Both the position numbers and the translations under genes were made by a program. The notes under the pieces are model-generated. The model made no database searches and was not told the DNA's origin. It saw only the letters and a program-made list of their open reading frames with translations. Below, in pieces: positions 1 to 64,000 of a DNA stretch of 64,000 nucleotides. Source of the stretch: Nitrospirota bacterium (GTDB lineage Bacteria; Nitrospirota; Nitrospiria; Nitrospirales; Nitrospiraceae); contig SCVN01000015.1 in NCBI GenBank assembly GCA_004296885.1, forward strand, positions 1 to 64,000, read 5' to 3'. Every line of letters begins with the position of its first letter. Positions within the stretch are counted from its first letter, which is position 1.

Positions 1-1
1 A

Positions 2-100
2 CGTGAAACATGTGAATGGGAAATGGCGAATCGCGAAGCGCAAGCCGGTTCGGACTCTGCGAACCGGTCCGGCTCACCGTTCACCGTTCACCGTTCACGG
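2..100. repeat. heptamer-dyad element inside a receiver-domain coding region
   Basis: The left arm (2-38) is a run of GTGAA/GCGAA-like units. The right arm (74-100) is three tandem CGTTCAC heptamers, complementary in style to the left arm. Between them is a perfect 8-bp hairpin, CCGGTTCG (45-52) against CGAACCGG (60-67). The same GTGAA...TTCAC design is intergenic at 18613-18751. Confidence 0.7.
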
Positions 101-712
101 ATTCCGATCATCGCCATGACCGCCAACAGCCTGCCGGGAGACCGGGAACGGTGCCTGGACGCAGGCATGGACGAGTACATGGCCAAACCCGTGACCCTCG
201 ACGGCCTGCGCACCCTCCTCGCGCGATGGCTCCCGCCGGAAGCCCCGGCGCACGACGCATCCGATGCGCACCTCGTCTCTCGTGACGCGCAGAACACTGG
301 GCCTGCATCTTCGGACGTTTCACACAATACGCGTCACGAAAGCCGCGCGCCTGAGGGGCCGGTCTTCGATCGGGACGAAGCGCTGGCACGACTGGGCAAT
401 GACGCCGTGTTGCTCCAGGAAATGGCCCGCTTGTTCTTGCGACATTATCCCCGGACGATCACCGATCTCCAAGCCGCGCTGGCCAAGCCGGATTACGAGC
501 AGGTGGCCAGGATCGCGCACCGGGTAAAAGGCATGGTCGGCAACTTTTGCGCCTGGCGCGCGTCCGGCCAGGCGGCGCAGGTCGAGGACCGGGGACGACA
601 ACAGGACCAAGAGGCGGCCGTACTGGCCTGCCGGGAGCTGGCCGATGAACTGATCGCGCTTGCCCGAGCCCTCACCGCGTTTCTTCAGGAGGCCGTCCCC
701 TGCAAGTCCTGA
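2..712 (+). CDS. hybrid sensor histidine kinase, C-terminal part (REC-Hpt), 5' end outside window
   Basis: The frame is open from the window edge, so this is the 3' end of a longer gene. Residues after about 33 match the second half of a receiver domain: the IIAMTAN strand, then [11 protein letters not shown] with the conserved lysine. A linker of about 80 residues leads to an Hpt domain whose phospho-acceptor histidine is in AHRVKGM. By family knowledge such proteins pass phosphate from a receiver to Hpt and on to another receiver. The next gene, which overlaps this one, encodes a receiver-GGDEF protein and is the obvious recipient (inference). Oddity: the residues just before IIAMTAN are encoded by a repeat element (positions 2-100) and look unlike a normal receiver domain. 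An in-frame ATG at 23 exists but is unlikely to be the true start. Confidence 0.8.
687..702 (+). promoter_or_regulatory. Shine-Dalgarno and CTG start deciding the REC-GGDEF start
   Basis: AGGAGG at 687-692 lies 7 nt before CTG at 700-702. There is no ATG, GTG or TTG in this frame between the ribosome site and the conserved receiver N terminus (LIAEDDP). The first in-frame alternative, GTG at 778, would delete the phosphorylation pocket. Confidence 0.6.
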
Positions 713-1662
713 TCGCCGAAGACGATCCGATCTCGCGCCTGGCGCTCGACACCAAGCTCACGCAGTGGGGCTATCAGGTGGTCGGCTGCGCCGACGGCGA
801 GGAGGCCGTCCGCGCCCTCCAGGGACCGTCTGCCCCGGAACTGGCGATCCTGGACTGGGACATGCCCGGCTTGAGCGGGCCGGATGTCTGCCGGGAAGTT
901 CGGAAGCGACAACAGGAACCCTATCTTTATCTCATTATACTGACGGCGAAGGACGAGAAAGAAGATCTGATCGCCGCCCTGGAAGCCGGCGCGGACGAAT
1001 ACCTGCGCAAACCATTCGACCCGCAGGAACTGAAGGCGCGTCTTCGGACCGGCCAACGGATTCTGAATTTGCAACGGGAACTAATCGCCTCGCGGGAGAC
1101 CCTCCGCGTCCAAGCCTCTCATGATGCCCTCACGGGCCTCTGGAACCGAGGCGCCATCCAGCGCATCCTGGAGCAGGAGTTCGACCGCGCGCAACGCACG
1201 GAGGCGCCGCTGGGGCTCGTACTGGGCGACCTGGATCTGTTCAAGCAAGTCAACGATACCTACGGGCACCTGGCCGGAGACACCGTGTTGCGGCAGGTGG
1301 CCGCCGCGTTGCAACAGTCCATGCGCGGGTACGACGCGGTGGGACGTTACGGGGGGGAGGAGTTCCTCGTCCTGCTGCCCGGCTGCGATCTTTCAAATGC
1401 CCGCCTGGCCGCGGAGCGGCTCAGAGCCTGCATCGAAGACCTGCCGATCGTGATCGAAGCGAGACCCGGCCGAAGTCAAACGATCCGCGTCACCATGAGT
1501 CTCGGCCTGGCAGTCTCGGCCCCGTCGCACCGGCCTGCCGATTCGGACGCCTTGATCTACGAAGCCGATTCCGCCCTCTACCGGCTGAAGGGGACCGACA
1601 GACGCAACCGAGTCGAGCTGTTTCTGCCGGAACTCACCGACAGTCCCTTGGCGAATCAATAA
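700..1662 (+). CDS. response regulator diguanylate cyclase (REC-GGDEF)
   Basis: About 320 residues in two domains. An N-terminal receiver has the acidic pair in AEDDP, the phospho-acceptor Asp52 in ILDWDMPG and the lysine of YLRKPF. A C-terminal GGDEF domain carries GGEEF at about 218-222, so it should make cyclic-di-GMP from two GTP. An RxxD inhibitory site (RGYD) sits five residues before GGEEF, suggesting product feedback. The start overlaps the upstream hybrid-kinase stop (710-712), indicating translational coupling. It is the likely phosphorelay output of that kinase (inference). Proximity to the flagellar locus fits a role in the motile/sessile choice, but no direct target is visible. 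Confidence 0.88.
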
Positions 1663-1673
1663 GCTGACACGTT

Positions 1674-1762
1674 GTCGCGAGTTAAAAAGTCTATAAAGTC
1701 GGAAAGTCTATCAAGTCTTGGGTCAAAGAACTTTTGGACTTTCAGACTTTCCAACTTTGCGA
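1674..1762. repeat. heptamer-dyad element, AAGTC family, downstream of fliW
   Basis: The left arm (1674-1720) repeats AAAGTC/AAGTCT units. The right arm (1731-1762) repeats GACTTT/ACTTTCC units, giving a long imperfect hairpin bounded by GTCGC and GCGAC. It lies between the convergent REC-GGDEF and fliW genes and could act as a bidirectional terminator. Confidence 0.65.
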
Positions 1763-1771
1763 CTCTTACGC

Positions 1772-2212
1772 TTAGGGGCAGGCCACCGGTTGGGCAAAGA
1801 GCGGGTAACGGGTTGGCAGTTCGTCGTGCAGGATGACTTGTTTGGCCTTCCGCGTCGGCTCATGAACGACGACCGGCGCCCTCAGGTTGGCCGTAATGTG
1901 GTCCGGATCGCCCGGCGGGACCGTCAACAACACGAACAAGATCAAGTCCTCGTCGGCCGGCGTCCCCAGGTCGGCCAGAGCGGCCGGTTCCATCGTCGCC
2001 TGGTAGTCCGGCTTGAACAAGCGCGGATCCATAATCACGAAGGCCAGGTCGCCTTCGTCCACCGACTGCAGCCACTTGAACGGCGCCTCCCGGTCGTGGT
2101 CCAGAATGATGTAGCGGGTGGACCGGGGAAATCCGATGATGCCGGACGGGAACCGAATGAGCACGTCCTCCCGGCATTCAAGCTCGCCGAACCGACTGGT
2201 CGTGATCTTCAT
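1772..2212 (-). CDS. fliW: flagellar assembly factor FliW
   Basis: A protein of 146 residues starting MKITTSRFGEL, with the FliW hallmark IRFPSGIIGFP near residue 20 and the conserved FLVLLTVPPG-type core. In known systems FliW binds flagellin and CsrA: free FliW sequesters CsrA, so flagellin translation follows export. csrA lies directly upstream on the same strand, which supports the pairing. A GTG at 2254 would add 14 residues unlike the family, so the ATG at 2212 is preferred although its ribosome site is weak. It is the last gene of the flgF-to-fliW run. Confidence 0.9.
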   Translation of the reverse strand: MKITTSRFGELECREDVLIRFPSGIIGFPRSTRYIILDHDREAPFKWLQSVDEGDLAFVIMDPRLFKPDYQATMEPAALADLGTPADEDLILFVLLTVPPGDPDHITANLRAPVVVHEPTRKAKQVILHDELPTRYPLFAQPVACP

Positions 2213-2260
2213 GCGATGTCCAGTTGAGGCGGTGTGGACCTCAGGGGCCGGCACAAGGGT

Positions 2261-2512
2261 TCACACATGGTTTGTCTCCGCTCGGGCGGGAACGTTGAGC
2301 CGCTTCAAGGCCTCGGTCAAGACCGGCTGCGCCCGGGCGGCCTGTTTGTTCTCTTCGAGAATCTTCGCGTAGATTTCGTCGCGATGGACTTGGACGGCGC
2401 TGGGCGCCTCGATCCCCAGCCGAACCTGGCCGGCCTTCACTTCCAGCACCACCACCCGGATATCGGACCCGATGGTGATGCCTTCCCCTAACTTCCGTGT
2501 CAGGACCAGCAT
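2261..2512 (-). CDS. csrA: carbon storage regulator CsrA
   Basis: The start MLVLTRKLGEGITIG is diagnostic, followed by the IRVVVLEVKAGQVRLGIEAP beta core. At 83 residues it is slightly longer than the usual 60-70, the extra being an Ala/Glu-rich C-terminal tail. CsrA dimers bind GGA motifs in mRNA leaders and repress translation or change stability; next to flagellar genes with FliW the usual target is flagellin mRNA. AAGGAGG precedes the ATG. It sits between flgL and fliW and is probably co-transcribed with them. Confidence 0.95.
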   Translation of the reverse strand: MLVLTRKLGEGITIGSDIRVVVLEVKAGQVRLGIEAPSAVQVHRDEIYAKILEENKQAARAQPVLTEALKRLNVPARAETNHV

Positions 2513-2595
2513 GGTCGCCCTCCTTGGCTCCCCGGTCTACGGTACACCAGCGTTATCGGTCGATCGGCGCCAAACTTGACCCCCTTGTCGCCTCG

Positions 2596-4359
2596 CTATT
2601 GAAGAAATTTGAGCAGTGAATTCTGGAAAATCAGACTGGCGATTTGCGACGTCGCCTGCAGCGACAGTTGCTGCTGCTGCAACTCGGAGAGCGCTTGCAC
2701 CAAGTCGGTGTCCTGCTTGTCGGACAGAGACTTGGTGAGCAAATCTTTGAACTGCCCCAGGCTCGCGTTGGTCGCGTCCAGCCGATTCGTCAGCGCACCG
2801 ATCTCCCCTTGCGCCTTCACCACTTGGGATGTCGCGGTCTCCGCGTCGGCATTACCCTGCTCGATGCCGCCCCTATAGCTCCCGTTCAACGCCGAGACCA
2901 GATTCTTGATGGAGGCAAACAGATCGATCGAGGCTCCCGTAAAGACCTGATTCCCCGGCAGGTTGGTCTTGACCGTCTGGTTGTCCCCGACCTCGATCGC
3001 CTGCAGCCCGGATGTCCCCTGGTACTGGACCCCGGTCTGGATGCGGAAGAGGTCGCCGGCGGCCGGCGCCGCCGAACCGTCCGTGATTTTAAGCTGCAAT
3101 CCGTCGAACGTGATGGCACTGCCCGAGGTATAGGTCTGGCTCGCCAAGACGGTCTCGAAATTCGGCGCAACGGTGAACTTGTCGCCGCTCTTGGGGACCC
3201 CGCCGGACCCGTCCTTCAGCACCACGCGCAGTCCTTTGAAGTCGATATTGGCCCCGCTCGTGTAGGTGTTGCCGGCGGACAGGACGACACTCGTCGTCGT
3301 GTCCGTGATCTTATACTGGGTGTCGGAGGTGAACTCGATCTCGAAGGAGTCCGGGGTGACGGCCGAGGAATCCACGACACCGGCATCGGCCTTGACCGCG
3401 CCGCCGGTGTTCGCGCTGTTGGCCGACACGGCGATCGGCGCGGACACATTGTAGACATCGAAGGCCGTGGCCGACGTGAACTTGATCACGTAATCGTCGA
3501 GCGTGACCGCATTGGCGTCGCGCACGACTCCTTGTCCGATCAGCGCGCCGCCCGTGTTGCCGGTCGCCGCACTCGTCAGGGCCCGCAGCGCGAAGGGGGC
3601 CGCGCCGGTCGTCGTACTCCCCCCGTTGAACCCGAGCGCGCGCTGCCCCAACCCGCCGGTTACCAGGGCCGTGGATGCCGAGCCGGCGCTGTTGGACGTA
3701 ATGACCAGATGATCCGTATCGAAAGTGACCGTCACGCTCTTGCCCGCCGCCGTCAACGTGGCGTCGGCGTTGATCTTGGTCTGCACCTGCGTGGCCAGGG
3801 CCGCGCCGGTGGCGTACGCCCCCGCCGTCAAGGTGATCGTCCCCGAGGCGGTTCCGTCCACCGAGACCGTCAGCGTATCGTTGCTTCCTCCCGTCACGGT
3901 CAACGGCACCGTGATCGCCACCCCGGTCGCCCGTCCGTGGGAGCCCGTCCCCGCGAAGAGCGCCTGGCCCCCGACTTCGGTGTTGGCCGTCTGCCGGAGC
4001 TGCTCGAAGATTTGCCGCGCCTCCTGCGCCCCGGTGGCCCGGTCGGAGGCAGAATTGGTGTCATCGCTGAGCTGGATGGCCAATTCTTTGATCCGAGCAA
4101 GCGATGACGTGACGCTGCCGAGCGTCGTATCCGCAGCGCCCAGACGTGAAGTCCCGTACTGGACATTGCGAATCCGCTGGTCGGCCGCTGCCAGGCCGGC
4201 CTTGTCCGCGATAATCTGTCCGAAGGGAGCGGGATCATCGGAGGGCTGCGTGACCTTCTTTTGTGAAGACACCTGGTCCTGCACCGCCAACGTTTTGGCT
4301 CGAATCCGTTGGAGATTGCTCATGACCACATCGAAGACTTGCAGCTCAGAGACACGCAT
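2596..4359 (-). CDS. flgL: hook-filament junction protein FlgL, enlarged
   Basis: The N terminus (VFDVVMSNLQRIRAKTLAVQ, residues 9-28) and the Leu/Gln-rich C terminus ending NSLLKFLQ are flagellin-like helices typical of FlgL (HAP3). FlgL joins the hook-associated ring to the filament. At 587 residues it is about twice the usual length. The extra mass is a surface-exposed middle with Gly/Thr/Ala-rich repeats and a ~95-residue module at about 147-245 that also occurs in FlgK. It follows flgK by 6 bp and its substrate chaperone is probably FlgN upstream. Confidence 0.9.
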   Translation of the reverse strand: MRVSELQVFDVVMSNLQRIRAKTLAVQDQVSSQKKVTQPSDDPAPFGQIIADKAGLAAADQRIRNVQYGTSRLGAADTTLGSVTSSLARIKELAIQLSDDTNSASDRATGAQEARQIFEQLRQTANTEVGGQALFAGTGSHGRATGVAITVPLTVTGGSNDTLTVSVDGTASGTITLTAGAYATGAALATQVQTKINADATLTAAGKSVTVTFDTDHLVITSNSAGSASTALVTGGLGQRALGFNGGSTTTGAAPFALRALTSAATGNTGGALIGQGVVRDANAVTLDDYVIKFTSATAFDVYNVSAPIAVSANSANTGGAVKADAGVVDSSAVTPDSFEIEFTSDTQYKITDTTTSVVLSAGNTYTSGANIDFKGLRVVLKDGSGGVPKSGDKFTVAPNFETVLASQTYTSGSAITFDGLQLKITDGSAAPAAGDLFRIQTGVQYQGTSGLQAIEVGDNQTVKTNLPGNQVFTGASIDLFASIKNLVSALNGSYRGGIEQGNADAETATSQVVKAQGEIGALTNRLDATNASLGQFKDLLTKSLSDKQDTDLVQALSELQQQQLSLQATSQIASLIFQNSLLKFLQ

Positions 4360-4365
4360 AGTCGC

Positions 4366-6375
4366 TCACTGTTTGATGGTGACCAGGGTTTGCAGCAGTT
4401 CGTCGGTCATCTTGATCATGCGGGATGCCATCTCGAACATGCGTTGATACTTGAGCATATTGATCAGCTCTTCATCCATCGACACGCCGGACACTTCGCC
4501 GCGGAACACTTGCAGCTGATCCTGCAGGCCTTGTTGCGCGTTCAAGTCCCGATCCGCTCCTTGGGCGGACGTGCCGATGGAGGTGGCCGCCGCCTGGTAC
4601 GCGCCGCTGAATGTGACGTTCCCCAAGCCCGCCATGGATTTGCTTTGCAAGGCGCTCAGGGCCAGCGCGTTGGTATTGTCGCCCGGGATGCCGCCCAGAC
4701 TCGAGGCGGCCGCCACCTTATCCGCGCTCGTCAGCGAAACGGAGGCGTCCTCGGCGGCCCCCGTGTAGGCGTTGATCTTCAGCTTGTCGCCTGCGGTCGG
4801 CGTGCCGGCCACCGTCACCTGGATCCCGTCCAGCGTAAAGGTCGAGCCGGCGACGAAGGCTCCGCTGGTGGCGGTCGCCGTGCCGGCTGACAGGCCCAGC
4901 GAGGCCCGCGCATCGCTCCCGGCCCCCGGCGCCGCAAATGTCACGGCGGAGGTACTGGCCGTCGAGTCCGAGGTGACGATCAGCCGGCTGTTCGTCGGAT
5001 CGTAGGTGACGGTGACGCTCTTGCCCGCCGCCGTCAGCGTCGCGTCCGCGTTGATCCTGGTCTGGACTTCGGTGGCCAGTTGCGCGCCGGTATAGGTGCC
5101 CGGCGTCAACGTAAGATCGCCCGAGGTGGTGCCGTCCACCGTGGCCTTGAACTTGTCGGCCGTCGCGGCCACGACGGTCAGCGGGACCGTCACGGCCGTC
5201 CCCGCATAATTGCCCTTGACGTTCGTCCCGGTCGTCGCATCCACCAGCGTATAGACAGGCCCGGCGGTGAACCGGATCTCGTAGTCGTGCAAGGTCAGGA
5301 GACTCGGGGCCGAGATCGACGAGGCGGACACGGAGGTCGTCCCGCTGTTCGTGCTGGGAATGGTCGAGCTGACCGACAGGGTGGAGAAGAAATCCTGCCC
5401 CGTCGATCCGTCCAGCCCGTATCCCTGCCGATGCTGCTGGTTCACTTCGGTCACCAACCCGGCGGCCAGTCGGTCCAGCGCCTGCAACTGGTTCGGGATA
5501 ATCGTGTCCCTCGCATCCAGCAGTCCCTTGAGCTTCCCCCCCGTAATCAGACTGGTGATATCCTGCGTGGCGCTCGTCGAGCCCACGGCATAACGAACGT
5601 CCTGCATCCCGCCGTTGTCGCTCCGAGCCAGCCCGGACAAGGTGCGGGTCGTGCCCTTCTCCACCAGAACCTGTCCCCGCCCCACGAATATCGACACCTG
5701 CCCGGAGGCATCTTCGATCGACGAGAATCCGATCCGGTCGGCCAGATCGTTCAGCAGCCGTCCGCGCTGGTCTTTCAGGTCGTTGGCGTTTTGCTCCCTG
5801 ATCGTCGCGTCGTTGATCTTGGCGTTCAGGTCTGCAATCTGCGTGGCCAGTCCGTTCACTTCCGTGATGGTCTGGCTGATCTGGGTATCCAGCGACTTGC
5901 GCTGCTCGTTGAGATTCGACGCGGTCTGCGCCATCTGTCCCGTGAGCGTCGCCGCCTTGGACAACAAGACACTCCGGGCCGTGACATCCGACGGGTTGGT
6001 GGCGACATCCTGCAGTGAGGAGAAGAAACCGTTCAGCGCGGCTCCGATCCCCTGGTCGTTGGAATCGCCGTACAGGCTTTGGACGCGGAACAACGCGCTC
6101 CGGTACGCCTGGTACCGGCCGAGCTTCTGATGGGAGGTATTTAACTGTCCATCCAACAGCTGGTCGACGGTGCGCCGGATCTCGGCCACGCGCACGCCGG
6201 TTCCCACCTGGCCCGGATTGCCGTCCTGGGGAACCGTTTCGGTCAACACCGCATCCTGCTTGGAATAGCCGGGCGTATTGACGTTCGCGACGTTTTGACC
6301 GATGACCGTCAAGGACTGTTGAGAAGCCTGTAAGGCGTTTCTGCCGATCTCGAAGAGCGTGCTGATCCCGGCCAT
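4366..6375 (-). CDS. flgK: hook-associated protein 1 FlgK
   Basis: 669 residues. The N terminus has the axial-protein pattern ending in NVANVNTPGYSKQ (residues 28-40); the C terminus (MLKYQRMFEMASRMIKMTDELLQTLV) is the matching axial helix. FlgK is the first junction protein on the hook tip. Residues about 392-485 form a module shared with FlgL, including an identical stretch INADATLTAAGKSVTVT. The gene follows flgN by 3 bp and precedes flgL, the standard order. Confidence 0.95.
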   Translation of the reverse strand: MAGISTLFEIGRNALQASQQSLTVIGQNVANVNTPGYSKQDAVLTETVPQDGNPGQVGTGVRVAEIRRTVDQLLDGQLNTSHQKLGRYQAYRSALFRVQSLYGDSNDQGIGAALNGFFSSLQDVATNPSDVTARSVLLSKAATLTGQMAQTASNLNEQRKSLDTQISQTITEVNGLATQIADLNAKINDATIREQNANDLKDQRGRLLNDLADRIGFSSIEDASGQVSIFVGRGQVLVEKGTTRTLSGLARSDNGGMQDVRYAVGSTSATQDITSLITGGKLKGLLDARDTIIPNQLQALDRLAAGLVTEVNQQHRQGYGLDGSTGQDFFSTLSVSSTIPSTNSGTTSVSASSISAPSLLTLHDYEIRFTAGPVYTLVDATTGTNVKGNYAGTAVTVPLTVVAATADKFKATVDGTTSGDLTLTPGTYTGAQLATEVQTRINADATLTAAGKSVTVTYDPTNSRLIVTSDSTASTSAVTFAAPGAGSDARASLGLSAGTATATSGAFVAGSTFTLDGIQVTVAGTPTAGDKLKINAYTGAAEDASVSLTSADKVAAASSLGGIPGDNTNALALSALQSKSMAGLGNVTFSGAYQAAATSIGTSAQGADRDLNAQQGLQDQLQVFRGEVSGVSMDEELINMLKYQRMFEMASRMIKMTDELLQTLVTIKQ

Positions 6376-6378
6376 CGC

Positions 6379-6888
6379 CTACCCTCTCCTCGCCAGCAGG
6401 GCCCCGCCGACGGGCTTGGCTTGCAGCATCCCGGCGTCGGAGTACAGCGGGGGCCCCAGCGGCGCCCCTTGTCGGATCGCCAGGGTATCTTCGACCAAGG
6501 CCAAAGAGCCGGCCACCAACAGGCGACTGATGTCGTTGGCATCGCGCGCATCCAGGATAGATCGGTTGAGCCGATCCTGCTGCCGCAGCAGCCGCCCGGC
6601 CGCTTCGGCGCCGATTCGGCCGGCAATCATGGTGAGGGTGACCGATTCGGAGGGCAGGCCCCAGTCGGCTGCGAGTTGCGCCACCAGGGTGGCTCGCTGT
6701 TCTTCCAGCTGACGCAATTCCGTCAGCAAGGCCAGCTTGCGCTGATTGGAAGCGGCCAGTTCGTCACTCGCCAACAGTCTGATGGCCTCCTGTTCCTGGC
6801 GGAACAGGGCCACAAGGCCGTCTACGCACCGTTGTTCGTGATCAAGAATCTCGCTGAGGCGTTGGATGGCGATCGAGATATCCGGCAT
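6379..6888 (-). CDS. flgN: flagellar export chaperone FlgN
   Basis: A 169-residue, largely helical, Leu/Gln/Glu-rich protein with the FlgN-type N-terminal helix (LSEILDHEQRCVDGLVALF). FlgN binds the C termini of FlgK and FlgL in the cytoplasm and delivers them to the export gate. Sequence conservation in this family is low, so the call rests on helical character, size and its position directly between flgM and flgK. Confidence 0.85.
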   Translation of the reverse strand: MPDISIAIQRLSEILDHEQRCVDGLVALFRQEQEAIRLLASDELAASNQRKLALLTELRQLEEQRATLVAQLAADWGLPSESVTLTMIAGRIGAEAAGRLLRQQDRLNRSILDARDANDISRLLVAGSLALVEDTLAIRQGAPLGPPLYSDAGMLQAKPVGGALLARRG

Positions 6889-6920
6889 CGTGCTCTCCCT
6901 CTCCGGGTCCGTTGAATATC

Positions 6921-6973
6921 CCTTGGGTGCGGATCGGCTCTCGCCGACGCGCGTGCCGACCGCACCCCCAAGG
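6921..6973. terminator. strong inverted repeat between flgM and flgN
   Basis: CCTTGGG-TGCGG at 6921-6932 is complementary to CCGCA-CCCCCAAGG at 6960-6973, making a 12-13 bp stem with one mismatch. There is no T-run, so it may be an attenuator or mRNA-processing hairpin rather than a complete intrinsic terminator. Confidence 0.5.
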
Positions 6974-6999
6974 ATCAGCCCGGATAAGGGAGAAAACGG

Positions 7000-7302
7000 T
7001 TACAGCACCGCGTCGGTCAAGACCTGTCGGATCAACGCGTCCCCGACCTTTCGGCCGCTGACATCGTACGTTCCGGCGTCCAGCGCCTGCCTGATCCCGG
7101 CGATCTGCTCAGCCTTGGTGTCTTCCGAGACGTTGACCAGCGAGGTGATCCGCTGGAGTTCCTTGGCATACTCGGAGATTTGCACCTGATCCTGCCGAGG
7201 TGCCGGTCCCGCCGACGGCTTGGTGGCCGATCGGTCGACATCCTGCGTTCCCAGCAAGAGAGCCGCCAGATCCTGCGCGCGCCCATGTCCTGAAATTTCC
7301 AT
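7000..7302 (-). CDS. flgM: anti-sigma-28 factor FlgM
   Basis: About 100 residues. The C-terminal half carries the FlgM pattern: VQISEYAKELQRI, then a run ending EQIAGIRQALDAGTYDVSG and a short helix KVGDALIRQVL. FlgM holds FliA inactive until it is exported through the completed hook. GAGGGG lies 7 nt before the ATG at 7302; the GTG three bases upstream is less well placed. It lies inside the hook/junction operon, so it is made before late genes switch on. Its partner fliA is at 15339-16085. Confidence 0.9.
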   Translation of the reverse strand: MEISGHGRAQDLAALLLGTQDVDRSATKPSAGPAPRQDQVQISEYAKELQRITSLVNVSEDTKAEQIAGIRQALDAGTYDVSGRKVGDALIRQVLTDAVL

Positions 7303-7368
7303 CACTTAACCCCTCTCCACCGGTGAGGCCTTCCTTAGATCGTGACAGACCATCGCCTCCATGCCTCT

Positions 7369-7773
7369 TCACCGGCTCATTCCTGATATCGGCCGGGCCG
7401 ATCCAAGACTTGAGAGGTTTTTTTGATTATCCACAGGTTGCTGCCCGGCTGCGTCCTCGAGGACCATAGCGCCGAAGCCTAGCCCTCCCCGCTCAGCCGC
7501 TAACCGCCCGATTTCCATGTCGTAAAAGTAATAAAAGTTCTCTCCCGCCTTATTCGGCAGGAATCCCTTCGGCACGGTGTCCCGCATCGTCTTCATTAAA
7601 TAAGAAATGAAATAGGCGTCCAGCTCCTTGGCGGCCTGCTTGATTTCAGCCCCATTACGCTTGGATTTGTTCAGGGCCTTTTGGAGTCCCGAGGGCAGCC
7701 CGCCCGCCTCCTGGGCAAGCCCGGCATCCATCAGATTCTTGTCGAATGCGATCGGCAGGGGGGCGATTTGCAT
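7369..7773 (-). CDS. flgJ: rod-binding protein FlgJ, N-terminal domain only
   Basis: About 134 residues with the rod-binding signature: a helix KQAAKELDAYFISYLMKTM (about 45-63) followed by a YYFYDMEIGRLAAERGGLGFG segment. Proteobacterial FlgJ often adds a C-terminal muramidase; here it is absent, as in many other phyla, where a separate enzyme is assumed to open the peptidoglycan. It lies directly after flgI in the usual order. ATG at 7773 with CAGGA upstream is preferred over TTG at 7779. Confidence 0.88.
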   Translation of the reverse strand: MQIAPLPIAFDKNLMDAGLAQEAGGLPSGLQKALNKSKRNGAEIKQAAKELDAYFISYLMKTMRDTVPKGFLPNKAGENFYYFYDMEIGRLAAERGGLGFGAMVLEDAAGQQPVDNQKNLSSLGSARPISGMSR

Positions 7774-7816
7774 GGTCAATATCCTGATATTTATAGATGA
7801 ACTATTGCGTTTAACT

Positions 7817-8962
7817 CTATATTATTTCTAAGTTTGCCTGGAGCGCACCAGCCGCCTTCAAGGCCGCCAAAATGGCGACCAGGTCCCTCGGGGTCACCCC
7901 TACGGCGTTGAGAGCCCGGACCACTTCGCCCAGCGTGACCGTCTCATCCACTTGCATCAGCCGAGCCGGGTCTTCCTGAACCTGGGTCTCCTGGTTCTTG
8001 ATGACCTCCGTCTGCCCCGTGCTGTTCCCCAAGATGGACCCGTTCGGCTGCGATACGGAGACCGTATCCTTGACCGAGATGGTCAGGTTGCCGTGCGCGA
8101 TCGCGCAGGTGGAGAGCCGGACATATTCGCCCAGCACGACCGTCCCGGTGCGCTCGTTCACCACCACCTTGGCCGGAACATCCACGGTCACGTCCAGCGC
8201 TTCCAGCATGGCGATGTACTGCACGACCCGCCCCTGAAAACTGGCGGGCACGGCGGCACGCACCTGGGTGGAGTTGATTGGCAGGGCCGTCCCCGGTCCC
8301 AGCATGCTGTCGATCGCATCCGCCAGCCGGATCGAGGTCGTAAAGTCCGCCTGTCGCAGCATGATCGCAACCGAGTCCCAGCTGTCGATGTTGAGCGCCA
8401 ACTCCCTCTCCACGATGGCCCCGCTGGGCACCACCCCGGCCGCCTGGTGGTTCTTGGTCACCGTCGAACTTCCGCTGTTGGACCCGCCGCCCCCGCCCCC
8501 TCCGCCCAGAAACCCGCCGATGGAAATCGGCCCCTGCGCCACCGCGAAGACTTCCTGGTTCGGCGCCTTGAGCGGCGTCAGCAACAAGGTGCCCCCTTGC
8601 AAGCTCTTGGCATTGGCCATGGAGGACACGACGGCATCCAAGGTCATGCCCGGTTTGGCAAACGGCGGAAGCTTGGCCGTGACCATCACGGAGGCAATGT
8701 TCCTGGTCAGCAACTGGATGGGGTCGATGATTAGGTTGATCCCCATCTTGTTCAACATGGACATCATGGCCTGGATCGTGAACTGGCCGCCGATCACCTG
8801 ATCGCCGGTCTGGCCCAAGCCGACCACGAGGCCATACCCCAACAGCTGGTTCTCCCGCACCCCGTCGATCGTCGCGATGTCCTTGACCCGCGCCGCCTCC
8901 GCGGAACCGGCGGTCAGGGCCGCGACGATCATCATGATGCTGACGATGACACGCATGTTCAT
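7817..8962 (-). CDS. flgI: flagellar P-ring protein FlgI
   Basis: 381 residues with a Sec signal (VSIMMIVAALTAGSAEA), then the FlgI start RVKDIATIDGVRENQLLGYGLVVGL. It forms the periplasmic P ring around the rod, marking a two-membrane cell. The C-terminal LGEVVRALNAVGVTPRDLVAIL motif is typical. Oddity: a run of eight glycines followed by SNSGSS near residue 155, an apparent low-complexity insertion in a loop. GGGAG precedes the ATG. Confidence 0.95.
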   Translation of the reverse strand: MNMRVIVSIMMIVAALTAGSAEAARVKDIATIDGVRENQLLGYGLVVGLGQTGDQVIGGQFTIQAMMSMLNKMGINLIIDPIQLLTRNIASVMVTAKLPPFAKPGMTLDAVVSSMANAKSLQGGTLLLTPLKAPNQEVFAVAQGPISIGGFLGGGGGGGGSNSGSSTVTKNHQAAGVVPSGAIVERELALNIDSWDSVAIMLRQADFTTSIRLADAIDSMLGPGTALPINSTQVRAAVPASFQGRVVQYIAMLEALDVTVDVPAKVVVNERTGTVVLGEYVRLSTCAIAHGNLTISVKDTVSVSQPNGSILGNSTGQTEVIKNQETQVQEDPARLMQVDETVTLGEVVRALNAVGVTPRDLVAILAALKAAGALQANLEII

Positions 8963-8964
8963 GT

Positions 8965-9030
8965 TGTCTCCCGCGTCTCCCTGCCGGCTGCGTTCTGCTT
9001 TCCGCCTTCTGCCTTCCGCGCTCCGCCTTC
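8965..9030. repeat. heptamer tandem repeat, CCTTCCG family
   Basis: The spacer between flgH and flgI is made of imperfect 7-bp units (TTCCGCC, TTCTGCC, TTCCGCG, CTCCGCC). Only one clear arm is seen; the GCGTCTCCCTGCCGGC part does not form a long dyad with it. Confidence 0.5.
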
Positions 9031-9739
9031 AAAACGGATAGATATAATCAAGGACGCGCGTGAACCAGCCGGGCCGCTGCACTTCGTCCACGACGCCGAG
9101 CCCCGTATATTCGATCCTGGCGTCTGCGATCGACGACGAAAGCACCGTATTTCTCGTGTCCACGTCCACGCGACGGACCACGCCGCTGATCTTAAGCGTC
9201 TGCTTCTCGCTGTTCACCGTCACTTCCCGACGGCCTTCGATCCGCAAGTCCCCGTTCGGCATGAGTTCGGTGACGTGGGCGGACATGGTGCCGGTCAAGG
9301 TGTCGGCTCGATTGGTCGCGCCCTTCCCCGAGAACTTGTGCTTCGAACTGGCATCGATGCCCAACGAGTTGGCCTGAAATTTGTTCAAGACCATGGAGGG
9401 GAGCCCGATCGTATTGCCCGTCAAAGAGTTTTCCACCGCCGAGTCCCGTTCGGCGTTGGTGTCGGCGCTCTTGGACCCCTTGTGGCTTTCCTGAATCTTG
9501 ATCGTCAGGATGTCTCCCACCCGCATCGCCCGCAAGTCTTCATATAAGTACGCCCGTCCGTTCTCCTCCTGCCACAGAGACCCGAGCGTCTTCGGCGGCG
9601 GCAACGGCGGGATCATAATCTGCGAGCTGATCGGCGGCGGACTGAAGCAGCCGGCCAATAAGCCCATTGCCACGCACACCGTGCCCACCCCACCCCAACG
9701 TCTTAACCGTGAGTCTTGGCCCATACCATCCCGCTTCAT
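9029..9739 (-). CDS. flgH: flagellar L-ring lipoprotein FlgH
   Basis: About 236 residues from the ATG at 9739. A basic N terminus and hydrophobic stretch end in the lipobox LLAGC, then the FlgH-type segment SLWQEENGRAYLYEDLRAMRVGDILTIKI. It forms the outer-membrane L ring with FlgI as its neighbour. The frame extends upstream to 9802, but those residues are encoded by a repeat element (9738-9830) and would push the signal peptide inward. A GAGGG-preceded ATG at 9787 cannot be excluded. Confidence 0.92.
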   Translation of the reverse strand: MKRDGMGQDSRLRRWGGVGTVCVAMGLLAGCFSPPPISSQIMIPPLPPPKTLGSLWQEENGRAYLYEDLRAMRVGDILTIKIQESHKGSKSADTNAERDSAVENSLTGNTIGLPSMVLNKFQANSLGIDASSKHKFSGKGATNRADTLTGTMSAHVTELMPNGDLRIEGRREVTVNSEKQTLKISGVVRRVDVDTRNTVLSSSIADARIEYTGLGVVDEVQRPGWFTRVLDYIYPF

Positions 9740-9830
9740 AAGGCGTACGGCGTGAGACGTACGGGGACGCACCGTTCGCCTGGTCATGCCCCTATCCCTC
9801 ACGCCTCACCTTTCACGTTGCACGCCTTCT
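9738..9830. repeat. heptamer-dyad element, GTGAGAC/CTCACG family
   Basis: The left arm has GCGTACGGCGTGAGACGTACGG-type units; the right arm has CTCACGCCTCACC/TTTCACG units. It sits between flgA and flgH and overlaps the upstream extension of the flgH frame. Confidence 0.55.
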
Positions 9831-10659
9831 AAAATTCGACCCGGACCACGCCCGGCCCCACCACAATCCCGCGCACTTCCCGCTTGCTGTCCTGATTCAA
9901 GACCGTGACGGGCTGGCCCACATGACCGCTCATCTTGCTGGTCCCGCTGGCCTGGATCAGCAAGCCACCGTGCTTGAACTCAATCGTCACGTCTTCGCCT
10001 TTGTGGACGACTTCCGGAATGGCCAGCGAAGACATCCGCACGGGGGTTTCGGCCCGTATCGGCCGCGTCACGCGCTTGCCGACCGCCTGTTCCGCCTCGG
10101 TCAGAAAATCATGGCTCTCTCCCGGAAGCGGGAGCCTGGCGATGGTCAGATCCTCCGCCTCCAGGGTTTCCTGCGGCTGAACCGTCCGGGTCACGGTCAC
10201 GACGTCGGCCAACACGGTGATCTCCGCCAACACGCGGAGCGCCCGCACTTCCCTGCCGTCCACGAGCAACGCCACGTCGAACAGGCGCCGCCCGAAATTT
10301 TCCAGCAGGCCCCGCCCCTTCACCCGGACTTCGAGGATACCCGGCGCCACCGTCACCGGCTCATCCACATTGAGGATCTGGACTTCCACTTCTTCGGCCT
10401 TGCCCTTCAAACGCCGTTCGAGGTAAGTCCGCACGGCCTGCCGGAGTTGCTCCGACGTCACCTCCTGTACCACCACCTTAGACGTGACTGCGGGCTTCGC
10501 GGGGGTCACGGATGCGGCCTTGGGCTTTCCCTCCGGCAGCGGCTTTTTGCCCTCCGCGCCCTCCGCCGGCCCTCCTGCGAACAGCACCGCCGCCGCGAGC
10601 AGAACGAGCCGGCGAACCGCCACGGGCTTGAGCGATGCGGGCTGCATACATGAGGTCAT
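9829..10659 (-). CDS. flgA: P-ring assembly chaperone FlgA
   Basis: 276 residues: signal peptide (VLLAAAVLFAGGPAEGAEG), a Pro/Lys-rich linker, then a C-terminal SAF-like domain with VTRTVQPQETLEAEDL and the AVGKRVTRPIRAETPV pattern. The end, GTSKMSGHVGQPVTVLN, is conserved in FlgA. FlgA helps FlgI polymerise in the periplasm. GGAG lies just before the ATG. It is placed between flgG and flgH. Confidence 0.92.
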   Translation of the reverse strand: MTSCMQPASLKPVAVRRLVLLAAAVLFAGGPAEGAEGKKPLPEGKPKAASVTPAKPAVTSKVVVQEVTSEQLRQAVRTYLERRLKGKAEEVEVQILNVDEPVTVAPGILEVRVKGRGLLENFGRRLFDVALLVDGREVRALRVLAEITVLADVVTVTRTVQPQETLEAEDLTIARLPLPGESHDFLTEAEQAVGKRVTRPIRAETPVRMSSLAIPEVVHKGEDVTIEFKHGGLLIQASGTSKMSGHVGQPVTVLNQDSKREVRGIVVGPGVVRVEF

Positions 10660-10671
10660 GGGCGTCTCTCC

Positions 10672-11463
10672 TTACCGCCGCACGTTATTGGCCATGGACA
10701 TCATCTCATCGGCGGCCTGAATCGCTTTGGCGTTCACTTCATAGCTCCGCTGCGCGATGATCATCGACACCATTTCCTCCGCCAGGTTGACGTTGGAGCT
10801 CTCCAGATACCCCTGCTGGATCAAGCCGAAGCCGGTGGCGAATCCGCCCGTGCCTTGAATGGGAGGGCCGGAGGAGAAGCTGTTCAAGAACAAGTTGTTG
10901 CCCTGGGCGATCAACCCGGAGGGATTGTCGAAGCGGACGAGCTGGATCTGCCCGATCTGCGTGGCCTGCGTGACGCCCGGCAGCAGCACGGACACGGTGC
11001 CGTCCTGGGCAATGTCCACCTTGAGGGCCCCGGACGGGATCGTAATGACCGGGCTCAACTGATCGCCGTCCCCGCTGACCAAATTGCCGACATTGTCGCG
11101 CTTGAACGCCCCGTTGCGCGAATACATGATCGTCCCGTCCGGTCGCGTCACCTGGAAAAATCCGACGCCGTCGATCGCCAGGTCAAACTCGTTGTTGGTC
11201 TGCCGCATGTTGCCCTGGGCCCATTCTTTCGCCACCGTCGTCGTCCGCACTCCGCCGCCCACCTGGATGCCCACGGGATAAATGGAGACGTTGGACGAGT
11301 TGGTGCCGGGCATCCGCTGGATCTGGTAGAGGAGGTCGGCGAACTCCGCCCGGCTGCGCTTGAAGGCATTGGTGTTGACGTTGGCCAGATTGTTCGCGAT
11401 CACGTCGATGTTGACTTGCTGCGCGGTCATTCCGGTGGCCGCCGTCCACATGGCACGAATCAT
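10672..11463 (-). CDS. flgG: distal rod protein FlgG
   Basis: 263 residues. The N terminus MIRAMWTAATGMTAQQVNID with NNLANVNTNAFKRSRAEF is the FlgG signature; the C terminus (EEMVSMIIAQRSYEVNAKAIQAADEMM) is the axial helix. It forms the distal rod through the P and L rings. GGGAGG lies 5 nt before the ATG. It follows flgF, the usual pair. Confidence 0.96.
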   Translation of the reverse strand: MIRAMWTAATGMTAQQVNIDVIANNLANVNTNAFKRSRAEFADLLYQIQRMPGTNSSNVSIYPVGIQVGGGVRTTTVAKEWAQGNMRQTNNEFDLAIDGVGFFQVTRPDGTIMYSRNGAFKRDNVGNLVSGDGDQLSPVITIPSGALKVDIAQDGTVSVLLPGVTQATQIGQIQLVRFDNPSGLIAQGNNLFLNSFSSGPPIQGTGGFATGFGLIQQGYLESSNVNLAEEMVSMIIAQRSYEVNAKAIQAADEMMSMANNVRR

Positions 11464-11478
11464 CTTTTCCTCCCTGAG

Positions 11479-11550
11479 CGTATGGCGAATGGCTTATGGC
11501 TGATGGCTCGGAATCGGTCTCTTGCTGTCAGCCATTGGCTATCAGCTCTT
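11479..11550. repeat. heptamer-dyad element, GCTGATG family
   Basis: The left arm (11479-11508) has ATGGC/TATGGCTGATGGC units. The right arm (11524-11550) has CAGCCAT/TGGCTATCAGC units. The arms are complementary around a short loop. It lies in the flgF-flgG spacer. Confidence 0.65.
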
Positions 11551-11555
11551 TTCCG

Positions 11556-12326
11556 TTAGGTCGCCCGCCCCAGTTCCTGGATGGACGTCTCCGTCGTCTT
11601 GTCGAAGGTCATGAGCAGCTTTTGCGCTGATTCATAGCTGCGCATCACTTCGATGAGGCGGGCCATTTCCGCAAAGCTGTTGACGTTCGATTCCTCGATA
11701 TGTCCGGACAGCAACGCGACGTCCTTCACCGGCTTGGGATTCTGTCCCGAAAAGAAGCCTCCGCCGACCTGCAGCGGCGGCTGGTTCTCGGGAAACTCCA
11801 CCAGCTTGATCCGGGCCACCGTCGCATCGTCCACCTGGATGCGCCCGTCCGGCGCGACCTTGGCGTCGCCGGGCTTCAACACGATCGGCCCCTTGTCCCC
11901 CATGACCGCCGATCCGGCTTCCGTTACCAAGTGGCGCTTGTTATCGAGGTGAAAGGAGCCGTTCCGGGTATAGAGCACCCCGTGCGGGGTTTGCACTTCG
12001 AAAAATCCCTTGCCCTGGACGGCTAGGTCGAAGGGGTTGTCGGTTTTTTTCAGTTGCCCGCCGCCGAAGTTCGTCGCCAGATTGATCGACTGGACGAAGA
12101 CCCGTTCGTTGGCTCCTTGCGGCAGCCCGCCCATCACCGGCTGCTGATCCGCGCCTGGGCCGAACGAGCCGGCCAGCCGACCCGCGGTCCCCAAGATGGA
12201 CTGAAACACCGGCTCAACCCGTTTGAACCCGCCGGTTTTCAGGTTCGCGATGTTGTTCGACAGCACCTGAATCCGCTCTTCTTGAGCCAACGCGCCGGAC
12301 AGGATGGGGTAAATGCCTCGGTTCAT
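11556..12326 (-). CDS. flgF: proximal rod protein FlgF
   Basis: 256 residues from ATG 12326 (MNRGIYPILSGALAQEERIQ) with SNNIANLKTGGFKR, the axial N-terminal motif. The C-terminal helix is EMARLIEVMRSYESAQKLLMTFD. FlgF is a proximal rod subunit. The frame extends to 12425, but those residues lack the family start and cross the predicted transcription start, so they are excluded. It is the first gene of the hook/rod operon, led by a sigma-54 promoter at 12375-12391. Confidence 0.93.
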   Translation of the reverse strand: MNRGIYPILSGALAQEERIQVLSNNIANLKTGGFKRVEPVFQSILGTAGRLAGSFGPGADQQPVMGGLPQGANERVFVQSINLATNFGGGQLKKTDNPFDLAVQGKGFFEVQTPHGVLYTRNGSFHLDNKRHLVTEAGSAVMGDKGPIVLKPGDAKVAPDGRIQVDDATVARIKLVEFPENQPPLQVGGGFFSGQNPKPVKDVALLSGHIEESNVNSFAEMARLIEVMRSYESAQKLLMTFDKTTETSIQELGRAT

Positions 12327-12374
12327 CTCATGGCCCTTGATGGATGGTGTCTGCGATGATCTCGCCTGAACAAA

Positions 12375-12391
12375 AGCAATAGCCATGCCAT
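12375..12391 (-). promoter_or_regulatory. sigma-54 promoter of the flgF operon
   Basis: The minus strand reads TGGCAT-GGCTA-TTGCT, a close match to TGGCAC-N5-TTGCA with GG and GC ten bases apart. The predicted +1 near 12364 leaves a leader of about 38 nt before flgF. Confidence 0.8.
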
Positions 12392-12519
12392 GCACAGGAG
12401 TTGAGGGAGAGGAGGCAAGATGCAATGGGGACGGCCCTTGGCAGAAAGCCGACGGCCCCCCGCCCCCGGTCTGCTCCGCATCGATAGGCAGAACTTGCCC
12501 GGACAGGCACTTCTGTCCC

Positions 12520-12533
12520 GTCAGGAAACTGGC
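12520..12533. promoter_or_regulatory. possible activator site upstream of P-flgF
   Basis: GTCAGGAAACTGGC is an imperfect dyad resembling the Pseudomonas FleQ box (GTCA-N6-TGAC). Its centre is about 162 bp upstream of the predicted flgF start site, the same distance class as the dyads at 26628 and 45023. One arm is degenerate. Confidence 0.4.
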
Positions 12534-12594
12534 GGAGGCTCCGACAATGACAGGAAAAAGACAAGGGAGGAAGGAGACGGGACGGTCGGTTCGG

Positions 12595-15024
12595 TCAGGC
12601 CGATGTCAGCGCATTGCCCTTGGAGGAATCCGGCGCGCGGCCGACGAGGCCCGGCTTCCAGGATTCCAGCAGCTGACCCAACGAGGCCGGCGCCAGCGCA
12701 TGACTGAAATAATACCCCTGCATCTCGTTGCACCGTTGGGCCCTCAGAAAGGCCGCCTGGCCCTCGGTTTCCACGCCCTCCGCGACCACGTTGAGGTTCA
12801 GGCAATGGCCCAACGTAATGATCGCCTTGGTGATCGACGCATCGTTGGCATTGGTGGCGATGTCGCGCACGAAGGACTGGTCGATTTTCAACGTATTGAT
12901 CGGGAGCCGCTTCAGATACCCCAACGACGAGTACTCCGCGCCGAAATCGTCGATCGAGAGCCGGATCCCCATTGCGTGCAAGGCCTTCAGCATGGCGATG
13001 GTGCCTTCCGCATCTTGGATCAACAGGCTCTCGGTCAGCTCCAATTCGAGACTGCGGGGATCCAGCCCGGTTTCCCACAGGACCCGGGCGACCGTTTCCA
13101 CGAGATTCTTCTGCTGGAACTGACGCCGCGACAGATTCACGGCCACCCGAAGATGCGGGAACCCGCCATCCTGCCAGGCCTTGATTTGCGCGCAGGCGGT
13201 CCGCAGCACCCACTCGCCCAGCGGCACGATCAAGCCCGTTTCTTCCGCCAGTGGAATGAACTTGTCCGGCGACAGCATGCCTCGCTCCGGGTGCTGCCAG
13301 CGGACCAACGCCTCCACCCCCACCATGGTCCCGACCCGGAAATCCACCAGGGGCTGGTAATGCAGCACGAACTCCTGCCGCTGGAGCGCATGGCGCAAAC
13401 CCGTTTCCAGCGTCAACCGTTCGAACGACCGGGTATTCATTTCGGCCGCATAAAACCGGAAGACTCCGCCCTCCTCCTTGGCCGAGTACATGGCGGTATC
13501 GGCGCTCTTGATCAGCGCATCCCGGTCTTCGTGGTCGGTCGGATAGAGGGCGATCCCGACGCTCCCGGCCACAAAGACCTCGTGCCCGTCCAGCATCACC
13601 GGGACCGCCACGACGTCCAGGACCTTCTGCGCGATGCGGGCCGCATCCTCGGCGCCGGTAAGATCTTCGAGGATCACGGTAAACTCGTCCCCGCCCAGTC
13701 GGGACACCGTGTCCGTCGCGCGGACGCAGCCGCTCAGACGGATGGCAATGGTTTTCAAGAGAATGTCCCCGACCCCGTGGCCCAACGAATCGTTGACCAG
13801 CTTGAACCGATCCAGGTCCAGGAACAAGACCGCCACGAGACGGTCCGTGCGGCGGGCCCTGGCCAAGGCTTGCATGAGCAAATCCATAAACAGGCGGCGA
13901 TTGGGCAGTCCGGTCAAGGGATCGTAGTAGGCCAGATCGTCCAACCGCTGTTCGGCCAGCTTCCGTTGCGCGATGTCCCGCAGCAACCGACGGGATGCCC
14001 ATAATCCGAATCCGGTCAGCGGTACGATGAGCAGGAGCCCCATGCCGCCCACCGCCCAGACCAACCGGTTGATCGGCGCGTAGACTTGGTCGCGATCCCG
14101 CGGCACCAGGACCGTCCAGTCGAATCCGAGAAAGCTCCGGTAACTGGGGGTCCGCGCATAGCCGGTCACCACGGGACTCAACCGGCGGTAATGAGATTCC
14201 TCGACAAACCCCTGTGCGCCTGGCTCGCCCATCGCGGCCCGGACGACGGACGGGACCTTCAAGTCGAGCAGATTGCCGGCCGGCTGATCGTGCCGTGCCT
14301 GGTCTCCGGACTCGCTTAAAATCACACCGTTCTGATCCACGAGCAGCCAGTGCAACGCTTCGCCGTCCCGGCTCCCGTATCGAACGTTGCCCCCTTCGTC
14401 GATGATTGCGCGCAAACGGTCCAGGGCCACCAAGCCGGCCACCACCCCCAGGAACTCGCCGTCCTGCCCGCTCACCGGCGCGGAAAAGGTGACCCCGATG
14501 AGCCCGCCGCCCCCGGGGGCCTGTTGCGCGCGGCCCAGATGCACATGCTCCGTCTCGCTCACGGCGAGGAACCAGTCTTCCCCGCTCATGTCCCGGCCTC
14601 GTAATATCTCACGGCTGGCCGCCACCACGCGCCCCTGCGCATCGGTCAGACTCAACCAGGCGTAATTGTCGGAGACCTCCTGGTAGCGGCGCAGAACACC
14701 GGACTGCGCGTCCGGAGTTCCGTTCCTCAGCACCGCGTGGTCGGCCAGTGCGCGGATGTCCACGTAGCGCTCGAACAACAGGCTGTCGAGGCGATCCGCA
14801 ACGTCTGCCGCCGTGCCGGCCAACGCCGCCCCCCGTTCCTGGGTCATCGCCTGGCGCAAGGAGAACAGGGCATAGAGGCCCACCCCCAGCCCGACGACAA
14901 AACAAAGAATCAGAGCAAGCGGCAAGGCAACGCCATACCACTCGGACGGCACCGCTGCCGGTTCACGACCTGCCTGGGGACGTTGGGGCGCTACGTCGGA
15001 TGAGAACCCCTTCGATGACTCCAA
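12595..15024 (-). CDS. membrane cyclic-di-GMP enzyme (Cache-GGDEF-EAL)
   Basis: 809 residues from a TTG start preceded by AGGAG at 7 nt. Membrane helices at about 30-54 and 321-343 flank an extracytoplasmic Cache-like sensor (WFLAVSETEHVHLG, then a second LLVDQNGVILSES fold). GGDEF follows with an intact RLGGDEF and an RATD inhibitory site, then an EAL domain with VEALVRW and DDFGAEYSSLGYLK. Both catalytic motifs look intact, so it could make or break cyclic-di-GMP depending on signal. It lies between fliA and the flgF operon on the same strand, which suggests control of motility or of the FleQ-like regulator (inference). Confidence 0.9.
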   Translation of the reverse strand: MESSKGFSSDVAPQRPQAGREPAAVPSEWYGVALPLALILCFVVGLGVGLYALFSLRQAMTQERGAALAGTAADVADRLDSLLFERYVDIRALADHAVLRNGTPDAQSGVLRRYQEVSDNYAWLSLTDAQGRVVAASREILRGRDMSGEDWFLAVSETEHVHLGRAQQAPGGGGLIGVTFSAPVSGQDGEFLGVVAGLVALDRLRAIIDEGGNVRYGSRDGEALHWLLVDQNGVILSESGDQARHDQPAGNLLDLKVPSVVRAAMGEPGAQGFVEESHYRRLSPVVTGYARTPSYRSFLGFDWTVLVPRDRDQVYAPINRLVWAVGGMGLLLIVPLTGFGLWASRRLLRDIAQRKLAEQRLDDLAYYDPLTGLPNRRLFMDLLMQALARARRTDRLVAVLFLDLDRFKLVNDSLGHGVGDILLKTIAIRLSGCVRATDTVSRLGGDEFTVILEDLTGAEDAARIAQKVLDVVAVPVMLDGHEVFVAGSVGIALYPTDHEDRDALIKSADTAMYSAKEEGGVFRFYAAEMNTRSFERLTLETGLRHALQRQEFVLHYQPLVDFRVGTMVGVEALVRWQHPERGMLSPDKFIPLAEETGLIVPLGEWVLRTACAQIKAWQDGGFPHLRVAVNLSRRQFQQKNLVETVARVLWETGLDPRSLELELTESLLIQDAEGTIAMLKALHAMGIRLSIDDFGAEYSSLGYLKRLPINTLKIDQSFVRDIATNANDASITKAIITLGHCLNLNVVAEGVETEGQAAFLRAQRCNEMQGYYFSHALAPASLGQLLESWKPGLVGRAPDSSKGNALTSA

Positions 15025-15338
15025 TCGCGCGCTCCTCTTCTTTCAGGCAACCGGCTCCTCCGCCCTCGCGCGGGCCAGACATCGCCCTCGCCCGGACAGA
15101 CGGAACCCGTGGCAACGGACCCATCCCGGGCCACGCCGCCGCCCTCTCCGCAAATTCTTATTGAATGTCAGACTTCTTGTCGGTATCCGCAGGCGATTCC
15201 TAAAGAAGGGATGGGATACGGGCAGGGAACGGCCGGTAACCGGCAGGAACGAGCAGCGAGGAGAACGATGAATGCTGACGGCTGAACGGAGAGCACTGCT
15301 CCCTATTCATCGTTCATCATTCTACATTCATCATTCTG
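15025..15338. other. intergenic region between fliA and the GGDEF-EAL gene, with a heptamer-dyad element
   Basis: Positions 15261-15338 hold a GAACGATGAATG-type left arm and an ATTCATCGTTCATCATTC-type right arm, a long imperfect hairpin just beyond the fliA stop. A weak sigma-28-like pair on the minus strand (TTTAGGAA at 15197-15204, ACCGACAA at 15177-15184, 12-bp spacer) could serve the downstream gene but is a poor match. Nothing else is recognised. Confidence 0.5.
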
Positions 15339-16085
15339 TTAGAGCACCGACTGTAGTTTGGCCTTCAGGCGGAGAATCGCCTTGGCATGAATCTGACAGA
15401 CGCGGGACTCGGTCACCTTGAGCAGCCCGCCGATCTCTTTCATCGTCAGTTCCTCATAGTAATACAGGGTCAGGACCAGTCGTTCTTTTTCCGCCAACTG
15501 TTCGATCGCCTTGCCGATGATCTCGCGGATGTTGTCGTTGATCACCGTCGAGAGGGGATCCGGATGCTGCCGGTCGACCAGCATCCGCAGAATGCCGTGT
15601 CCGTCGGTTTCCTGCGAGCCCAGGTCCTGAATGCTCAGCAACACGGCGCCCTGGGATCGGGTGAGAAAATCGTCCAGTTCGGCCAGCGACAGACCCAAGG
15701 CTTTCGCGACTTCCTCGTCCGTCGGCGGGCGGCCGTGTTTTTTCTGCAGCTCCACGTGAGTCTTCTGCAAGAGTCCGATCCGTTCGTGCACGGAACGAGG
15801 CACCCAATCCATGGAGCGAATCTCATCCAGCATCGCGCCGCGAATCCGGAATTCCGCATAGGTTTTGAACTTCGCCTCGCGCGACGGGTCATACTTCTCC
15901 AGCGCGTCCATCAACCCGATCACCCCCACCGAAATCAGATCGTCGGCATCTAGGTGCGCCGGCAATCGGAACGCCAAACGATGGGCCATGGCCTTGATGA
16001 TCGGGGCGAATTCGCGGATCACCCGCTCGCGCTCCGCCTCCGAAGCGACGGCTTTCGAAGCTTTGGAATCGAGGACTGGGTTCAT
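15339..16085 (-). CDS. fliA: RNA polymerase sigma-28 factor FliA
   Basis: 248 residues with sigma region 2 (HLDADDLISVGVIGLMDALEKYDP, then FKTYAEFRIRGAMLDEIRSMDW) and region 4 (LTMKEIGGLLKVTESRVCQIHAKAILRLK). The IRSMDWVPRSV segment is typical of FliA. It directs late flagellar genes and is inhibited by FlgM. AAGGAG lies before the ATG. It closes the export-gate operon after flhF and flhG, the classic order. Confidence 0.96.
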   Translation of the reverse strand: MNPVLDSKASKAVASEAERERVIREFAPIIKAMAHRLAFRLPAHLDADDLISVGVIGLMDALEKYDPSREAKFKTYAEFRIRGAMLDEIRSMDWVPRSVHERIGLLQKTHVELQKKHGRPPTDEEVAKALGLSLAELDDFLTRSQGAVLLSIQDLGSQETDGHGILRMLVDRQHPDPLSTVINDNIREIIGKAIEQLAEKERLVLTLYYYEELTMKEIGGLLKVTESRVCQIHAKAILRLKAKLQSVL

Positions 16086-16129
16086 GGCGATTCTCCTTCA
16101 CTTCCCCGGAAACGTCCGGTTCATCCGTC

Positions 16130-17026
16130 TCAACCCTGGCTGATCAGGCTCTGCAGAAAAAACTGCACGGAGCCTTTGGGCGACTCGGCCACCCGCCACT
16201 GCGCCACCGTGCCGGCCAACCGTTGGAACTCCCGGCTGGCCGGAGCCTGGGGAAACAGGTCCAGCACGGCCCGTTGCCGGCGCACGGCCATCGGCACATA
16301 GTCGTCCGCGGGAATGGCTCCGACATAGTCGATGGAGATGTTCAGAAACCGGTCCGCGACCAAACCGATCTTCCGATACACCTCCGGTCCTTCCTCCCGG
16401 CGACGGACCATGTTCACCAACAAGCGAAAGCGTTTTTCGCTGAACCGGTTGGACAGGACTTTCATCAGGGCATAGGCATCCGTGATCGAGGTCGGCTCCG
16501 GGGACGCCACCACCATGATCTCCTGGGCCGCCACGGCGAAAAACAGGACATTGGACGAAATGCCGGCGCCCGTGTCGATCAGCAGCACATCCACGTCCTG
16601 CGCCAGCCGGTCGAATTCGTCCCGCAAGAGCTGCTGCTGGTCCGACGTCAACGCGGTCAGATCCTGGATTCCGGAGCTGGCCGGGAGAATTTGCACACCG
16701 GCCGGGCCCGTGAGGATGATCTCGTCCAAGCGCTTTTCCCCGGCCAGCACGTGCGCCAGGGTATAGGCCGGCACCAGCCCCAACAGCACGTCCAGGTTGG
16801 CCAATCCCAAATCCGCGTCCAATACCATGACCCGCTTGCCGGTCTGGGCCATAGCCAGGGCCAGATTCGCCACGACGTTCGTCTTGCCGACGCCGCCCTT
16901 CCCGCTGGTCACCGCAATGACCTGGACTCCCGAAGAACGATTCCGCCGTTCTTCGCACAACACGTCGCCCGCCAGCTCCCGCAACTTGGTCGCCTGATCC
17001 ACGTGGTCCTCCGTTCTACTCGTCAT
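16130..17026 (-). CDS. flhG: MinD-like flagellar number regulator FlhG/FleN
   Basis: About 298 residues with a deviant Walker A (SGKGGVGKT) near residue 40, DADLGLANLDVLLGL and the LLIDTGAGISSNVLFF switch region. FlhG/FleN is an ATPase that limits flagellar number; FleN does so by antagonising FleQ. A FleQ-like activator at 45189-46604 makes that pairing plausible. Upstream in-frame residues to 17107 are encoded by a repeat element, so ATG 17026 (MTSRTEDHVDQATKL) is chosen; ATG 17032 is possible. Confidence 0.92.
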   Translation of the reverse strand: MTSRTEDHVDQATKLRELAGDVLCEERRNRSSGVQVIAVTSGKGGVGKTNVVANLALAMAQTGKRVMVLDADLGLANLDVLLGLVPAYTLAHVLAGEKRLDEIILTGPAGVQILPASSGIQDLTALTSDQQQLLRDEFDRLAQDVDVLLIDTGAGISSNVLFFAVAAQEIMVVASPEPTSITDAYALMKVLSNRFSEKRFRLLVNMVRRREEGPEVYRKIGLVADRFLNISIDYVGAIPADDYVPMAVRRQRAVLDLFPQAPASREFQRLAGTVAQWRVAESPKGSVQFFLQSLISQG

Positions 17027-17029
17027 TCG

Positions 17030-17124
17030 CATCTCGTCTCTCAAAAAACGTATCTCGTATCTCGTGAAGCGTCGTTCGCAGGAAGGCCATCTTTCTTCAC
17101 GCTTCACGCTTCACGCTTCACGCC
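17030..17124. repeat. heptamer-dyad element, CGTATCT / TTCACGC family
   Basis: 17047-17074 has CGTATCT twice then CGTGAAG. 17093-17123 has four perfect TTCACGC-type heptamers, complementary to the GTGAAGCG part. It fills the flhF-flhG spacer and runs into the upstream extension of the flhG frame. Confidence 0.7.
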
Positions 17125-18591
17125 GCTCGCCGCCGGCTTCAACTCCCCATCCAGCAGCAGGTCCGCCACACGCTCCGGCCTGGCAACGTCCAGGTCTTCG
17201 GGGACGCGCTGGCCTGTGCTGAGATAGGAAAGGGGCAAGCCCGTCCGCCCCATCAGATCGAAGATTCCACCGAAACCGCTCGTTTCGTCCAGCTTGGTGA
17301 AGAGCAGCCGATCGATGGGAAGCCCCGCATACCGTATCGCGCCGTCTTTCAAATCCCGCTCCCGGGTCGTGGCGGAGAGCACCAGGTGCGTCTCCAACGG
17401 ATGATCCAAGGCGATCAACCGGCGCAGCTCTTCTATGCCCGCCTCGTCCCGCGGGCTCCGCCCGGCCGTGTCGATCAGGATCAGCTCCGCCTTGCTTCGT
17501 TTGCGAATGCAGTCCAGCGCTTCCTGTTTGGTCAGCGCCACATCCATGGTCACCCCGAGCACGTTGGCGTACATCCGCAGATGTTCCACCGCCGCCACAC
17601 GATAGGTATCCAAGGTAATCAGGGCCACAGACCGTTTCTCCTTGAGGCGATACTGGGCCGCCAGCTTGGCGATCGTGGTGGTCTTGCCCACGCCGGTCGG
17701 TCCGGTAAAGATGACGGTCTTCTTCCAGTCTCCCAACCCCAACAGGGGGCCGCTGACTTTCACCTCCTGTGTCAGCACCCGGTGCAACGCCTGCCGGATC
17801 GCCGACTCGGACCGCAGGTCCGTCGGCTGCAACCGGCGCTGCGCCTCCGCAACCAGGCGGCTCGCCTGCTCCGGCTCCAAACCGGCCCTGAGAAAATGTT
17901 GCTGCCATGCGGCCAGCTGACCGGACGGAGGGGAAAGCGCCGGCTCCGTCTCCAGACGAGGCCGGCCCTGCAGCGAGGACTCCACGAGCCGCCGGAGCCC
18001 TTGCACCTCTTCCTGTATCCGTGCCCATTCCGCACGGCCCCCCGATCCCTGCGCCGCAGCCCGGCCCGGCGGCGCAGCCTGGGAACGCCCCTGGCTCTGC
18101 GCCTGGTGGTCCGGAAACGGCATGTCCGGTTCGCACTCCTCCTGCATCTGGCTGCTGAGCGCCGCCTCAAATCGAGTGTCCCGGTCCGGTTCGTCCCAGT
18201 GCCGGACCGGATCCGCCTGACGCGGCGGCTGCGCCTGACGCGTGGACGCCTGACGGCGCGGCGCCTCTTCGCGGGGAGGCTCCCAGGGTACGATCCGACG
18301 GACGGCTCCGCCCTGCACCCCCTGACGCGGCACCGCAGCCGACTGCTGGCGCTCGCGCGACGAGACGTCGGGCACGCGCTTGCTCGAGCCGCCGGACCGG
18401 TTCCGTAGGGGCAGGGCCTTCGCATCCACCGCGGCCGCGACCTCGACCATGGGCCGCCCGAAAATCCCGAAGACGCCGCTGCCCTTCCGGATTTGTTTGC
18501 TGGACAGGATCACGGCATCGGGCCCCAATTCTTCCTTGATGGACCGGATGGCATCGCTCATCGTCAGGGCCTGAAACGTCTTGATCTTCAT
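17104..18591 (-). CDS. flhF: SRP-type GTPase FlhF
   Basis: 495 residues: an N-terminal B domain (MKIKTFQALTMSDAIRSIKEEL), a long Arg/Gln/Pro-rich linker (about 75-220), then the NG GTPase domain with GPTGVGKTTTIAKLA, DTYRVAAVEHL, LILIDTAGRSPRD and TKLDET. FlhF marks the pole and recruits early basal-body parts. GGAGGAG precedes the ATG. The C-terminal residues (ASGVKREA) run into the adjacent repeat element. Confidence 0.95.
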   Translation of the reverse strand: MKIKTFQALTMSDAIRSIKEELGPDAVILSSKQIRKGSGVFGIFGRPMVEVAAAVDAKALPLRNRSGGSSKRVPDVSSRERQQSAAVPRQGVQGGAVRRIVPWEPPREEAPRRQASTRQAQPPRQADPVRHWDEPDRDTRFEAALSSQMQEECEPDMPFPDHQAQSQGRSQAAPPGRAAAQGSGGRAEWARIQEEVQGLRRLVESSLQGRPRLETEPALSPPSGQLAAWQQHFLRAGLEPEQASRLVAEAQRRLQPTDLRSESAIRQALHRVLTQEVKVSGPLLGLGDWKKTVIFTGPTGVGKTTTIAKLAAQYRLKEKRSVALITLDTYRVAAVEHLRMYANVLGVTMDVALTKQEALDCIRKRSKAELILIDTAGRSPRDEAGIEELRRLIALDHPLETHLVLSATTRERDLKDGAIRYAGLPIDRLLFTKLDETSGFGGIFDLMGRTGLPLSYLSTGQRVPEDLDVARPERVADLLLDGELKPAASGVKREA

Positions 18592-18612
18592 GCGGTCTCC
18601 TCCCCCGCGTCG

Positions 18613-18751
18613 CGTAAACCGTGCACGGTGAAACGTGAATGGTGAATTTCCTCGGCCGCGCCGCCTTCCCCGCTACTGCTTACTGTTCACCATTGACCTT
18701 TCACGGTTTACTGTTCGCCTTTCACTATTCACCATTCACCGTTCACCATCT
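18613..18751. repeat. heptamer-dyad element, GTGAATG / TTCACCA family
   Basis: The left arm (about 18613-18648) has GGTGAAACGTGAATGGTGAA units. The right arm (about 18682-18751) has TTCACCATT, TTTCACGG, ACTATTCACC units ending CATTCACCGTTCACC. It fills the flhA-flhF spacer and resembles the element inside the first gene (2-100). Confidence 0.7.
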
Positions 18752-20855
18752 AGGCCGCTTCTTCGCCGGCCCGGACCGTTTCCAACGCCTGCACCCGTGC
18801 CGCGCCGTCGATCTCGTTCAGCGCCAGGATGGGCACCGTCGGCAGAACCCGTTCAGTCAGCCGCCGCAAGTGCCGGCGCAACGTCGGGGAGCAGAGAATG
18901 ACCGGCTGCTGCCCTTTGGCCAGCACTCGCTCCACCGCCTGCTTGAGCAACGTCAACAGTTTCTGGGCAATGCCCGGCTCCATTCCCCACTGTCCCTGTT
19001 GCGCCGCCGCCGCGACCTGCTCCGCCAGCTTGCGGTCCAGGCGCGGGTCCAGGCTGATGACCGGGAGCATTCCCTCTTGCGTCAAATACTGCCGGGTGAT
19101 CGTGCGGCCCAACGCCTGCCGGGCGGCCTCCGTCAGACTGTCCGGGTCCTTCGTCACCCCGGCCTGATCCGCCACGGCCTCCAGGATCGTGCGCAGGTCG
19201 CGGACCGGCACGCGTTCGCGCAGCAGGTTCGCCAAAATGCGCACGACCGTGCCGAGCGGCAGAAGATTGGGGATCAGTTCTTCAACGAGCTTGGGATGCG
19301 TCTTCACGAGTTCATCCAGCAGGGCCTGCGCCTCCTGGCGTCCGATCAATTCATGCGCGTGGCGCTTGATGACCTCCGAGAGGTGCGTGGCAATGGCGGA
19401 GCTGGTATCCACCACCGTGTAGCCGGCCATCTGGGCCTGTTCGCGGGCCGGCTCCGCCACCCACAGGGCCGGCAGCCCGAACGCCGGCTCCTTCGTGGGA
19501 ATGCCCTGGACCGCGCCCCGCTGGGCGGTCCCCGGATCGATCGCCAGCACGTGCCCCGGCAGGACTTCGCCGCGCACGAGTTCGACCCCTTTCAAGAGAA
19601 TCGCGTATTCGTTCGGCCGCAGTTGCAGGTTGTCCCGGATATGAATGGGCGGGACCAGGAATCCCATGTCCGACGCCGTCTGGCGACGGAGCCCCTTGAT
19701 GCGCTCCAGCAAGGCTCCGCCCTGCTCCCCGTCCACCATGCCGATCAGGCCGTACCCGACCTGCACTTCCATCAGGTCCAGCGGCGTCACTTGCGGAACG
19801 GCATCCGCCTGTTTCGCCGGCACCTCGGCGGCGGTCGCCGCCAGCACGGTGGCCCGCTCGCGCTGCTGCTGGGTCAATTCGTACGCCAGCCACCCGACCA
19901 GCCCCCCCAGCGCGATGAACGCCAGATGCGGCAGGCCCGGCACGAGGCCCATCCCCACCAGGATCACCGACGCCGTGGCGAACACCTTGGGGGACACCAG
20001 GATCTGGTTCGCGATGTCCTGGCCCAGATCCGACTCGGAGGCGGCCCGGGTCACGATCATGCCGGCGGCCGTCGAAATGATGAGGGCCGGCACCTGGGCC
20101 ACCAGCCCTTCGCCGACCGTCAGGAGCGTATACACCTGGGCCGCCGCGGCCAGACTCATGCTCTGCTGCAACACCCCGATCGTCAAACCGCCGATGATGT
20201 TCACCAGGATGATGACCACCGCGGCGATGGCGTCGCCCCGGACGAACTTGCTGGCCCCGTCCATGGCCCCGTAGAAGTCCGCTTCTTCCGCGATTTCTTT
20301 CCGGCGGCGGCGGGCTTCCGACTCATTGATGAGCCCGGCGTTCAGATCGGCGTCGATGCTCATCTGCTTGCCCGGCATCGCGTCGAGGGTGAAGCGCGCG
20401 GCGACCTCGGCGATGCGGCCGGCGCCCTTCGTCACAACGACGAAGTTGATGATCACGAGAATCGTGAAGACGACCAGGCCGACCGTGTAATTGCCGCCCA
20501 CGACGAAATTGCCGAAGGCCCGGATCACCTCGCCGGCCGCCGCCGCGCCTTCGTTCCCGTGGAGCAGGATCAGGCGGGTCGAAGCGATGTTCAGCGAGAG
20601 CCGCAGCAGCGTCACCAGCAACAAGACGGACGGGAACACGGAAAACTCCAACGGCTTGCGTACTTGCATCCCGACCAGCAGGACGATGATCGCCAATGTG
20701 ATGTTGAAGGAGAGCAGCAGGTCCAGGGCGAACCGGGGCAGAGGCAGCAGCATGATCATCAGAATGCCCACCACCGACACCGACATCACCACGTCGGGAT
20801 ATTTCCCGATATTGATGCCTGTCATGGTCTGTTGCTGTGCGCTCATGCCGGCCAT
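18750..20855 (-). CDS. flhA: flagellar export gate protein FlhA
   Basis: 701 residues. About eight membrane helices occupy the first ~330 residues, with the FHIPEP-family signature FTLDAMPGKQMSIDADLN and an RRRRKEIAEEADFYGAMDGA loop. A cytoplasmic domain follows, ending in VLPTVPILALNEIDGAARVQ. FlhA forms the nonameric export gate and docks chaperone-substrate complexes. ATG 20855 is used, although ATG 20846 (MSAQQQTMTG) is also possible. It lies 22 bp after flhB. Confidence 0.96.
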   Translation of the reverse strand: MAGMSAQQQTMTGINIGKYPDVVMSVSVVGILMIMLLPLPRFALDLLLSFNITLAIIVLLVGMQVRKPLEFSVFPSVLLLVTLLRLSLNIASTRLILLHGNEGAAAAGEVIRAFGNFVVGGNYTVGLVVFTILVIINFVVVTKGAGRIAEVAARFTLDAMPGKQMSIDADLNAGLINESEARRRRKEIAEEADFYGAMDGASKFVRGDAIAAVVIILVNIIGGLTIGVLQQSMSLAAAAQVYTLLTVGEGLVAQVPALIISTAAGMIVTRAASESDLGQDIANQILVSPKVFATASVILVGMGLVPGLPHLAFIALGGLVGWLAYELTQQQRERATVLAATAAEVPAKQADAVPQVTPLDLMEVQVGYGLIGMVDGEQGGALLERIKGLRRQTASDMGFLVPPIHIRDNLQLRPNEYAILLKGVELVRGEVLPGHVLAIDPGTAQRGAVQGIPTKEPAFGLPALWVAEPAREQAQMAGYTVVDTSSAIATHLSEVIKRHAHELIGRQEAQALLDELVKTHPKLVEELIPNLLPLGTVVRILANLLRERVPVRDLRTILEAVADQAGVTKDPDSLTEAARQALGRTITRQYLTQEGMLPVISLDPRLDRKLAEQVAAAAQQGQWGMEPGIAQKLLTLLKQAVERVLAKGQQPVILCSPTLRRHLRRLTERVLPTVPILALNEIDGAARVQALETVRAGEEAA

Positions 20856-20877
20856 GTCCCCATCGTCCCCATTGTGA

Positions 20878-21957
20878 TTACAGCGCCCGCTTCCCGCGGG
20901 CGCGGTAGACCAACGCCAGAATCTCCGCCACCGCCCGATACAGGTCCGACGGCACGGCTCCGCCGATTTCGACCATCTTGAACAGCGTCCGCGCCACGAA
21001 CTTGTTCTCGACCACCCGGACCCCGTGCTCGGCCGCCACCTTCTTGATCTGCTCGGCGATGAAGCCGGCGCCTTTGGCGACGACGATCGGGGCCGCCATG
21101 CTCTGGAAGTCGTACCGCAACGCCACCGCCAAGTGTGTTGGATTCGTAATCACCACATCCGCCTTCGGGACCGCCGCCATCATCCGGTTTCTCGCCATCT
21201 GTCGTTGCAAGCTGCGTACCCGCGACTTCAGCAACGGATCGCCTTCCGTCTCTCGATGCTCCTGCTTGATCTCCTCCTTGGTCATCCGGAGGCTCCGCTC
21301 CCACTCAAACCGTTGATACCCATAGTCGGCGGCCGCCATCACCGCGACGGTCAACCCGATCCAGAGCGTCATCTTGTACGCCAGCCCGCCGGCCATCCCG
21401 AGCACGCCGGCCAGGTCGTACTGCACGAGCTGCGGCAGGCCGCCAATTTCATGGCGGATCGCCATGACACCGACCCAGGCGATGACGGTGATTTTCAGCA
21501 CGGACTTGCCCAGTTCCACGACGGACCGCAACGACAACAGCCGCCCGAATCCCGCGATCGGGTCCAGGCGGCTCGGATCCGCTTGCAGGCCGTCGGGCTT
21601 CCAGAGAAAGCCGGTTTGAGCCACGTAAGAGGAGACCCCGAGGACCGTCACCGCGCCCAGGAGCGGGAGCACCAGGCCCAGGGCATCCATGCCGACTTTC
21701 ACCATGAGGGCCTGGACGGCTGTCTGGGACAACTGGCCGTGCAGGCCGGGATCCATCGCCAGCGTGAGCCATTCCCTCATCAACCGGGTCAGACTCGCCA
21801 GGGCCGGCCCGATCAGCCAGTAGAGCACCGTGAGCGCCCCCAGCAGGGTGACCGCCATCGGGACATCCCGGCTGATCGCCACCTGCCCCTTCTTGCGGCT
21901 CTCCTCTTTGCGACGCGCGGTCGCCTGTTCGGTCCGGCTGCCATCCTGCTCAGCCAT
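20878..21957 (-). CDS. flhB: flagellar export switch protein FlhB
   Basis: 359 residues: a charged N terminus (SRTEQATARRKEESRKKGQVAIS), four membrane helices and a cytoplasmic domain with the autocleavage site NPTH in VVITNPTHLAVALRY. Cleavage switches export from hook to filament substrates after a signal from FliK. It overlaps fliR by 8 bp. A separate small FlhB-C-like gene is at 49154-49468. Confidence 0.96.
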   Translation of the reverse strand: MAEQDGSRTEQATARRKEESRKKGQVAISRDVPMAVTLLGALTVLYWLIGPALASLTRLMREWLTLAMDPGLHGQLSQTAVQALMVKVGMDALGLVLPLLGAVTVLGVSSYVAQTGFLWKPDGLQADPSRLDPIAGFGRLLSLRSVVELGKSVLKITVIAWVGVMAIRHEIGGLPQLVQYDLAGVLGMAGGLAYKMTLWIGLTVAVMAAADYGYQRFEWERSLRMTKEEIKQEHRETEGDPLLKSRVRSLQRQMARNRMMAAVPKADVVITNPTHLAVALRYDFQSMAAPIVVAKGAGFIAEQIKKVAAEHGVRVVENKFVARTLFKMVEIGGAVPSDLYRAVAEILALVYRARGKRAL

Positions 21958-22735
21958 GGCCCAGCATCCTCATGAGATCGCGAAGCAGATCTTCCAGGCG
22001 GATGAATTCGGATTCGTACAGACTGAACGTGAACGGGAGCCCGGCGCCCATGACCAGCAGCCCGGCCGTAATCGTCAGGGGTTGGCTCAACAGGAACACG
22101 TTCATTTGCGTGACCGACCGACCGATGACCGCCATACCCAGGTTGACCAGCAGCATCGTGACCATCACGGGCGCGGCCAACTTCAGGGCGATCAGAAACA
22201 TGCCCTGGGAGAGACGAACGATGTCCTGCATCACATTCTCCGACAGGCTCGCGCCGAACGGCACCACCAGATCGAAGCTGCTCGCCACCGCCTGGACCAA
22301 GATAAAATGCGCGTTCAACGACAAAAAGATCAGCGAAGCCAGGAGCGTATAGAGGTGGCTGATGAGCGGCGATGAGTGGGACGTCGAGGGGTCCAAGAGC
22401 TGCGCCATCCCGAGCCCCATCTGGGTGCTCATCATGTCGCCCGCCAACTCGATCCCCGCAAAGAGCAGACTGAGGGCCATCCCGATCACCAGGCCGACCA
22501 GAAACTCGGCCCCCAACCCCAGCGTCATGCGCAGGGGATCCTCCGGCAGGTCCGGCACCCGCACGACCGGCAGCAAGGCCAGCCCCAGGGCCAGCGCCAC
22601 CCCCACCTTGACCGTCGGGGGCACCGAGCGGCTGCCGATGATGGGCATCACGGCCAGGATGCCCCCGATCCGCACCAGCACCACCAGCAGATGTTGAAAC
22701 TGGGGCAAGGCGATGTGGAGGATGTGGGGCATCAT
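21950..22735 (-). CDS. fliR: flagellar export gate protein FliR
   Basis: About 261 residues with six predicted membrane helices, including the FliR-type GLALLPVVRVPD and GEFLVGLVIGMALSLLFAGIELAGDMMSTQMG-like segments. Part of the FliPQR gate. No ribosome site is visible because a heptamer-dyad element (22736-22821) abuts the start; ATG 22735 or 22732 and TTG 22738 are alternatives. It lies in the order fliP-fliQ-fliR-flhB. Confidence 0.93.
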   Translation of the reverse strand: MMPHILHIALPQFQHLLVVLVRIGGILAVMPIIGSRSVPPTVKVGVALALGLALLPVVRVPDLPEDPLRMTLGLGAEFLVGLVIGMALSLLFAGIELAGDMMSTQMGLGMAQLLDPSTSHSSPLISHLYTLLASLIFLSLNAHFILVQAVASSFDLVVPFGASLSENVMQDIVRLSQGMFLIALKLAAPVMVTMLLVNLGMAVIGRSVTQMNVFLLSQPLTITAGLLVMGAGLPFTFSLYESEFIRLEDLLRDLMRMLGHG

Positions 22736-22821
22736 CAATGATGAACGATGAATGATGAGTGATGAACGGCGGAGGGCCGCATTCTACCGTTTATCGTTCT
22801 GCCTTCTGCATGCATCGTTTC
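22736..22821. repeat. heptamer-dyad element, GATGAAC family, touching the fliR start
   Basis: The left arm (22736-22768) has ATGATGAACGATGAATGATG units. The right arm (22787-22817) has TTTATCGTTCTG and GCATCGTTTCC units, partly complementary. It leaves no room for an ordinary ribosome site before fliR. Confidence 0.6.
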
Positions 22822-22822
22822 C

Positions 22823-23092
22823 TCAGTAGGCGTAGTCCGGAATGCTCGTCAGAATGCCGGTCATGAAGCTGATCAGCACGCTCAACATCCACGGAAAAAA
22901 CAGCAACGCCACCACGAACACCGCCAGGATTTTCGGCGCAAAGGTCAACGTGGCCTCGTTGATCTGGGTCATGGCCTGAAACACGCTCACCAGCAGCCCA
23001 ACCGCCAGGCTCAAGCCCAGCATCGGAGCCGAGACTAGCAACGTGGTCTCGATCGCCCGCCGCCCCAGCTCCACCACGATATCCGGATTCAT
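22823..23092 (-). CDS. fliQ: flagellar export gate protein FliQ
   Basis: 89 residues with two membrane helices and the FliQ pattern (LLVSAPMLGLSLAVGLLVSVFQAMTQINEATLTF). AAGGAG lies before the ATG. It forms part of the FliPQR export channel. Confidence 0.95.
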   Translation of the reverse strand: MNPDIVVELGRRAIETTLLVSAPMLGLSLAVGLLVSVFQAMTQINEATLTFAPKILAVFVVALLFFPWMLSVLISFMTGILTSIPDYAY

Positions 23093-23104
23093 GTCTTCTC
23101 CTTA

Positions 23105-23182
23105 AGAGCTAATGGCTGATGGCTTATAGCCGGAAGCGACGCTGTCTTTCTTCTTGCCATCGGCCATTCGCTATTCGCCGTA
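23105..23182. repeat. heptamer-dyad element, AATGGCTGATGGC family
   Basis: The left arm has AGCTAATGGCTGATGGCTTATAG. The right arm has GCCATCGGCCATTCGCTATTCGC. It fills the fliP-fliQ spacer. Confidence 0.6.
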
Positions 23183-23193
23183 TGCTCCCGTCC

Positions 23194-23967
23194 TCAATGG
23201 AAACTCTTCACCATCGAGCCGACGACCAAATACCATCCGTCCGCCAGCACGAAGAGAATCAGTTTGAACGGGAGCGAGATCATGACGGGCGGCAGCAGCA
23301 TCATGCCCATCGACATCAGGACGCTCGCGACCACCATGTCCACGATCAGAAACGGAATGTAGACCAGAAAGCCGATCTGGAAGGCGATCCGTAGTTCGCT
23401 CAGGATGAATGACGGGATGATCACGTGCGTCGGCACATCCTCGACCGACTTGGGTTTCGGCAGCTTGGCCAAGTCGATGAACAGGGCCAGGTCTTTGTCC
23501 CGGACCTGCTTGAGCATGAAGGCGCGGATCGGCGCCAGTCCCCGCTTCAAGGCCTCCTCTTGCGTGATCTGCTCGGCGAACAGGGGCTGCAGCGCGTCCC
23601 CATAGACGGATTGCCAGACCGGCGTCATCACGAAGAACGTCAGGAACAGGGCCAGGCTGATCAGGACCTGATTGGGCGGCACCTGCTGAGTGCCCAACGC
23701 CTGGCGCAGAAACGACAGCACGATCACGATGCGCGTGAAGGAGGTCACCATGATGAGCATGGCCGGGGCCAGGGAGAGGACCGTCAGCAAACCCAGGATC
23801 TGCATGACCACCGAGGTCTGGCCCTTGGCTCCGCCCCCGAGGTCGATAGTGATGGCCGGGCCCTCGGCCCAGAGTTCGACAGCCCAGGCGAGCAGCAGCA
23901 CGGCCAGGCCAAGCGCCAGCGGGAATTTCAGGCGGCGGACCAGGGAGAGCCGATCCGTCCGTCTCAC
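23194..23967 (-). CDS. fliP: flagellar export gate protein FliP
   Basis: 257 residues from GTG 23967, which overlaps the fliO stop by 4 bp (GTGA) and has GAGG 7-8 nt upstream. A cleavable or first hydrophobic segment ([19 protein letters not shown]) is followed by the FliP motifs [19 protein letters not shown] and [11 protein letters not shown], then a periplasmic loop and two C-terminal helices. The open frame extends to 24201, but that part is out-of-frame fliO sequence. Confidence 0.95.
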
Positions 23968-24290
23968 GGAGACACCTCGCGGATCGCCGGGCCGGCGCCC
24001 CGCTTGGCCAGCACCAGCCGGACCTGCTCCGGGTCGCTGACCCGGCCCAGCGACACCAAGCTGTCCGCCGTGGACCCGACGATCAGTAAGTCGCCGGCGA
24101 CGGACACCAACGCCACGCTTTTCTTGGGTCCCAGATAACCGGTGCCCAGCACCTGCACCAAGGGCGTCTCGGCTCCGCCCATCATGCGACCTCCCAGCCA
24201 ACGCCGGGCCGCCAGCGCCAGCAGCATCATGAGCCCCAGCACCGCCGCCAAGGCCGACACCGTTCGGATGAGACTTTCCCAGAAATCCAC
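23964..24290 (-). CDS. fliO: flagellar export accessory protein FliO
   Basis: 108 residues from GTG 24290 with AAGGAG 5 nt upstream. One membrane helix ([21 protein letters not shown], about 9-30) precedes a small cytoplasmic SH3-like part with [25 protein letters not shown]. FliO aids assembly of the FliP ring. The frame extends to 24353 through a repeat element, so the shorter start is used. Sequence is weakly conserved; position between fliN and fliP decides. Confidence 0.88.
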
Positions 24291-24305
24291 GTCACTCCTT
24301 CGGAA

Positions 24306-24373
24306 ATGCTGAACGATGCATGTCGGACTGAAGGTCCGTCGTTCATCACTCATCGCGCATCATTCATCATTGC
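24306..24373. repeat. heptamer-dyad element, GAACGATGCATG family
   Basis: The left arm has ATGCTGAACGATGCATG; the right arm has CGTTCATCACTCATCGCGCATCATTCATCATT. A short GGAC/GTCC hairpin forms the centre. It fills the fliN-fliO spacer. Confidence 0.6.
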
Positions 24374-24384
24374 CCCTTCGCGCA

Positions 24385-24723
24385 TCACGCCAGTTGCTGA
24401 ATCCGCTCGGTCGCACTCACGACATCGGTCAACCGGATCCCGAATTTCTCGTTCACCACCACCACTTCTCCCCGTGCGACCAGCTTGTTGTTGACGAGCA
24501 CTTCCATCGGCTCCCCCGCCAGCTTGTCCAGCTCGATGACCGACCCCTGACCCAGCTGCAGCAACTCGCGGACCAGCATCCTCGTGCTGCCGAGCTGCAC
24601 CGAAACCTGCATCGGAATGTCGAGAATGAAATCGATGCCGTTGGCCGTGGCCGTGCCGCCTCTCGGCTCCGCCGAGGACAGGGCCGGCGCGGATCCCTGT
24701 TGAACGACCTCCTGATTTCCCAT
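24385..24723 (-). CDS. fliN: flagellar motor switch protein FliN
   Basis: 112 residues. The C-terminal ~75 residues are a SpoA fold: IPMQVSVQLGSTRMLVRELL, LGQGSVIELDKLAGEPM, then VNNKLVARGEVVVVNEKFGIRLTDV. FliN builds the C ring with FliM and FliG and binds FliH. GGAGGAG precedes the ATG. Confidence 0.95.
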   Translation of the reverse strand: MGNQEVVQQGSAPALSSAEPRGGTATANGIDFILDIPMQVSVQLGSTRMLVRELLQLGQGSVIELDKLAGEPMEVLVNNKLVARGEVVVVNEKFGIRLTDVVSATERIQQLA

Positions 24724-24759
24724 ACCCCGCTCCTCCTACTCGACGACCGTTGCTTGCAG

Positions 24760-24825
24760 AATGAGCACCGCCGACCGGCCTGAATCCGAACCACTCATCG
24801 TTCCGCAATCATCATTCATCATTGC
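24760..24825. repeat. heptamer repeat, ATCATTC family, in the fliM-fliN spacer
   Basis: 24793-24825 has CTCATCGTTCC, ATCATCATTCATCATT units. The opposite arm is weak (GAATGAGCACC near 24760), so this looks like a half element. Confidence 0.4.
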
Positions 24826-25796
24826 TACGACAGGACCCGGCTGACACGGAACGCCTGGTTGCCCTTCATCACCACCGCCCCGCCTTCCAGCTTGGGCAGG
24901 CCTTCGACGAAACACCGGATCGGATCGCCCGGGCTCTGTTCCAACATCAGCACGTCGCCCGGACTGAAGTTCAGCACGTCCCGCACCCGTATGCGGGCCG
25001 TCCCAAGCTGGACCGTCGCCTGCACTTCGCACTCCTTCAACTGCTCCGTGAACCGATTCATCCAGGGCGATTCATTCGCGAGGTGCTCGGAGATGAACCC
25101 GGAGCAGAGCTTTTCCTTGATCGGTTCGAGCATCGAGTAGGGATAGACCAGGAACAGGGCGCGCATGCTCTCTTCGATCTGCACTTGCAACTTGATCACG
25201 ACGACGATTTCCGACGCCGCGACCACCATCGCAAACTGCGGGTTGCTCTCCGACCGGACGTGCTGAATCTTGAACGGATGGACCGGCCCCCAGGCCTTCT
25301 GGAGATCCCCGAAGGCCAGGCCGACGATCGTCTTGATGATGCGTTGCTGGATGAGGGTGAAGTCCCGTCCTTCCGGCTTGACGTGCGTCTGCTCGTTGCC
25401 GCCGAAAAAATGGTCCACGAGCAAATAGACGAGCATGGCATCCATCACCAGCAGCCCATGGCCCCGGAGCCCGTCCACGTGGAAGATGTTCAGCGAGGAC
25501 GGCATCGGAAACTTTTTGACGACCTCCCCGAACTTGACGATCTGCGTGGATTCGATGGTGAAGTCGATCACCTTGCGCAACGCATTCGCCCAGGAGAGCG
25601 CCGCCAGCCGGATGAACCGGTCGTTGATCATGTCCAGGGTGGGCATCCGGCCCCGGATGATCCGTTCCTGGTTCAGCAAGTCGTAGCTCTGGGTCCCCGT
25701 GGGCGGCGCCTCCTCCTTGGGCGTCGTATCGACGTCCCCGGAAACCACCCCGTTGAGCAGCGCATCGACTTCGTCTTGGCTGAGAATTTTTTCCAT
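24825..25796 (-). CDS. fliM: flagellar motor switch protein FliM
   Basis: 323 residues. The N terminus carries the CheY-binding motif LSQDEVDALLNGV. A middle domain has LRGHGLLVMDAMLVYLLVDHFFGG, and a C-terminal SpoA domain has VQLGTARIRVRDVLNFSPGDVLML. It transmits CheY-P signals to the rotor. The first codons follow a GCTGATG-family repeat, with only a weak ribosome site. Confidence 0.96.
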   Translation of the reverse strand: MEKILSQDEVDALLNGVVSGDVDTTPKEEAPPTGTQSYDLLNQERIIRGRMPTLDMINDRFIRLAALSWANALRKVIDFTIESTQIVKFGEVVKKFPMPSSLNIFHVDGLRGHGLLVMDAMLVYLLVDHFFGGNEQTHVKPEGRDFTLIQQRIIKTIVGLAFGDLQKAWGPVHPFKIQHVRSESNPQFAMVVAASEIVVVIKLQVQIEESMRALFLVYPYSMLEPIKEKLCSGFISEHLANESPWMNRFTEQLKECEVQATVQLGTARIRVRDVLNFSPGDVLMLEQSPGDPIRCFVEGLPKLEGGAVVMKGNQAFRVSRVLS

Positions 25797-25798
25797 TT

Positions 25799-25850
25799 TT
25801 AGCTCTTAGCTGTCAGCTTCCGGATCATGGCTGAACGCTGATGGCTGTTT
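25799..25850. repeat. heptamer-dyad element, AGCTGTCAGC family
   Basis: TAGCTCTTAGCTGTCAGC faces GGCTGAACGCTGATGGCTG around a short loop, in the spacer between fliL and fliM. Confidence 0.6.
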
Positions 25851-25860
25851 GCTTCTTCAC

Positions 25861-26430
25861 TTACTGGACGACGAACTCGGTGAAATAGGCGGTCTTCACG
25901 CCGCTCTTCGGCAGAGCGCTGTTCACACGGTTGATGATCTCGTCGCGGAGCTGAAATTTGCCTTGGGTAGTGCGGAGGCTGGCGACGTCCTTGCTCGTCA
26001 ACAGGATCAGGATGGCGTCCCGCACCTGCGGCAGGCGTGCGGCGATCTCATCCTTGCTCTCCGGCCGGTCCAGGTCCAGTTTCACGGTCAGCTTCAGATA
26101 GCGGACCTCCGCATCGGCCAGGTTCACAATGAACGGATCCAAGTCGAAGATCGCCGCCGGAGCGCCTTTCTCCCCCCCCGCCTTGGCGGCATCGCCTCCA
26201 TGTCCGGCTTCACTTCCGTGCCCGGCTGACGATGCGCTTCCATGCGCCTCCGCCGCCGCCGGAGCCTGCCCCTGTCCGCTGAGCTTGAGCACGGCAAAGG
26301 CTCCCCCGAGTCCGAGCAACAGCGCGCCCAAGCCGATCATGATCAACATCTTCATAGACGTGCCCTTGCTCGGGGCAGCAGGCTTTGCGTCTTTGTCTGC
26401 CGGTGCATTTGCTGCTGATGCGTCTGCCAT
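25861..26430 (-). CDS. fliL: flagellar basal-body protein FliL
   Basis: 189 residues from ATG 26430 (MADASAANAPADK), which has AAAGGG 7 nt upstream. One membrane helix (MKMLIMIGLGALLLGLGGAFAVL, about 25-47), then an Ala/Gly/His-rich linker and a periplasmic domain with FDLDPFIVNLADAEVRYLKLTVKLDL, the FliL hallmark. FliL surrounds or stabilises stators. First gene of the 12-gene run to fliA, led by a near-perfect sigma-54 promoter. Confidence 0.94.
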   Translation of the reverse strand: MADASAANAPADKDAKPAAPSKGTSMKMLIMIGLGALLLGLGGAFAVLKLSGQGQAPAAAEAHGSASSAGHGSEAGHGGDAAKAGGEKGAPAAIFDLDPFIVNLADAEVRYLKLTVKLDLDRPESKDEIAARLPQVRDAILILLTSKDVASLRTTQGKFQLRDEIINRVNSALPKSGVKTAYFTEFVVQ

Positions 26431-26476
26431 AGCCATACCCTTTCGATTAAGGAGTGGATTCCGTGGCTGGGACCTG

Positions 26477-26493
26477 TGCAATGGGTGTGCCAC
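26477..26493 (-). promoter_or_regulatory. sigma-54 promoter of the fliL operon
   Basis: The minus strand reads TGGCAC-ACCCA-TTGCA, an exact match to the core -24/-12 consensus. Predicted +1 near 26466 leaves a 36-nt leader before fliL. Confidence 0.9.
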
Positions 26494-26627
26494 GTCCGGA
26501 TGGACCGCCCCGGGCCCAGACCGACCGCCAGTATCCGCCTGGAGCGAGTATTATTAAGCAGTTCGAGTCGATGGAAGCGCCGACAAGGTCGCTCCGAGAG
26601 CCGGACCGGAGCCAGGCGGTTGACAAC

Positions 26628-26641
26628 GTCAGTTAGCTGAC
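26628..26641. promoter_or_regulatory. dyad operator candidate upstream of P-fliL
   Basis: CGTCAG-TTAG-CTGACG is a perfect palindrome containing GTCA-N6-TGAC. Its centre is about 168 bp upstream of the predicted fliL start site, a normal distance for a sigma-54 enhancer. It resembles the Pseudomonas FleQ box. Confidence 0.6.
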
Positions 26642-26764
26642 GGGTACCGCTAACAGCCCCGGCCGTCAGCCTAAAAGAAAGCGGCCGGCAGAATCGTATC
26701 CGCCAGCCGCTCGGGTTCGTACCGAAGACTCGGGAACTGGTGGCTGAAAGCCGCCTGCGGCTCC

Positions 26765-28138
26765 TTACCGCTTGATGTTCACCAGTTCCTGCAGGATCTC
26801 GTCGGACGTCGTGATCATGCGGGAATTGGCTTGGAATCCGCGCTGGGCGCTGATCATGCCGATGAACTCCTCGCCCAGGTCCACGTTGGACAGTTCCAGG
26901 GAATTGGAGGCCACCTTCCCCAACCCGGCGCTGTCGGGGGTCGCCTTAAGCGGCTGCCCGGAATCCGCCGTTTCCGCATAGAGGTTCTTGCCTGACCGGA
27001 TGAGCCCGACCGGGTCCGGGAACTTGGCCAGGGTCACCTGTGCCAAAGTCCGGATCTGGCCGTTGGAGAACCGCCCGCTGATCGTCCCCTTGCTGTCCAC
27101 CAGGAACGCTTGCAGCGAACCCGCCCCGTATCCATCCTGCGTCTGGTTGACCAGCGCAGAGGCGGCGCCGAACTGGGTGGTACCGTCCAAGCCGGTCTGG
27201 CCGGAATCGGTCGTCAAACTGGTACCAAAGTCGAACGTGACCGGCTGACTGGCCGCGGCGCCCGCGAAACTCATGGTGGCCAAACCAGCCGATGCCCCGG
27301 CCGACCCCGCCAGGGTCCCCGTGTCGTATTTCGTCACCACGCTCTCGGTATCCAGCGCCCCGCTCGTGGTAAACGTCAGCGACCCGGACGCGATTTTCAC
27401 GATTCCCAAGGTACTGTTGATGTTGCCCGCGATATAAGTACCCGCCGCCACGCCGGCGGTCACCTCACTGGAGTTCCCGATCACATTGTAGGTCCAGGTG
27501 TTGGCGGCCGTCCGCGTATAATAGGTAGTAAGCAAGTGACTCTTCCCCAACGAGTCGAACACGGTCAGGGACGTCGAGAAGTTGGACGTGCCCGTAGGAT
27601 CGGCGAGGCTGAAGGCGGAGGTGGTCGCATCGGCCTGCAGGTTGACCGAAGTCGTGACCTTCGTCGTCTTGTTGGGGGAAGCCGTCGTGCTGGGCAGCGC
27701 AATATTATCGATCGACCCGGTAATCTGTCCGTTGGTGTCCGCCTGGTAGCCTTGCAGGAACAGGCCGTTGGGATTCACCACCCGGTTCTGCGAGTCCAGC
27801 CGAAACTGTCCCGCTCTGGAATAGAAGGTGCCGCCTTGGGCATCCTTCAAGGTGAAGAAGCCGTTCCCGTCCACGGCCATGTCCAATGCGTTTCCGGACG
27901 TCACCAACGAACCTTGCGTGAAGTTGGCCTGGATGCTGGTCAAGGCGACGCCGATGCCGGTCTGAACCGAGCCCGAGCCGCCGCCCAACGACGAACTCAC
28001 CAGGTCCGCAAACGTCGCGCGGCTGGACTTGAATCCGACCGTGCCCTGGTTGGCGATGTTGTTGCCGATCACCGACAGGAGATTGCCGTTGGCGTTGAGC
28101 CCGCTGACGCCCGAAAATAACGACGACAGAATGCCCAT
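26765..28138 (-). CDS. flgE: flagellar hook protein FlgE (copy 1)
   Basis: 457 residues. N terminus MGILSSLFSGVSGLNANGN with GNNIANQGTVGFKSSRATF; C terminus NVDLGEEFIGMISAQRGFQANSRMITTSDEILQELVNIKR, both classic axial motifs of FlgE. The Thr/Ala/Ser-rich middle is the exposed hook domain. GGAGGG precedes the ATG. A second, divergent hook-type gene lies directly upstream, so one may form the hook proper and the other a specialised section, or they may be alternatives (inference). Confidence 0.94.
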   Translation of the reverse strand: MGILSSLFSGVSGLNANGNLLSVIGNNIANQGTVGFKSSRATFADLVSSSLGGGSGSVQTGIGVALTSIQANFTQGSLVTSGNALDMAVDGNGFFTLKDAQGGTFYSRAGQFRLDSQNRVVNPNGLFLQGYQADTNGQITGSIDNIALPSTTASPNKTTKVTTSVNLQADATTSAFSLADPTGTSNFSTSLTVFDSLGKSHLLTTYYTRTAANTWTYNVIGNSSEVTAGVAAGTYIAGNINSTLGIVKIASGSLTFTTSGALDTESVVTKYDTGTLAGSAGASAGLATMSFAGAAASQPVTFDFGTSLTTDSGQTGLDGTTQFGAASALVNQTQDGYGAGSLQAFLVDSKGTISGRFSNGQIRTLAQVTLAKFPDPVGLIRSGKNLYAETADSGQPLKATPDSAGLGKVASNSLELSNVDLGEEFIGMISAQRGFQANSRMITTSDEILQELVNIKR

Positions 28139-28204
28139 GTGTTGATCCCTCCGTTGCTGACGCCGGCGGCGGTTTCACGCCGACGGACATTGACCCTGCG
28201 TTTC

Positions 28205-29503
28205 CTACCGTTTGAGCCCCACAAGAAGCTGCACGATTTCATCGGTGGTCTTGATCGCCTGCGAGCTGGCTTGGAACCCGAACTGGGCGGCCATCATGTC
28301 CACGAAATTGTCGGTCACTTCCACGTTGGAGAGCTCGAGCGTATTGGCCCGCACCTGCCCGACCGACGCCTGCCCCGCCAACACGGCGCTGCCCGGCTTG
28401 ACCGTGGTCGCTGCGCCGGATGCCTGCGAGGCGGCGAATAGGCCCTTTTCCATCTGGGTTAATCCCGAGGGAGCCTCGAAGCTTGCCAGCGCCACTTGGG
28501 CCACCGTTTGATGCTGTTGGTTGGAGAAGTTCCCGATAATGCGGCCGTTCTCGCCCAGGGTGAGCGTATCCAGCCGCCCCAAGTTGTACCCGTCCTGAGA
28601 CTGGCTGAAGATCGCCGACGTCATGGCATACTGCGTGGTCCCGGTGAAATCCAATTTCACGGATTGGGAGAGGCTCGTGGCCGGGGTGCCGGGGGTTCCA
28701 TCGGCGGCAGCCGGGGTGCCGGGAATCGGAACCGCCACCGTGACGGTTTGCTTGGCTCCGGAGGTCATGGTCCCGCTCGTATCGAAGGTCATCTCTCCTG
28801 CGTCGGCAGCCTCCCCGTCATCGACCTGCACGTGGATATCCCAAGTATTGTCGTCGGTTTTCACAAAGTATGCTGTCAGGGTGTGAGCCACATCGCCCGC
28901 GTCCGTCCGCGAATCGAAAAACTTGTCGCTGACGGAAAAATTGTACGTCGTGGCATCCTCGGCATCGAAGGCAGCCGTGGGCGCCGTGGACGAAGAATCC
29001 AGGTTCAGAGTCATGGCCGCTTTCGAGGTTGCCTTGGCCTTCATCTCGGTCGCCAGCGCCACCTCGCCCAGGGTGTCGCTGATAACGCCATTCTCATCAG
29101 GCAGATACCCCTGCAACACGTGCCCGGTTGCGTCGGTAATCTTGTCGCTGGTCAGCCCGGCCTGGATTTTGAACTGGCCGGCCCTGGTGTAGAAGCTGTT
29201 GCCGCCAAAATCCTTCACCACAAAAAACCCGTTCCCGTCGATCGCCCAGTCCATGGGATTGTTGGAGGAGGCCAATGGCCCTTGCGCAAAGTTCACCTGG
29301 GGCTTGGACACGGCCACACCCATCCCATCCTCTCCGTGACCGCCTCCGGCCAGTAATCCGCCCACCAGTTCGGCAAACCGAGGCTGGGACGATTTGAACG
29401 CCACGGTATTCATGTTGGCAATGTTGTTGCCGATACCCGCCAACCACTGGCTGTTGGCGTTCAGACCGCTCATGCCCACGAAGAAGGTCGAAAAAGTGTC
29501 CAT
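28205..29503 (-). CDS. flgE: flagellar hook protein FlgE (copy 2, divergent)
   Basis: 432 residues. N terminus MDTFSTFFVGMSGLNANSQ with GNNIANMNTVAFKSSQPRF and C terminus VDMMAAQFGFQASSQAIKTTDEIVQLLVGLKR show a FlgE-family axial protein. It is related to the downstream copy but has a different middle with a PGTPAAADGTPGTPA linker near residue 285. It follows flgD by 28 bp and has GGAGG upstream. Which copy is the main hook subunit cannot be told from sequence alone. Confidence 0.9.
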   Translation of the reverse strand: MDTFSTFFVGMSGLNANSQWLAGIGNNIANMNTVAFKSSQPRFAELVGGLLAGGGHGEDGMGVAVSKPQVNFAQGPLASSNNPMDWAIDGNGFFVVKDFGGNSFYTRAGQFKIQAGLTSDKITDATGHVLQGYLPDENGVISDTLGEVALATEMKAKATSKAAMTLNLDSSSTAPTAAFDAEDATTYNFSVSDKFFDSRTDAGDVAHTLTAYFVKTDDNTWDIHVQVDDGEAADAGEMTFDTSGTMTSGAKQTVTVAVPIPGTPAAADGTPGTPATSLSQSVKLDFTGTTQYAMTSAIFSQSQDGYNLGRLDTLTLGENGRIIGNFSNQQHQTVAQVALASFEAPSGLTQMEKGLFAASQASGAATTVKPGSAVLAGQASVGQVRANTLELSNVEVTDNFVDMMAAQFGFQASSQAIKTTDEIVQLLVGLKR

Positions 29504-29531
29504 GGTCAGATGTCCTCCGCCCTGCTCCGTT

Positions 29532-30248
29532 CTAATAGACTTCCAGCACGTTCTTCGGATCGACCTGCTGATTGCCGATCAGCAGCATGGGGTTGTTGGA
29601 GTCGTTTTTCACACCGGTGACCGTGGCAATGGTGACCGGAGTGGCCGTGACGGCATGCCCGGCGCTGTCCTTGGCCGATACGGAGAACCCGTAGGTTCCC
29701 GGAGCCACCTGGACCCCGTTCTGATCCGTCCCATCCCAGGCCACCTGTTGATTGCCGGCACTTTGGTTGCTCGAACCAATCGTCCGGATCACCTGGTTGC
29801 TGGCGTTCAGAATATTCACCAGAACGGAAGCCGCATCCCCCGCCAACGTGTACCTGACCGATGCGGGGCCATTCCCGAGCTGAACCGTCGCGCCGCTCAA
29901 CTTGACCTCGTGTCCCAGCAGAGAGACGAGACCGACCTGTTTGGCGCCCTGGAGATCGCTATTGTTCTGCTGCATGAGCGTCACCAACTGGTTGCTCGCC
30001 TCGAGTTGGCTGAACTGCGCGAGCTGGGCGACGAAGGCTTCGTTATCCATCGGCTTCATCGGGTCCTGGTTCTTCAACTGCGCGATCATCAGGTTCAGAA
30101 AATCCGCTTGGCCCAGCGCTTTGGGGCCGCTGACGATGGGAGTGCCGGAGTCGGTCGTGGCCTGGCCGCCTGAGGCGCTCGTGGAATTGGTCACCGAGTT
30201 GAGCGCATCGGCCAGCGAAGGCGATTGAGTCGAGGCGACTGACGACAT
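29532..30248 (-). CDS. flgD: hook assembly scaffold FlgD
   Basis: 238 residues. The N-terminal part has the FlgD motif LGQADFLNLMIAQLKNQDPMKPMDNEAFVAQLAQFSQLEA-like segment (about 46-85). The C-terminal part has the tudor/FnIII-like region with VAWDGTDQNGVQVAPGTYGF. FlgD caps the growing hook. AAAGGA precedes the ATG. Position between fliK and flgE is standard. Confidence 0.95.
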   Translation of the reverse strand: MSSVASTQSPSLADALNSVTNSTSASGGQATTDSGTPIVSGPKALGQADFLNLMIAQLKNQDPMKPMDNEAFVAQLAQFSQLEASNQLVTLMQQNNSDLQGAKQVGLVSLLGHEVKLSGATVQLGNGPASVRYTLAGDAASVLVNILNASNQVIRTIGSSNQSAGNQQVAWDGTDQNGVQVAPGTYGFSVSAKDSAGHAVTATPVTIATVTGVKNDSNNPMLLIGNQQVDPKNVLEVY

Positions 30249-30272
30249 GATGGTTATCCTTTCTCGTCCATC

Positions 30273-31841
30273 CTAGGCGAAGACATTCAACGTGCGGCGC
30301 TCCAAGACTCCGCTAAGCGCCCCATGACCATAACCGGACCATTGCTCCACCCGGGGTTCCATCGGCAGCGGCTGGGTTGCCTGAGGCCCCGGCTGTCGGC
30401 GTCCCTGATCCGCCTGATCTCCCTGGGCTCCGGCAAACCATCCGGGGCCGGACTGCCCGCGGCCCTGGGGATCCACGTCCACCTGGAACTCGCCCATCTC
30501 CAGCCCCGACGCTTTGAGGCCCACGGCCAGTTGGTCCTGCCTGGCGACCAGGAAATCCCGCACTTCGACCTGTCCCGTCGTGACCTTGGCATGCACCGTC
30601 TGGTCGGCCAGGACCACGCGAACCTGGACCCCGCCGAGATCCGGCCGCTCGACTTCCAGGCGCAAGGATTGGACCGAAGGCACGGCGGCCGGCTCTGCCG
30701 GAAGAGCAGCCACGGGAGTCGGAACGACGACCTTGGCCGCTCCGTCAATGTGTCCCGTCCGGCCATCACCCGTGCCGACACCAAGCCGCTCGGCTCCGGT
30801 CACCAGCTGGGGCGACTGGGGCTCTTTCTGGCCCTTGCCTGGTTCCTTACTCTTGTCAGTCTGCATGGAGGCGGCGAGTTGGCGCGCCTGCTCGGTCATT
30901 GCCCGGTTCTGAAGACCGGTTTGCGACGACGGCGCGGCGGCATCGGGGGTCGCATCGAGTTCGGATGGAGCCTGGATCGGCTGGCCTGCGCCAGCCGCAA
31001 TCGGCCCAGGGTCCTTTTCCTGCCCGGTCCCGTTGAGTTGCGGAGCCGGGGCTGACGGCTCGGGCTGCGAGGGAATCCGCTCTGGCTCTGCGGCTATCGG
31101 ACCTCCCACAGATAGGTGTGAGGCTTCCGCCGGCCCGATCTTATTGACGAGTTCGAGTTGCACCTGCGGCTCTTTTGCCACCGCTTCGGCAACGTTCTGC
31201 TGTTGGGGGACCTCGGCCTGGCGGTTGGAGGCATCGTTCGGCTGAGTCTGAGAACCCACGTTTTGCAGCAGGGCCTGCGTCATCGTCGCTGCTTGATTGG
31301 TGAGTGTCGGCTGATTCACGTTCGTTGGGCTTGCTTGACCGGCCGGCTCCGTCATCGCCGCCATCCCGACTTGGCCGGCCATTGTTAAGGCAGTCCCCGC
31401 CGCAACCGTAGGCATCTGGTCGGATCCAGAAGGGGGCACGAGGGCGGACGTTGCCTGCCCGGCCTGGCTAAGCTGCAACGACTGGAGCGACAGGGTCTCA
31501 CCGGGGCTCGAGGCGCCAGGCTGCGCCGAGTCAGATTGGCCATCGACAGCAGCTTGCCCACCCTGTCCTGCCTGGACTGCAACCAACGCCGAAGCTTGCA
31601 GGGCCAATGCCATCTGCAGGGGAGACAAGGAGGCCATCGAGGCAGGGGGGTCGGCCTTCGGAGAAGCAGCATCGGCGGAATCGGTCACGGCATCCACATG
31701 CTCCCCGGCCTGCGTCAGCACCTTTCCGAAGGAGGTCTCGCCGGAATGCCCCTCAGACTTCGGCACGTCCGCAACAGCCTGGCCGGAAGCCTTCACCCCG
31801 TCGTTGCCGGTCGAGACAGAGATGAGAAGACCAGCGTTCAC
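30273..31841 (-). CDS. fliK: hook-length control protein FliK (copy 1)
   Basis: About 522 residues from GTG 31841, which has GGAGGG 5 nt upstream; the frame extends 12 codons further without a better site. A long Gln/Ala/Pro-rich disordered ruler part precedes a C-terminal hook-length domain with LRLEVERPDLGGVQVRVVLADQTVHAKV and RDFLVARQDQLAVGLKASGLEMGEFQVDV. FliK measures hook length and triggers the FlhB switch. It is followed by flgD and the two flgE genes. A second FliK-like protein is at 49494-51308. Confidence 0.9.
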   Translation of the reverse strand: MNAGLLISVSTGNDGVKASGQAVADVPKSEGHSGETSFGKVLTQAGEHVDAVTDSADAASPKADPPASMASLSPLQMALALQASALVAVQAGQGGQAAVDGQSDSAQPGASSPGETLSLQSLQLSQAGQATSALVPPSGSDQMPTVAAGTALTMAGQVGMAAMTEPAGQASPTNVNQPTLTNQAATMTQALLQNVGSQTQPNDASNRQAEVPQQQNVAEAVAKEPQVQLELVNKIGPAEASHLSVGGPIAAEPERIPSQPEPSAPAPQLNGTGQEKDPGPIAAGAGQPIQAPSELDATPDAAAPSSQTGLQNRAMTEQARQLAASMQTDKSKEPGKGQKEPQSPQLVTGAERLGVGTGDGRTGHIDGAAKVVVPTPVAALPAEPAAVPSVQSLRLEVERPDLGGVQVRVVLADQTVHAKVTTGQVEVRDFLVARQDQLAVGLKASGLEMGEFQVDVDPQGRGQSGPGWFAGAQGDQADQGRRQPGPQATQPLPMEPRVEQWSGYGHGALSGVLERRTLNVFA

Positions 31842-31899
31842 CGAATCCCTCCATTCCTTGAATCGTGCGCCCGGCAAGACCAGGCGCCGCCCGTTCTAG

Positions 31900-31916
31900 T
31901 TCAAGCCCTGTGCCAA
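31900..31916 (-). promoter_or_regulatory. possible sigma-54 promoter of fliK-flgD-flgE-flgE
   Basis: The minus strand reads TGGCAC-AGGGC-TTGAA: a perfect -24 part, correct spacing, but GA in place of the conserved -12 GC. Predicted +1 near 31888 would leave a 47-nt leader before the fliK GTG. Confidence 0.45.
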
Positions 31917-32088
31917 ACTTCCCTTCCCATCGGCCGCGCAAAAAGCTCAGCAAAATCAACACCTCCACGGGCAAGCCCAGAAAACAACCCCTCTACTAGG
32001 TAAATGTTGCAGGGAACGCGGCAAGAACGAGCCGGGCGAACGGGGCTGGGGCGACAAGAAGAGATGCGGCGCACGTTCGTGAAGCGTA

Positions 32089-32250
32089 TCTCATGAATCG
32101 TGAAGGGTGACGGGCACAGGCGACACGGAGACGCGGGGACACGGAGACATGGAGATCGCCGCGTCACCCCCCCTCCGCGTCGCCACGTCGGGCGCCTCGC
32201 GCCTCACATACGACGCTTCACGAGATACGTTTTTTTGAGAGACGAGTGAC
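32089..32250. repeat. large heptamer-dyad element, GTGAAGC / GCTTCAC family
   Basis: The outer left arm has ACGTTCGTGAAGCGTATCTCATGAATCGTGAA-like units. The outer right arm has ACGCTTCACGAGATACGTTTTTTTGAGAGACGAG, strongly complementary in part and close to the sequence at 17030-17070. The middle has 8-bp units ACACGGAG/ACGCGGGG/ACATGGAG. Confidence 0.65.
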
Positions 32251-32299
32251 AGGGGACGAGCGGTGCGAGAACGAAGCAGGAGGCCTTTTTCAACTCCTA

Positions 32300-32899
32300 C
32301 TACGGCTGTTTGGGAATCAACTGTTCGGTCAGCTTGGCGGCTTTGACGGGTGGAATCTGGGCCAGGATCGCACCCGCCGTTTTCCCTTTGAGCAAGCGGA
32401 GCAATTCCAGGGCCCTGGCATTGGGCATCTTCTCGATCCGCGCCGCCGCCTCTTCGGCGGGCATCGTCTCGTACATCTTCGCGAGTCTGGCTTGATCGGC
32501 CTTGCGCGTCTCATCATCCACTTTGCCCTGCTTCTGGGCTCCGGCGGCTTTCTGTTCCTCGGCATTTTTGCGCGCCTTCTCGGCCAGCTTCACGGCCTGC
32601 TCATGGCGCACCAGAATCTCCTCGATTTCGCCCTTGAGCGAGGCGAGGCGCGTCTCGGCCACTCGCAGCGCTTCCTCCTTTTTGTCCAGCGCTTGTTTGC
32701 GCCGGCCGAGCATCTCCAAAATCTCCCGGGGAACCCCGATCGCGGGACCCTGCACGGGGCCGGTTAATTCGGCGGGCGGCGGCTCAGTGGGGGGCTCGGT
32801 TTTGCCGGCAGACGCGAGCGCGACCGCCGGGACCCACACGGTCCACAGGACCGCCTGTACGGCCAGTGTCCTCATGGCACACCCCGCCCTCATCGCCAT
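32300..32899 (-). CDS. MotE/MgtE-N-like periplasmic flagellar protein
   Basis: About 199 residues. A signal or anchor segment (LAVQAVLWTVWVPAVALASA) is followed by a Pro-rich stretch, a long charged coiled coil (about 60-135), and a C-terminal domain YETMPAEEAAARIEKMPNARALELLRLLKGKTAGAILAQI-like, the MgtE intracellular-N type repeat seen in MotE. In other bacteria MotE chaperones the stator or is a basal-body periplasmic part. It follows fliJ with almost no gap and ends the flgB operon. ATG 32899 is chosen; 32893 is equally possible. Confidence 0.75.
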   Translation of the reverse strand: MAMRAGCAMRTLAVQAVLWTVWVPAVALASAGKTEPPTEPPPAELTGPVQGPAIGVPREILEMLGRRKQALDKKEEALRVAETRLASLKGEIEEILVRHEQAVKLAEKARKNAEEQKAAGAQKQGKVDDETRKADQARLAKMYETMPAEEAAARIEKMPNARALELLRLLKGKTAGAILAQIPPVKAAKLTEQLIPKQP

Positions 32900-32903
32900 C
32901 CTC

Positions 32904-33341
32904 TCACCCCTTCCGGCCACCCCTGCGATACCGGACCGCCGCCGCTTCGTCCATCGCCCGCTGCTCGCGCCGGCCTTCCTCCCCCCGACGCAGGCGGGCC
33001 TCCTGCGCTTCCAACAGTTCCAGCTGTTTCTTGTCGCGCGACATCTCCAGCACCTCGCGCATTTTCTCGCTTCGCAGACGATGCGCTTCCTCCACGACGG
33101 CTTGCGCGCGCCGAATCGCGTCCGCGAGCGCCTCCCAAGCTTCGTATCGCCCGACCACCTCGTCGGCCGTCAACCCGGCCTTGGCATCCGTCAGATAGCT
33201 GCGGGCACCCTCGTCCGCCGCCGCCCGGACCAGGGCCAGGCTCTCCTCGGCCGCACGGAGCCGTTGATCGAGGCTTGCCAACTCGAGGCGCAGCCCCTCT
33301 TCCAACTGGCCGCGATAATTTTTCAGGACCGTCAGGTTCAC
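32904..33341 (-). CDS. fliJ: flagellar export chaperone FliJ
   Basis: 145 residues from GTG 33341, overlapping the fliI stop by 4 bp, with GGAGG upstream. The protein is almost entirely charged coiled coil (LKNYRGQLEEGLRLELASLDQRL; RSEKMREVLEMSRDKKQLELLEAQEA), the FliJ hallmark. FliJ sits in the FliI ATPase ring like a rotor shaft and escorts export chaperones. Low sequence conservation; the call rests on structure and position after fliI. Confidence 0.88.
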   Translation of the reverse strand: MNLTVLKNYRGQLEEGLRLELASLDQRLRAAEESLALVRAAADEGARSYLTDAKAGLTADEVVGRYEAWEALADAIRRAQAVVEEAHRLRSEKMREVLEMSRDKKQLELLEAQEARLRRGEEGRREQRAMDEAAAVRYRRGGRKG

Positions 33342-34657
33342 CGGAGCGCCTCCGCCAGCTTCAACAGGCCGACGACCGATTCGCCCAACGCGGCTTTGTC
33401 GTTGACTTCCTGCCGCAGGTAGGCCGTGATCGCGCCGTGCTGGTTCACCGCCCGATCCAACTTCGGATTCGCGCCCGGTTTGTACGCCCCAAGATTGATC
33501 AGGTCCTCCGAACGGCGATAGGTCGCCAACGCCTCCATGACGGTCCTGCCCGCGGCGTAATGCTCGGGCACCGCCACGTCCCGCATGACTCGGCTGGTGC
33601 TCTGCAAGACGTCGATGGCGGGAAATTGGTTGCGGGCGGCCAAGTCTCGGGACAAGACGATGTGCCCGTCCAGAATGGAGCGGGCGGCGTCGGCGATCGG
33701 GTCGGACAAGTCGTCGCCTTCCACGAGCACCGTATAGAGGCCGGTAATCGAACCCGTCCCCTGGCAGGTGCCGGCCCGCTCCAGCAGCTTCGGCATCAGC
33801 GTAAACACGGAAGGCGTGTAGCCCTTGGTGGTCGGCGGTTCGCCGATCGCCAGCCCGACCTCGCGCTGCCCGTGGGCAAAGCGGGTCAGCGAGTCCATCA
33901 TGAGCAAAACGTGCTTCCCGCAATCCCGGAAATATTCCGCGATCGCGGTGGCGAGAAACGCGCCGCGCAGGCGCACCAGCGGCGGCTGGTCCGACGTCGC
34001 CACGATCACCACCGACCGCTTGAGGCCGGCGGCCTGAAGGTCCCGCTCCAGAAACTCGTTGACCTCGCGCCCCCGTTCACCGATCAGCGCGATCACATTC
34101 ACGTCGGCGCCCGTGTACCGGCTCAGCATGCCCAACAGCACGCTTTTCCCCACGCCCGACCCGGCGAAGATCCCCACCTTCTGGCCGCGGCCGCAGGTGA
34201 GAAAGCCGTTGATCGCCCGGACGCCCAGATCCAGCGGATGGGTAATGCGCCGCCGGTGCATCGGATTGAGAGGAGCGGCATAGAGCGGATACTCCGACTC
34301 CGCCGAAACCGGCCCCTTTCCGTCCAGCGGCAGGCCCAGCCCGTCCAGCACACGGCCCAGCAGAGCCGGGCCGACCGGCGCCGAGGCCGTGCGGCCCTGC
34401 ATGATCAGGTGGCTCCCGGGGCCGATTCCGCGCATCTCGCCCAGCGGCATCAGCAACACGCGCTGGTCCCGGAAGCCGACCGCCTCCGCCATGATTTTGC
34501 CCGTCCCGTCTTCGCGCACGATCTCGCACAATTCGCCGATCGAATTCATCGGCCCGTAGCCTTCGACCACAAGTCCCACCGCCTGGGTCACCCGCCCCCG
34601 GACCGCGATCGAGTCCAGGTCCGCGATTTGCTCGAGCCGTTCGGTCAGGTTCAGCAT
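33338..34657 (-). CDS. fliI: flagellum-specific ATPase FliI
   Basis: 439 residues from ATG 34657 (MLNLTERLEQIADLDS) with GGGGAC upstream. Walker A in GIFAGSGVGKSVLLG, then ALIGERGREVNEFLERDL and Walker B in HVLLMMDSLTRFAHGQREVGLA; all are typical of FliI/SctN hexameric ATPases. It energises or gates entry of substrates to the export apparatus. The frame continues to 34681 into a repeat element. Confidence 0.96.
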   Translation of the reverse strand: MLNLTERLEQIADLDSIAVRGRVTQAVGLVVEGYGPMNSIGELCEIVREDGTGKIMAEAVGFRDQRVLLMPLGEMRGIGPGSHLIMQGRTASAPVGPALLGRVLDGLGLPLDGKGPVSAESEYPLYAAPLNPMHRRRITHPLDLGVRAINGFLTCGRGQKVGIFAGSGVGKSVLLGMLSRYTGADVNVIALIGERGREVNEFLERDLQAAGLKRSVVIVATSDQPPLVRLRGAFLATAIAEYFRDCGKHVLLMMDSLTRFAHGQREVGLAIGEPPTTKGYTPSVFTLMPKLLERAGTCQGTGSITGLYTVLVEGDDLSDPIADAARSILDGHIVLSRDLAARNQFPAIDVLQSTSRVMRDVAVPEHYAAGRTVMEALATYRRSEDLINLGAYKPGANPKLDRAVNQHGAITAYLRQEVNDKAALGESVVGLLKLAEALR

Positions 34658-34680
34658 AAGCGTCCCCGGATAAGAAGCCA

Positions 34681-34742
34681 ACGGCTGTCAGCCATCAGCT
34701 TCCGATTCAAGCTGAGAGCTGAGGGCTGAATGCTGAGAGCCA
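34681..34742. repeat. heptamer-dyad element, GGCTGTCAGCC family
   Basis: ACGGCTGTCAGCCATCAGCTT faces AAGCTGAGAGCTGAGGGCTGAATGCTGAGAG around a short loop, in the fliH-fliI spacer. Confidence 0.65.
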
Positions 34743-34748
34743 AGCGCG

Positions 34749-35360
34749 TCATGTTTTGATCGTCTGCCGCAACGCCTCGGCGATACGGGCCAGTTGCACC
34801 TCGATCCGGGCATCCACCACACGGGAGGGGGTCTCGACCAGACACCCGCCCGAGGAGATACGCGGGTCCGCCTCGACCTGGAGCGTCATCCGCCCCTCGA
34901 AGGACGTGGCGATCGCCTCACGCGCCTCCTCCAGGAGCAAAGCGTCTCCCGGATTGACCAGCACTTTCATGGGTCCGCCCTCGCGCACCTTCGCCAGCGC
35001 TTCCCGGACCTGCGCCACGACGGCCTCGCGCAGCCCGTCGCCCTGTTCCCGCAGCACCTTCCGCACAATCGCCAGCGCCAGCGCCGCGATCGGCTCCTCC
35101 GCATCCTTGAACCACAAATCGCGGGTCAGCCGCAGTTCCTGGACGAGCGCGCTCAACAACTGACATTGCCGCTCCAGTAAATCCGCCGCTTCGGCCCTGG
35201 CCCGTTGCGTCCCCTCGGCCACCCCCCGCTCGTAGGCGGACTTTTCGCGGGACTCGCGGTCGTAGGCGCCGGGGCTGGCCGGCGCCGGCTCCAACTGGTA
35301 ACTCTTGGCCGACTCGGCATCGGCGGTTTTTAAAATCCGGGCAAAGTCCTGCGCGATCAC
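34749..35360 (-). CDS. fliH: FliI regulator FliH
   Basis: 203 residues from a GTG that overlaps the fliG stop by 4 bp. A helical N-terminal half rich in Ala/Glu/Arg (YERGVAEGTQRARAEAADLLERQ) precedes a FliH/YscL C-terminal domain (VNPGDALLLEEAREAI and EADPRISSGGCLVETPSRVVDARIEVQLARI). It links the ATPase FliI to the C ring. Confidence 0.93.
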   Translation of the reverse strand: MIAQDFARILKTADAESAKSYQLEPAPASPGAYDRESREKSAYERGVAEGTQRARAEAADLLERQCQLLSALVQELRLTRDLWFKDAEEPIAALALAIVRKVLREQGDGLREAVVAQVREALAKVREGGPMKVLVNPGDALLLEEAREAIATSFEGRMTLQVEADPRISSGGCLVETPSRVVDARIEVQLARIAEALRQTIKT

Positions 35361-36361
35361 ACCATCTCCTCCCCTTGACCGGCAATCACGATCCGGCCCT
35401 CCGCTTCCAGCTTCCGGCAGAGTTTCAGGATATTCTGTTGGGTCTTCTCCACTTCGCTGACCTTGACCGGCCCGCGGGTCTCCATGTCTTCCTTGAGCGT
35501 CTCGGCAGCACGGCTGGACATATTTCGCAGGAATTTATCGCGCACCTCCTGTCCGGCTCCGCGAAGCGCCAGCGGGAGTTCCTCCTTGCTGATTTCCTTC
35601 ATGAGTTCCTGAATCCCGCGATCGTCCACCTTCACGAGGTCGTCGAAGACGAACATCAGGGACCGGATGCTCTCGGCCAGTTCCGGGTCCTTTTCGGAGA
35701 GTTTGCCCATGATGTTGCCTTCCATCGCCTTGTCGAGCCGTCCCATGATGTCGGCCACCACCTTGGTTCCTCCGACGCTGCAGCCCCGGGTCTTGGTGCC
35801 GCCCTTGAAGGCTTCCTGCAGGACGTCGCTCAGATGCTGGAGCACTTCCGGCTGGATCTCTTCGATTGTCCCCAGCCGCAAGGTCACGTCCGCCTGCATG
35901 AAATCCGGCAAATGGGCGAGGATCTGGCTGGCCTGATCCGGATCGAGGTGGGCCAGAATCACCGCGACCGTCTGCGGGTGCTCGATCTTGATCATCTGGG
36001 CCACCGTCTTGGGCTCCAGCCACTTCAAGGATTCGAGTCCCGGGTACGAGGTATTGGTCAGGGTTTCCAGGATGCGCTCGGCCTTGTCGGACCCCAGCGC
36101 TTTGGTGAGTACGCTCTTGATGTATTCCTTGCCCTCGAAGCCGACGTCGCCGTTGGAGGCCGCCGCCTGGAATTCCACGATGACCGCGGATTCCTCCTCC
36201 CGCGAAATGTTCGAGATGGCGCTCATGTGCGAGCCGATCTTGCGGATGTCTTTGGGATCGAGGTGCCGCATGACCTCCGCGGCGGCATCCTCGCCGATCG
36301 CCCGCAACAAAATCGCCGCTTTTTCTTCCCCGCTCAGATTCGTGGCCATGGCGTGGCTCAT
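35357..36361 (-). CDS. fliG: flagellar motor switch protein FliG
   Basis: 334 residues with LSGEEKAAILLRAIGEDAAAEVMRHL at the N terminus, the EHPQTVAVILAHLDPDQASQIL middle motif, and a C-terminal torque helix region FVFDDLVKVDDRGIQELMKEI with the expected charged residues. FliG mounts on FliF and meets the stators. ATG overlaps the fliF stop by 4 bp. Confidence 0.97.
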   Translation of the reverse strand: MSHAMATNLSGEEKAAILLRAIGEDAAAEVMRHLDPKDIRKIGSHMSAISNISREEESAVIVEFQAAASNGDVGFEGKEYIKSVLTKALGSDKAERILETLTNTSYPGLESLKWLEPKTVAQMIKIEHPQTVAVILAHLDPDQASQILAHLPDFMQADVTLRLGTIEEIQPEVLQHLSDVLQEAFKGGTKTRGCSVGGTKVVADIMGRLDKAMEGNIMGKLSEKDPELAESIRSLMFVFDDLVKVDDRGIQELMKEISKEELPLALRGAGQEVRDKFLRNMSSRAAETLKEDMETRGPVKVSEVEKTQQNILKLCRKLEAEGRIVIAGQGEEMV

Positions 36362-37962
36362 TCAGCGGGGCTCTTCAGCCATTGTTTGACGATGAGCGCG
36401 GTGGACTGCGGATTGCCTCTGGCCATATCCACGATCTGGGTCCGTGGCGCGCCGCCCAAGGACGACTCCAACTGGCCAACCGTCATGGGGAGCGCCGGCT
36501 GCATACCCTGGGGCATGGCCAGTTGGCCCTCGGCTGCCAGCAGCGGCGCGCCCTGCGGCGCCGTCAACACGCCCATCAAGGGCCGGACGACGAAGAACAG
36601 AATCAGGAGGAACAGGACGCCCGCCACCCCGTAGCGGACGTAGGGCGCCCAGACGGCGGCGGACGGGAGCCCCGCCGTGGCGATCGCGCCGGGGCCCTCT
36701 TCCGTCTCCTCGCCCCCGAAGGGCACGTTGACCACTTCAACTTGATCCTGCCGTTCCGCCGAATAGCCCATGGCTTTCTTGACGATTTCTTCGATCTGCC
36801 TCATTTCGGCATCCGCCCGCGGCACATACTTGCGCTTGGCCTCGCCGATTCCCTCTTTGGCCCCCTCGCCGGCCTTCGCCGCCTCGTAGGTCCCGTCCAC
36901 CAGCACCGCGACGGACAGTTTTTTGATGGTGCCCGTCGGTTCGATGATCCGCGACACCGTCCGGCTGATCTCGTAGTTCAGGGTCTCGTTCTTCGTCTGC
37001 GTGCTGTTGCTGCTGCTCTGGACCGGCTGCGCCTGCTGACCCGACGGCACGTTCGACCCGACGCCCGGCACCCCGCCGGCCTGCCCGCTGGTGCCGTTGG
37101 CTTTTTCCTGGTTGCGCTGTTCGCTCCGCACCACCTGCCCATTGGGATCGAACCGCTCCTCCGTCAGTTCCACCTGCCGGAAATCCAGGACGCTCGACAC
37201 CCGGACCACCGCCTTGCTCGCCCCGACGATCCGTTCGAGCATGGTCTGGATGCGGGTCTCGATATCCTTCTCGATCGACCGCTGATACTCCAGCTGCGAC
37301 CCGGAGAGCCGCGTCGGCCCGTCATCCGACGCCTCCGACAACATCCGGCCGTGCCCGTCCACCACGGTCACATGCTGCGGTTGCAACCCTTCCACGCTGC
37401 TGGCGACGAGATGCACGACCCCCTGCACCTGCGCCTTGCTCAACGATCCGCTGCGCTTCAGCGACAGCACCACCGAGGCCCGGGGCTTGTCCTGTTCGGA
37501 ACTGAAGAGGCGGCGCTCCGGCACCGCCAGGTGGACCCTGGCCCGTTCCACTTCCGGCATCTGCGCGATCGTCCGCGCCAGCTCTCCCTGCAACGCCCGG
37601 CGATAGTTCAACTTCTGGACGAACTCGGACATGCCGACCGTGGTGCGGTCGAAGATCTCGAAACCCACGCCCCCGCCGTGCGGCAACCCCTGGCCGGCCA
37701 GTTGAAGGCGCAGGTCGTGGACTTGGGCGCTCGGCACGAGAATCGACCCGCCGCCGGCCCCCACTTCGTAGGGCACCTTGGATTCCTTGAGTTTCTCGAC
37801 GATGGCCCCGGCATCCTCCTGCGTCAAGTTGGCGAACAGGACTAGCATGTCCGGCTGCTGACTCCAGAGCCCCACGGCCACCAATCCGGCGACTCCTGCG
37901 GCCAACACGAGGAGAATCGCAAACCGTCGCCCCACCGGCAGGTCGTTGAATTTTCCGAGCAT
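36358..37962 (-). CDS. fliF: MS-ring protein FliF
   Basis: 534 residues with two membrane helices (FAILLVLAAGVAGLVAVGLW near 13-32 and VRYGVAGVLFLLILFFVVRPL near 450). Periplasmic ring-building motifs are present: YEVGAGGGSILVPSAQVHDLRLQLAGQGLP and FVQKLNYRRALQGELARTI. The C-terminal tail contacts FliG. AAAGGG precedes the ATG. First-assembled part of the basal body. Confidence 0.96.
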   Translation of the reverse strand: MLGKFNDLPVGRRFAILLVLAAGVAGLVAVGLWSQQPDMLVLFANLTQEDAGAIVEKLKESKVPYEVGAGGGSILVPSAQVHDLRLQLAGQGLPHGGGVGFEIFDRTTVGMSEFVQKLNYRRALQGELARTIAQMPEVERARVHLAVPERRLFSSEQDKPRASVVLSLKRSGSLSKAQVQGVVHLVASSVEGLQPQHVTVVDGHGRMLSEASDDGPTRLSGSQLEYQRSIEKDIETRIQTMLERIVGASKAVVRVSSVLDFRQVELTEERFDPNGQVVRSEQRNQEKANGTSGQAGGVPGVGSNVPSGQQAQPVQSSSNSTQTKNETLNYEISRTVSRIIEPTGTIKKLSVAVLVDGTYEAAKAGEGAKEGIGEAKRKYVPRADAEMRQIEEIVKKAMGYSAERQDQVEVVNVPFGGEETEEGPGAIATAGLPSAAVWAPYVRYGVAGVLFLLILFFVVRPLMGVLTAPQGAPLLAAEGQLAMPQGMQPALPMTVGQLESSLGGAPRTQIVDMARGNPQSTALIVKQWLKSPAE

Positions 37963-37985
37963 AGCACCAACCCTTTCACAGACGA

Positions 37986-38036
37986 GAGGCTGTCAGCTCT
38001 CAGCTATCAGCCCGAAGCTGAAGGCTGAAGGCGAGT
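37986..38036. repeat. heptamer-dyad element, GGCTGTCAGCTC family
   Basis: AGGCTGTCAGCTCTCAGCTATCAG faces GAAGCTGAAGGCTGAAGGC in the fliE-fliF spacer. Confidence 0.6.
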
Positions 38037-38038
38037 CG

Positions 38039-38341
38039 CTACACCTGCATCCGCTGAATTTCCTCATACGCGGTCACGATCTTGTTGCGAAGTTGCATCA
38101 TGAGATGAAACGACACGTCGGCCTTTTGCAGCGCGATCATGGTCTGGTGCACGTTCTGGTTCTCGCCCGTTGCCATTTTCTCCACGGCCTGGGTGGCTTC
38201 TACTTGCACTTCGTTGACCTTGGCGATCGCATCTTTCAGCGTGCCCATGAAGCCGGTCGCCGCCGCACCGGCCGGCCCTGTGGAGCCGACTCCCGGCGCG
38301 CCGGGCAGAGGGATGCTTGGTGAAATGCGGATGTCGTCCAT
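38039..38341 (-). CDS. fliE: hook-basal body complex protein FliE
   Basis: 100 residues. After a Pro/Gly-rich N terminus the FliE pattern appears: FMGTLKDAIAKVNEVQVEATQAVEKMATGENQNVHQTMIALQKADVSFHLMMQLRNKIVTAYEEI-like helices to the end. FliE joins the MS ring to the rod. GGAG precedes the ATG. Order flgB-flgC-fliE-fliF is standard. Confidence 0.96.
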   Translation of the reverse strand: MDDIRISPSIPLPGAPGVGSTGPAGAAATGFMGTLKDAIAKVNEVQVEATQAVEKMATGENQNVHQTMIALQKADVSFHLMMQLRNKIVTAYEEIQRMQV

Positions 38342-38358
38342 CGTTCGCTCCTAAAAGT

Positions 38359-38439
38359 TTGAATGATGAATGCTGCGTGCTGAACGCAAGAAGGGCGCTT
38401 CTCTTGTCACCTTCATCATTCCTCGCTCATCGTTCATAC
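38359..38439. repeat. heptamer-dyad element, GAATGATGAATG family
   Basis: TTTGAATGATGAATGCTGCGTGCTGAACGC faces CTTCATCATTCCTCGCTCATCGTTCAT in the flgC-fliE spacer. Confidence 0.6.
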
Positions 38440-38446
38440 GTTCCTT

Positions 38447-38896
38447 CTACCGTCCGATCTCCAGCGCCCGGTTCCACATGGTCCGGGCCGTGCTGATCGC
38501 CTGCACGTTGGCTTCATAGGCGCGGGAGGCCGAAATCATGTTGACCATCTCCTCCATCACGTTCACGTTCGGCATCTGCACGAACCCCTGGGCATCGGCA
38601 TCCGGATGCTGGGGATCATGGATGGCCTTGCCCGGCTTCTGATCTTCGATAATCCGGGCCACCCGCACTCCTTGCAGCGGTTGTGCATGAGGATCGAGTC
38701 CCGCCTTAAGCAAGGCGCCGGAGAACTTCGGAACGATCGGCGAGGCCTGGAATACGACGTCGTGGCGCTTGTAGGGACCGCCCTGCTCGGTATGCGTGGA
38801 CTGCGCGTTCGCCAGATTGCTGGCGATGACGTTCAACCGGTGGCGCTGGGCATCCAGCGCGGACACGGAAATGGCAAGCGTATCGTTGATATCCAT
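38447..38896 (-). CDS. flgC: proximal rod protein FlgC
   Basis: 149 residues. N terminus ISVSALDAQRHRLNVIASNLANAQST and C terminus VNVMEEMVNMISASRAYEANVQAISTARTMWNRALEI-like helix, the two axial motifs of FlgC. GGGAG precedes the ATG. It is separated from flgB by a small zinc-ribbon gene, which is not usual. Confidence 0.95.
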   Translation of the reverse strand: MDINDTLAISVSALDAQRHRLNVIASNLANAQSTHTEQGGPYKRHDVVFQASPIVPKFSGALLKAGLDPHAQPLQGVRVARIIEDQKPGKAIHDPQHPDADAQGFVQMPNVNVMEEMVNMISASRAYEANVQAISTARTMWNRALEIGR

Positions 38897-38936
38897 TGGC
38901 TTAGACTCCCTTGTTCTTCGTTCCGTCGACGGCGCG

Positions 38937-39236
38937 TCAGGTTCCCGAGGAGACCGGTTGCATCTCCACGGTCTCCGCTCCCCGCGCTTCCTGCAACAGG
39001 CGGCCGCGCCACTGGAGAGACCGGCGGCCCTCGGACCCGCCGGCGGTCTGCGGTTGGCCGGCGGCCACGCGGACCACCCAGCGACTACCCGCCGGTCCCG
39101 GCCGGCCCGACCTGACCGAGCGATTCGGTCGGGTCACCCATTCCCACCATTGCGCGCAATCCTCACAATAGGCAGCGGCAATCTCTCGAGTCTGCGTTGT
39201 CGCAAGGATAATCCCGCCACATTGCGGACATCTCAT
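38937..39236 (-). CDS. small zinc-ribbon protein between flgB and flgC
   Basis: 99 residues from ATG 39236, with GGGAGG 6 nt upstream. MRCPQCGGIIL and YCEDC give four cysteines (3, 6, 24, 27) in a CxxC-x17-CxxC zinc-ribbon pattern, followed by Trp-rich QWWEW and a basic Gly/Arg/Pro-rich tail. I do not recognise the family. The good ribosome site, the tight spacing (36 bp after flgB, about 40 bp before flgC) and same strand suggest a real gene co-transcribed with the rod genes. It may bind nucleic acid or a flagellar protein, but no function can be assigned. Confidence 0.65.
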   Translation of the reverse strand: MRCPQCGGIILATTQTREIAAAYCEDCAQWWEWVTRPNRSVRSGRPGPAGSRWVVRVAAGQPQTAGGSEGRRSLQWRGRLLQEARGAETVEMQPVSSGT

Positions 39237-39272
39237 CGCGCACCTCCCAACAGGATGTTGCACAATATCGTG

Positions 39273-39680
39273 CTATCGCACGTCCCGAATCGCATCCAAC
39301 AACTGCCGGAAGCGCATCGACAGCATCGTCGCCGACGCATTGTAGTTGATTGCGTTGTCGCCCAGCTTGGCCATCTCCATGTCAAGATTGACGGAGTTCG
39401 CATCCAACGGCAGCTCGGGCGAGGGCAATTCGACGAGCTTGCCCTGCACCCGTCCCCCCGCCTGCCCCTGGCTTCCCAGGTGACGGGTATCCGTGACCGC
39501 CATCTGAGCGCCTGACTTGCCATGGGTGGCCGCGGCCAAGGCATCGAGAAATTGCAGTTCTTTGGCCCGGTACCCCGGCGTTTCTTCGTTGGCAACGTTG
39601 GAGGCGATCACGCGGTGCCGAGCGGCGCGGAGATCCAGGTTTTGCTCCAACAGCTGCATGGTCTTATCGAAGATCTGCAT
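39273..39680 (-). CDS. flgB: proximal rod protein FlgB
   Basis: 135 residues from ATG 39680 (MQIFDKTMQLLEQNLDLRAAR) with HRVIASNVANEETPGYRAKELQF, the FlgB axial motif. The C-terminal helix is ATMLSMRFRQLLDAI. The frame extends to a TTG at 39719 across the predicted transcription start, so the ATG is used. First gene of the flgB-to-motE operon. Confidence 0.95.
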   Translation of the reverse strand: MQIFDKTMQLLEQNLDLRAARHRVIASNVANEETPGYRAKELQFLDALAAATHGKSGAQMAVTDTRHLGSQGQAGGRVQGKLVELPSPELPLDANSVNLDMEMAKLGDNAINYNASATMLSMRFRQLLDAIRDVR

Positions 39681-39714
39681 GCTCGCCCCCCATTTTTGAG
39701 CCGCAGGTGTGTAC

Positions 39715-39731
39715 TGCAAACCCCGTACCCG
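39715..39731 (-). promoter_or_regulatory. sigma-54 promoter of the flgB operon
   Basis: The minus strand reads GGGTAC-GGGGT-TTGCA: correct GG-N10-GC spacing and a perfect -12 part; the -24 part deviates at two bases from TGGCAC. Predicted +1 near 39704 leaves a 24-nt leader before flgB. Confidence 0.7.
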
Positions 39732-39741
39732 ATGCCGTTTT

Positions 39742-39763
39742 CATGACGTCACGACCCGTCATG
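39742..39763. promoter_or_regulatory. perfect dyad just upstream of the flgB promoter
   Basis: CATGACG (39742-39748) and CGTCATG (39757-39763) form a 7-bp perfect inverted repeat, spanning the stop of the sigma-54 activator and about -38 to -59 from the flgB start site. There is no T-run, so an operator is more likely than a terminator. Confidence 0.4.
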
Positions 39764-41327
39764 CTGCAGGAAGGGCCTGGCTCGGAGCCTGCGCGGTTCC
39801 GTCACACAAGAGGGAACTGGGCAACTCTTGCCGACCGTCTTCCGAGGACCCGACCCCGGCCGCCGTCGGTTCCCCTTGCTGCCGGTATTCACGCAACTTG
39901 TTGCGCAGCGTCCTGATGCTGATGCCCAACACTTTGGCTGCGTGGGTTCGATTTCCGTTCATTTTGGCGAGGGTCTTAAAAATCAGCTCGCGCTCCATCT
40001 CCCATAAGGACCCTTCGTTTGCAACATCCACCGCGCCGAACGCGCCGCCTGACGGAGCCGGCGGCAACGTCGCCTGAGAGGCTGCATTGGAACTGCCGAC
40101 CGCCGGCGTCACCTGACTGACGCCGGCGCCCTGGCTCTCGTCAAACTGGAAATGTTCGGGCTGAATCGTGCCGGCGGACGCCATGAGCACCGCCCGCTCC
40201 ACGACATTCTCGAGTTCGCGGACGTTGCCTTTCCAGGGCCGCGCACAAATCACCGCCGCCGCAGCCTCCGATAGGACGGGTACCGGCAACCCGTTGCGGG
40301 CCGCGGCCGCCTCCACAAAGTGTCGGGCCAGGACCGGAATGTCAGGCCGGCGTTCCCGGAGGGGGGGCAGCAAGATCGGGAACACGTTCAGCCGGTAATA
40401 AAGGTCTTCGCGAAAACGCCCCCGGTCCACCTCGGCCCGCAAGGACCGATTCGTCGTCGCGATCACCCGGATGTCCACGTGCACCGGCTCGCGCCCGCCG
40501 ATCCGGTCCACTTCCCGCTCCTGCAGCACGCGGAGGAGCTTGGCCTGCAACCCCAGATCCATCTCGCTGATTTCATCCAGCAGGAGCGTGCCGGTATGGG
40601 CCATTTCGAATTTGCCCAGCTTCCGTACTAGCGCGCCGGTAAAGGCGCCCCGTTCGTGTCCGAAGAGCTCGCTTTCCAGCAACCCGTCCGGCAAGGCCGC
40701 GCAGTTGACCGCGATGAACGGACGGTGGGCGCGCGGGCTCCGGCTGTGGATGAACCGCGCCAGCAATTCCTTGCCGGTGCCGCTCTCCCCGTGGATCAGC
40801 ACGGTGGCCTGGCTCATGGCCACCACCTCGGCCATGCCCAGCAGCCGCACCATGCCCGGATCCTCGGTGAGGATCGAGCGAGCAGGCCACCGTCCGGCCT
40901 CCTGGCCCGGCGCAGGGTCGGCCCCCGCTTCTTCCAATCGGGCCAGCACCCGTTCAAGCGCCTCGGTAGCAAAGGGTTTGAGGAGATAATCGCTGGCTCC
41001 GTGCTTCATGGCTTCCACCGCGGTCTCCACCGTGCCATAGGCGGTCATCACCACAACAGCCGTGCCCGGCGACCGTTTTTTAATTTCCTTGAGGACCTCG
41101 ATGCCGCCCAAACGTGGCATCTTCATGTCGGTCAGTACCAGCCAGGGCTTGCACTGCGCGAGCCGTTCGATCGCCTCCCGGCCGTCGACGGCGTGGGAGA
41201 CGCCGAACCCGTTGCGGCGCAAGGACTCCGTCAAAGCCAGCCGCATGGACGGCTCGTCATCCACGACCAGAACCGACCGGGCTTCGCGGCTCCCCGCACA
41301 GGAGCGCTGCGTTGACATCCCTAACAT
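39759..41327 (-). CDS. sigma-54-dependent response regulator (FleR/FlrC type)
   Basis: 522 residues. Receiver domain (VLVVDDEPSMRLALTESL, phospho-acceptor in LVLTDMKMPRLGG, lysine in YLLKPF), AAA+ domain with GESGTGKELLARFIHSRS, the sigma-54-contact motif GAFTGA, LLLDEISEMD and an R-finger region, then a Fis-type HTH (NRTHAAKVLGISIRTLRNKLREY). It should activate -24/-12 promoters when phosphorylated. The adjacent kinase is the probable partner. By position and architecture it corresponds to FleR/FlrC, which drive hook and rod genes. AGGAGG precedes the ATG. A Ser/Pro/Ala-rich linker and tail extend the C terminus. Confidence 0.92.
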   Translation of the reverse strand: MLGMSTQRSCAGSREARSVLVVDDEPSMRLALTESLRRNGFGVSHAVDGREAIERLAQCKPWLVLTDMKMPRLGGIEVLKEIKKRSPGTAVVVMTAYGTVETAVEAMKHGASDYLLKPFATEALERVLARLEEAGADPAPGQEAGRWPARSILTEDPGMVRLLGMAEVVAMSQATVLIHGESGTGKELLARFIHSRSPRAHRPFIAVNCAALPDGLLESELFGHERGAFTGALVRKLGKFEMAHTGTLLLDEISEMDLGLQAKLLRVLQEREVDRIGGREPVHVDIRVIATTNRSLRAEVDRGRFREDLYYRLNVFPILLPPLRERRPDIPVLARHFVEAAAARNGLPVPVLSEAAAAVICARPWKGNVRELENVVERAVLMASAGTIQPEHFQFDESQGAGVSQVTPAVGSSNAASQATLPPAPSGGAFGAVDVANEGSLWEMERELIFKTLAKMNGNRTHAAKVLGISIRTLRNKLREYRQQGEPTAAGVGSSEDGRQELPSSLLCDGTAQAPSQALPAA

Positions 41328-41345
41328 GGTGCCTCCTCTCGAAAG

Positions 41346-41412
41346 ATAAGAGCTGTCAGCTCTCAGTCATCAGCTTCTTCTCCGAGGCTGATCGCTGAAA
41401 GCTGACGGCCGA
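41346..41412. repeat. heptamer-dyad element encoding the kinase C terminus
   Basis: AGCTGTCAGCTCTCAGTCATCAGCTT faces GGCTGATCGCTGAAAGCTGACGGCCGACGGC. The right arm is read in frame as the last ~19 residues of the histidine kinase. Confidence 0.6.
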
Positions 41413-42612
41413 CGGCTCTGCATTCTCCGGCTGCGGCAAAATCACCGAAAACGTACTGCCGCGCCCGACGTCGCTCTCGACTTCCACCCGCCCACGATGT
41501 CCTTCGACGATGGCATGCACGATCGCCAGCCCCAGCCCGGTTCCTTCCTCCTTGGTGGTAAAGAAGGGGTCGAAAAGGCGCGAGCGATGATCGGGCCGGA
41601 TGCCGTCCCCCTGGTCCGACACCGACAGACGCACGACCGGCTGCCCACTGGCCGCCTCCTTGTCCGGTCCGGCCTTCAGCGTGAGCACGCCGCCGCCCGG
41701 CATGGCCTGCGCGGCGTTGAGAATCAGATTGACCAGTACCTGCTTGAGCTGCCCCCCGTCGCACCAGAGGGTCGGTATCGCCGGGTCCAGATAAACCTGC
41801 ACCGCCATGTTGCCGCGCAGGGTCGCGTGCTGCGCCAGCGCCAACGCCTCCTGGACCAGCAGGTCCGTCCGATGCCAACCGGCTTTCGGACCATTCGGCT
41901 TCGTGCAGACAAGCAGGTTGGACAAGAGCCGGTCCATGGCTTCGACCGCCTTCGAGATATGCTCGGCATATTGGCGGCGCTCCGGATCGTCCCGCAAATC
42001 CCTCCTGAGCAGGGAGGCAAAGAGTTCCACGCTGCCGAGCGGGTTCCGAATTTCATGCGCGATACGCCCCACCATTTCGCCCATCGAGGCCAGCCGGTCC
42101 CGCCGCTGCAGCCGCTCTTCGAGCCGCCGGACCGCCGAAATGTCGTGCAGGAGGAGGATCGCGCCGGTCGCCTCTCCCGCGCTGTTCCGCAACACGGCCC
42201 GTGACAAGGACAGAGGGATGCCGTTCGGCGCGATCGGGTGCCCGCCTCCGTCGGGCAGGTACTCCGCCAGCACCGCCGAGATCGGCCGCCCGAACAGCCG
42301 GTTCCGCGACAGCCCCAGCAGCATCTCCGCGGAGCGGTTGCAGCGGACGATCGCCCCGGTCCCGTCGGCCACGATCACGCCCGTCGTCAGCGATTCCAGA
42401 ATCGCCGAGAGATGGCTCCGCATCTCTTCATTCTCTTTGAGGTTGAGGCGAAGCGCCTCATTGCTGGCCGCCAGTTCCAGGTCCATCCGCTCCAGCCGCG
42501 CGGTCAGGGTCTGGTAGGACTCCTGAAGCGTCGTCGCCGCCTGATCGAAACTCCGGAAGGCATCTTGCAGCAGGTCGAGTTCGCAGGCGCCAGCAGGACC
42601 GTGCTCTGCCAT
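41356..42612 (-). CDS. PAS-type sensor histidine kinase (FleS/FlrB type)
   Basis: 418 residues from ATG 42612 with GGAGGG 7 nt upstream, one base after the TPR gene. No membrane helix, so it is cytoplasmic. A coiled coil (about 15-65), a PAS domain (LESLTTGVIVADGTGAIVRCN), HisKA with MGEMVGRIAHEIRNPLGSVELF (phospho-histidine) and a HATPase domain (VNLILNAAQAM, VSDQGDGI, GTGLGLAIVHAI) are all intact. It probably phosphorylates the adjacent sigma-54 activator. The last ~19 residues after LPQPEN come from a repeat element and are unlikely to matter for function. Confidence 0.92.
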   Translation of the reverse strand: MAEHGPAGACELDLLQDAFRSFDQAATTLQESYQTLTARLERMDLELAASNEALRLNLKENEEMRSHLSAILESLTTGVIVADGTGAIVRCNRSAEMLLGLSRNRLFGRPISAVLAEYLPDGGGHPIAPNGIPLSLSRAVLRNSAGEATGAILLLHDISAVRRLEERLQRRDRLASMGEMVGRIAHEIRNPLGSVELFASLLRRDLRDDPERRQYAEHISKAVEAMDRLLSNLLVCTKPNGPKAGWHRTDLLVQEALALAQHATLRGNMAVQVYLDPAIPTLWCDGGQLKQVLVNLILNAAQAMPGGGVLTLKAGPDKEAASGQPVVRLSVSDQGDGIRPDHRSRLFDPFFTTKEEGTGLGLAIVHAIVEGHRGRVEVESDVGRGSTFSVILPQPENAEPSAVSFQRSASEKKLMTES

Positions 42613-42613
42613 C

Positions 42614-44848
42614 TTACGACCCTCCCGTCTTCGTCGCCGCCAGATCCGCCTGCATCGAGGCGGCCAGACGAGCGAGCAGTTCATCGGTCGTCAATTGATT
42701 CAACTCCTTGAGCAGCTTGCGCGCCTCCGGCCGGTGGCCTTGAGTACGCCACACTCTGGCCAACTGGATGCGGATCCAGTCGGTCTGGGCGGCATCGGGC
42801 GAGGCGCGCAAGGCCTGCCAGTAACGGGTGACGGCGTCGTCATACCGCCGGGATGCTTGCAACAAGTCCGCGTACTGGATCAGCGCGGCCACGCCGGACT
42901 GGCGCCCTAGCACTCCGGCCCGCTCCATGTCCGCATAGATGCGCAGCGCCTCGTCGGCTTGGCCGATGTCCACCAGCGCCTGGGCCAACATGACCCGGGC
43001 TTCCTGGCGGGCCGGATCGACGGGAAAGAGCGCAAGCCAGCGACGGAGGACACGCACCACCGTCTCGTCGTTCCTGAGTCCATGGTGGACACGGGCGAGA
43101 CTCAGCAGGGCTTCGGCCCTCCGATGCCCCAAGGGATGTTGCAATCGGTATCGTTCGAACACTTGACGGGCCGCCACGAAATCGTCCTGATCCAGATAGG
43201 CTTGTCCCAGGTGAAACAGGGCCTCTTCCCGGGTCGGCCCGTCGGTCGACACGCGAAGCAAGTACTGGCAGAGCCGCACCGCCTCGGACGTGAACCCGAT
43301 GCGACGATACACCGCGACCGCCTGCAGAATGGTATCCTGGTCGGCGAAAATCAGTTCATCCGGTCCCCAGAGCGGATAAAACAAGGTAATGCTTTGTAGG
43401 TCGTCCGCATGCTTGAGCGCCTCTTTGAGCTGGGGCAGAAGCAACACCGAAAGGCGACGCCCCGCTGCGGTCGGCCAGGGATCGTCGGCCACCCGCCCCG
43501 TCCGCAAGACCAACTCGCGGTACGCAGCCATCGCCCGCGCCTGATCCGGCAGGGCTTCGTAATGTTCGCCGAGGCGAAAGAGCGCCTCACTTCCGGCTAC
43601 GTCGTCCGCCTTCGCATCCGCCACCTCACGGAGCGCCTTGCCGCGCTGCGTCGCATCCAAATTCGGGGTCGGACCGATCTGGAACAGCGCCTCCACGCTG
43701 GACCGGACTAGATGTTGCGCATCGCCGGTCGCCTGCTCGAGTCCCAATTCCGCCAGCCGCACCAGCCCGAGACTGGCCCCCGGCGTATCGGGATACCGGG
43801 TGATCGCCTCCGCGTAGAACCGGACTGCGCGCGCGGGAGTCCCCTGATGATGGAAGGCATCCCCGATCGTCACAAGGGCCAGCGGCGCCTGCGCCGACCG
43901 TGGATAAAGGTTGTAGAACAGCATCGCCCACCGGCTGACCTGGCCCCACTGTCCGGCTCGCCGGGCATTTTCGATCGCGTGCAGGAGGGACAGCGGACGC
44001 CCTTTGAAAAACTCAGGCCATTGCCGATCGACCGTTTCATAGAGCGGCTGTGCGGACGGAAACTGTTGCTTGGCATGCAGGAGGTCCGCCAGCGCAAGCG
44101 TGCCGTACCGGCGGATTTCGTCATCGGTTGACTGCCCGCTGAGGCGTTTGAGAATGCGCTCGGCCTCCGGCCAACGTTGTTCGGCCCCATAGGTGGCTGC
44201 GAGCCCCAACCAGGCTCGATCTGCGTCTGCTCCCACCGACAAGGCGGCCGCACCTTGCTCGTAGGCCGCCTGCGCCTCTACTCGCATGTCCATGCCAGCG
44301 TAGAGGTCGCCGATGCGCCAGTACGCACGTTCGGCGTTGGAAGTTTGTGGAAAATCGCGGATGATCCGGCGATAGGCGTCAATTGCAGCCTGCCCTCGTT
44401 GCTCCGTCGGAGGGCCTGCGACAAACAGCTCTGCGAGGAAGGCTTGTGTCGTATCGGCCAGGGGACTCTCTGGCTCCTGCGCCAGAAGTTGATGAAAGGA
44501 GGCTTCGGCCTCAGGCCAAGCCTGTCTGGTATACGCCATCAGACCCTGCACGAACAGCGGGCTGGTCGGCCCATCCCGTCGGCGATCATACCGAGGCCCG
44601 GCATCGGGCAGATCGGGAAACCAAGGCACCAACGGAACCGGGGCCGCCGTTTCCGAAGAGCCGACGGCCTGATCCGACTGCACTCCCTTCTGCCGAGGCT
44701 GAGGCAAGGGAGCCGTTTCCTGCTTCGGCACCTCCGGTGCCGTTGACTTGGCTGGGTCGTGCGACTCTGGCTCAGCGGAAGGCCCAGACCCAAACGACGG
44801 CGAGGCCCCCGGGATTCCCAGGAGAGCCGCGGCGACCACAATATGCAC
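42614..44848 (-). CDS. TPR-repeat envelope protein upstream of the FleSR-type pair
   Basis: About 744 residues. A hydrophobic N terminus (VHIVVAAALLGIPGASPSFG) looks like a signal peptide. The rest is helical with many tetratricopeptide-like repeats, such as AYRRIIRDFPQTSNAERAYW, ALFRLGEHYEALPDQARAMAAY and EALFHLGQAYLDQDDFVAAR. TPR proteins act as scaffolds; here it may sense an assembly state in the envelope and inform the kinase it is co-transcribed with (inference). The frame continues to TTG 44887, but that overlaps the sigma-54 promoter, so GTG 44848 is chosen; GTG 44869 is possible. Confidence 0.75.
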   Translation of the reverse strand: MHIVVAAALLGIPGASPSFGSGPSAEPESHDPAKSTAPEVPKQETAPLPQPRQKGVQSDQAVGSSETAAPVPLVPWFPDLPDAGPRYDRRRDGPTSPLFVQGLMAYTRQAWPEAEASFHQLLAQEPESPLADTTQAFLAELFVAGPPTEQRGQAAIDAYRRIIRDFPQTSNAERAYWRIGDLYAGMDMRVEAQAAYEQGAAALSVGADADRAWLGLAATYGAEQRWPEAERILKRLSGQSTDDEIRRYGTLALADLLHAKQQFPSAQPLYETVDRQWPEFFKGRPLSLLHAIENARRAGQWGQVSRWAMLFYNLYPRSAQAPLALVTIGDAFHHQGTPARAVRFYAEAITRYPDTPGASLGLVRLAELGLEQATGDAQHLVRSSVEALFQIGPTPNLDATQRGKALREVADAKADDVAGSEALFRLGEHYEALPDQARAMAAYRELVLRTGRVADDPWPTAAGRRLSVLLLPQLKEALKHADDLQSITLFYPLWGPDELIFADQDTILQAVAVYRRIGFTSEAVRLCQYLLRVSTDGPTREEALFHLGQAYLDQDDFVAARQVFERYRLQHPLGHRRAEALLSLARVHHGLRNDETVVRVLRRWLALFPVDPARQEARVMLAQALVDIGQADEALRIYADMERAGVLGRQSGVAALIQYADLLQASRRYDDAVTRYWQALRASPDAAQTDWIRIQLARVWRTQGHRPEARKLLKELNQLTTDELLARLAASMQADLAATKTGGS

Positions 44849-44882
44849 CAGTGAAGGATGCGGTTCCACGAACCCTAGGCTC

Positions 44883-44899
44883 AGCAACTTCTATGCCGG
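44883..44899 (-). promoter_or_regulatory. sigma-54 promoter of the TPR-kinase-activator operon
   Basis: The minus strand reads CGGCAT-AGAAG-TTGCT with GG-N10-GC spacing. Predicted +1 near 44872 lies 24 nt before the chosen GTG. Confidence 0.75.
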
Positions 44900-45022
44900 T
44901 GAGTGCGGGCAAATGCGGAACAGGAAGCGCTGAAGTTTTGAAGGGTTAGCTGCGCGGATTTCGAGAGTCCAGCGCCCTGGTCAAGGCAGAAGTCAATTCA
45001 ACGGATGGATGGAAGCATTGTT

Positions 45023-45036
45023 GTCAACGAGTTGAC
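45023..45036. promoter_or_regulatory. FleQ-box-like palindrome upstream of the TPR operon
   Basis: GTCAAC-GA-GTTGAC is a perfect 6+6 palindrome. It agrees with the GTCAA-N4-TTGAC core of the Pseudomonas FleQ box. Its centre is about 157 bp upstream of the predicted sigma-54 start site. Confidence 0.65.
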
Positions 45037-45051
45037 GGCACTATTAAATAG

Positions 45052-45177
45052 GAAATGATGAACGAGGAATGATGAATGGAGGGAAACGCAAGAGAAGTGA
45101 TGCAGGGTGAGCGTACAACGATGAGAGGTCGCTTTCCTTACTGCATCATTTATCCCTCATCGTTCATCGTTGGGCTG
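45052..45177. repeat. heptamer-dyad element, GAATGATGAACG family
   Basis: GAAATGATGAACGAGGAATGATGAATG faces CTGCATCATTTATCCCTCATCGTTCATCGTT across about 70 bp, just beyond the stop of the FleQ-like gene. Confidence 0.65.
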
Positions 45178-45188
45178 CAATATCCGGC

Positions 45189-46604
45189 TCAGGCACAGGG
45201 CACTCCGGCGACTTTCGTTTCGAGCCCCTTGCGTTTCAGTTTCTCCACCAGAGTCGTCCGGTTGAGATGGAGGAGCTGGGCCGCCTTGCTGGTTACCCCG
45301 TTCGTCTGTCTCAACGCCTCAAGAATCAAGCGATTCTCGTATTGCTCCAGCTCTTTCACGAGATCCACACCGGACCCGTTGAAGTCCACCGGGCCGTCTG
45401 TTGGCCGTGCACAGGATGGAACCGGTCGGGACTGGCGAATCTTCTCCGGGAGGTCCGCCACGGTGAGAGTGCCGGTTTTCTTCAAGATTGTCAGCCGTTC
45501 GATCAAATTTTCCAGCTCCCGGATATTCCCCGGCCATCCATATTGTGACAACGTTTCCACTGCGGCCCCATCCATGTCGCATACCGTCGTGCCCTTGGCT
45601 TCGTTAAACTGTCTCAGAAAATGATCGATCAGGAGAGGCACGTCTGCCCGACGGTCGCGCAACGGCGGCATCATCACGGGAATCACGTTCAGCCGATAGT
45701 AGAGGTCCTGCCGGAAACGCTTTTCATGAACCGCCGACTCCAGATCTTGATTCGTCGCGGAGATGATGCGCACATCCACCCGGACGGTCTTGCTTCCGCC
45801 CACTCGCTCAAAGGCCCGTTCCTGCAAGGCGCGTAATAGTTTCACCTGCAAGGGTTGGCTCATTTCCCCCACTTCGTCGAGGAACAGGGTCCCGCCGTGC
45901 GCCAGTTCGAACCGTCCCATCCGGGTCGTAATCGCACCGGTGAACGCGCCCTTTTCATGTCCGAACAATTCCGATTCGAGTAAATTCTCGGGAATGGCCC
46001 CGCAATTCACAGGCACGAAGGGCCGATCCCGCCGCAAGCTATTGTAATGAAGCATGCGCGCGACCAATTCCTTGCCGGTCCCGCTTTCCCCTTGGATCAA
46101 CACCGTACTGTCGCTATCAGCCACCTTGTCGATGAAGTCGTGCAGTTCCCGCATGGCTTCACTGGTTCCGACCATGGACTTGGTGCGGAATTTTTCCCGG
46201 ACCGCCTTTCGCAATAGCAGATTCTCCTGGCGAAGTTGTTGAAATTCCAAAGCCTTGCGAATGGCCATGGAAACGGCATCGAACTGGACGGGCTTGGTAA
46301 TGAAATCATAGGCCCCGGCTTTCATGGCTTTCACTGCCTGTTCGATCGTGCCGTAGCCGGTCATGACGATACAGGCAATCTGAGCGTTGACTTGCATCAC
46401 ACGCTCCAGGATTTCCAGCCCATCCATGCCCGGCAGCCGCAGGTCCGTCAGCACCACCTGAGTCGGTTCGTCTTTGGCCGCTTGGACGGCAGCGTGGCCA
46501 TCAGCCACAGCCGTCACCTGATATCCCTCCTCCACTAAAAAGTCACGCAAGGTCTCACGGACCGCCGATTCGTCATCCACGATAACGATGTGCGCGTGGC
46601 TCAT
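45189..46604 (-). CDS. sigma-54-dependent response regulator with FleQ-like DNA-binding end
   Basis: 471 residues. A canonical receiver (VIVDDESAVRETLRDFL, VVLTDLRLPGMDG, DFITKPVQFD), then AAA+ with GESGTGKELVARMLHY, GAFTGA and LFLDEVGEMS, and a Fis-type HTH. The recognition part, KAAQLLHLNRTTLVEKLKRKG, closely resembles my recollection of the FleQ/FlrA end (RTTLVEK). FleQ proper has a degenerate receiver, so this is a FleQ-like output on a phosphorylatable receiver. A GTCAA-N4-TTGAC site lies 45 bp upstream of its own ATG, suggesting autoregulation. AAGGGAG precedes the ATG. It may be the master regulator of the locus, with FlhG as partner (inference). Confidence 0.88.
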   Translation of the reverse strand: MSHAHIVIVDDESAVRETLRDFLVEEGYQVTAVADGHAAVQAAKDEPTQVVLTDLRLPGMDGLEILERVMQVNAQIACIVMTGYGTIEQAVKAMKAGAYDFITKPVQFDAVSMAIRKALEFQQLRQENLLLRKAVREKFRTKSMVGTSEAMRELHDFIDKVADSDSTVLIQGESGTGKELVARMLHYNSLRRDRPFVPVNCGAIPENLLESELFGHEKGAFTGAITTRMGRFELAHGGTLFLDEVGEMSQPLQVKLLRALQERAFERVGGSKTVRVDVRIISATNQDLESAVHEKRFRQDLYYRLNVIPVMMPPLRDRRADVPLLIDHFLRQFNEAKGTTVCDMDGAAVETLSQYGWPGNIRELENLIERLTILKKTGTLTVADLPEKIRQSRPVPSCARPTDGPVDFNGSGVDLVKELEQYENRLILEALRQTNGVTSKAAQLLHLNRTTLVEKLKRKGLETKVAGVPCA

Positions 46605-47240
46605 GGGGCTCCCTTCTTCCCTAGGAAAGCATGAGGGCAGATCGAACCGTCAACAACTTGACACCAACTGATCGGTTGACACCCATTACGGCCGGTTGAG
46701 TCATGGGGATTATCTGATTCCATCTCCGAGGGTGAAACGCGGCGGCTGCGAGAAAACATTCTACGGGTATCATTGAATCTCCGAGCTCTGGCAAGCTCTT
46801 GAGTCTTCATGACCACCGTGGGAGGGTAACAGAGTTGATGAAAAGAAAAATCCCGCGCATGATGCCTCTCTACTTCTCTGCCGTCAAGACCCTATTTTTT
46901 GAAGGAGAGGGATGTGCAGATGTCATGCCTAAATGCTATGCCCAACTCTCCATGAGGCGCACCTTCAACACCTGAGCGAGCCCAGTCGCACTCTTCAATT
47001 TTCAATATCAATTCTTCCTCCAAAGACACAAGCAGTTATGATGGGCAATGAGAAATCAAATTGGAAGAGATTAGGCCGGAACGCTGGATGGTTATCGAGA
47101 CATCAACAGGAAATTAACATTTACCCACACAATCCACCGCGTCAAAATTTTTAACATGAAACAACGGTCGATTTGCGAAGAGACACTCGGATGAGGCACA
47201 GACGAGGGCCGTCGTGCAACGCAAGAGTAAATGGGCGTGC
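46605..47240. other. 636-bp intergenic region upstream of the FleQ-like gene
   Basis: It contains a FleQ-box-like dyad (46649-46662), a further TTGAC half site (46675-46680) and a small GAGCT-N6-AGCTC hairpin near 46780. It is more AT-rich than its surroundings. No convincing coding sequence or RNA gene is seen; an AAGGAG-preceded mini-frame near 46902 is too short to support. Confidence 0.5.
46649..46662. promoter_or_regulatory. FleQ-box-like dyad at the FleQ-like gene
   Basis: GTCAACAACTTGAC matches the Pseudomonas FleQ box (about GTCAATAAATTGAC) at 12 of 14 positions as I recall that consensus. It lies 45-58 bp upstream of the ATG and overlaps a TTGACG hexamer on the minus strand that could serve as a -35, which would fit autorepression. 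Confidence 0.55.
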
Positions 47241-49157
47241 TTACTGAGGACTCTGTGCAGCCGCAGGAAACGGACGAGTGCCGCCTTGTTGCTCAGACAC
47301 ACCGACCGCGCCGATCAAGTTAAGCGCCGGCACATCTTTGATCAGCCTGAACTGGATGCGAAGCTTGAGCAGATGCGACTCGCGAGCGCCTTTGATCTCA
47401 GGGACTTGCGACTGATTGGCCTGGACAGATCCATCCTTGGATCGTCCAGCCCCATCGTCCGGACGGGTGGCGGCCCACAGTTGGACCGCTTGTCTCACCG
47501 ACGAGACAGCCACTTGATCGAATTCCACATCCCCCGACAGCTTCGCCAGGCGAAGCCCCTCCAACAGACCGGGACTCTCACGGTCCATCATGGCCGTGAC
47601 GACTGCGGTCCGCTCGTTGCCTGGCAAGTAGCCGCGCCCCCATCCGCGCTCCGTGATCGGCGGACTCCAGGCCTGTTCCAACTCTGTCCGCAAGGCCTGG
47701 ATCCCGGCTCCCTCCGGCTCCGTTACCGGCAAGCCAGGCCTGGGCCGGTTCCGGCCTGGTTCCGGCTTCCCCTCGTCCGGATCGGACACTTCCAACCGCA
47801 GCGTCATACGCTCATGCGGGACGGCATCAACCGTGACCTTCGCTCCGCGGACCCCCGCCACTTGTTCGGGCGTCAACCCCATAAACCGCGCTTCAGAGGC
47901 TAAGACCAATTCACTGGCAATCCGAACCCGCTGTTCATCCAGCGGCGACACCCAGGTTCCCAATTGCCAAGCGCGCCAATTTGAATAGATTGCAATGGTC
48001 CGTCCTTCCGAGGAAAGGAGCCGAAGATATATCCGGCGAGGACTGCCGAGTTGTTTGGTAAACTCACGGTTCAGGTCTGGGCGAGACGACAACAGGACAT
48101 CCATCCCGGCACCCTCCGACCTCCCAGCCGGACCGCCAGGCTTGCGTTGGATTATTCCTCCCAAAGCCTGCGTGGATTCCACCAAGGCGTCTACGGCGGA
48201 CGCGGCCAACCGGAAGCGGACCGGCACTCGAAGCAGTACCGACCCATCGGGAGCCAGTTCGGACCGAACCGCCCCGACCTCCGCGTCGAGACCGGACCCG
48301 GTCAACCGCTCCACCAACCGGCTGACCATACGCCGATCCCCACCGACCGCGCCATCCGCCTGGCTCGTCCGGAGCAAGTCCGCCCCGGAGAGGCTTTTGA
48401 CGGTCTTGGCATAGTTGGCACGAGCGGATGGATTCGAGGGGTCGGCGGCCACGGCCCGTTCGAATTCTTCCAATGCCTGGAACAGTTTGCCCTCTCGGCT
48501 GTGTAATTCCCCCGCATCGTTGGCTTTGGCCGCTTGCACCAGATTCTGGCCCTCCCCCTCCGCAACCGCCCGATGTCCGCCGGCGGGAATGAGTTCGACG
48601 ACCTTCGCCACAAGGGTCCTGGCCGTGGAGGACACGTCGCTCGCAGGCCCTTGGGCGCTGGCCGTGCCCAGGATGATTCCCTGCTCGACGCCCATCAACT
48701 GGGCATCGATGCGCACCTGGCCGTCGACGTGGCTGACGCTGCCGCTCACAAGAACCGTGGCTCCGGTCATACGTCCGACTCGAACGGTCGACTCATCCGC
48801 CACCCGGCCGGACAGTTGAAAGGCCTGCTCCCGAAAAACCTCTTCGAGTCGCTCGCGCTGCACCACCACCAGGGAAGGGTTCCGGGCGAATTCCGCGACG
48901 AGCATGTCCACCATGCCCTTGCTCAGCCAGGCCAGGTCCGGAACCTTCGTCCGATCCTCGAAATAGAGCACGGACAGGACCAGCGACGAAGGAAACTTGG
49001 CGCCGGCCGCAGCCTGGGCCGTGGCGGATGGCGCCGCGCCGGACTGGGATTTGCCCGCTGCGCCGGGAACCGATGAAGCAGGCGGTCCAGAATGCGTCGC
49101 GCAGGATGCCTGAGCCAGCAACAAGACCGACAGCACCGCCGGCAAGAGGATCCTCAT
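47241..49157 (-). CDS. CsgG-like lipoprotein with TPR region
   Basis: About 638 residues from ATG 49157, which overlaps the upstream stop by 4 bp and has AAGGAG 8 nt before it. A lipobox (LLLAQASC) is followed by a CsgG/LPP20-type domain: VLYFEDRTKVPDLAWLSKGMVDMLVAEF, then VVVQRERLEEVFREQ and ATVLVSGSVSHVDGQVRIDAQL. A short TPR-like part (ALEEFERAVAADPSNPSARANY) and a long C-terminal region of unknown fold follow. It is probably an outer-membrane-anchored periplasmic protein. Being co-transcribed with a second fliK and a FlhB-C-like gene, it may be a flagellar accessory lipoprotein comparable in role to FlgP/FlgT (inference). Confidence 0.7.
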   Translation of the reverse strand: MRILLPAVLSVLLLAQASCATHSGPPASSVPGAAGKSQSGAAPSATAQAAAGAKFPSSLVLSVLYFEDRTKVPDLAWLSKGMVDMLVAEFARNPSLVVVQRERLEEVFREQAFQLSGRVADESTVRVGRMTGATVLVSGSVSHVDGQVRIDAQLMGVEQGIILGTASAQGPASDVSSTARTLVAKVVELIPAGGHRAVAEGEGQNLVQAAKANDAGELHSREGKLFQALEEFERAVAADPSNPSARANYAKTVKSLSGADLLRTSQADGAVGGDRRMVSRLVERLTGSGLDAEVGAVRSELAPDGSVLLRVPVRFRLAASAVDALVESTQALGGIIQRKPGGPAGRSEGAGMDVLLSSRPDLNREFTKQLGSPRRIYLRLLSSEGRTIAIYSNWRAWQLGTWVSPLDEQRVRIASELVLASEARFMGLTPEQVAGVRGAKVTVDAVPHERMTLRLEVSDPDEGKPEPGRNRPRPGLPVTEPEGAGIQALRTELEQAWSPPITERGWGRGYLPGNERTAVVTAMMDRESPGLLEGLRLAKLSGDVEFDQVAVSSVRQAVQLWAATRPDDGAGRSKDGSVQANQSQVPEIKGARESHLLKLRIQFRLIKDVPALNLIGAVGVSEQQGGTRPFPAAAQSPQ

Positions 49158-49468
49158 CCAACATGCTCCTTCCAATCTTGTGCAGACGCCGGATGATCCG
49201 CCTTCCACTGCTCGTTCAATCCATAGAGGAAAAAGAGGATTTCGGCCACGGCCTGGTACAACTCCGACGGAATACATTGGTCCAAGTCCAATTGCATGAG
49301 CAGCTCGACGAGGTCCCGGTCTTCTTTAATGGGCACCCCGGCGCGGCGCGCTTCGCGAATGATCTGCTCGGCCAACTCCCCGCGCCCCTGGGCCGTCACC
49401 CGCGGCGACGGCCGCTCGGACGGCAGATATTCCAGCGCCACAGCGGATTGACGTCGTGATGGTGGCAC
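49154..49468 (-). CDS. stand-alone FlhB C-terminal-domain protein (FlhX/YlqH type)
   Basis: 104 residues from GTG 49468 with GGAGGAAGG upstream. The core matches the cytoplasmic end of FlhB: AVALEYLPSERPSPRVTAQGRGELAEQIIREARRAGVPIKEDRDLVELLMQLDLDQCIPSELYQAVAEILFFLYG-like order, comparable with LAVALRYD...AGFIAEQIKKVAAEHGVRVVENKFVARTLF...IGGAVPSDLYRAVAEILALVY in FlhB here. NPTH and membrane helices are absent, so it corresponds to the cleaved FlhB-C fragment. It lies 25 bp after a second FliK. Confidence 0.85.
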   Translation of the reverse strand: MPPSRRQSAVALEYLPSERPSPRVTAQGRGELAEQIIREARRAGVPIKEDRDLVELLMQLDLDQCIPSELYQAVAEILFFLYGLNEQWKADHPASAQDWKEHVG

Positions 49469-49493
49469 CCTTCCTCCTCGACATGCGACGTGA

Positions 49494-51308
49494 TCAGGCT
49501 TTTCTACTCACCAGGCTGACGCGTGGCACCGCACGGGCCCGCACATCGTCTCCCCGTACCTGTTGCGGCTCGCCCACATCTGCCGCCAGCACATCCACCT
49601 GATAGCCCTTGGCGGACAAAGACGTATTCAAGGCCGGCAGATAGCCGGCCACCCGCTGCCGCACTTCCGGATGATCCAGCAAGAATCGCGCCGAGAGCCG
49701 CTTGCCGGTCAGCAACGTATCCACCCGGAGCGCGCCGAGACCGTCCAACTCGAGAAGTGTGACCACATTATAAGAACGTGCCTGGTCCTGGCTCCCTCTT
49801 CCACCTGCAGTCCGTTCCTCCACATAGATCCGCGCCTGTCCCCCGTTGGCGAAGGGAAGCTCGAAGAGAATCGGCTGGCCCGCCTGCCCATTGAGCACAG
49901 CCAGGACCTGCGTCCGCTCAATGAGCGTCAACACCTGCTGCGCGTCCCGAATCCAGCCGCCCCTGCCCGATCCCTCCGGTTCACTGTTCCCGGATAAAGA
50001 GGATGCGCCGGACGGCTTGGCCGACTCATCATCCTGACCGACCAATCCGGCCTGGGCAAGGGAGGGCAATCTCGCGGGCAGGGCCACCGGTCCCCCCTTC
50101 CCCGCTTGGGGCTGGCTATCGGTACGCAAGCCCGCCTCTCCCTGAGGCGTAGCAGGTTGGGACTGAGAGTTCTGGCCTGCCGTCGCCGACAACTGCGCCT
50201 CGGGGTCCTGCGCATGCCCGGGTAAGGCCTGGACAGGCACAGGATCTGCCGAGGACTTTTCTGGCCCGGTGGTCGGCGACTGGAGGGGCAGCAGAGGCAA
50301 GACAGACACAGGCCGCTCGGCTTGCAACAGGACCTCCGCCTCAGCCTGAGACGGAGAGGAAAGTCCTTCCGTCGCACGAACAGCAGCCCGCTGATCCGAT
50401 GGAAAAGACTCCGATCCCGTCACCTCTTGTCGGCCTGCGGCATTGGAGAAGGGCACCGGTGCCTGGCCTCGGACCAAGGCCACATCGTAGAGAGGAGAGG
50501 CCGGCACCGCCGTGAAGGGCGTCGGCCCAACCGATCGTTCAGGCGGAACAGCAGCAGGAGAGGAAGACAGCGCCTCAGGCCCATCCTGGGCGACCTCCGC
50601 AAGCAAGGTCATGAGCAAGGCCTTGAGGTTCGGCGCCGCGCCTTGCCCGGTCACCGTGCCGGTCCGGCCCCAGTCAGCCAGGAGGGTTGACTCGTGCTGG
50701 ACACCCAGCGCGAGCAGGGCACCGCGGATACGATCGCCGGCCAATGGCCCATCAAGTTGTTCGGGAGCGACCAGGATCTGCTGCGCCAGCGCCTGAAACC
50801 GGGCGAGCGATTGCGGCGCAAGATCCCTGCGCTCGGCGGCCGCCGTGAGCGACGCAGCCAGTTTCGCCAGACCGGAAGCCAGCGGCTCATCCGTTGGCAA
50901 GAGTGTTTTCAGAAGCGCGGCAATCTGAGTGGACTGAACGGCCTGAGTGCCCTGAGCGGCCGCACCAAGCCCTCCGAGGCTGATCGCAGCCGCCCGATCG
51001 GCGGCAAGGGCACCCGCCTGGATCGCGGACGAAATCTGCCGCGGCTGATCCAACCGCAACAGGACCTGCCCGTCCCGCAACTCGACGTGGGCCTCCACCA
51101 CCTGCCCCACGGATAAACTCCCGACCAGGGAGGCAGCGCGGAGCGTAACGCCTTTGAGCAGGAGCAACAACGAGCCGTCGTCCTGGACGTTCAGGACCGT
51201 GGCCCGGACCGCTTCGCCAGGTGTCAGCAACGATTCCAGGCTCGTCCGGTCAACGGACCGAAGCAGGTCGGATAGAATCAGCGAAGGTTGAACAGAAAGT
51301 GGCAGCAT
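49494..51308 (-). CDS. FliK-like hook-length control protein (copy 2)
   Basis: 604 residues. An N-terminal segment with a small OB-like part (AVRATVLNVQDDGSLLLLLKGVTL, GQVVEAHVELRDGQVLLRL), a long low-complexity Gln/Pro/Ser-rich middle and a C-terminal hook-length domain (FELPFANGGQARIYVEER, then LLELDGLGALRVDTLLTGKRLSARFLLDHPEVRQRV). This differs from the first FliK, which lacks the N-terminal fold. Paired with the FlhB-C-like gene it could form a second substrate-specificity switch (inference). Confidence 0.75.
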   Translation of the reverse strand: MLPLSVQPSLILSDLLRSVDRTSLESLLTPGEAVRATVLNVQDDGSLLLLLKGVTLRAASLVGSLSVGQVVEAHVELRDGQVLLRLDQPRQISSAIQAGALAADRAAAISLGGLGAAAQGTQAVQSTQIAALLKTLLPTDEPLASGLAKLAASLTAAAERRDLAPQSLARFQALAQQILVAPEQLDGPLAGDRIRGALLALGVQHESTLLADWGRTGTVTGQGAAPNLKALLMTLLAEVAQDGPEALSSSPAAVPPERSVGPTPFTAVPASPLYDVALVRGQAPVPFSNAAGRQEVTGSESFPSDQRAAVRATEGLSSPSQAEAEVLLQAERPVSVLPLLPLQSPTTGPEKSSADPVPVQALPGHAQDPEAQLSATAGQNSQSQPATPQGEAGLRTDSQPQAGKGGPVALPARLPSLAQAGLVGQDDESAKPSGASSLSGNSEPEGSGRGGWIRDAQQVLTLIERTQVLAVLNGQAGQPILFELPFANGGQARIYVEERTAGGRGSQDQARSYNVVTLLELDGLGALRVDTLLTGKRLSARFLLDHPEVRQRVAGYLPALNTSLSAKGYQVDVLAADVGEPQQVRGDDVRARAVPRVSLVSRKA

Positions 51309-51444
51309 GGTCGAGCAGGCCGTGAAGTGCCATCACGGTATCGGCTGCTCGACCGAAAAACTTGAGAGGGGGAAACGATTCAGGCAGGTCCATATATGGT
51401 GGTGTCGGAACGAAAACTGGAACGAACAGCTCGGGATAAGGCAG

Positions 51445-51720
51445 CTAGTTCTTAGCGTCCCCCAGCGGCCCTCCAAGCACCTTCGCCTGCCAGTCGGCCA
51501 AGGCATGAACCAGTTCATGGGCCAGGTCGGCCCGCCGCTTCTTGATCGGTCGGGACTTATCCAGATAAATCGTCTGGTCTTCGACCACCCAACTCGCCAT
51601 CACCCCGTTTCCGAGATGTTCTTCCAATTCCTTCCGAGGAACCTGCTTAATCATCACCCGATAACCAAAAGGCAAATCCACATGTTCGGGGATCGGATGT
51701 CGTTTGAGCGAGCGCAGCAT
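51445..51720 (-). CDS. small putative metallopeptidase (HExxH)
   Basis: 91 residues with HELVHALADW near residue 68-77, an HExxH zinc motif in a helix, preceded by a beta-rich region (DLPFGYRVMIKQVPRKEL; ASWVVEDQTIYLDKSRPI). The layout recalls minimal gluzincin/ImmA-type proteins, but it is shorter than typical members and a third zinc ligand is not obvious. I do not recognise the family. It lies alone, downstream side facing the fliK2 operon, on the same strand. Confidence 0.55.
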   Translation of the reverse strand: MLRSLKRHPIPEHVDLPFGYRVMIKQVPRKELEEHLGNGVMASWVVEDQTIYLDKSRPIKKRRADLAHELVHALADWQAKVLGGPLGDAKN

Positions 51721-52033
51721 CGTGGGCCATGGTCCTTCTGTGAGAACGCCGGGCGGCGGCGAGAGTCAATCGACAATTCCTATGCGTTGATTGTTGCCGC
51801 ACCGGCCTCGAGAGTCAAGGGCGCGCTAAGTCGCTGTTTTCATTGCCCCGGATTCAAACATAGCACAACCCCATCCTTGGCTGCAGCGCAAGCACCTTTC
51901 AGGAGAGAACGGCAAAGCAAATTCCAAACAGTAGGGAAGAGGGTATGACCGTTTTTCTCAACTGCGCGGAATTTGGCGTGGAGCCAGGACTCGAACCGGG
52001 ACGCCCCGTTCGGAGCATCCGCATGTGGCTTCG
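51721..52033. other. intergenic region at the boundary of flagellar and accessory DNA
   Basis: 313 bp with no coding sequence. It is irregular in composition and contains a tRNA-3'-end-like relic (51973-52005). Nothing else is recognised. Confidence 0.4.
51973..52005 (-). other. tRNA 3'-end-like relic (possible attachment-site scar)
   Basis: The minus strand reads GGTTCGAGTCCTGG then CTCCACGCCA: a T-loop with a T-stem that has one mismatch, a 7-nt acceptor strand and CCA. No matching acceptor 5' strand or anticodon arm is found within 80 bp, so this is at best a fragment, as left by integration next to a tRNA gene. Confidence 0.35.
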
Positions 52034-53626
52034 TCAGGGCTTGGGACGCTCAAGCAATCGGACGCCGCGCTTGAGGAGTTCGGGGCTTTCCAGCAGTTGA
52101 GGGACTTGCTCGTTATTGAATTCCCGCCTGGCAGTACGCTCCACCAGCGGCTTCACATAATCGAAAAGCTCGTTCAATCCAATATCGCCGCTTTGGCCCC
52201 GGTCCGCTTCACCGCGTAACCCTTTGAGCAGGAAATAGGTCAAGAGCCCGTGCTTCTTTTCATCGTAGGTACTGGAGACTTGCTCGCCCGAACTCGCGGC
52301 AAGCACCGCCGTCTTTCCGCCGGCCAGGACCGGATTCTCGATAGACAGCACCATCGGCCTCATCCCTTTGGCAATCACCGACCGGCCGCCCGCACCGGAG
52401 AAACAGGAATCGAGCACCACGACGATTTCCTTCGCCGGCAGCTTGCCCAGACGATCATAGAGCCGATCCAGGGGATAGGCGGTCTGTTCCACAAAGCTCG
52501 GGTCACCGTCATAGGGCACCAGATAGGCTTTTCCCGTTTTCGGATTGGGCGCTCCGTGCCCTGAGAAATAGACAAAGACCGAGTCTCCCTTTTCGACCCG
52601 ATTCGGCAGCCAGCCCTCGAAATACTTTTCCAGGTCCGTCTTCGCTGCGTTGTCGTTCAGCAGCAGAGCGATGTTTTCCTCGGGATAGCCCAAGACCTTG
52701 CTCAGATAGTCCGCCATCACGCGGGCATCGTTGGCCGCATAGTCGGCTTGGGGAAGCTTCTTCCTGTATTGCTCGATGCCAATGACCACGGCATGACGAT
52801 TCTTGCTTGTTTTGACGCCGCCAACGGGAGGACTATCAAGATCAGAGCTGCCCGCGAAGGGCGGCGCCGCGGATGCGGGCAGTGGTTGACTAACGACCCC
52901 ACTTGGTTCCCGCCTGATGGATCGGGCGTACTGACGCAGCTTGGCTGAATTGGTCATCGAACCGGCCATCTCTCGAAAGAGTCCGGCCATAAGATATTGA
53001 AAGCCCTGCCCGGCTTCGCCTGGAAAGTGAGAGTTCACTGCCATATTCCCGTAGAGGATCCGGCGTGCCGCATGGAACGGCGTTTCCTTCAGCAGCACTG
53101 TCCCCTCGCGATCGGTGACCGTCGCCGTCAGATCAACAGACGCATAGAAGTCCGGGCTGCCATTGGCGGTGACAAAGGCACCGATGATAATGACGTACAA
53201 GATCGCCGTTTCGACGTCATGGCAGTCTTGCGTAAAGCCGATCCGCGGAGCGGTCAATTCGATGTAGAGGTCATAGTGGCCGGCAGCCGACGCCTTGTCC
53301 GTGACCAGATCGACGCTTTCAAAGCCCTGCGCCAGAGTCACCACACCGGCCTTGGCTAAGGCCTCTTGAGGAAAGAGTGTGACCGAGGCTGAGCTGGCGT
53401 ACATCGGACAAGAAAAGACCGGGCTCGTGACAGGCTGTCGAAACGACTCGGGGACGATCAGCGCAACCCTGAGGGGCAGCGGTTGGACCTCATCGGGCAG
53501 TGGCAGCCTGGTATTCTCTGCGCTTGTCGCTTGGAAATTGAGGGTCGAGCAGGCGGCCAATACCAGGGCAACGGCCAGAACCGATATGCAGCCGGTGGCA
53601 CGGGAGACTTGCTGGCCGAGAATCAT
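52034..53626 (-). CDS. caspase-family lipoprotein
   Basis: 530 residues. Lipobox VLAAC (residues 22-26) marks a lipoprotein. Residues about 30-240 are a domain of unknown family with LYVIIIGAFVTANG. Residues about 285-500 are a caspase (C14) fold: AVVIGIEQYRKKLPQADYAANDARVM, the histidine in VFVYFSGHGAPNP and the cysteine in VVLDSCFSGAGG. Both catalytic residues are present, so it may cleave proteins, but outside the cytoplasm. Bacterial caspase-like proteins occur in defence, stress and signalling. It stands alone between flagellar and efflux genes. Confidence 0.82.
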   Translation of the reverse strand: MILGQQVSRATGCISVLAVALVLAACSTLNFQATSAENTRLPLPDEVQPLPLRVALIVPESFRQPVTSPVFSCPMYASSASVTLFPQEALAKAGVVTLAQGFESVDLVTDKASAAGHYDLYIELTAPRIGFTQDCHDVETAILYVIIIGAFVTANGSPDFYASVDLTATVTDREGTVLLKETPFHAARRILYGNMAVNSHFPGEAGQGFQYLMAGLFREMAGSMTNSAKLRQYARSIRREPSGVVSQPLPASAAPPFAGSSDLDSPPVGGVKTSKNRHAVVIGIEQYRKKLPQADYAANDARVMADYLSKVLGYPEENIALLLNDNAAKTDLEKYFEGWLPNRVEKGDSVFVYFSGHGAPNPKTGKAYLVPYDGDPSFVEQTAYPLDRLYDRLGKLPAKEIVVVLDSCFSGAGGRSVIAKGMRPMVLSIENPVLAGGKTAVLAASSGEQVSSTYDEKKHGLLTYFLLKGLRGEADRGQSGDIGLNELFDYVKPLVERTARREFNNEQVPQLLESPELLKRGVRLLERPKP

Positions 53627-53740
53627 GATGATCCTCCAACCCGGTGAGGGAATAAGCGAAGTCTAGGGAATCCAACAGGAGAAAGCAAGGAAAGGCACAC
53701 ACAGGTGGAACGCGTCTACGTCGCCATGCCGTACCCCTAT

Positions 53741-53832
53741 TTACAAGTATTGATGACCCGGCGGGAATCCCGCAGGAGCGGTTCCGCGCCGGCAGTCCGG
53801 ACCGGTCTCAAGGGTTCGAGGGCACAGCCCCC
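53741..53832. repeat. ~95-bp direct repeat, copy A
   Basis: It begins TTACAAGT, then GGCGGGAATCCCGCAGGA, a GCCGG...CCGGACCGGTC core and GGGTTCGAGGGCACAGCCCC. It matches 61525-61620 in the same orientation with scattered substitutions. Internal inverted segments (GCGGGAATCCCGC; GGGCACAGCCC) can form hairpins. Confidence 0.8.
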
Positions 53833-53856
53833 GCAATAAATCGCGTACTTTCTGCC

Positions 53857-53884
53857 TTGTCTGCCTGTATTACTGTATTATATT
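53857..53884 (+). promoter_or_regulatory. possible sigma-70 promoter of the RND efflux operon
   Basis: TTGTCT (53857-53862) and TATATT (53879-53884) are separated by 16 bp in an AT-rich patch. The predicted start near 53891 leaves about 118 nt of leader. Confidence 0.5.
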
Positions 53885-54008
53885 GGGGCTTTACGGCCGA
53901 CATGGCAGCAAGGAACTTGCCTCCACTCGGCAACCGACCTTAAAAAGGTTTTTAGGTGCGCTCCATTCGCGTGCAAGAACAGCAACCGGCTCTTGGCGGG
54001 CTTCGCGT

Positions 54009-57000
54009 ATGAACCAGATTGTCCTCATCGCCCTGCGAAGGCCGTACACCTTCGTCGTGCTGGCGATCCTCATCGTGCTATTCGGAGTCATGTCGGTCAG
54101 CAAGTCGCCGACCGACGTTTTTCCGAACATCAAGATCCCCGTTATCTCCGTCGTCTGGTCGTACGGCGGCCTGCTGCCGGCCGACGTCTCCGGGCGCATC
54201 ACGTTCTACTTCGAGCGCGCCCTGACCTCGACGGTCGAGGGCATCAAGCATATCGTGAGCCATTCCTACTACGGCAGCAGCATCGTCAGCATCTTCCTTC
54301 AGGACGGAGTCAATCTGGCCGGCGCCGAGGCCGAGGTCACGGCGATCGCGCAGACGGTGGTCAAGTCGCTGCCGCCGGACATTTCGCCGCCCATGATCAT
54401 GCGTCTGGAAGCCTCCTCCGTGCCGGTGGCCATGCTGCAAGTCACCTCCGACACGATGACGCCGGCGGAGCTTTATAACCTGTCCGTCATGCAAATCCGT
54501 CCCCTGCTGGTGACGATCCCCGGGGCGATCCTTCCGGCCCCCTATGGGGGCAACCCTGTCATGCTGCTGGTTTCCCTCGATCAGCAGAAACTGCTCGCCC
54601 GGCAGCTCACCGCGACGGACGTTCACAAAGCCTTCGGGCATCAGAACATCGTGCTGCCGGCGGGCGACCAGAAGATCAAGGCGACCGATTGGATGGTCCA
54701 GACGAACGCGACGCCGATGCAGGTCGAGGATTTCAACAATATCCCGATCAAGCGGGAAGGCAACGCCTTCATCTACATGCGCGATGTCGCCGACGTGCGC
54801 CTGGCCGGCCCGCCGCAAACCAACGCCGTCCTGGTAGACGGCAAACAAGCCGTCCTGATCGTGGTCATGAAGAGCGGCGAGGCCTCCACCCTGGACGTGG
54901 TGGACGGGATCAAGAAAGCGATCCCGCGCATTGAAAAGATCGTGCCGCCCGGGGTGAAGATCAAAATCCTCAACGACGCCTCGATCTTCGTCAAGGATGC
55001 GATCACGGACGTGGTGCAGGAAATGGCGACGGCCGCCGCGCTGACCGGGCTCATCGTGCTGCTGCTGCTCGGCTCGTGGCGGGCGACGGTCATCGTCGCC
55101 ACCTCGATCCCGCTGGCCATCCTGACCTCCATCATCGGCCTGCACGTGATCGGCGAGTCGATGAATCTCATGACGTTGGGCGGATTGGCGCTCGCGGTCG
55201 GCATTCTGGTCGACGATGCGACCGTGATGATCGAGAACATCGACACCCATCTTGCCATGGGCAAGCCGCTGGAGACCGCGATCATCGATGCCGCCAACCA
55301 GATCGTCATCCCGACGCTCGTCGCCACGCTCTGCATCGCCATCGTCTGGTTCCCGCTCTTCCAATTGAGCGGCGTGTCCGGCTATTTGTTCATGCCGATG
55401 GCGGAGGCGATCATCTTCGCGATGCTGGCCTCGTTCATCCTGTCGCGCACGCTGGTGCCGACCATGGCCAAATATATTCTTGAGGAGCACAAGGCGCCGC
55501 ACGAACACGAGCACGGTGAGCCGTCCGAGGGGCAGCCCGAAGCGGAGAGCGTACAGAGCCCGTCGGGCTTCTTTGCCCGCTTCCAGCAAGGCTTTGAGCG
55601 CGGCTTCGAGCGTTTCCGTGAGCGCTACAACGGTTTACTCGAACAGGTGGTTGCCCAGCGCGGCGCCTTCGTCGGAGTCTGTCTGGCGATCGCGATTGCC
55701 TCCCTCGTCCTCTACTATTTCAACGGCCGCGAATTCTTTCCCGAGACCAAGGCCGGGTCGATGCAGATGCACATGCGGGCGCCGATCGGCACGCGCATCG
55801 AGGTGTCCGGGCGCCTGGCGTCCCTCGTCTCCAACGACATCACGCAGATGCTGCCCGGCCAGGTCGAGGGCATCGTCAGCAATTGCGGCCTGCCGGTCGG
55901 CCCGCACAACCTCGCCTTCATCCCGACTCCGACGATTGGGTCGCAGGATTGCGACCTGACGATCGACTTGAAGAGCGAAAAGTCGCCGGTCTGGGAGTAT
56001 CGGCGCATCCTCCGCAAGGGCCTGAAAGAGCGCTATCCCGGCACCGAGTTCACGTTCCAGCCGGCCGACCTGACCGCGAAGATTCTCAACTTCGGCTCCC
56101 CCTCGCCGATCGACGTGCAGATCAGCGGCATGGAGATGAACGAGAACTACGAGTTCACGCGCAAGCTGGCGGGCCGGCTGCGCCAGATTCCCGGCGCCAG
56201 CGACGTGGCGATTCAGCAAACGATGCGCACGCCGACCCTGTTCGTCGAGGGCAACCGCACCTTCGGACTCGGCATCAACCTGTCCGAGAAGGACATCGCC
56301 ACCAATCTGCTCCTGACGACGTCCGGCAGCAAACAGGTGGACCAGCAATATTGGCTCGATCACAAGACCGGCATGACTTACCAGGTCAATATCTATACGC
56401 CGCAGCCGCAGCTCACGAGAATCCAGGATCTGTTGACCGTTCCGGTCGATCGGGGCGATTTCGGCGCGTCCGGCAGGAAACCGCAACTGCTCGGCAACGT
56501 GACCACGCTGTCGGCGGTCGGCACGCCGGGCGTGGTCACGCATTCGGACATCATGCCGCTGTTCGACCTCTATGTGTCCGCGGAGGGACGCGACCTCGGC
56601 GGCGTGCTGGAGGACGTCAAGAAGGCGGTCAAGGAGATGGAGCCGGAGCTGCCCCGCAGCGCGACGCTCGACATCCACGGCCAGGCGGAAACGATGCACG
56701 ACGCCTATGTGGAGCTGCTCGCCGGCTTGGTCCTGGCCATCATTTTGGTCTATCTCCTGATCGTCGTGAACTTCCAGTCCTGGCTCGATCCCTTCATCAT
56801 CATCACCGCCCTGCCCGGCGCATTGGCGGGCATCGCCTGGTCGTTGTTCCTGACCCACACGAACATCTCCGTGCCGGCGCTCACGGGCGCCATCATGACG
56901 ATGGGCACCGCGACCGCCAATTCGATCCTGGTCGTGTCCTATGCCCGCGAGCGGCTCGAAGCGCATAGCGACGCGCTGCTGGCCGCGGTCGAGGCGGGAA

Positions 57001-57227
57001 AGGCCCGCATCCGTCCGGTGCTCATGACCGCCTCGGCCATGATCATCGGCATGCTGCCGATGTCCATGGGCAATTCTCCGAATGCGCCGCTGGGCCGCGC
57101 CGTCATCGGCGGATTGACGGTCGCAACCGTGTTCACGCTATTGTTCGTGCCGTGCGTATATGCCATCATCTACAGCAGACGAACCGTGGCGAGCGGCGCG
57201 CCGCTCGCCGATGAGGACCGCGCGTAA
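54009..57227 (+). CDS. RND efflux pump, inner-membrane transporter
   Basis: 1072 residues from ATG 54009 (MNQIVLIALRRPYTFVVLAIL), the usual RND start; upstream in-frame residues are not family-like. Twelve membrane helices with the TM4 proton-relay motif GILVDDATVMIENIDTH and two large periplasmic loops. The MALRRP-type start and DVFPNIKIPVI motif place it in the HAE1-like part of the family. A charged His/Glu-rich insert (EHKAPHEHEHGEPSEG, about residue 496) lies between TM6 and the second half. It exports drugs or toxic organics; the His-rich loop might hint at metal, but that is weak. The adaptor gene starts on the last base of the stop codon. Confidence 0.93.
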   Translation: MNQIVLIALRRPYTFVVLAILIVLFGVMSVSKSPTDVFPNIKIPVISVVWSYGGLLPADVSGRITFYFERALTSTVEGIKHIVSHSYYGSSIVSIFLQDGVNLAGAEAEVTAIAQTVVKSLPPDISPPMIMRLEASSVPVAMLQVTSDTMTPAELYNLSVMQIRPLLVTIPGAILPAPYGGNPVMLLVSLDQQKLLARQLTATDVHKAFGHQNIVLPAGDQKIKATDWMVQTNATPMQVEDFNNIPIKREGNAFIYMRDVADVRLAGPPQTNAVLVDGKQAVLIVVMKSGEASTLDVVDGIKKAIPRIEKIVPPGVKIKILNDASIFVKDAITDVVQEMATAAALTGLIVLLLLGSWRATVIVATSIPLAILTSIIGLHVIGESMNLMTLGGLALAVGILVDDATVMIENIDTHLAMGKPLETAIIDAANQIVIPTLVATLCIAIVWFPLFQLSGVSGYLFMPMAEAIIFAMLASFILSRTLVPTMAKYILEEHKAPHEHEHGEPSEGQPEAESVQSPSGFFARFQQGFERGFERFRERYNGLLEQVVAQRGAFVGVCLAIAIASLVLYYFNGREFFPETKAGSMQMHMRAPIGTRIEVSGRLASLVSNDITQMLPGQVEGIVSNCGLPVGPHNLAFIPTPTIGSQDCDLTIDLKSEKSPVWEYRRILRKGLKERYPGTEFTFQPADLTAKILNFGSPSPIDVQISGMEMNENYEFTRKLAGRLRQIPGASDVAIQQTMRTPTLFVEGNRTFGLGINLSEKDIATNLLLTTSGSKQVDQQYWLDHKTGMTYQVNIYTPQPQLTRIQDLLTVPVDRGDFGASGRKPQLLGNVTTLSAVGTPGVVTHSDIMPLFDLYVSAEGRDLGGVLEDVKKAVKEMEPELPRSATLDIHGQAETMHDAYVELLAGLVLAIILVYLLIVVNFQSWLDPFIIITALPGALAGIAWSLFLTHTNISVPALTGAIMTMGTATANSILVVSYARERLEAHSDALLAAVEAGKARIRPVLMTASAMIIGMLPMSMGNSPNAPLGRAVIGGLTVATVFTLLFVPCVYAIIYSRRTVASGAPLADEDRA

Positions 57228-58438
57228 TGTCCATGAATCTCAACGGAAGACGCCTCGCGCTCGCAGCCATCATGATGGTCGGTCTGTACCTCGGCTATCG
57301 GATCTATGAGAGCCGGCTCGACGCCGCCGCGCTGCGCGACGAGACGCTTGAAGGCGCCGTCCCGACCGTGGCCGTGATCCATGCCAAACCGTCTGCGCCG
57401 ACCGAGACCATTACCCTCCCCGGCAACGTTGCGGCCTGGTTTTTGGCGCCGATCTACGCGCAGGTCTCCGGCTATGTGAAGATGTGGCACAAGGATTACG
57501 GAGCTCAGGTGAAGACAGGCGACGTCCTCGCCGAAATCAACGCCCCGGCTCTCGACGCCCAATACGAGCAGGCCAAGGCGGATCTGGAAGCGGAGCGCGC
57601 CAAATACACGCTCGCCGAGGTGACGGCGAAACGCTGGATCGCGATGCGCAAATCGCATGCGGTCTCCGAGCAGTCCATCACCGTGCAGGAACAACACATG
57701 AAAGCCCAGGCGGCGGTGGTCAATGCCGCGGAGCAAAAAGTCAAGAACTTCGAGGCGCTGATTCGCTTCAAAACGATCGTCGCGCCCTATGACGGCGTGG
57801 TGACCGTGCGCAACATCAACGTGGGTGACTACGTCAACAAGGAAGGCACGCTCAGCACCAGCAAGGAGGCCAGCAATCTCTTTACCGTGGCTGACGTCGA
57901 TAGGATGCGCCTCTTCGTCTCCGTGCCGGAGTCGTTCGGGTCCTTTCTCCAGCCGGGCCTGACGGCCGACGTGACGGTGCCGCAAATTCCCAATCGCCAC
58001 TTCACCGCCACATTCCTGACCGTCGCCCGTGGATTCGACCCGGACACGCGCACCGCGATCACCGAATTCACGATCGAGAACGAGGACCGAGCCCTCTGGC
58101 CCGGCTCCTATGCCACGGTCCGCCTCACGGTGCCGGTCGACAGAAAAGTGCTCACGATTCCGTCCAGCGCGCTGGTGTTCCAGGAGAACGGCACGCAAGT
58201 GGCCGTGATTGCGGATGACGGCCGCCTGCACTTCAAATCGATCACCGTGAGCAAGATCCTCGACGCCACGGTCGAAGTGATGGAGGGGATTTCCACCAGC
58301 GACCGCATCGTGAACAACCCCAGCGCCGCGTTGCTCGAAGGCGACAAGGTGCGCATCGTCACGCCGGCGCCTGGCTATGAAGTCGGCACGCAGGACGCGC
58401 CGGGGCCCAAGGAACCATCTTCGAAAGCTCAAAAATGA
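57227..58438 (+). CDS. RND periplasmic adaptor (HlyD/membrane-fusion family)
   Basis: 403 residues. One N-terminal membrane helix (LALAAIMMVGLYLGYRIYES), a lipoyl/barrel-sandwich half (YVKMWHKDYGAQVKTGDVLAEINAPALDAQ), a helical hairpin (QAKADLEAERAKYTLAEVTAKRW) and the matching FKTIVAPYDGVVTVRNINVGDYV half, then a beta-barrel. It bridges the RND pump and the outer-membrane channel. The ATG overlaps the pump stop by one base (TAATG) and has GAGGA upstream. Confidence 0.93.
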   Translation: MSMNLNGRRLALAAIMMVGLYLGYRIYESRLDAAALRDETLEGAVPTVAVIHAKPSAPTETITLPGNVAAWFLAPIYAQVSGYVKMWHKDYGAQVKTGDVLAEINAPALDAQYEQAKADLEAERAKYTLAEVTAKRWIAMRKSHAVSEQSITVQEQHMKAQAAVVNAAEQKVKNFEALIRFKTIVAPYDGVVTVRNINVGDYVNKEGTLSTSKEASNLFTVADVDRMRLFVSVPESFGSFLQPGLTADVTVPQIPNRHFTATFLTVARGFDPDTRTAITEFTIENEDRALWPGSYATVRLTVPVDRKVLTIPSSALVFQENGTQVAVIADDGRLHFKSITVSKILDATVEVMEGISTSDRIVNNPSAALLEGDKVRIVTPAPGYEVGTQDAPGPKEPSSKAQK

Positions 58439-58451
58439 CGCTCACCTACAC

Positions 58452-60080
58452 ATGATGATCACGCGATTACGAACGAGGCCGGACCTGTCGCACATCCTTC
58501 GCGCCTGTACCCGGCGCGCCGGCTTCTTCCTGCTGGCGCTTAATCTGTCGGCCTGCGGAGGCGACTGGTTGCCGCACGCAGACCTGGCGCCCGCATATCA
58601 ACCGCCGCAATATGTCGTCCCCGCCTCATGGCGCGGGGCAAGCCCCTTCGTCGAGGCCAAGCCGTCGGACGGCGAACTGCGTCCGGACTGGTGGAAGCTC
58701 TACGACGATCCGATCCTGAACAGGCTCGAAGAACAGGCCATGGCGGCCAATCCCAATCTGCAGGCGGCCGCCGAGCGCTTCGTCCAGGCCCGCGATATGA
58801 TGATGAAGGCCCGCTCGCGCCGCATCCCGCAGGCCGGCGTGGGGTTCGGCGCCTCGAACAATAGGCAATCCCCCGACACGCTGTTTCGCGCCCCCGACAG
58901 TCCGCTCCGCGAATCGGACGTGCTGCTCTCGGGGCTCGCGTCCTGGGAGCCGGACTTCTGGTCGGTGATCCGCAATGCGACGCGCGTGGAGACCTACCGG
59001 GCCGAACAGCGCGCCGCCGAATATGGCCTCGCGCGCCTCAGCCTGCAGGCGGAAATCGCGGCGAACTATTTTACGCTGCGCGGCTACGACGCGCAGGATG
59101 CGATCTATACCCAGTCGATCGATCTCTACAAACATTCGCTCGACATCGTCAACACCCAGTTCGGCGGCGGGATCGCGTCGGCGCTCGACGTCGCCCGCGT
59201 CGAATCTCTGCTGTACAGCACGGAGACGAAAAAAGCGCAGATTCAAGGCAAACGCCAGGTGATCGAACATGCGATCGCCATTCTCGTCAATAGGGTACCG
59301 TCCAGTTTCACCATCGAGCCGATGGATGAACTTCGCATGCCGAATTACACGATTCCGCAGACAATCCCGTCCACCTTGCTTGAGCGCCGGCCTGACATCG
59401 CCGAGATGGAGCGCCGGATGGCGCAGGCGAACCGCGCCATCGGCATCGCCCGCGCCGCTTTTTTCCCTGATGTGAAGTTCCAGGTCGGCGGCGGATTTGA
59501 AGATACCGGCTTCAATCTGGTCAAGCTCGCCGAGAGTTTCTGGTCCTACGGCTCCACCGTGTCGCTGCCGGTCTTCCAGGGCGGGTATCGCCGCGCCCAG
59601 TTGCAGCAGTCCTGGTCGGCCTACCGCGAGACGGAAGATCGGTACCGTGCGACGGTGCTCAACGCGTTTCGCGAAGTCGAGAACGAGTTAAGCCTGACGA
59701 ACCGGCTGACCCTCGCGGCCAATCGGCAGGACGCCACCGTCGGGGCCACGCTGAAAACGCAGGATCTGTCCATGGAGCTCTATCAAGGCGGGCTCATTTC
59801 CAGCCTCGATCTGATTTATGCGCAGGTCAACACGCTCACGGCGCGCATCGAGGCAGTGGAGATCAAGGCCGAATTGCTGAGAGCCACGGCAACCCTCATC
59901 CGCTCGCTCGGCGGGGGCTGGAACCGCAAGCAATTGCCTACCGACGAGGAGATTCAGCCGTTCGATACCCTCGAATATAACTTTGACAAACTCAAAAAAC
60001 CGCCGCCCGCAGGAGGCATCGATGTCAACGCGGGCAATAACTGGGTGAATAATGATCTGACCAAGCCCCACCTTCCGTGA
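58452..60080 (+). CDS. RND outer-membrane channel lipoprotein (NodT family)
   Basis: 542 residues from ATG 58452. Lipobox LNLSAC follows a hydrophobic stretch, then the NodT-type start DLAPAYQPPQYVVPASW and DWWKLYDDPILNRLEEQAMAANPNLQAA. Two repeated TolC-like halves follow, with ERRPDIAEMERRMAQANRAIGIARAAFFP as the family marker. It forms the trimeric exit duct of the efflux system. It follows the adaptor gene by 13 bp. The C terminus (NDLTKPHLP) is followed by a coding-like stretch in another frame, see the next entry. Confidence 0.93.
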   Translation: MMITRLRTRPDLSHILRACTRRAGFFLLALNLSACGGDWLPHADLAPAYQPPQYVVPASWRGASPFVEAKPSDGELRPDWWKLYDDPILNRLEEQAMAANPNLQAAAERFVQARDMMMKARSRRIPQAGVGFGASNNRQSPDTLFRAPDSPLRESDVLLSGLASWEPDFWSVIRNATRVETYRAEQRAAEYGLARLSLQAEIAANYFTLRGYDAQDAIYTQSIDLYKHSLDIVNTQFGGGIASALDVARVESLLYSTETKKAQIQGKRQVIEHAIAILVNRVPSSFTIEPMDELRMPNYTIPQTIPSTLLERRPDIAEMERRMAQANRAIGIARAAFFPDVKFQVGGGFEDTGFNLVKLAESFWSYGSTVSLPVFQGGYRRAQLQQSWSAYRETEDRYRATVLNAFREVENELSLTNRLTLAANRQDATVGATLKTQDLSMELYQGGLISSLDLIYAQVNTLTARIEAVEIKAELLRATATLIRSLGGGWNRKQLPTDEEIQPFDTLEYNFDKLKKPPPAGGIDVNAGNNWVNNDLTKPHLP

Positions 60081-60240
60081 CCGTCCCGCCGCGTCTCGCG
60101 TTAAGAAAGAAGGCAAGAAGTCCTACCCGGACCAGATCTGGCCGACCGACGCGGCCGTCCCTGCGCCTCCCAAGAAAAAGGGTCAGACCCCGAAGACCCC
60201 GGATGTGTCTGTCCTGCGCCGGCTGCCGAATGTTGCCTGA
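60061..60240 (+). pseudogene. coding-like remnant after the outer-membrane channel gene
   Basis: The frame from 60061 to the TGA at 60238-60240 is open and reads a Lys/Pro-rich segment with KKEGKKSYPDQIWPTD and PKKKGQTPKTPDVSVLRRL. It begins right after an in-frame stop at 60058 and has no start codon or ribosome site of its own. It could be a frameshifted C-terminal tail of the channel protein or a gene remnant. It may also be chance in high-GC DNA. Confidence 0.3.
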
Positions 60241-60329
60241 AGCCTGACACTTTTGGCGCTTGCTTTTTGCCTCGATGTCTATAAGAATGTGGATGGCAAT
60301 AGCTACCCACTTCCCGTTGAGGAAACCCT

Positions 60330-60560
60330 ATGAAAACAATCCAAATGACCCTTGATGACGACTTGGTCAGCTCGGTTGACAGGGCGGTTAGACGACTGAA
60401 GACGAGTCGCTCTGCCTTCACAAGGAATGCCTTGCGCTCAGAGCTGGAGCGGCTCCGCGTGCAGGAGCTTGAGCGGAAACACAGGGAAGGATATATCAAG
60501 AGGCCTCCGAAGAAAGGTGAATTCGACGCCTGGGAGCGTGAGCAGGTCTGGGCCGACTGA
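60330..60560 (+). CDS. MazE-like ribbon-helix-helix antitoxin
   Basis: 76 residues. MKTIQMTLDDDLVSSVDRAVRRLKTSRSAFTRNALRSEL is a ribbon-helix-helix DNA-binding fold; the acidic/Trp-containing tail (EFDAWEREQVWAD) would wrap the toxin. GAGG lies 7 nt before the ATG. The TGA overlaps the toxin ATG by one base, the usual arrangement for tight coupling. A TATAAG hexamer near 60278 may be the -10 element. Confidence 0.85.
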   Translation: MKTIQMTLDDDLVSSVDRAVRRLKTSRSAFTRNALRSELERLRVQELERKHREGYIKRPPKKGEFDAWEREQVWAD

Positions 60561-60871
60561 TGCGCCGCGGCGAAGTACGGTGGTACAAATTCTCCCTTCC
60601 GGATAAGCGCCGACCTGTTGTCATCTTGACACGGGATTCCGCGCTGGATTTCCTTGGGGAAGTGACCGTCGCGCCCGTGACCAGCACTGTTCGAGACATA
60701 CCCTCTGAGATCGCTCTCGGAGAAGAAGACGGCATGCCTAGGGCCTGCGCCGTGAATCTGGATCACATTCAGACCGTGTCCAAAGGAAAGATCGGGGCCC
60801 TTATCACGACGTTGAGCACCGACCGGATGGCCCAGGTGCGCCAAGCCCTTCGTTTTGCGCTAGCGCTGTAG
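60560..60871 (+). CDS. MazF/PemK-type endoribonuclease toxin
   Basis: 103 residues with the MazF start MRRGEVRWYKFSLPDKRRPVVILTRDSAL, the VTVAPVTSTVRDIPSEIAL strand and the C-terminal AVNLDHIQTVSKGKIGALITTLS. Family members cut RNA at short motifs when freed from antitoxin. All core strands are present, so it looks intact. It follows the antitoxin with a one-base overlap and precedes an MqsA-like gene by 4 bp. Confidence 0.88.
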   Translation: MRRGEVRWYKFSLPDKRRPVVILTRDSALDFLGEVTVAPVTSTVRDIPSEIALGEEDGMPRACAVNLDHIQTVSKGKIGALITTLSTDRMAQVRQALRFALAL

Positions 60872-60875
60872 CGAT

Positions 60876-61409
60876 ATGACCGCACGGATGGCATCTATGG
60901 AAAGCCTTATGCGAACGCTCAAAGAGCATCATTACCGGGAGTCCGGGCTTTCCAACGTCTACTTGCAGAATATCGCCTCCTATCGGTGTGACTGCGGGGA
61001 AAAGCTCGTGCAGATCCCAGCCATTGACCGGCTGCATGATGCTGTCGCCTATTACCTCCTGAAAAAGCCGTCGTTGCTCACTGGAGAAGAATTTCGTTTT
61101 CTCAGAAAATGGGTAGGACTGACGGCCATCCAATTACTGCCACTCCTCGGGGTAAAAACCAGAATTTCAATTTCCCGCTGGGAAAATGGGAAAGCACCGA
61201 TTACCGCCTCCACGGATCACGCCATGCGACTGCTCGTAATGCGTCTCAAAGAGGAATCCCTCCATCAACGGATGTTCACCGAAATCGAGATTCAAGGGCA
61301 CTTTGAGCAAATGGGCGCCAAGGCCGGCAAACCCGTACGGGTTACGATTTCCAAAGCAATGCTGGACCGCCTCCCCTTTCCGCATCAACCTATGGCTGCT
61401 GCTCGTTAA
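60876..61409 (+). CDS. MqsA/YgiT-like zinc-finger HTH protein
   Basis: 177 residues. An N-terminal part (YRESGLSNVYLQNIASYRCDCGEKLVQIPAIDRLHDAVAYYLL) has a CxC pair typical of a reduced YgiT-type zinc finger; then a helix-turn-helix (LTGEEFRFLRKWVGLTAIQLLPLLGVKTRISISRWENGK), as in MqsA-like antitoxins. No MqsR-like toxin is next to it. Four bases separate it from mazF, so it may be a third regulator of this toxin operon or an orphan regulator. The C-terminal tail is of unknown fold. Confidence 0.72.
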   Translation: MTARMASMESLMRTLKEHHYRESGLSNVYLQNIASYRCDCGEKLVQIPAIDRLHDAVAYYLLKKPSLLTGEEFRFLRKWVGLTAIQLLPLLGVKTRISISRWENGKAPITASTDHAMRLLVMRLKEESLHQRMFTEIEIQGHFEQMGAKAGKPVRVTISKAMLDRLPFPHQPMAAAR

Positions 61410-61794
61410 GCAAGTGAGCGCGCTGGTATCACCAGGGCGCCAATAGATACGTTGTCGCTGACCTCCGCCCCCGCTCAGTAAAAACATCGCGGACGGAAGC
61501 GACTACGTCACCTTGCTCTAATTCTTACAAGTTGCTGGGGACCTAGGCGGGAATCCCGCAGGACCGGCTCCGGGCCGACAGGCCGGACCGGTCCGCAGGG
61601 GTTCGGGGGCGCAGCCCTCCTTCACTTGTTACTAATGGTCAAAGTAGCACATGTAACTGCATATTCTCGTTATTGCTGTTGCTAGCATTGACAAGGCAAG
61701 CAGCCACTTCTAGTCTAGGTGGAGCTGGCCATGCAGTTTTGTATATTTTGCATGGTTGGGAGCTGGCATTTCACCCTCCTAGCCGGAGTTTGCC
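61410..61794. other. intergenic region with direct-repeat copy B and a composition shift
   Basis: 385 bp without a gene. The direct repeat occupies 61525-61620. After it the sequence is clearly more AT-rich. A TTGACA hexamer (61689-61694) and a TATATT hexamer (61741-61746) are present but are badly spaced as one promoter. Confidence 0.5.
61525..61620. repeat. ~95-bp direct repeat, copy B
   Basis: TTACAAGT, GGCGGGAATCCCGCAGGACC, a GGCCGACAGGCCGGACCGGTC core and GGGGTTCGGGGGCGCAGCCC match copy A at 53741-53832 in the same orientation. The two bracket the RND and MazEF-like genes. Confidence 0.8.
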
Positions 61795-64000
61795 ATGGAG
61801 CATACGAAAGTTGTCACACCAAGCGAGCTGGAAGACTTTGCTGACCAACGAGATAGCGAAGCGGTGATACCGGAGCTCGTTGCTCATCTGGTAAATCTTT
61901 CTGTGCCCGACTTGTCACTTCGTCGAATCCCATATGGAGATGCAATCGGATTGCCAGGCCTTGATGGCCTAGTTTCAACGGAGGGCGGCTTTCGCGAATT
62001 TGTTCCTAAACAAACAAGTTACTGGGAAATCGGTCGTGGCGCCAATGCTCAGGGAAAAGCGACGGACGACTATACGAAGCGCACCCAAAGCACGCCTCAA
62101 GCAGAACGAGCGAGGGCAACATTTGTTTTCGTAACACCAAGGAGTAGGGATTGGGATCAACCAGCCCAAGCCGCATGGATCGACAAGCGAAAGGGTGACG
62201 GCTGGAAAGAAATTAAGGTTATTGACGGAGTGCAGCTGTGTGAGTGGTTACGGGAATTCCCAGCTTTAGGCAAATGGTTGCTTCAGCGTATTGGACTAGT
62301 CAAAGCTCCTACAGGGTTCCAAACTCCCGCAGAGCACTGGTCAAATCTTGCGCAGATGGTTGGACCAGCCGATCCTCCGTTGCCGCCAAAGGTCTTCCTC
62401 GTAGGACGAGAAACTGCTTGCCAGCAGCTTGAGCGCCTATTCCGTCATGAAGCTCAGGAATTGATCCTTGCTATAGAGAGTGAACACGATGCAGAGGACT
62501 TTGTAGCCGCATTCCTGGAGTCACTGGATGAAGCCACGCGTCGTGGATATAGCAATCGGTGCATATTCATTTCCGATCCTAACGCTTGGCATACCTTTGC
62601 GAATTTGCGCTTCTCGCATGTCCTAGTAGCTAGTCCTAGGCTTGACCTAGCTGATACAAATGAACAGCTGCATCTTGCGGCTCGCACACGTGGTCATGCG
62701 ATCATCTTTCCGATTTCTGGTGCCTGGTCTCATGGGGCTGAACAGCTTGTTCCAATTAGGAGCCCTTCTCACAGTCAGCTTGAAAAAACTCTCCTGGATA
62801 GCGGCTTTTCGCGGGAGCGGGCCGCTGAACTGGCCAGCGCCGGAGCACAGAGCCTAGCAGCACTGAAACGGTTCCTTCGCGGGTTGGGACAACTGCCGCC
62901 TTATGCAACGTGGGAAAACGCACGCCTCTTGGCCCAAGCGTCTCTAGTAGGCAAATGGAAAGGCAACAGTGAGGCGGACAAAAGAGCCCTGGAGATTCTC
63001 GTGGGAAAATCCTATGGGGAGTGGATCGAGGCGGCCCGAGCTGAAACATTGCGCGCGGACACTCCCCTTATCCAGAGAAATGAAGCATGGAAAGTGATCT
63101 CCCGTGGCGAGGCATGGGCCGCTCTCGGACCACGGATTAGCGATGAGGATCTAGATCGTTTTCAAAAGATGGCGCTTCAGATATTAGGCGAGAAAGATCC
63201 ACAGTTCGAGCTAGAAAAGGAGGAACGATATGCCGCGTCTATTCATGGAAAGACGCTCACACACTCGCGTTCCATTCGAGAAGGGGTAGCTGAGTCGCTC
63301 GCCCTGCTAGGCGCAAAGGGAAATGCTTTATCAAGCACTTCGGACAGCAAGGCCGAAGGAACTGCAAGAATTGTGGTAAGGAGGTTGCTGGACCGCGCGG
63401 ACTGGATAACCTGGGCAAGTCTCAATAATGAAATGCCATTGCTTGCCGAGGCTGCTCCTGATGAATTTCTTAACTCTGTCGAAGAAGCAGTTGAAGATTT
63501 AGCAGCTAGCCCTTTTATTGATGTGTTCCGACAGGAAGGCAGTGGTGGGGTTGGAGGCTGGAACTACATTACTGGAATTCTGTGGGCCTTAGAGACCCTT
63601 GCGTGGCATCCGAATTATTTAGGGCGTGTAACCATTTTACTAGGCGACCTAGCCGCTATTGATCCAGGCGGAAGTTGGGCCAATCGCCCTCTCAATTCGT
63701 TGGTAGATATCTTTCTTCCCTGGATATCCCATAGCCTTGCAGATTTGCCCACGCGAAGAACTGCTCTGGAGTCACTGCTGCGAGAACATCCAGGCGTTGC
63801 ATGGAAGGTACTGCTTGGCCTCTTGCCTAGTTCACATGGAGTAACATCCGGCACACGCAAGCCAGTTTGGCGATCATTTATCACGCCCGGATGGAAGGAA
63901 ACGGTGACAGTAGATCAATATTGGGAACAAGTTCGGACCTATGCTGAGATGTGCACCCAAGTTGCCGCGGGCCAACCGAACAAGCTCGTCGAACTCATTG
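61795..64000 (+). CDS. large protein with possible nuclease-like N terminus and degenerate STAND-like region, 3' end outside window
   Basis: Open for 735 codons to the window end from ATG 61795, with CGGAG 6 nt upstream. Residues 1-165 carry IPYGDAIGLPGLDGLV (Asp57) and SYWEIGRGANAQGKATDDYTKRT (Glu78), reminiscent of a PD-(D/E)xK fold (inference). Residues about 198-270 read VFLVGRETACQQLERLF...LILAIESEHDAEDFVAAF: the layout of a STAND NTPase after its GRE motif, but the P-loop GxGKT is replaced by non-matching residues. The remainder is helical with no clear repeat. GC is visibly lower than the rest of the window, suggesting transfer. I do not recognise a named family; a role in defence is plausible from architecture and neighbours only. 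Confidence 0.7.
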   Translation, partial: MEHTKVVTPSELEDFADQRDSEAVIPELVAHLVNLSVPDLSLRRIPYGDAIGLPGLDGLVSTEGGFREFVPKQTSYWEIGRGANAQGKATDDYTKRTQSTPQAERARATFVFVTPRSRDWDQPAQAAWIDKRKGDGWKEIKVIDGVQLCEWLREFPALGKWLLQRIGLVKAPTGFQTPAEHWSNLAQMVGPADPPLPPKVFLVGRETACQQLERLFRHEAQELILAIESEHDAEDFVAAFLESLDEATRRGYSNRCIFISDPNAWHTFANLRFSHVLVASPRLDLADTNEQLHLAARTRGHAIIFPISGAWSHGAEQLVPIRSPSHSQLEKTLLDSGFSRERAAELASAGAQSLAALKRFLRGLGQLPPYATWENARLLAQASLVGKWKGNSEADKRALEILVGKSYGEWIEAARAETLRADTPLIQRNEAWKVISRGEAWAALGPRISDEDLDRFQKMALQILGEKDPQFELEKEERYAASIHGKTLTHSRSIREGVAESLALLGAKGNALSSTSDSKAEGTARIVVRRLLDRADWITWASLNNEMPLLAEAAPDEFLNSVEEAVEDLAASPFIDVFRQEGSGGVGGWNYITGILWALETLAWHPNYLGRVTILLGDLAAIDPGGSWANRPLNSLVDIFLPWISHSLADLPTRRTALESLLREHPGVAWKVLLGLLPSSHGVTSGTRKPVWRSFITPGWKETVTVDQYWEQVRTYAEMCTQVAAGQPNKLVELI

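Follow-up and report, generated by a model that had tools for sequence, protein, structure and literature searches.

A gene that begins near the end of the stretch of Nitrospirota DNA analysed here (64,000 nucleotides, hereafter the window) encodes a protein of 1,267 residues homologous over its full length to PD-λ-4 A, part of a defence system recovered in E. coli by functional selection for phage resistance (Vassallo et al. 2022, PMC9519451; the membership of PD-λ-4 in that selection set is also given in PMC10952713). The gene appears to represent a sister family of PD-λ-4 A with an inactive STAND domain, and an anti-phage function is likely. The explanation we favour, and consider probable, is that this one gene encodes an anti-phage (counter-invader) sensor-effector laid out like PD-λ-4 A and Avs proteins, built on an ATP-independent STAND-like scaffold and carrying an N-terminal effector with an endonuclease fold. 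In such a protein, the helical superhelix and the winged helix would recognise an invader molecule, and the STAND-like domain, devoid of motifs for ATP binding or hydrolysis, would serve as a hinge or a scaffold for assembly, independently of ATP. The effector would be the N-terminal restriction-endonuclease-fold domain, most likely cleaving DNA by means of D57, E78 and K88, the last being a displaced lysine.

The gene, its locus and its acquisition

The reading frame starts with an ATG at 61795 and stays open up to the window edge, which leaves 735 residues inside the window. Extension downstream, as proposed with the original prediction, gave the complete gene: in the whole assembly (genome G000, contig C15) it continues for 1,598 bases beyond the window edge, to a stop at 65598, with no internal stop. 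The gene and the elements upstream of it are:

61795..64000, forward strand: window part of the PD-λ-4-like protein gene (735 of 1,267 codons; the end, at contig position 65598, lies beyond the window)
61540-61625: palindromic element, rich in GC, on the 5' side of the gene; two further genomic copies
60330-60871: RHH and PemK/MazF-like toxin-antitoxin pair, between the outer-membrane-factor gene and the studied gene

On the 5' side of the studied gene come, in order, genes for an RHH antitoxin-like protein, a PemK/MazF-like toxin and an MqsA-like HTH protein, the last with a Pfam match under the cut-off; on the other side, about 210 bp past the gene end, the opposite strand carries a tRNA-Leu gene. 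The further copies of the palindromic element are found at C15:53760-53830 (86%) and C23:334830-334902 (82%), and its features are those of a small repeat of the MITE or REP type. The GC content of the gene is 0.51, versus 0.63 for the surrounding region. The original prediction, made from the window alone, had described a long gene, intact to the window edge, low in GC, located after a repeat and adjoining a toxin-antitoxin set; all of these features proved real. The immediate neighbours of this copy include no MoxR, vWA or BREX gene, and sequence searches found no restriction-modification (R-M)-like gene in the 64-kb window.

The gene is horizontally acquired. Homologues are present in 3 of 61 close relatives (counting this genome itself), in 10 of 296 genomes sampled from the phylum, and in none of three congeners. 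DNA similarity is limited to the gene itself in two genomes of the same family, whose copies are 74-76% identical, and in one Nitrospira MAG. In one congener (G001), similarity to the window ends right after the outer-membrane-factor gene at 60085, just before the toxin-antitoxin pair. The import that had been proposed is thus supported, since the flanks are unlike those of gene-carrying relatives and the flank diverges in a congener. A search for an empty site found that congener contigs stop near the tRNA and that the upstream flank goes elsewhere in G001. Direct repeats of the tRNA end (att sites) were sought by the tRNA-Leu gene, and no copy of the tRNA 3' end occurs at the far end of the studied gene.

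Neighbouring genes differ from homologue to homologue, so that a fixed partner is not indicated. The upstream HTH gene was considered as a constant partner and set aside, as it is absent from that place in the nearest relatives. These nearest relatives of the window copy are located on chromosomal contigs and have no conserved partner.

Domain architecture and homology to PD-λ-4 A

Searches of Pfam, NCBIfam, PADLOC and PDB sequences gave no significant match to the studied protein, a match to TRI4_N being noise (E 0.04-0.2). AlphaFold2 models were obtained for residues 1-480 (47 homologues, pLDDT 88.3) and 376-1267 (62 homologues, pLDDT 90.4), and delimit four domains, all on the forward strand:

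61795..62298: restriction-endonuclease-like domain, residues 1-168, from the AlphaFold2 model, structural matches, conservation and profile alignment to PD-λ-4 A
62311..62892: inactive STAND/AAA+-like domain, residues 173-366, with no Walker A and no clear Walker B
62920..63135: winged-helix domain, residues 376-447, at the beginning of the core common to all architectures
63136..64000, remainder to 65598: HEAT/ARM-like all-helical superhelix, residues about 448-1267, putative sensor

With the model of residues 1-480, the top Foldseek match was Avs4 bound to a phage portal (PDB 8dgf; E 1.9e-5, prob 1.00), and the third was Apaf-1. VIA-align matched the N-terminal part to R.BspD6I (Z 9.0, 140 residues aligned) and MspJI (Z 8.3, 137 residues, within 8-168), and residues 173-366 to AAA+ proteins (Z 8-9); Z values near 8 are modest, and homology to PD-λ-4 A is the stronger argument. 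Within the STAND/AAA+-like domain, R205 is near-invariant and R359 invariant. A kinship of the superhelix with importin or PP2A was rejected, its matches (Z at most 8.6) reflecting a common helical-repeat arrangement. Structure prediction had been named beforehand as an analysis that could overturn the original view of the protein, namely a nuclease-like N-terminal end followed by a degenerate STAND-like core; it returned both folds, the former at 1-168 and the latter at 173-366.

Profile comparison with hhalign aligned residues 5-459 with PD-λ-4 A 4-508 (prob 96.4, E 1e-9), and the core, 376-1267, over 776 columns (residues 383-1265 versus 426-1276; prob 98.6, E 8.7e-16), on the basis of a PD-λ-4 A family alignment built within this analysis; the match rests partly on the helical-repeat region, and reversed and column-shuffled controls were clean (prob <1). 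The two proteins are colinear over almost their full length (1,283 residues for PD-λ-4 A, 1,267 here) and share the same order of endonuclease domain, STAND, winged helix and helical part. They differ at the functional motifs: sampled PD-λ-4 relatives retain GxxGxGK[ST], the Walker B Asp and QxK wherever these regions are covered, whereas the studied protein has neither the Walker motifs nor QxK. In the alignment, GLSGVGKT of PD-λ-4 A corresponds to ESEHDAED, its Walker B to HVLVASPRL, its catalytic Asp to D57, and its FQAK to WEIG, with Gln facing E78 and Lys facing G80. Against the PADLOC models, those of PD-Lambda-4_A among them, the window part of the protein matched no family at E up to 1, and an E. 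coli relative matched none at 0.01.

This E. coli relative (26% identity) belongs to an ssrA-integrase island and is divergent from adjoining PD-λ-4 A and B genes (2,530 and 544 bits), with AbiL also beside. A phmmer search of all ORFs of the class-A loci (class A being the architecture of the studied gene) and of the window found a PD-λ-4 B homologue only at the E. coli locus, in the company of PD-λ-4 A. The E. coli relative is matched in 204 of 5,426 E. coli genomes, and in the matches listed IS3 elements are inserted in it. The gene beside PD-λ-4 is intact in L093 (6004-9750), and interrupted by IS3 in the E. coli matches listed (L123, 10004-16272).

The motifs kept and lost are a property of the whole family. 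Across 53 full-length class-A sequences, at about 25-76% identity, D57, G58, E78, K88 and A89 are invariant and W77 nearly so, while residue 80, the canonical position of the catalytic lysine, is occupied by Gly in 52 of them and by Ser in the remaining one. Walker A is missing at the P-loop position in all 53. The Walker B region is eroded, its Asp being kept in 30 of the 53, so that the absence of Walker A is the main argument for a loss of ATP binding. As this pattern holds across such a range of identities, the missing Walker A and the LDG and WEIG motifs are not due to chance. The original prediction had singled out these same traits, LDG and WEIG on the one hand and, on the other, VFLVGRE followed by a P-loop position with no GxGKT, and both descriptions stand.

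Additional relatives are concordant (seven rows, two of which are one locus fetched twice); among them, W77 is Val in one gene, and Ser occurs once at residue 80. The replacement of Trp77 by Val, before Glu78, is seen in a 76%-identical relative (L157, 5990-9796). The studied protein lacks the GxxxxGK[ST] signature of active STAND NTPases and is an inactive STAND (iSTAND) in the general sense, that is, an AAA+/STAND fold without Walker A and with an eroded Walker B. At the PD-(D/E)xK site, D57 and E78 are invariant, the lysine at +2 is replaced by Gly, and an invariant lysine, K88, is found elsewhere in the sequence. K88 is predicted to lie in the helix following E78 and is a candidate for a displaced catalytic lysine.

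A modular family and its genomic neighbourhood

One scan of 84,980 species genomes detected at least 492 relatives, and the 80 retained belong to Pseudomonadota, Nitrospirota, Omnitrophota, Verrucomicrobiota, Gemmatimonadota, Bacillota, Chloroflexota, Planctomycetota, Cyanobacteriota, other phyla and archaea; phyla are intermixed in the core tree. The constant part is a core of about 890 residues made of the winged helix and the helical superhelix (residues 375-1267), and its N-terminal partner varies:

Architecture A (studied gene): endonuclease-like domain, P-loop-like domain and core
Architecture A': as A, with an XRE-type HTH in front
Architecture B: another endonuclease-like module (NPFSTGGGG...TDDL...QxK), a nuclease by motif, with no room for a P-loop domain
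Architecture C: HEPN-like by motif only, fused in L083 (RNFRNYIH) or just upstream in L069 and L086 (QRNEHYH)
Architecture D: separate HetE-N gene just upstream, by Pfam match in L009 and similar by eye in L112

Architecture B has no STAND domain, and in some loci its QxK module is a separate overlapping gene. Such splits between nuclease and core are seen at L054 (3268-4230), L058 (6953-7999) and L091 (3813-4784), with the break within the winged helix; they reflect either translational coupling or a recent split. On the core tree, at least 12 module changes are needed, versus a minimum possible of 5 and a value of 30.8 with shuffled labels, which indicates that modules are clustered yet repeatedly exchanged.

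A survey of neighbourhoods, also called for at the outset, found defence genes beside some homologues. The 90 nearest neighbours of class-A genes include five type I specificity subunits, as well as restriction helicases, methylases and AAA_21/AAA_15 ATPases. Among 43 window genes taken as a control, five PADLOC families were matched, mostly generic regulators. An enrichment of defence genes near class-A genes is suggestive, the control being one stretch of one genome. ORFs resembling R-M components (HsdM, HsdS, HsdR or methylase) occur at 8 of 46 class-A loci and 6 of 32 class-B loci. Gene orders are, for instance, hsdS, studied-gene homologue and hsdR in L075; hsdS, homologue and GmrSD in L035; and SNF2 helicase, homologue and methylase in L056. 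Genes of both classes are found directly after hsdS, some of them ahead of hsdR (L025, L035, L075; L070, L080, L087). A plasmid copy lies near a Lamassu LmuB-like gene.

Several observations speak against the sensor-effector explanation: Gly80 stands in place of the canonical catalytic lysine, the window copy lies outside any R-M operon, no R-M neighbour is recognised for most homologues in the flanks examined, and PADLOC does not recognise the family. The first of these leads to an alternative that is possible, if rather doubtful: a catalytically dead endonuclease-fold domain that binds DNA or phage components, in a protein whose task, as receptor or scaffold, would be to recruit or license further components of defence, such as a neighbouring type I R-M complex. 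The near-universal loss of the canonical lysine (Gly in 52 sequences, Ser in the other) and the homologues adjoining hsdS, some ahead of hsdR, are in line with it, and inactive restriction-endonuclease domains have been proposed as nucleic-acid sensors in BREX-related systems (PMC12839542). However, the invariance of D57, E78 and K88 at about 25-76% identity suggests a retained active site, the same slot elsewhere holds QxK nuclease or HEPN-like domains, and the relatives of the window copy stand alone, with no conserved partner.

Proximity to type I genes also raises the possibility of a guard function. PrrC, encoded beside EcoprrI, is such a guard of type I restriction, and the studied protein could likewise sense inhibition of the R-M system, or a product of that system, and then trigger cell killing or arrest. 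The class-A and class-B genes that directly follow hsdS, some before hsdR, fit such a function; it is nevertheless unlikely, as most loci, that of the window included, have no R-M genes in the flanks examined. Least probable is a selfish or maintenance element that travels on plasmids, prophages and islands and plays no part in phage defence: copies do occur on plasmids (22 records, conjugative and mobilizable ones among them) and on contigs classed as viral, the window copy comes after a toxin-antitoxin set and the distribution is sparse (the 10 of 296 phylum genomes above), but the protein is a full-length homologue of the product of a functional anti-phage selection and its nearest relatives reside on chromosomal contigs without a conserved partner.

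Our preferred explanation, the ATP-independent sensor-effector, can be extended to a broader proposal that we put forward tentatively. The family may constitute a very widespread type of immune sensor, made of one protein and firing without ATP, the STAND domain being a structural fossil and the helical core a general chassis of sensing for swapped nucleases, STAND-less versions included; the catalytic lysine would have been relocated, and in type I R-M operons these proteins might provide a second line of defence.

Comparison with known defence systems

None of Pfam, NCBIfam and PADLOC includes a model of the family, which is therefore missed by current defence-gene annotation, despite comprising at least 492 loci across bacteria and archaea; a family model would label many genes now called 'hypothetical'. 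Within the open-access papers covered by our literature search, the family is undescribed and no homologue accession was found. Two published systems were considered and rejected. The Gifsy protein GiPD474 (PMC12724215) is an ATPase of ParA type, short and with a Walker A motif; nSTAND2 with its GT4/HEPN effectors (PMC8195603) is encoded by a two-gene operon, and the present family shows no conserved partner.

STAND/AAA+-like domains without Walker motifs have already been described as iSTAND, iSTAND2 and BrxB, in MoxR-vWA and BREX systems (PMC7159879, PMC8195603, PMC12839542). The original prediction that a relative with lost ATP binding would form a distinct class thus does not hold: since iSTAND is known, loss of the ATP site alone makes no new class. 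The resemblance lies in a Walker-less STAND/AAA+-like domain within predicted counter-invader proteins. However, the described cases are multi-gene systems, whereas the studied domain is part of one protein, between an endonuclease domain and a superhelix; moreover, BrxB has no C-terminal helical bundle, whereas the studied protein retains the lid helices and the winged helix.

Avs4/AVAST (PDB 8dgf), the best Foldseek match of residues 1-480, is arranged overall in the same way, with an effector, a STAND and a C-terminal helical part. It has no sequence match to the studied protein, the likeness being known from the predicted fold. Avs proteins are ATP-dependent STANDs (as summarised in PMC12724215). 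In the present family the STAND layout is kept, but none of the full-length members examined has Walker A, and in some relatives the putative sensing core persists although the STAND domain is gone. STAND immune proteins, from bacterial Avs to animal and plant NLRs and Apaf-1, are understood as ATP-driven switches, and the family is a natural case for testing the role of ATP in such switches.
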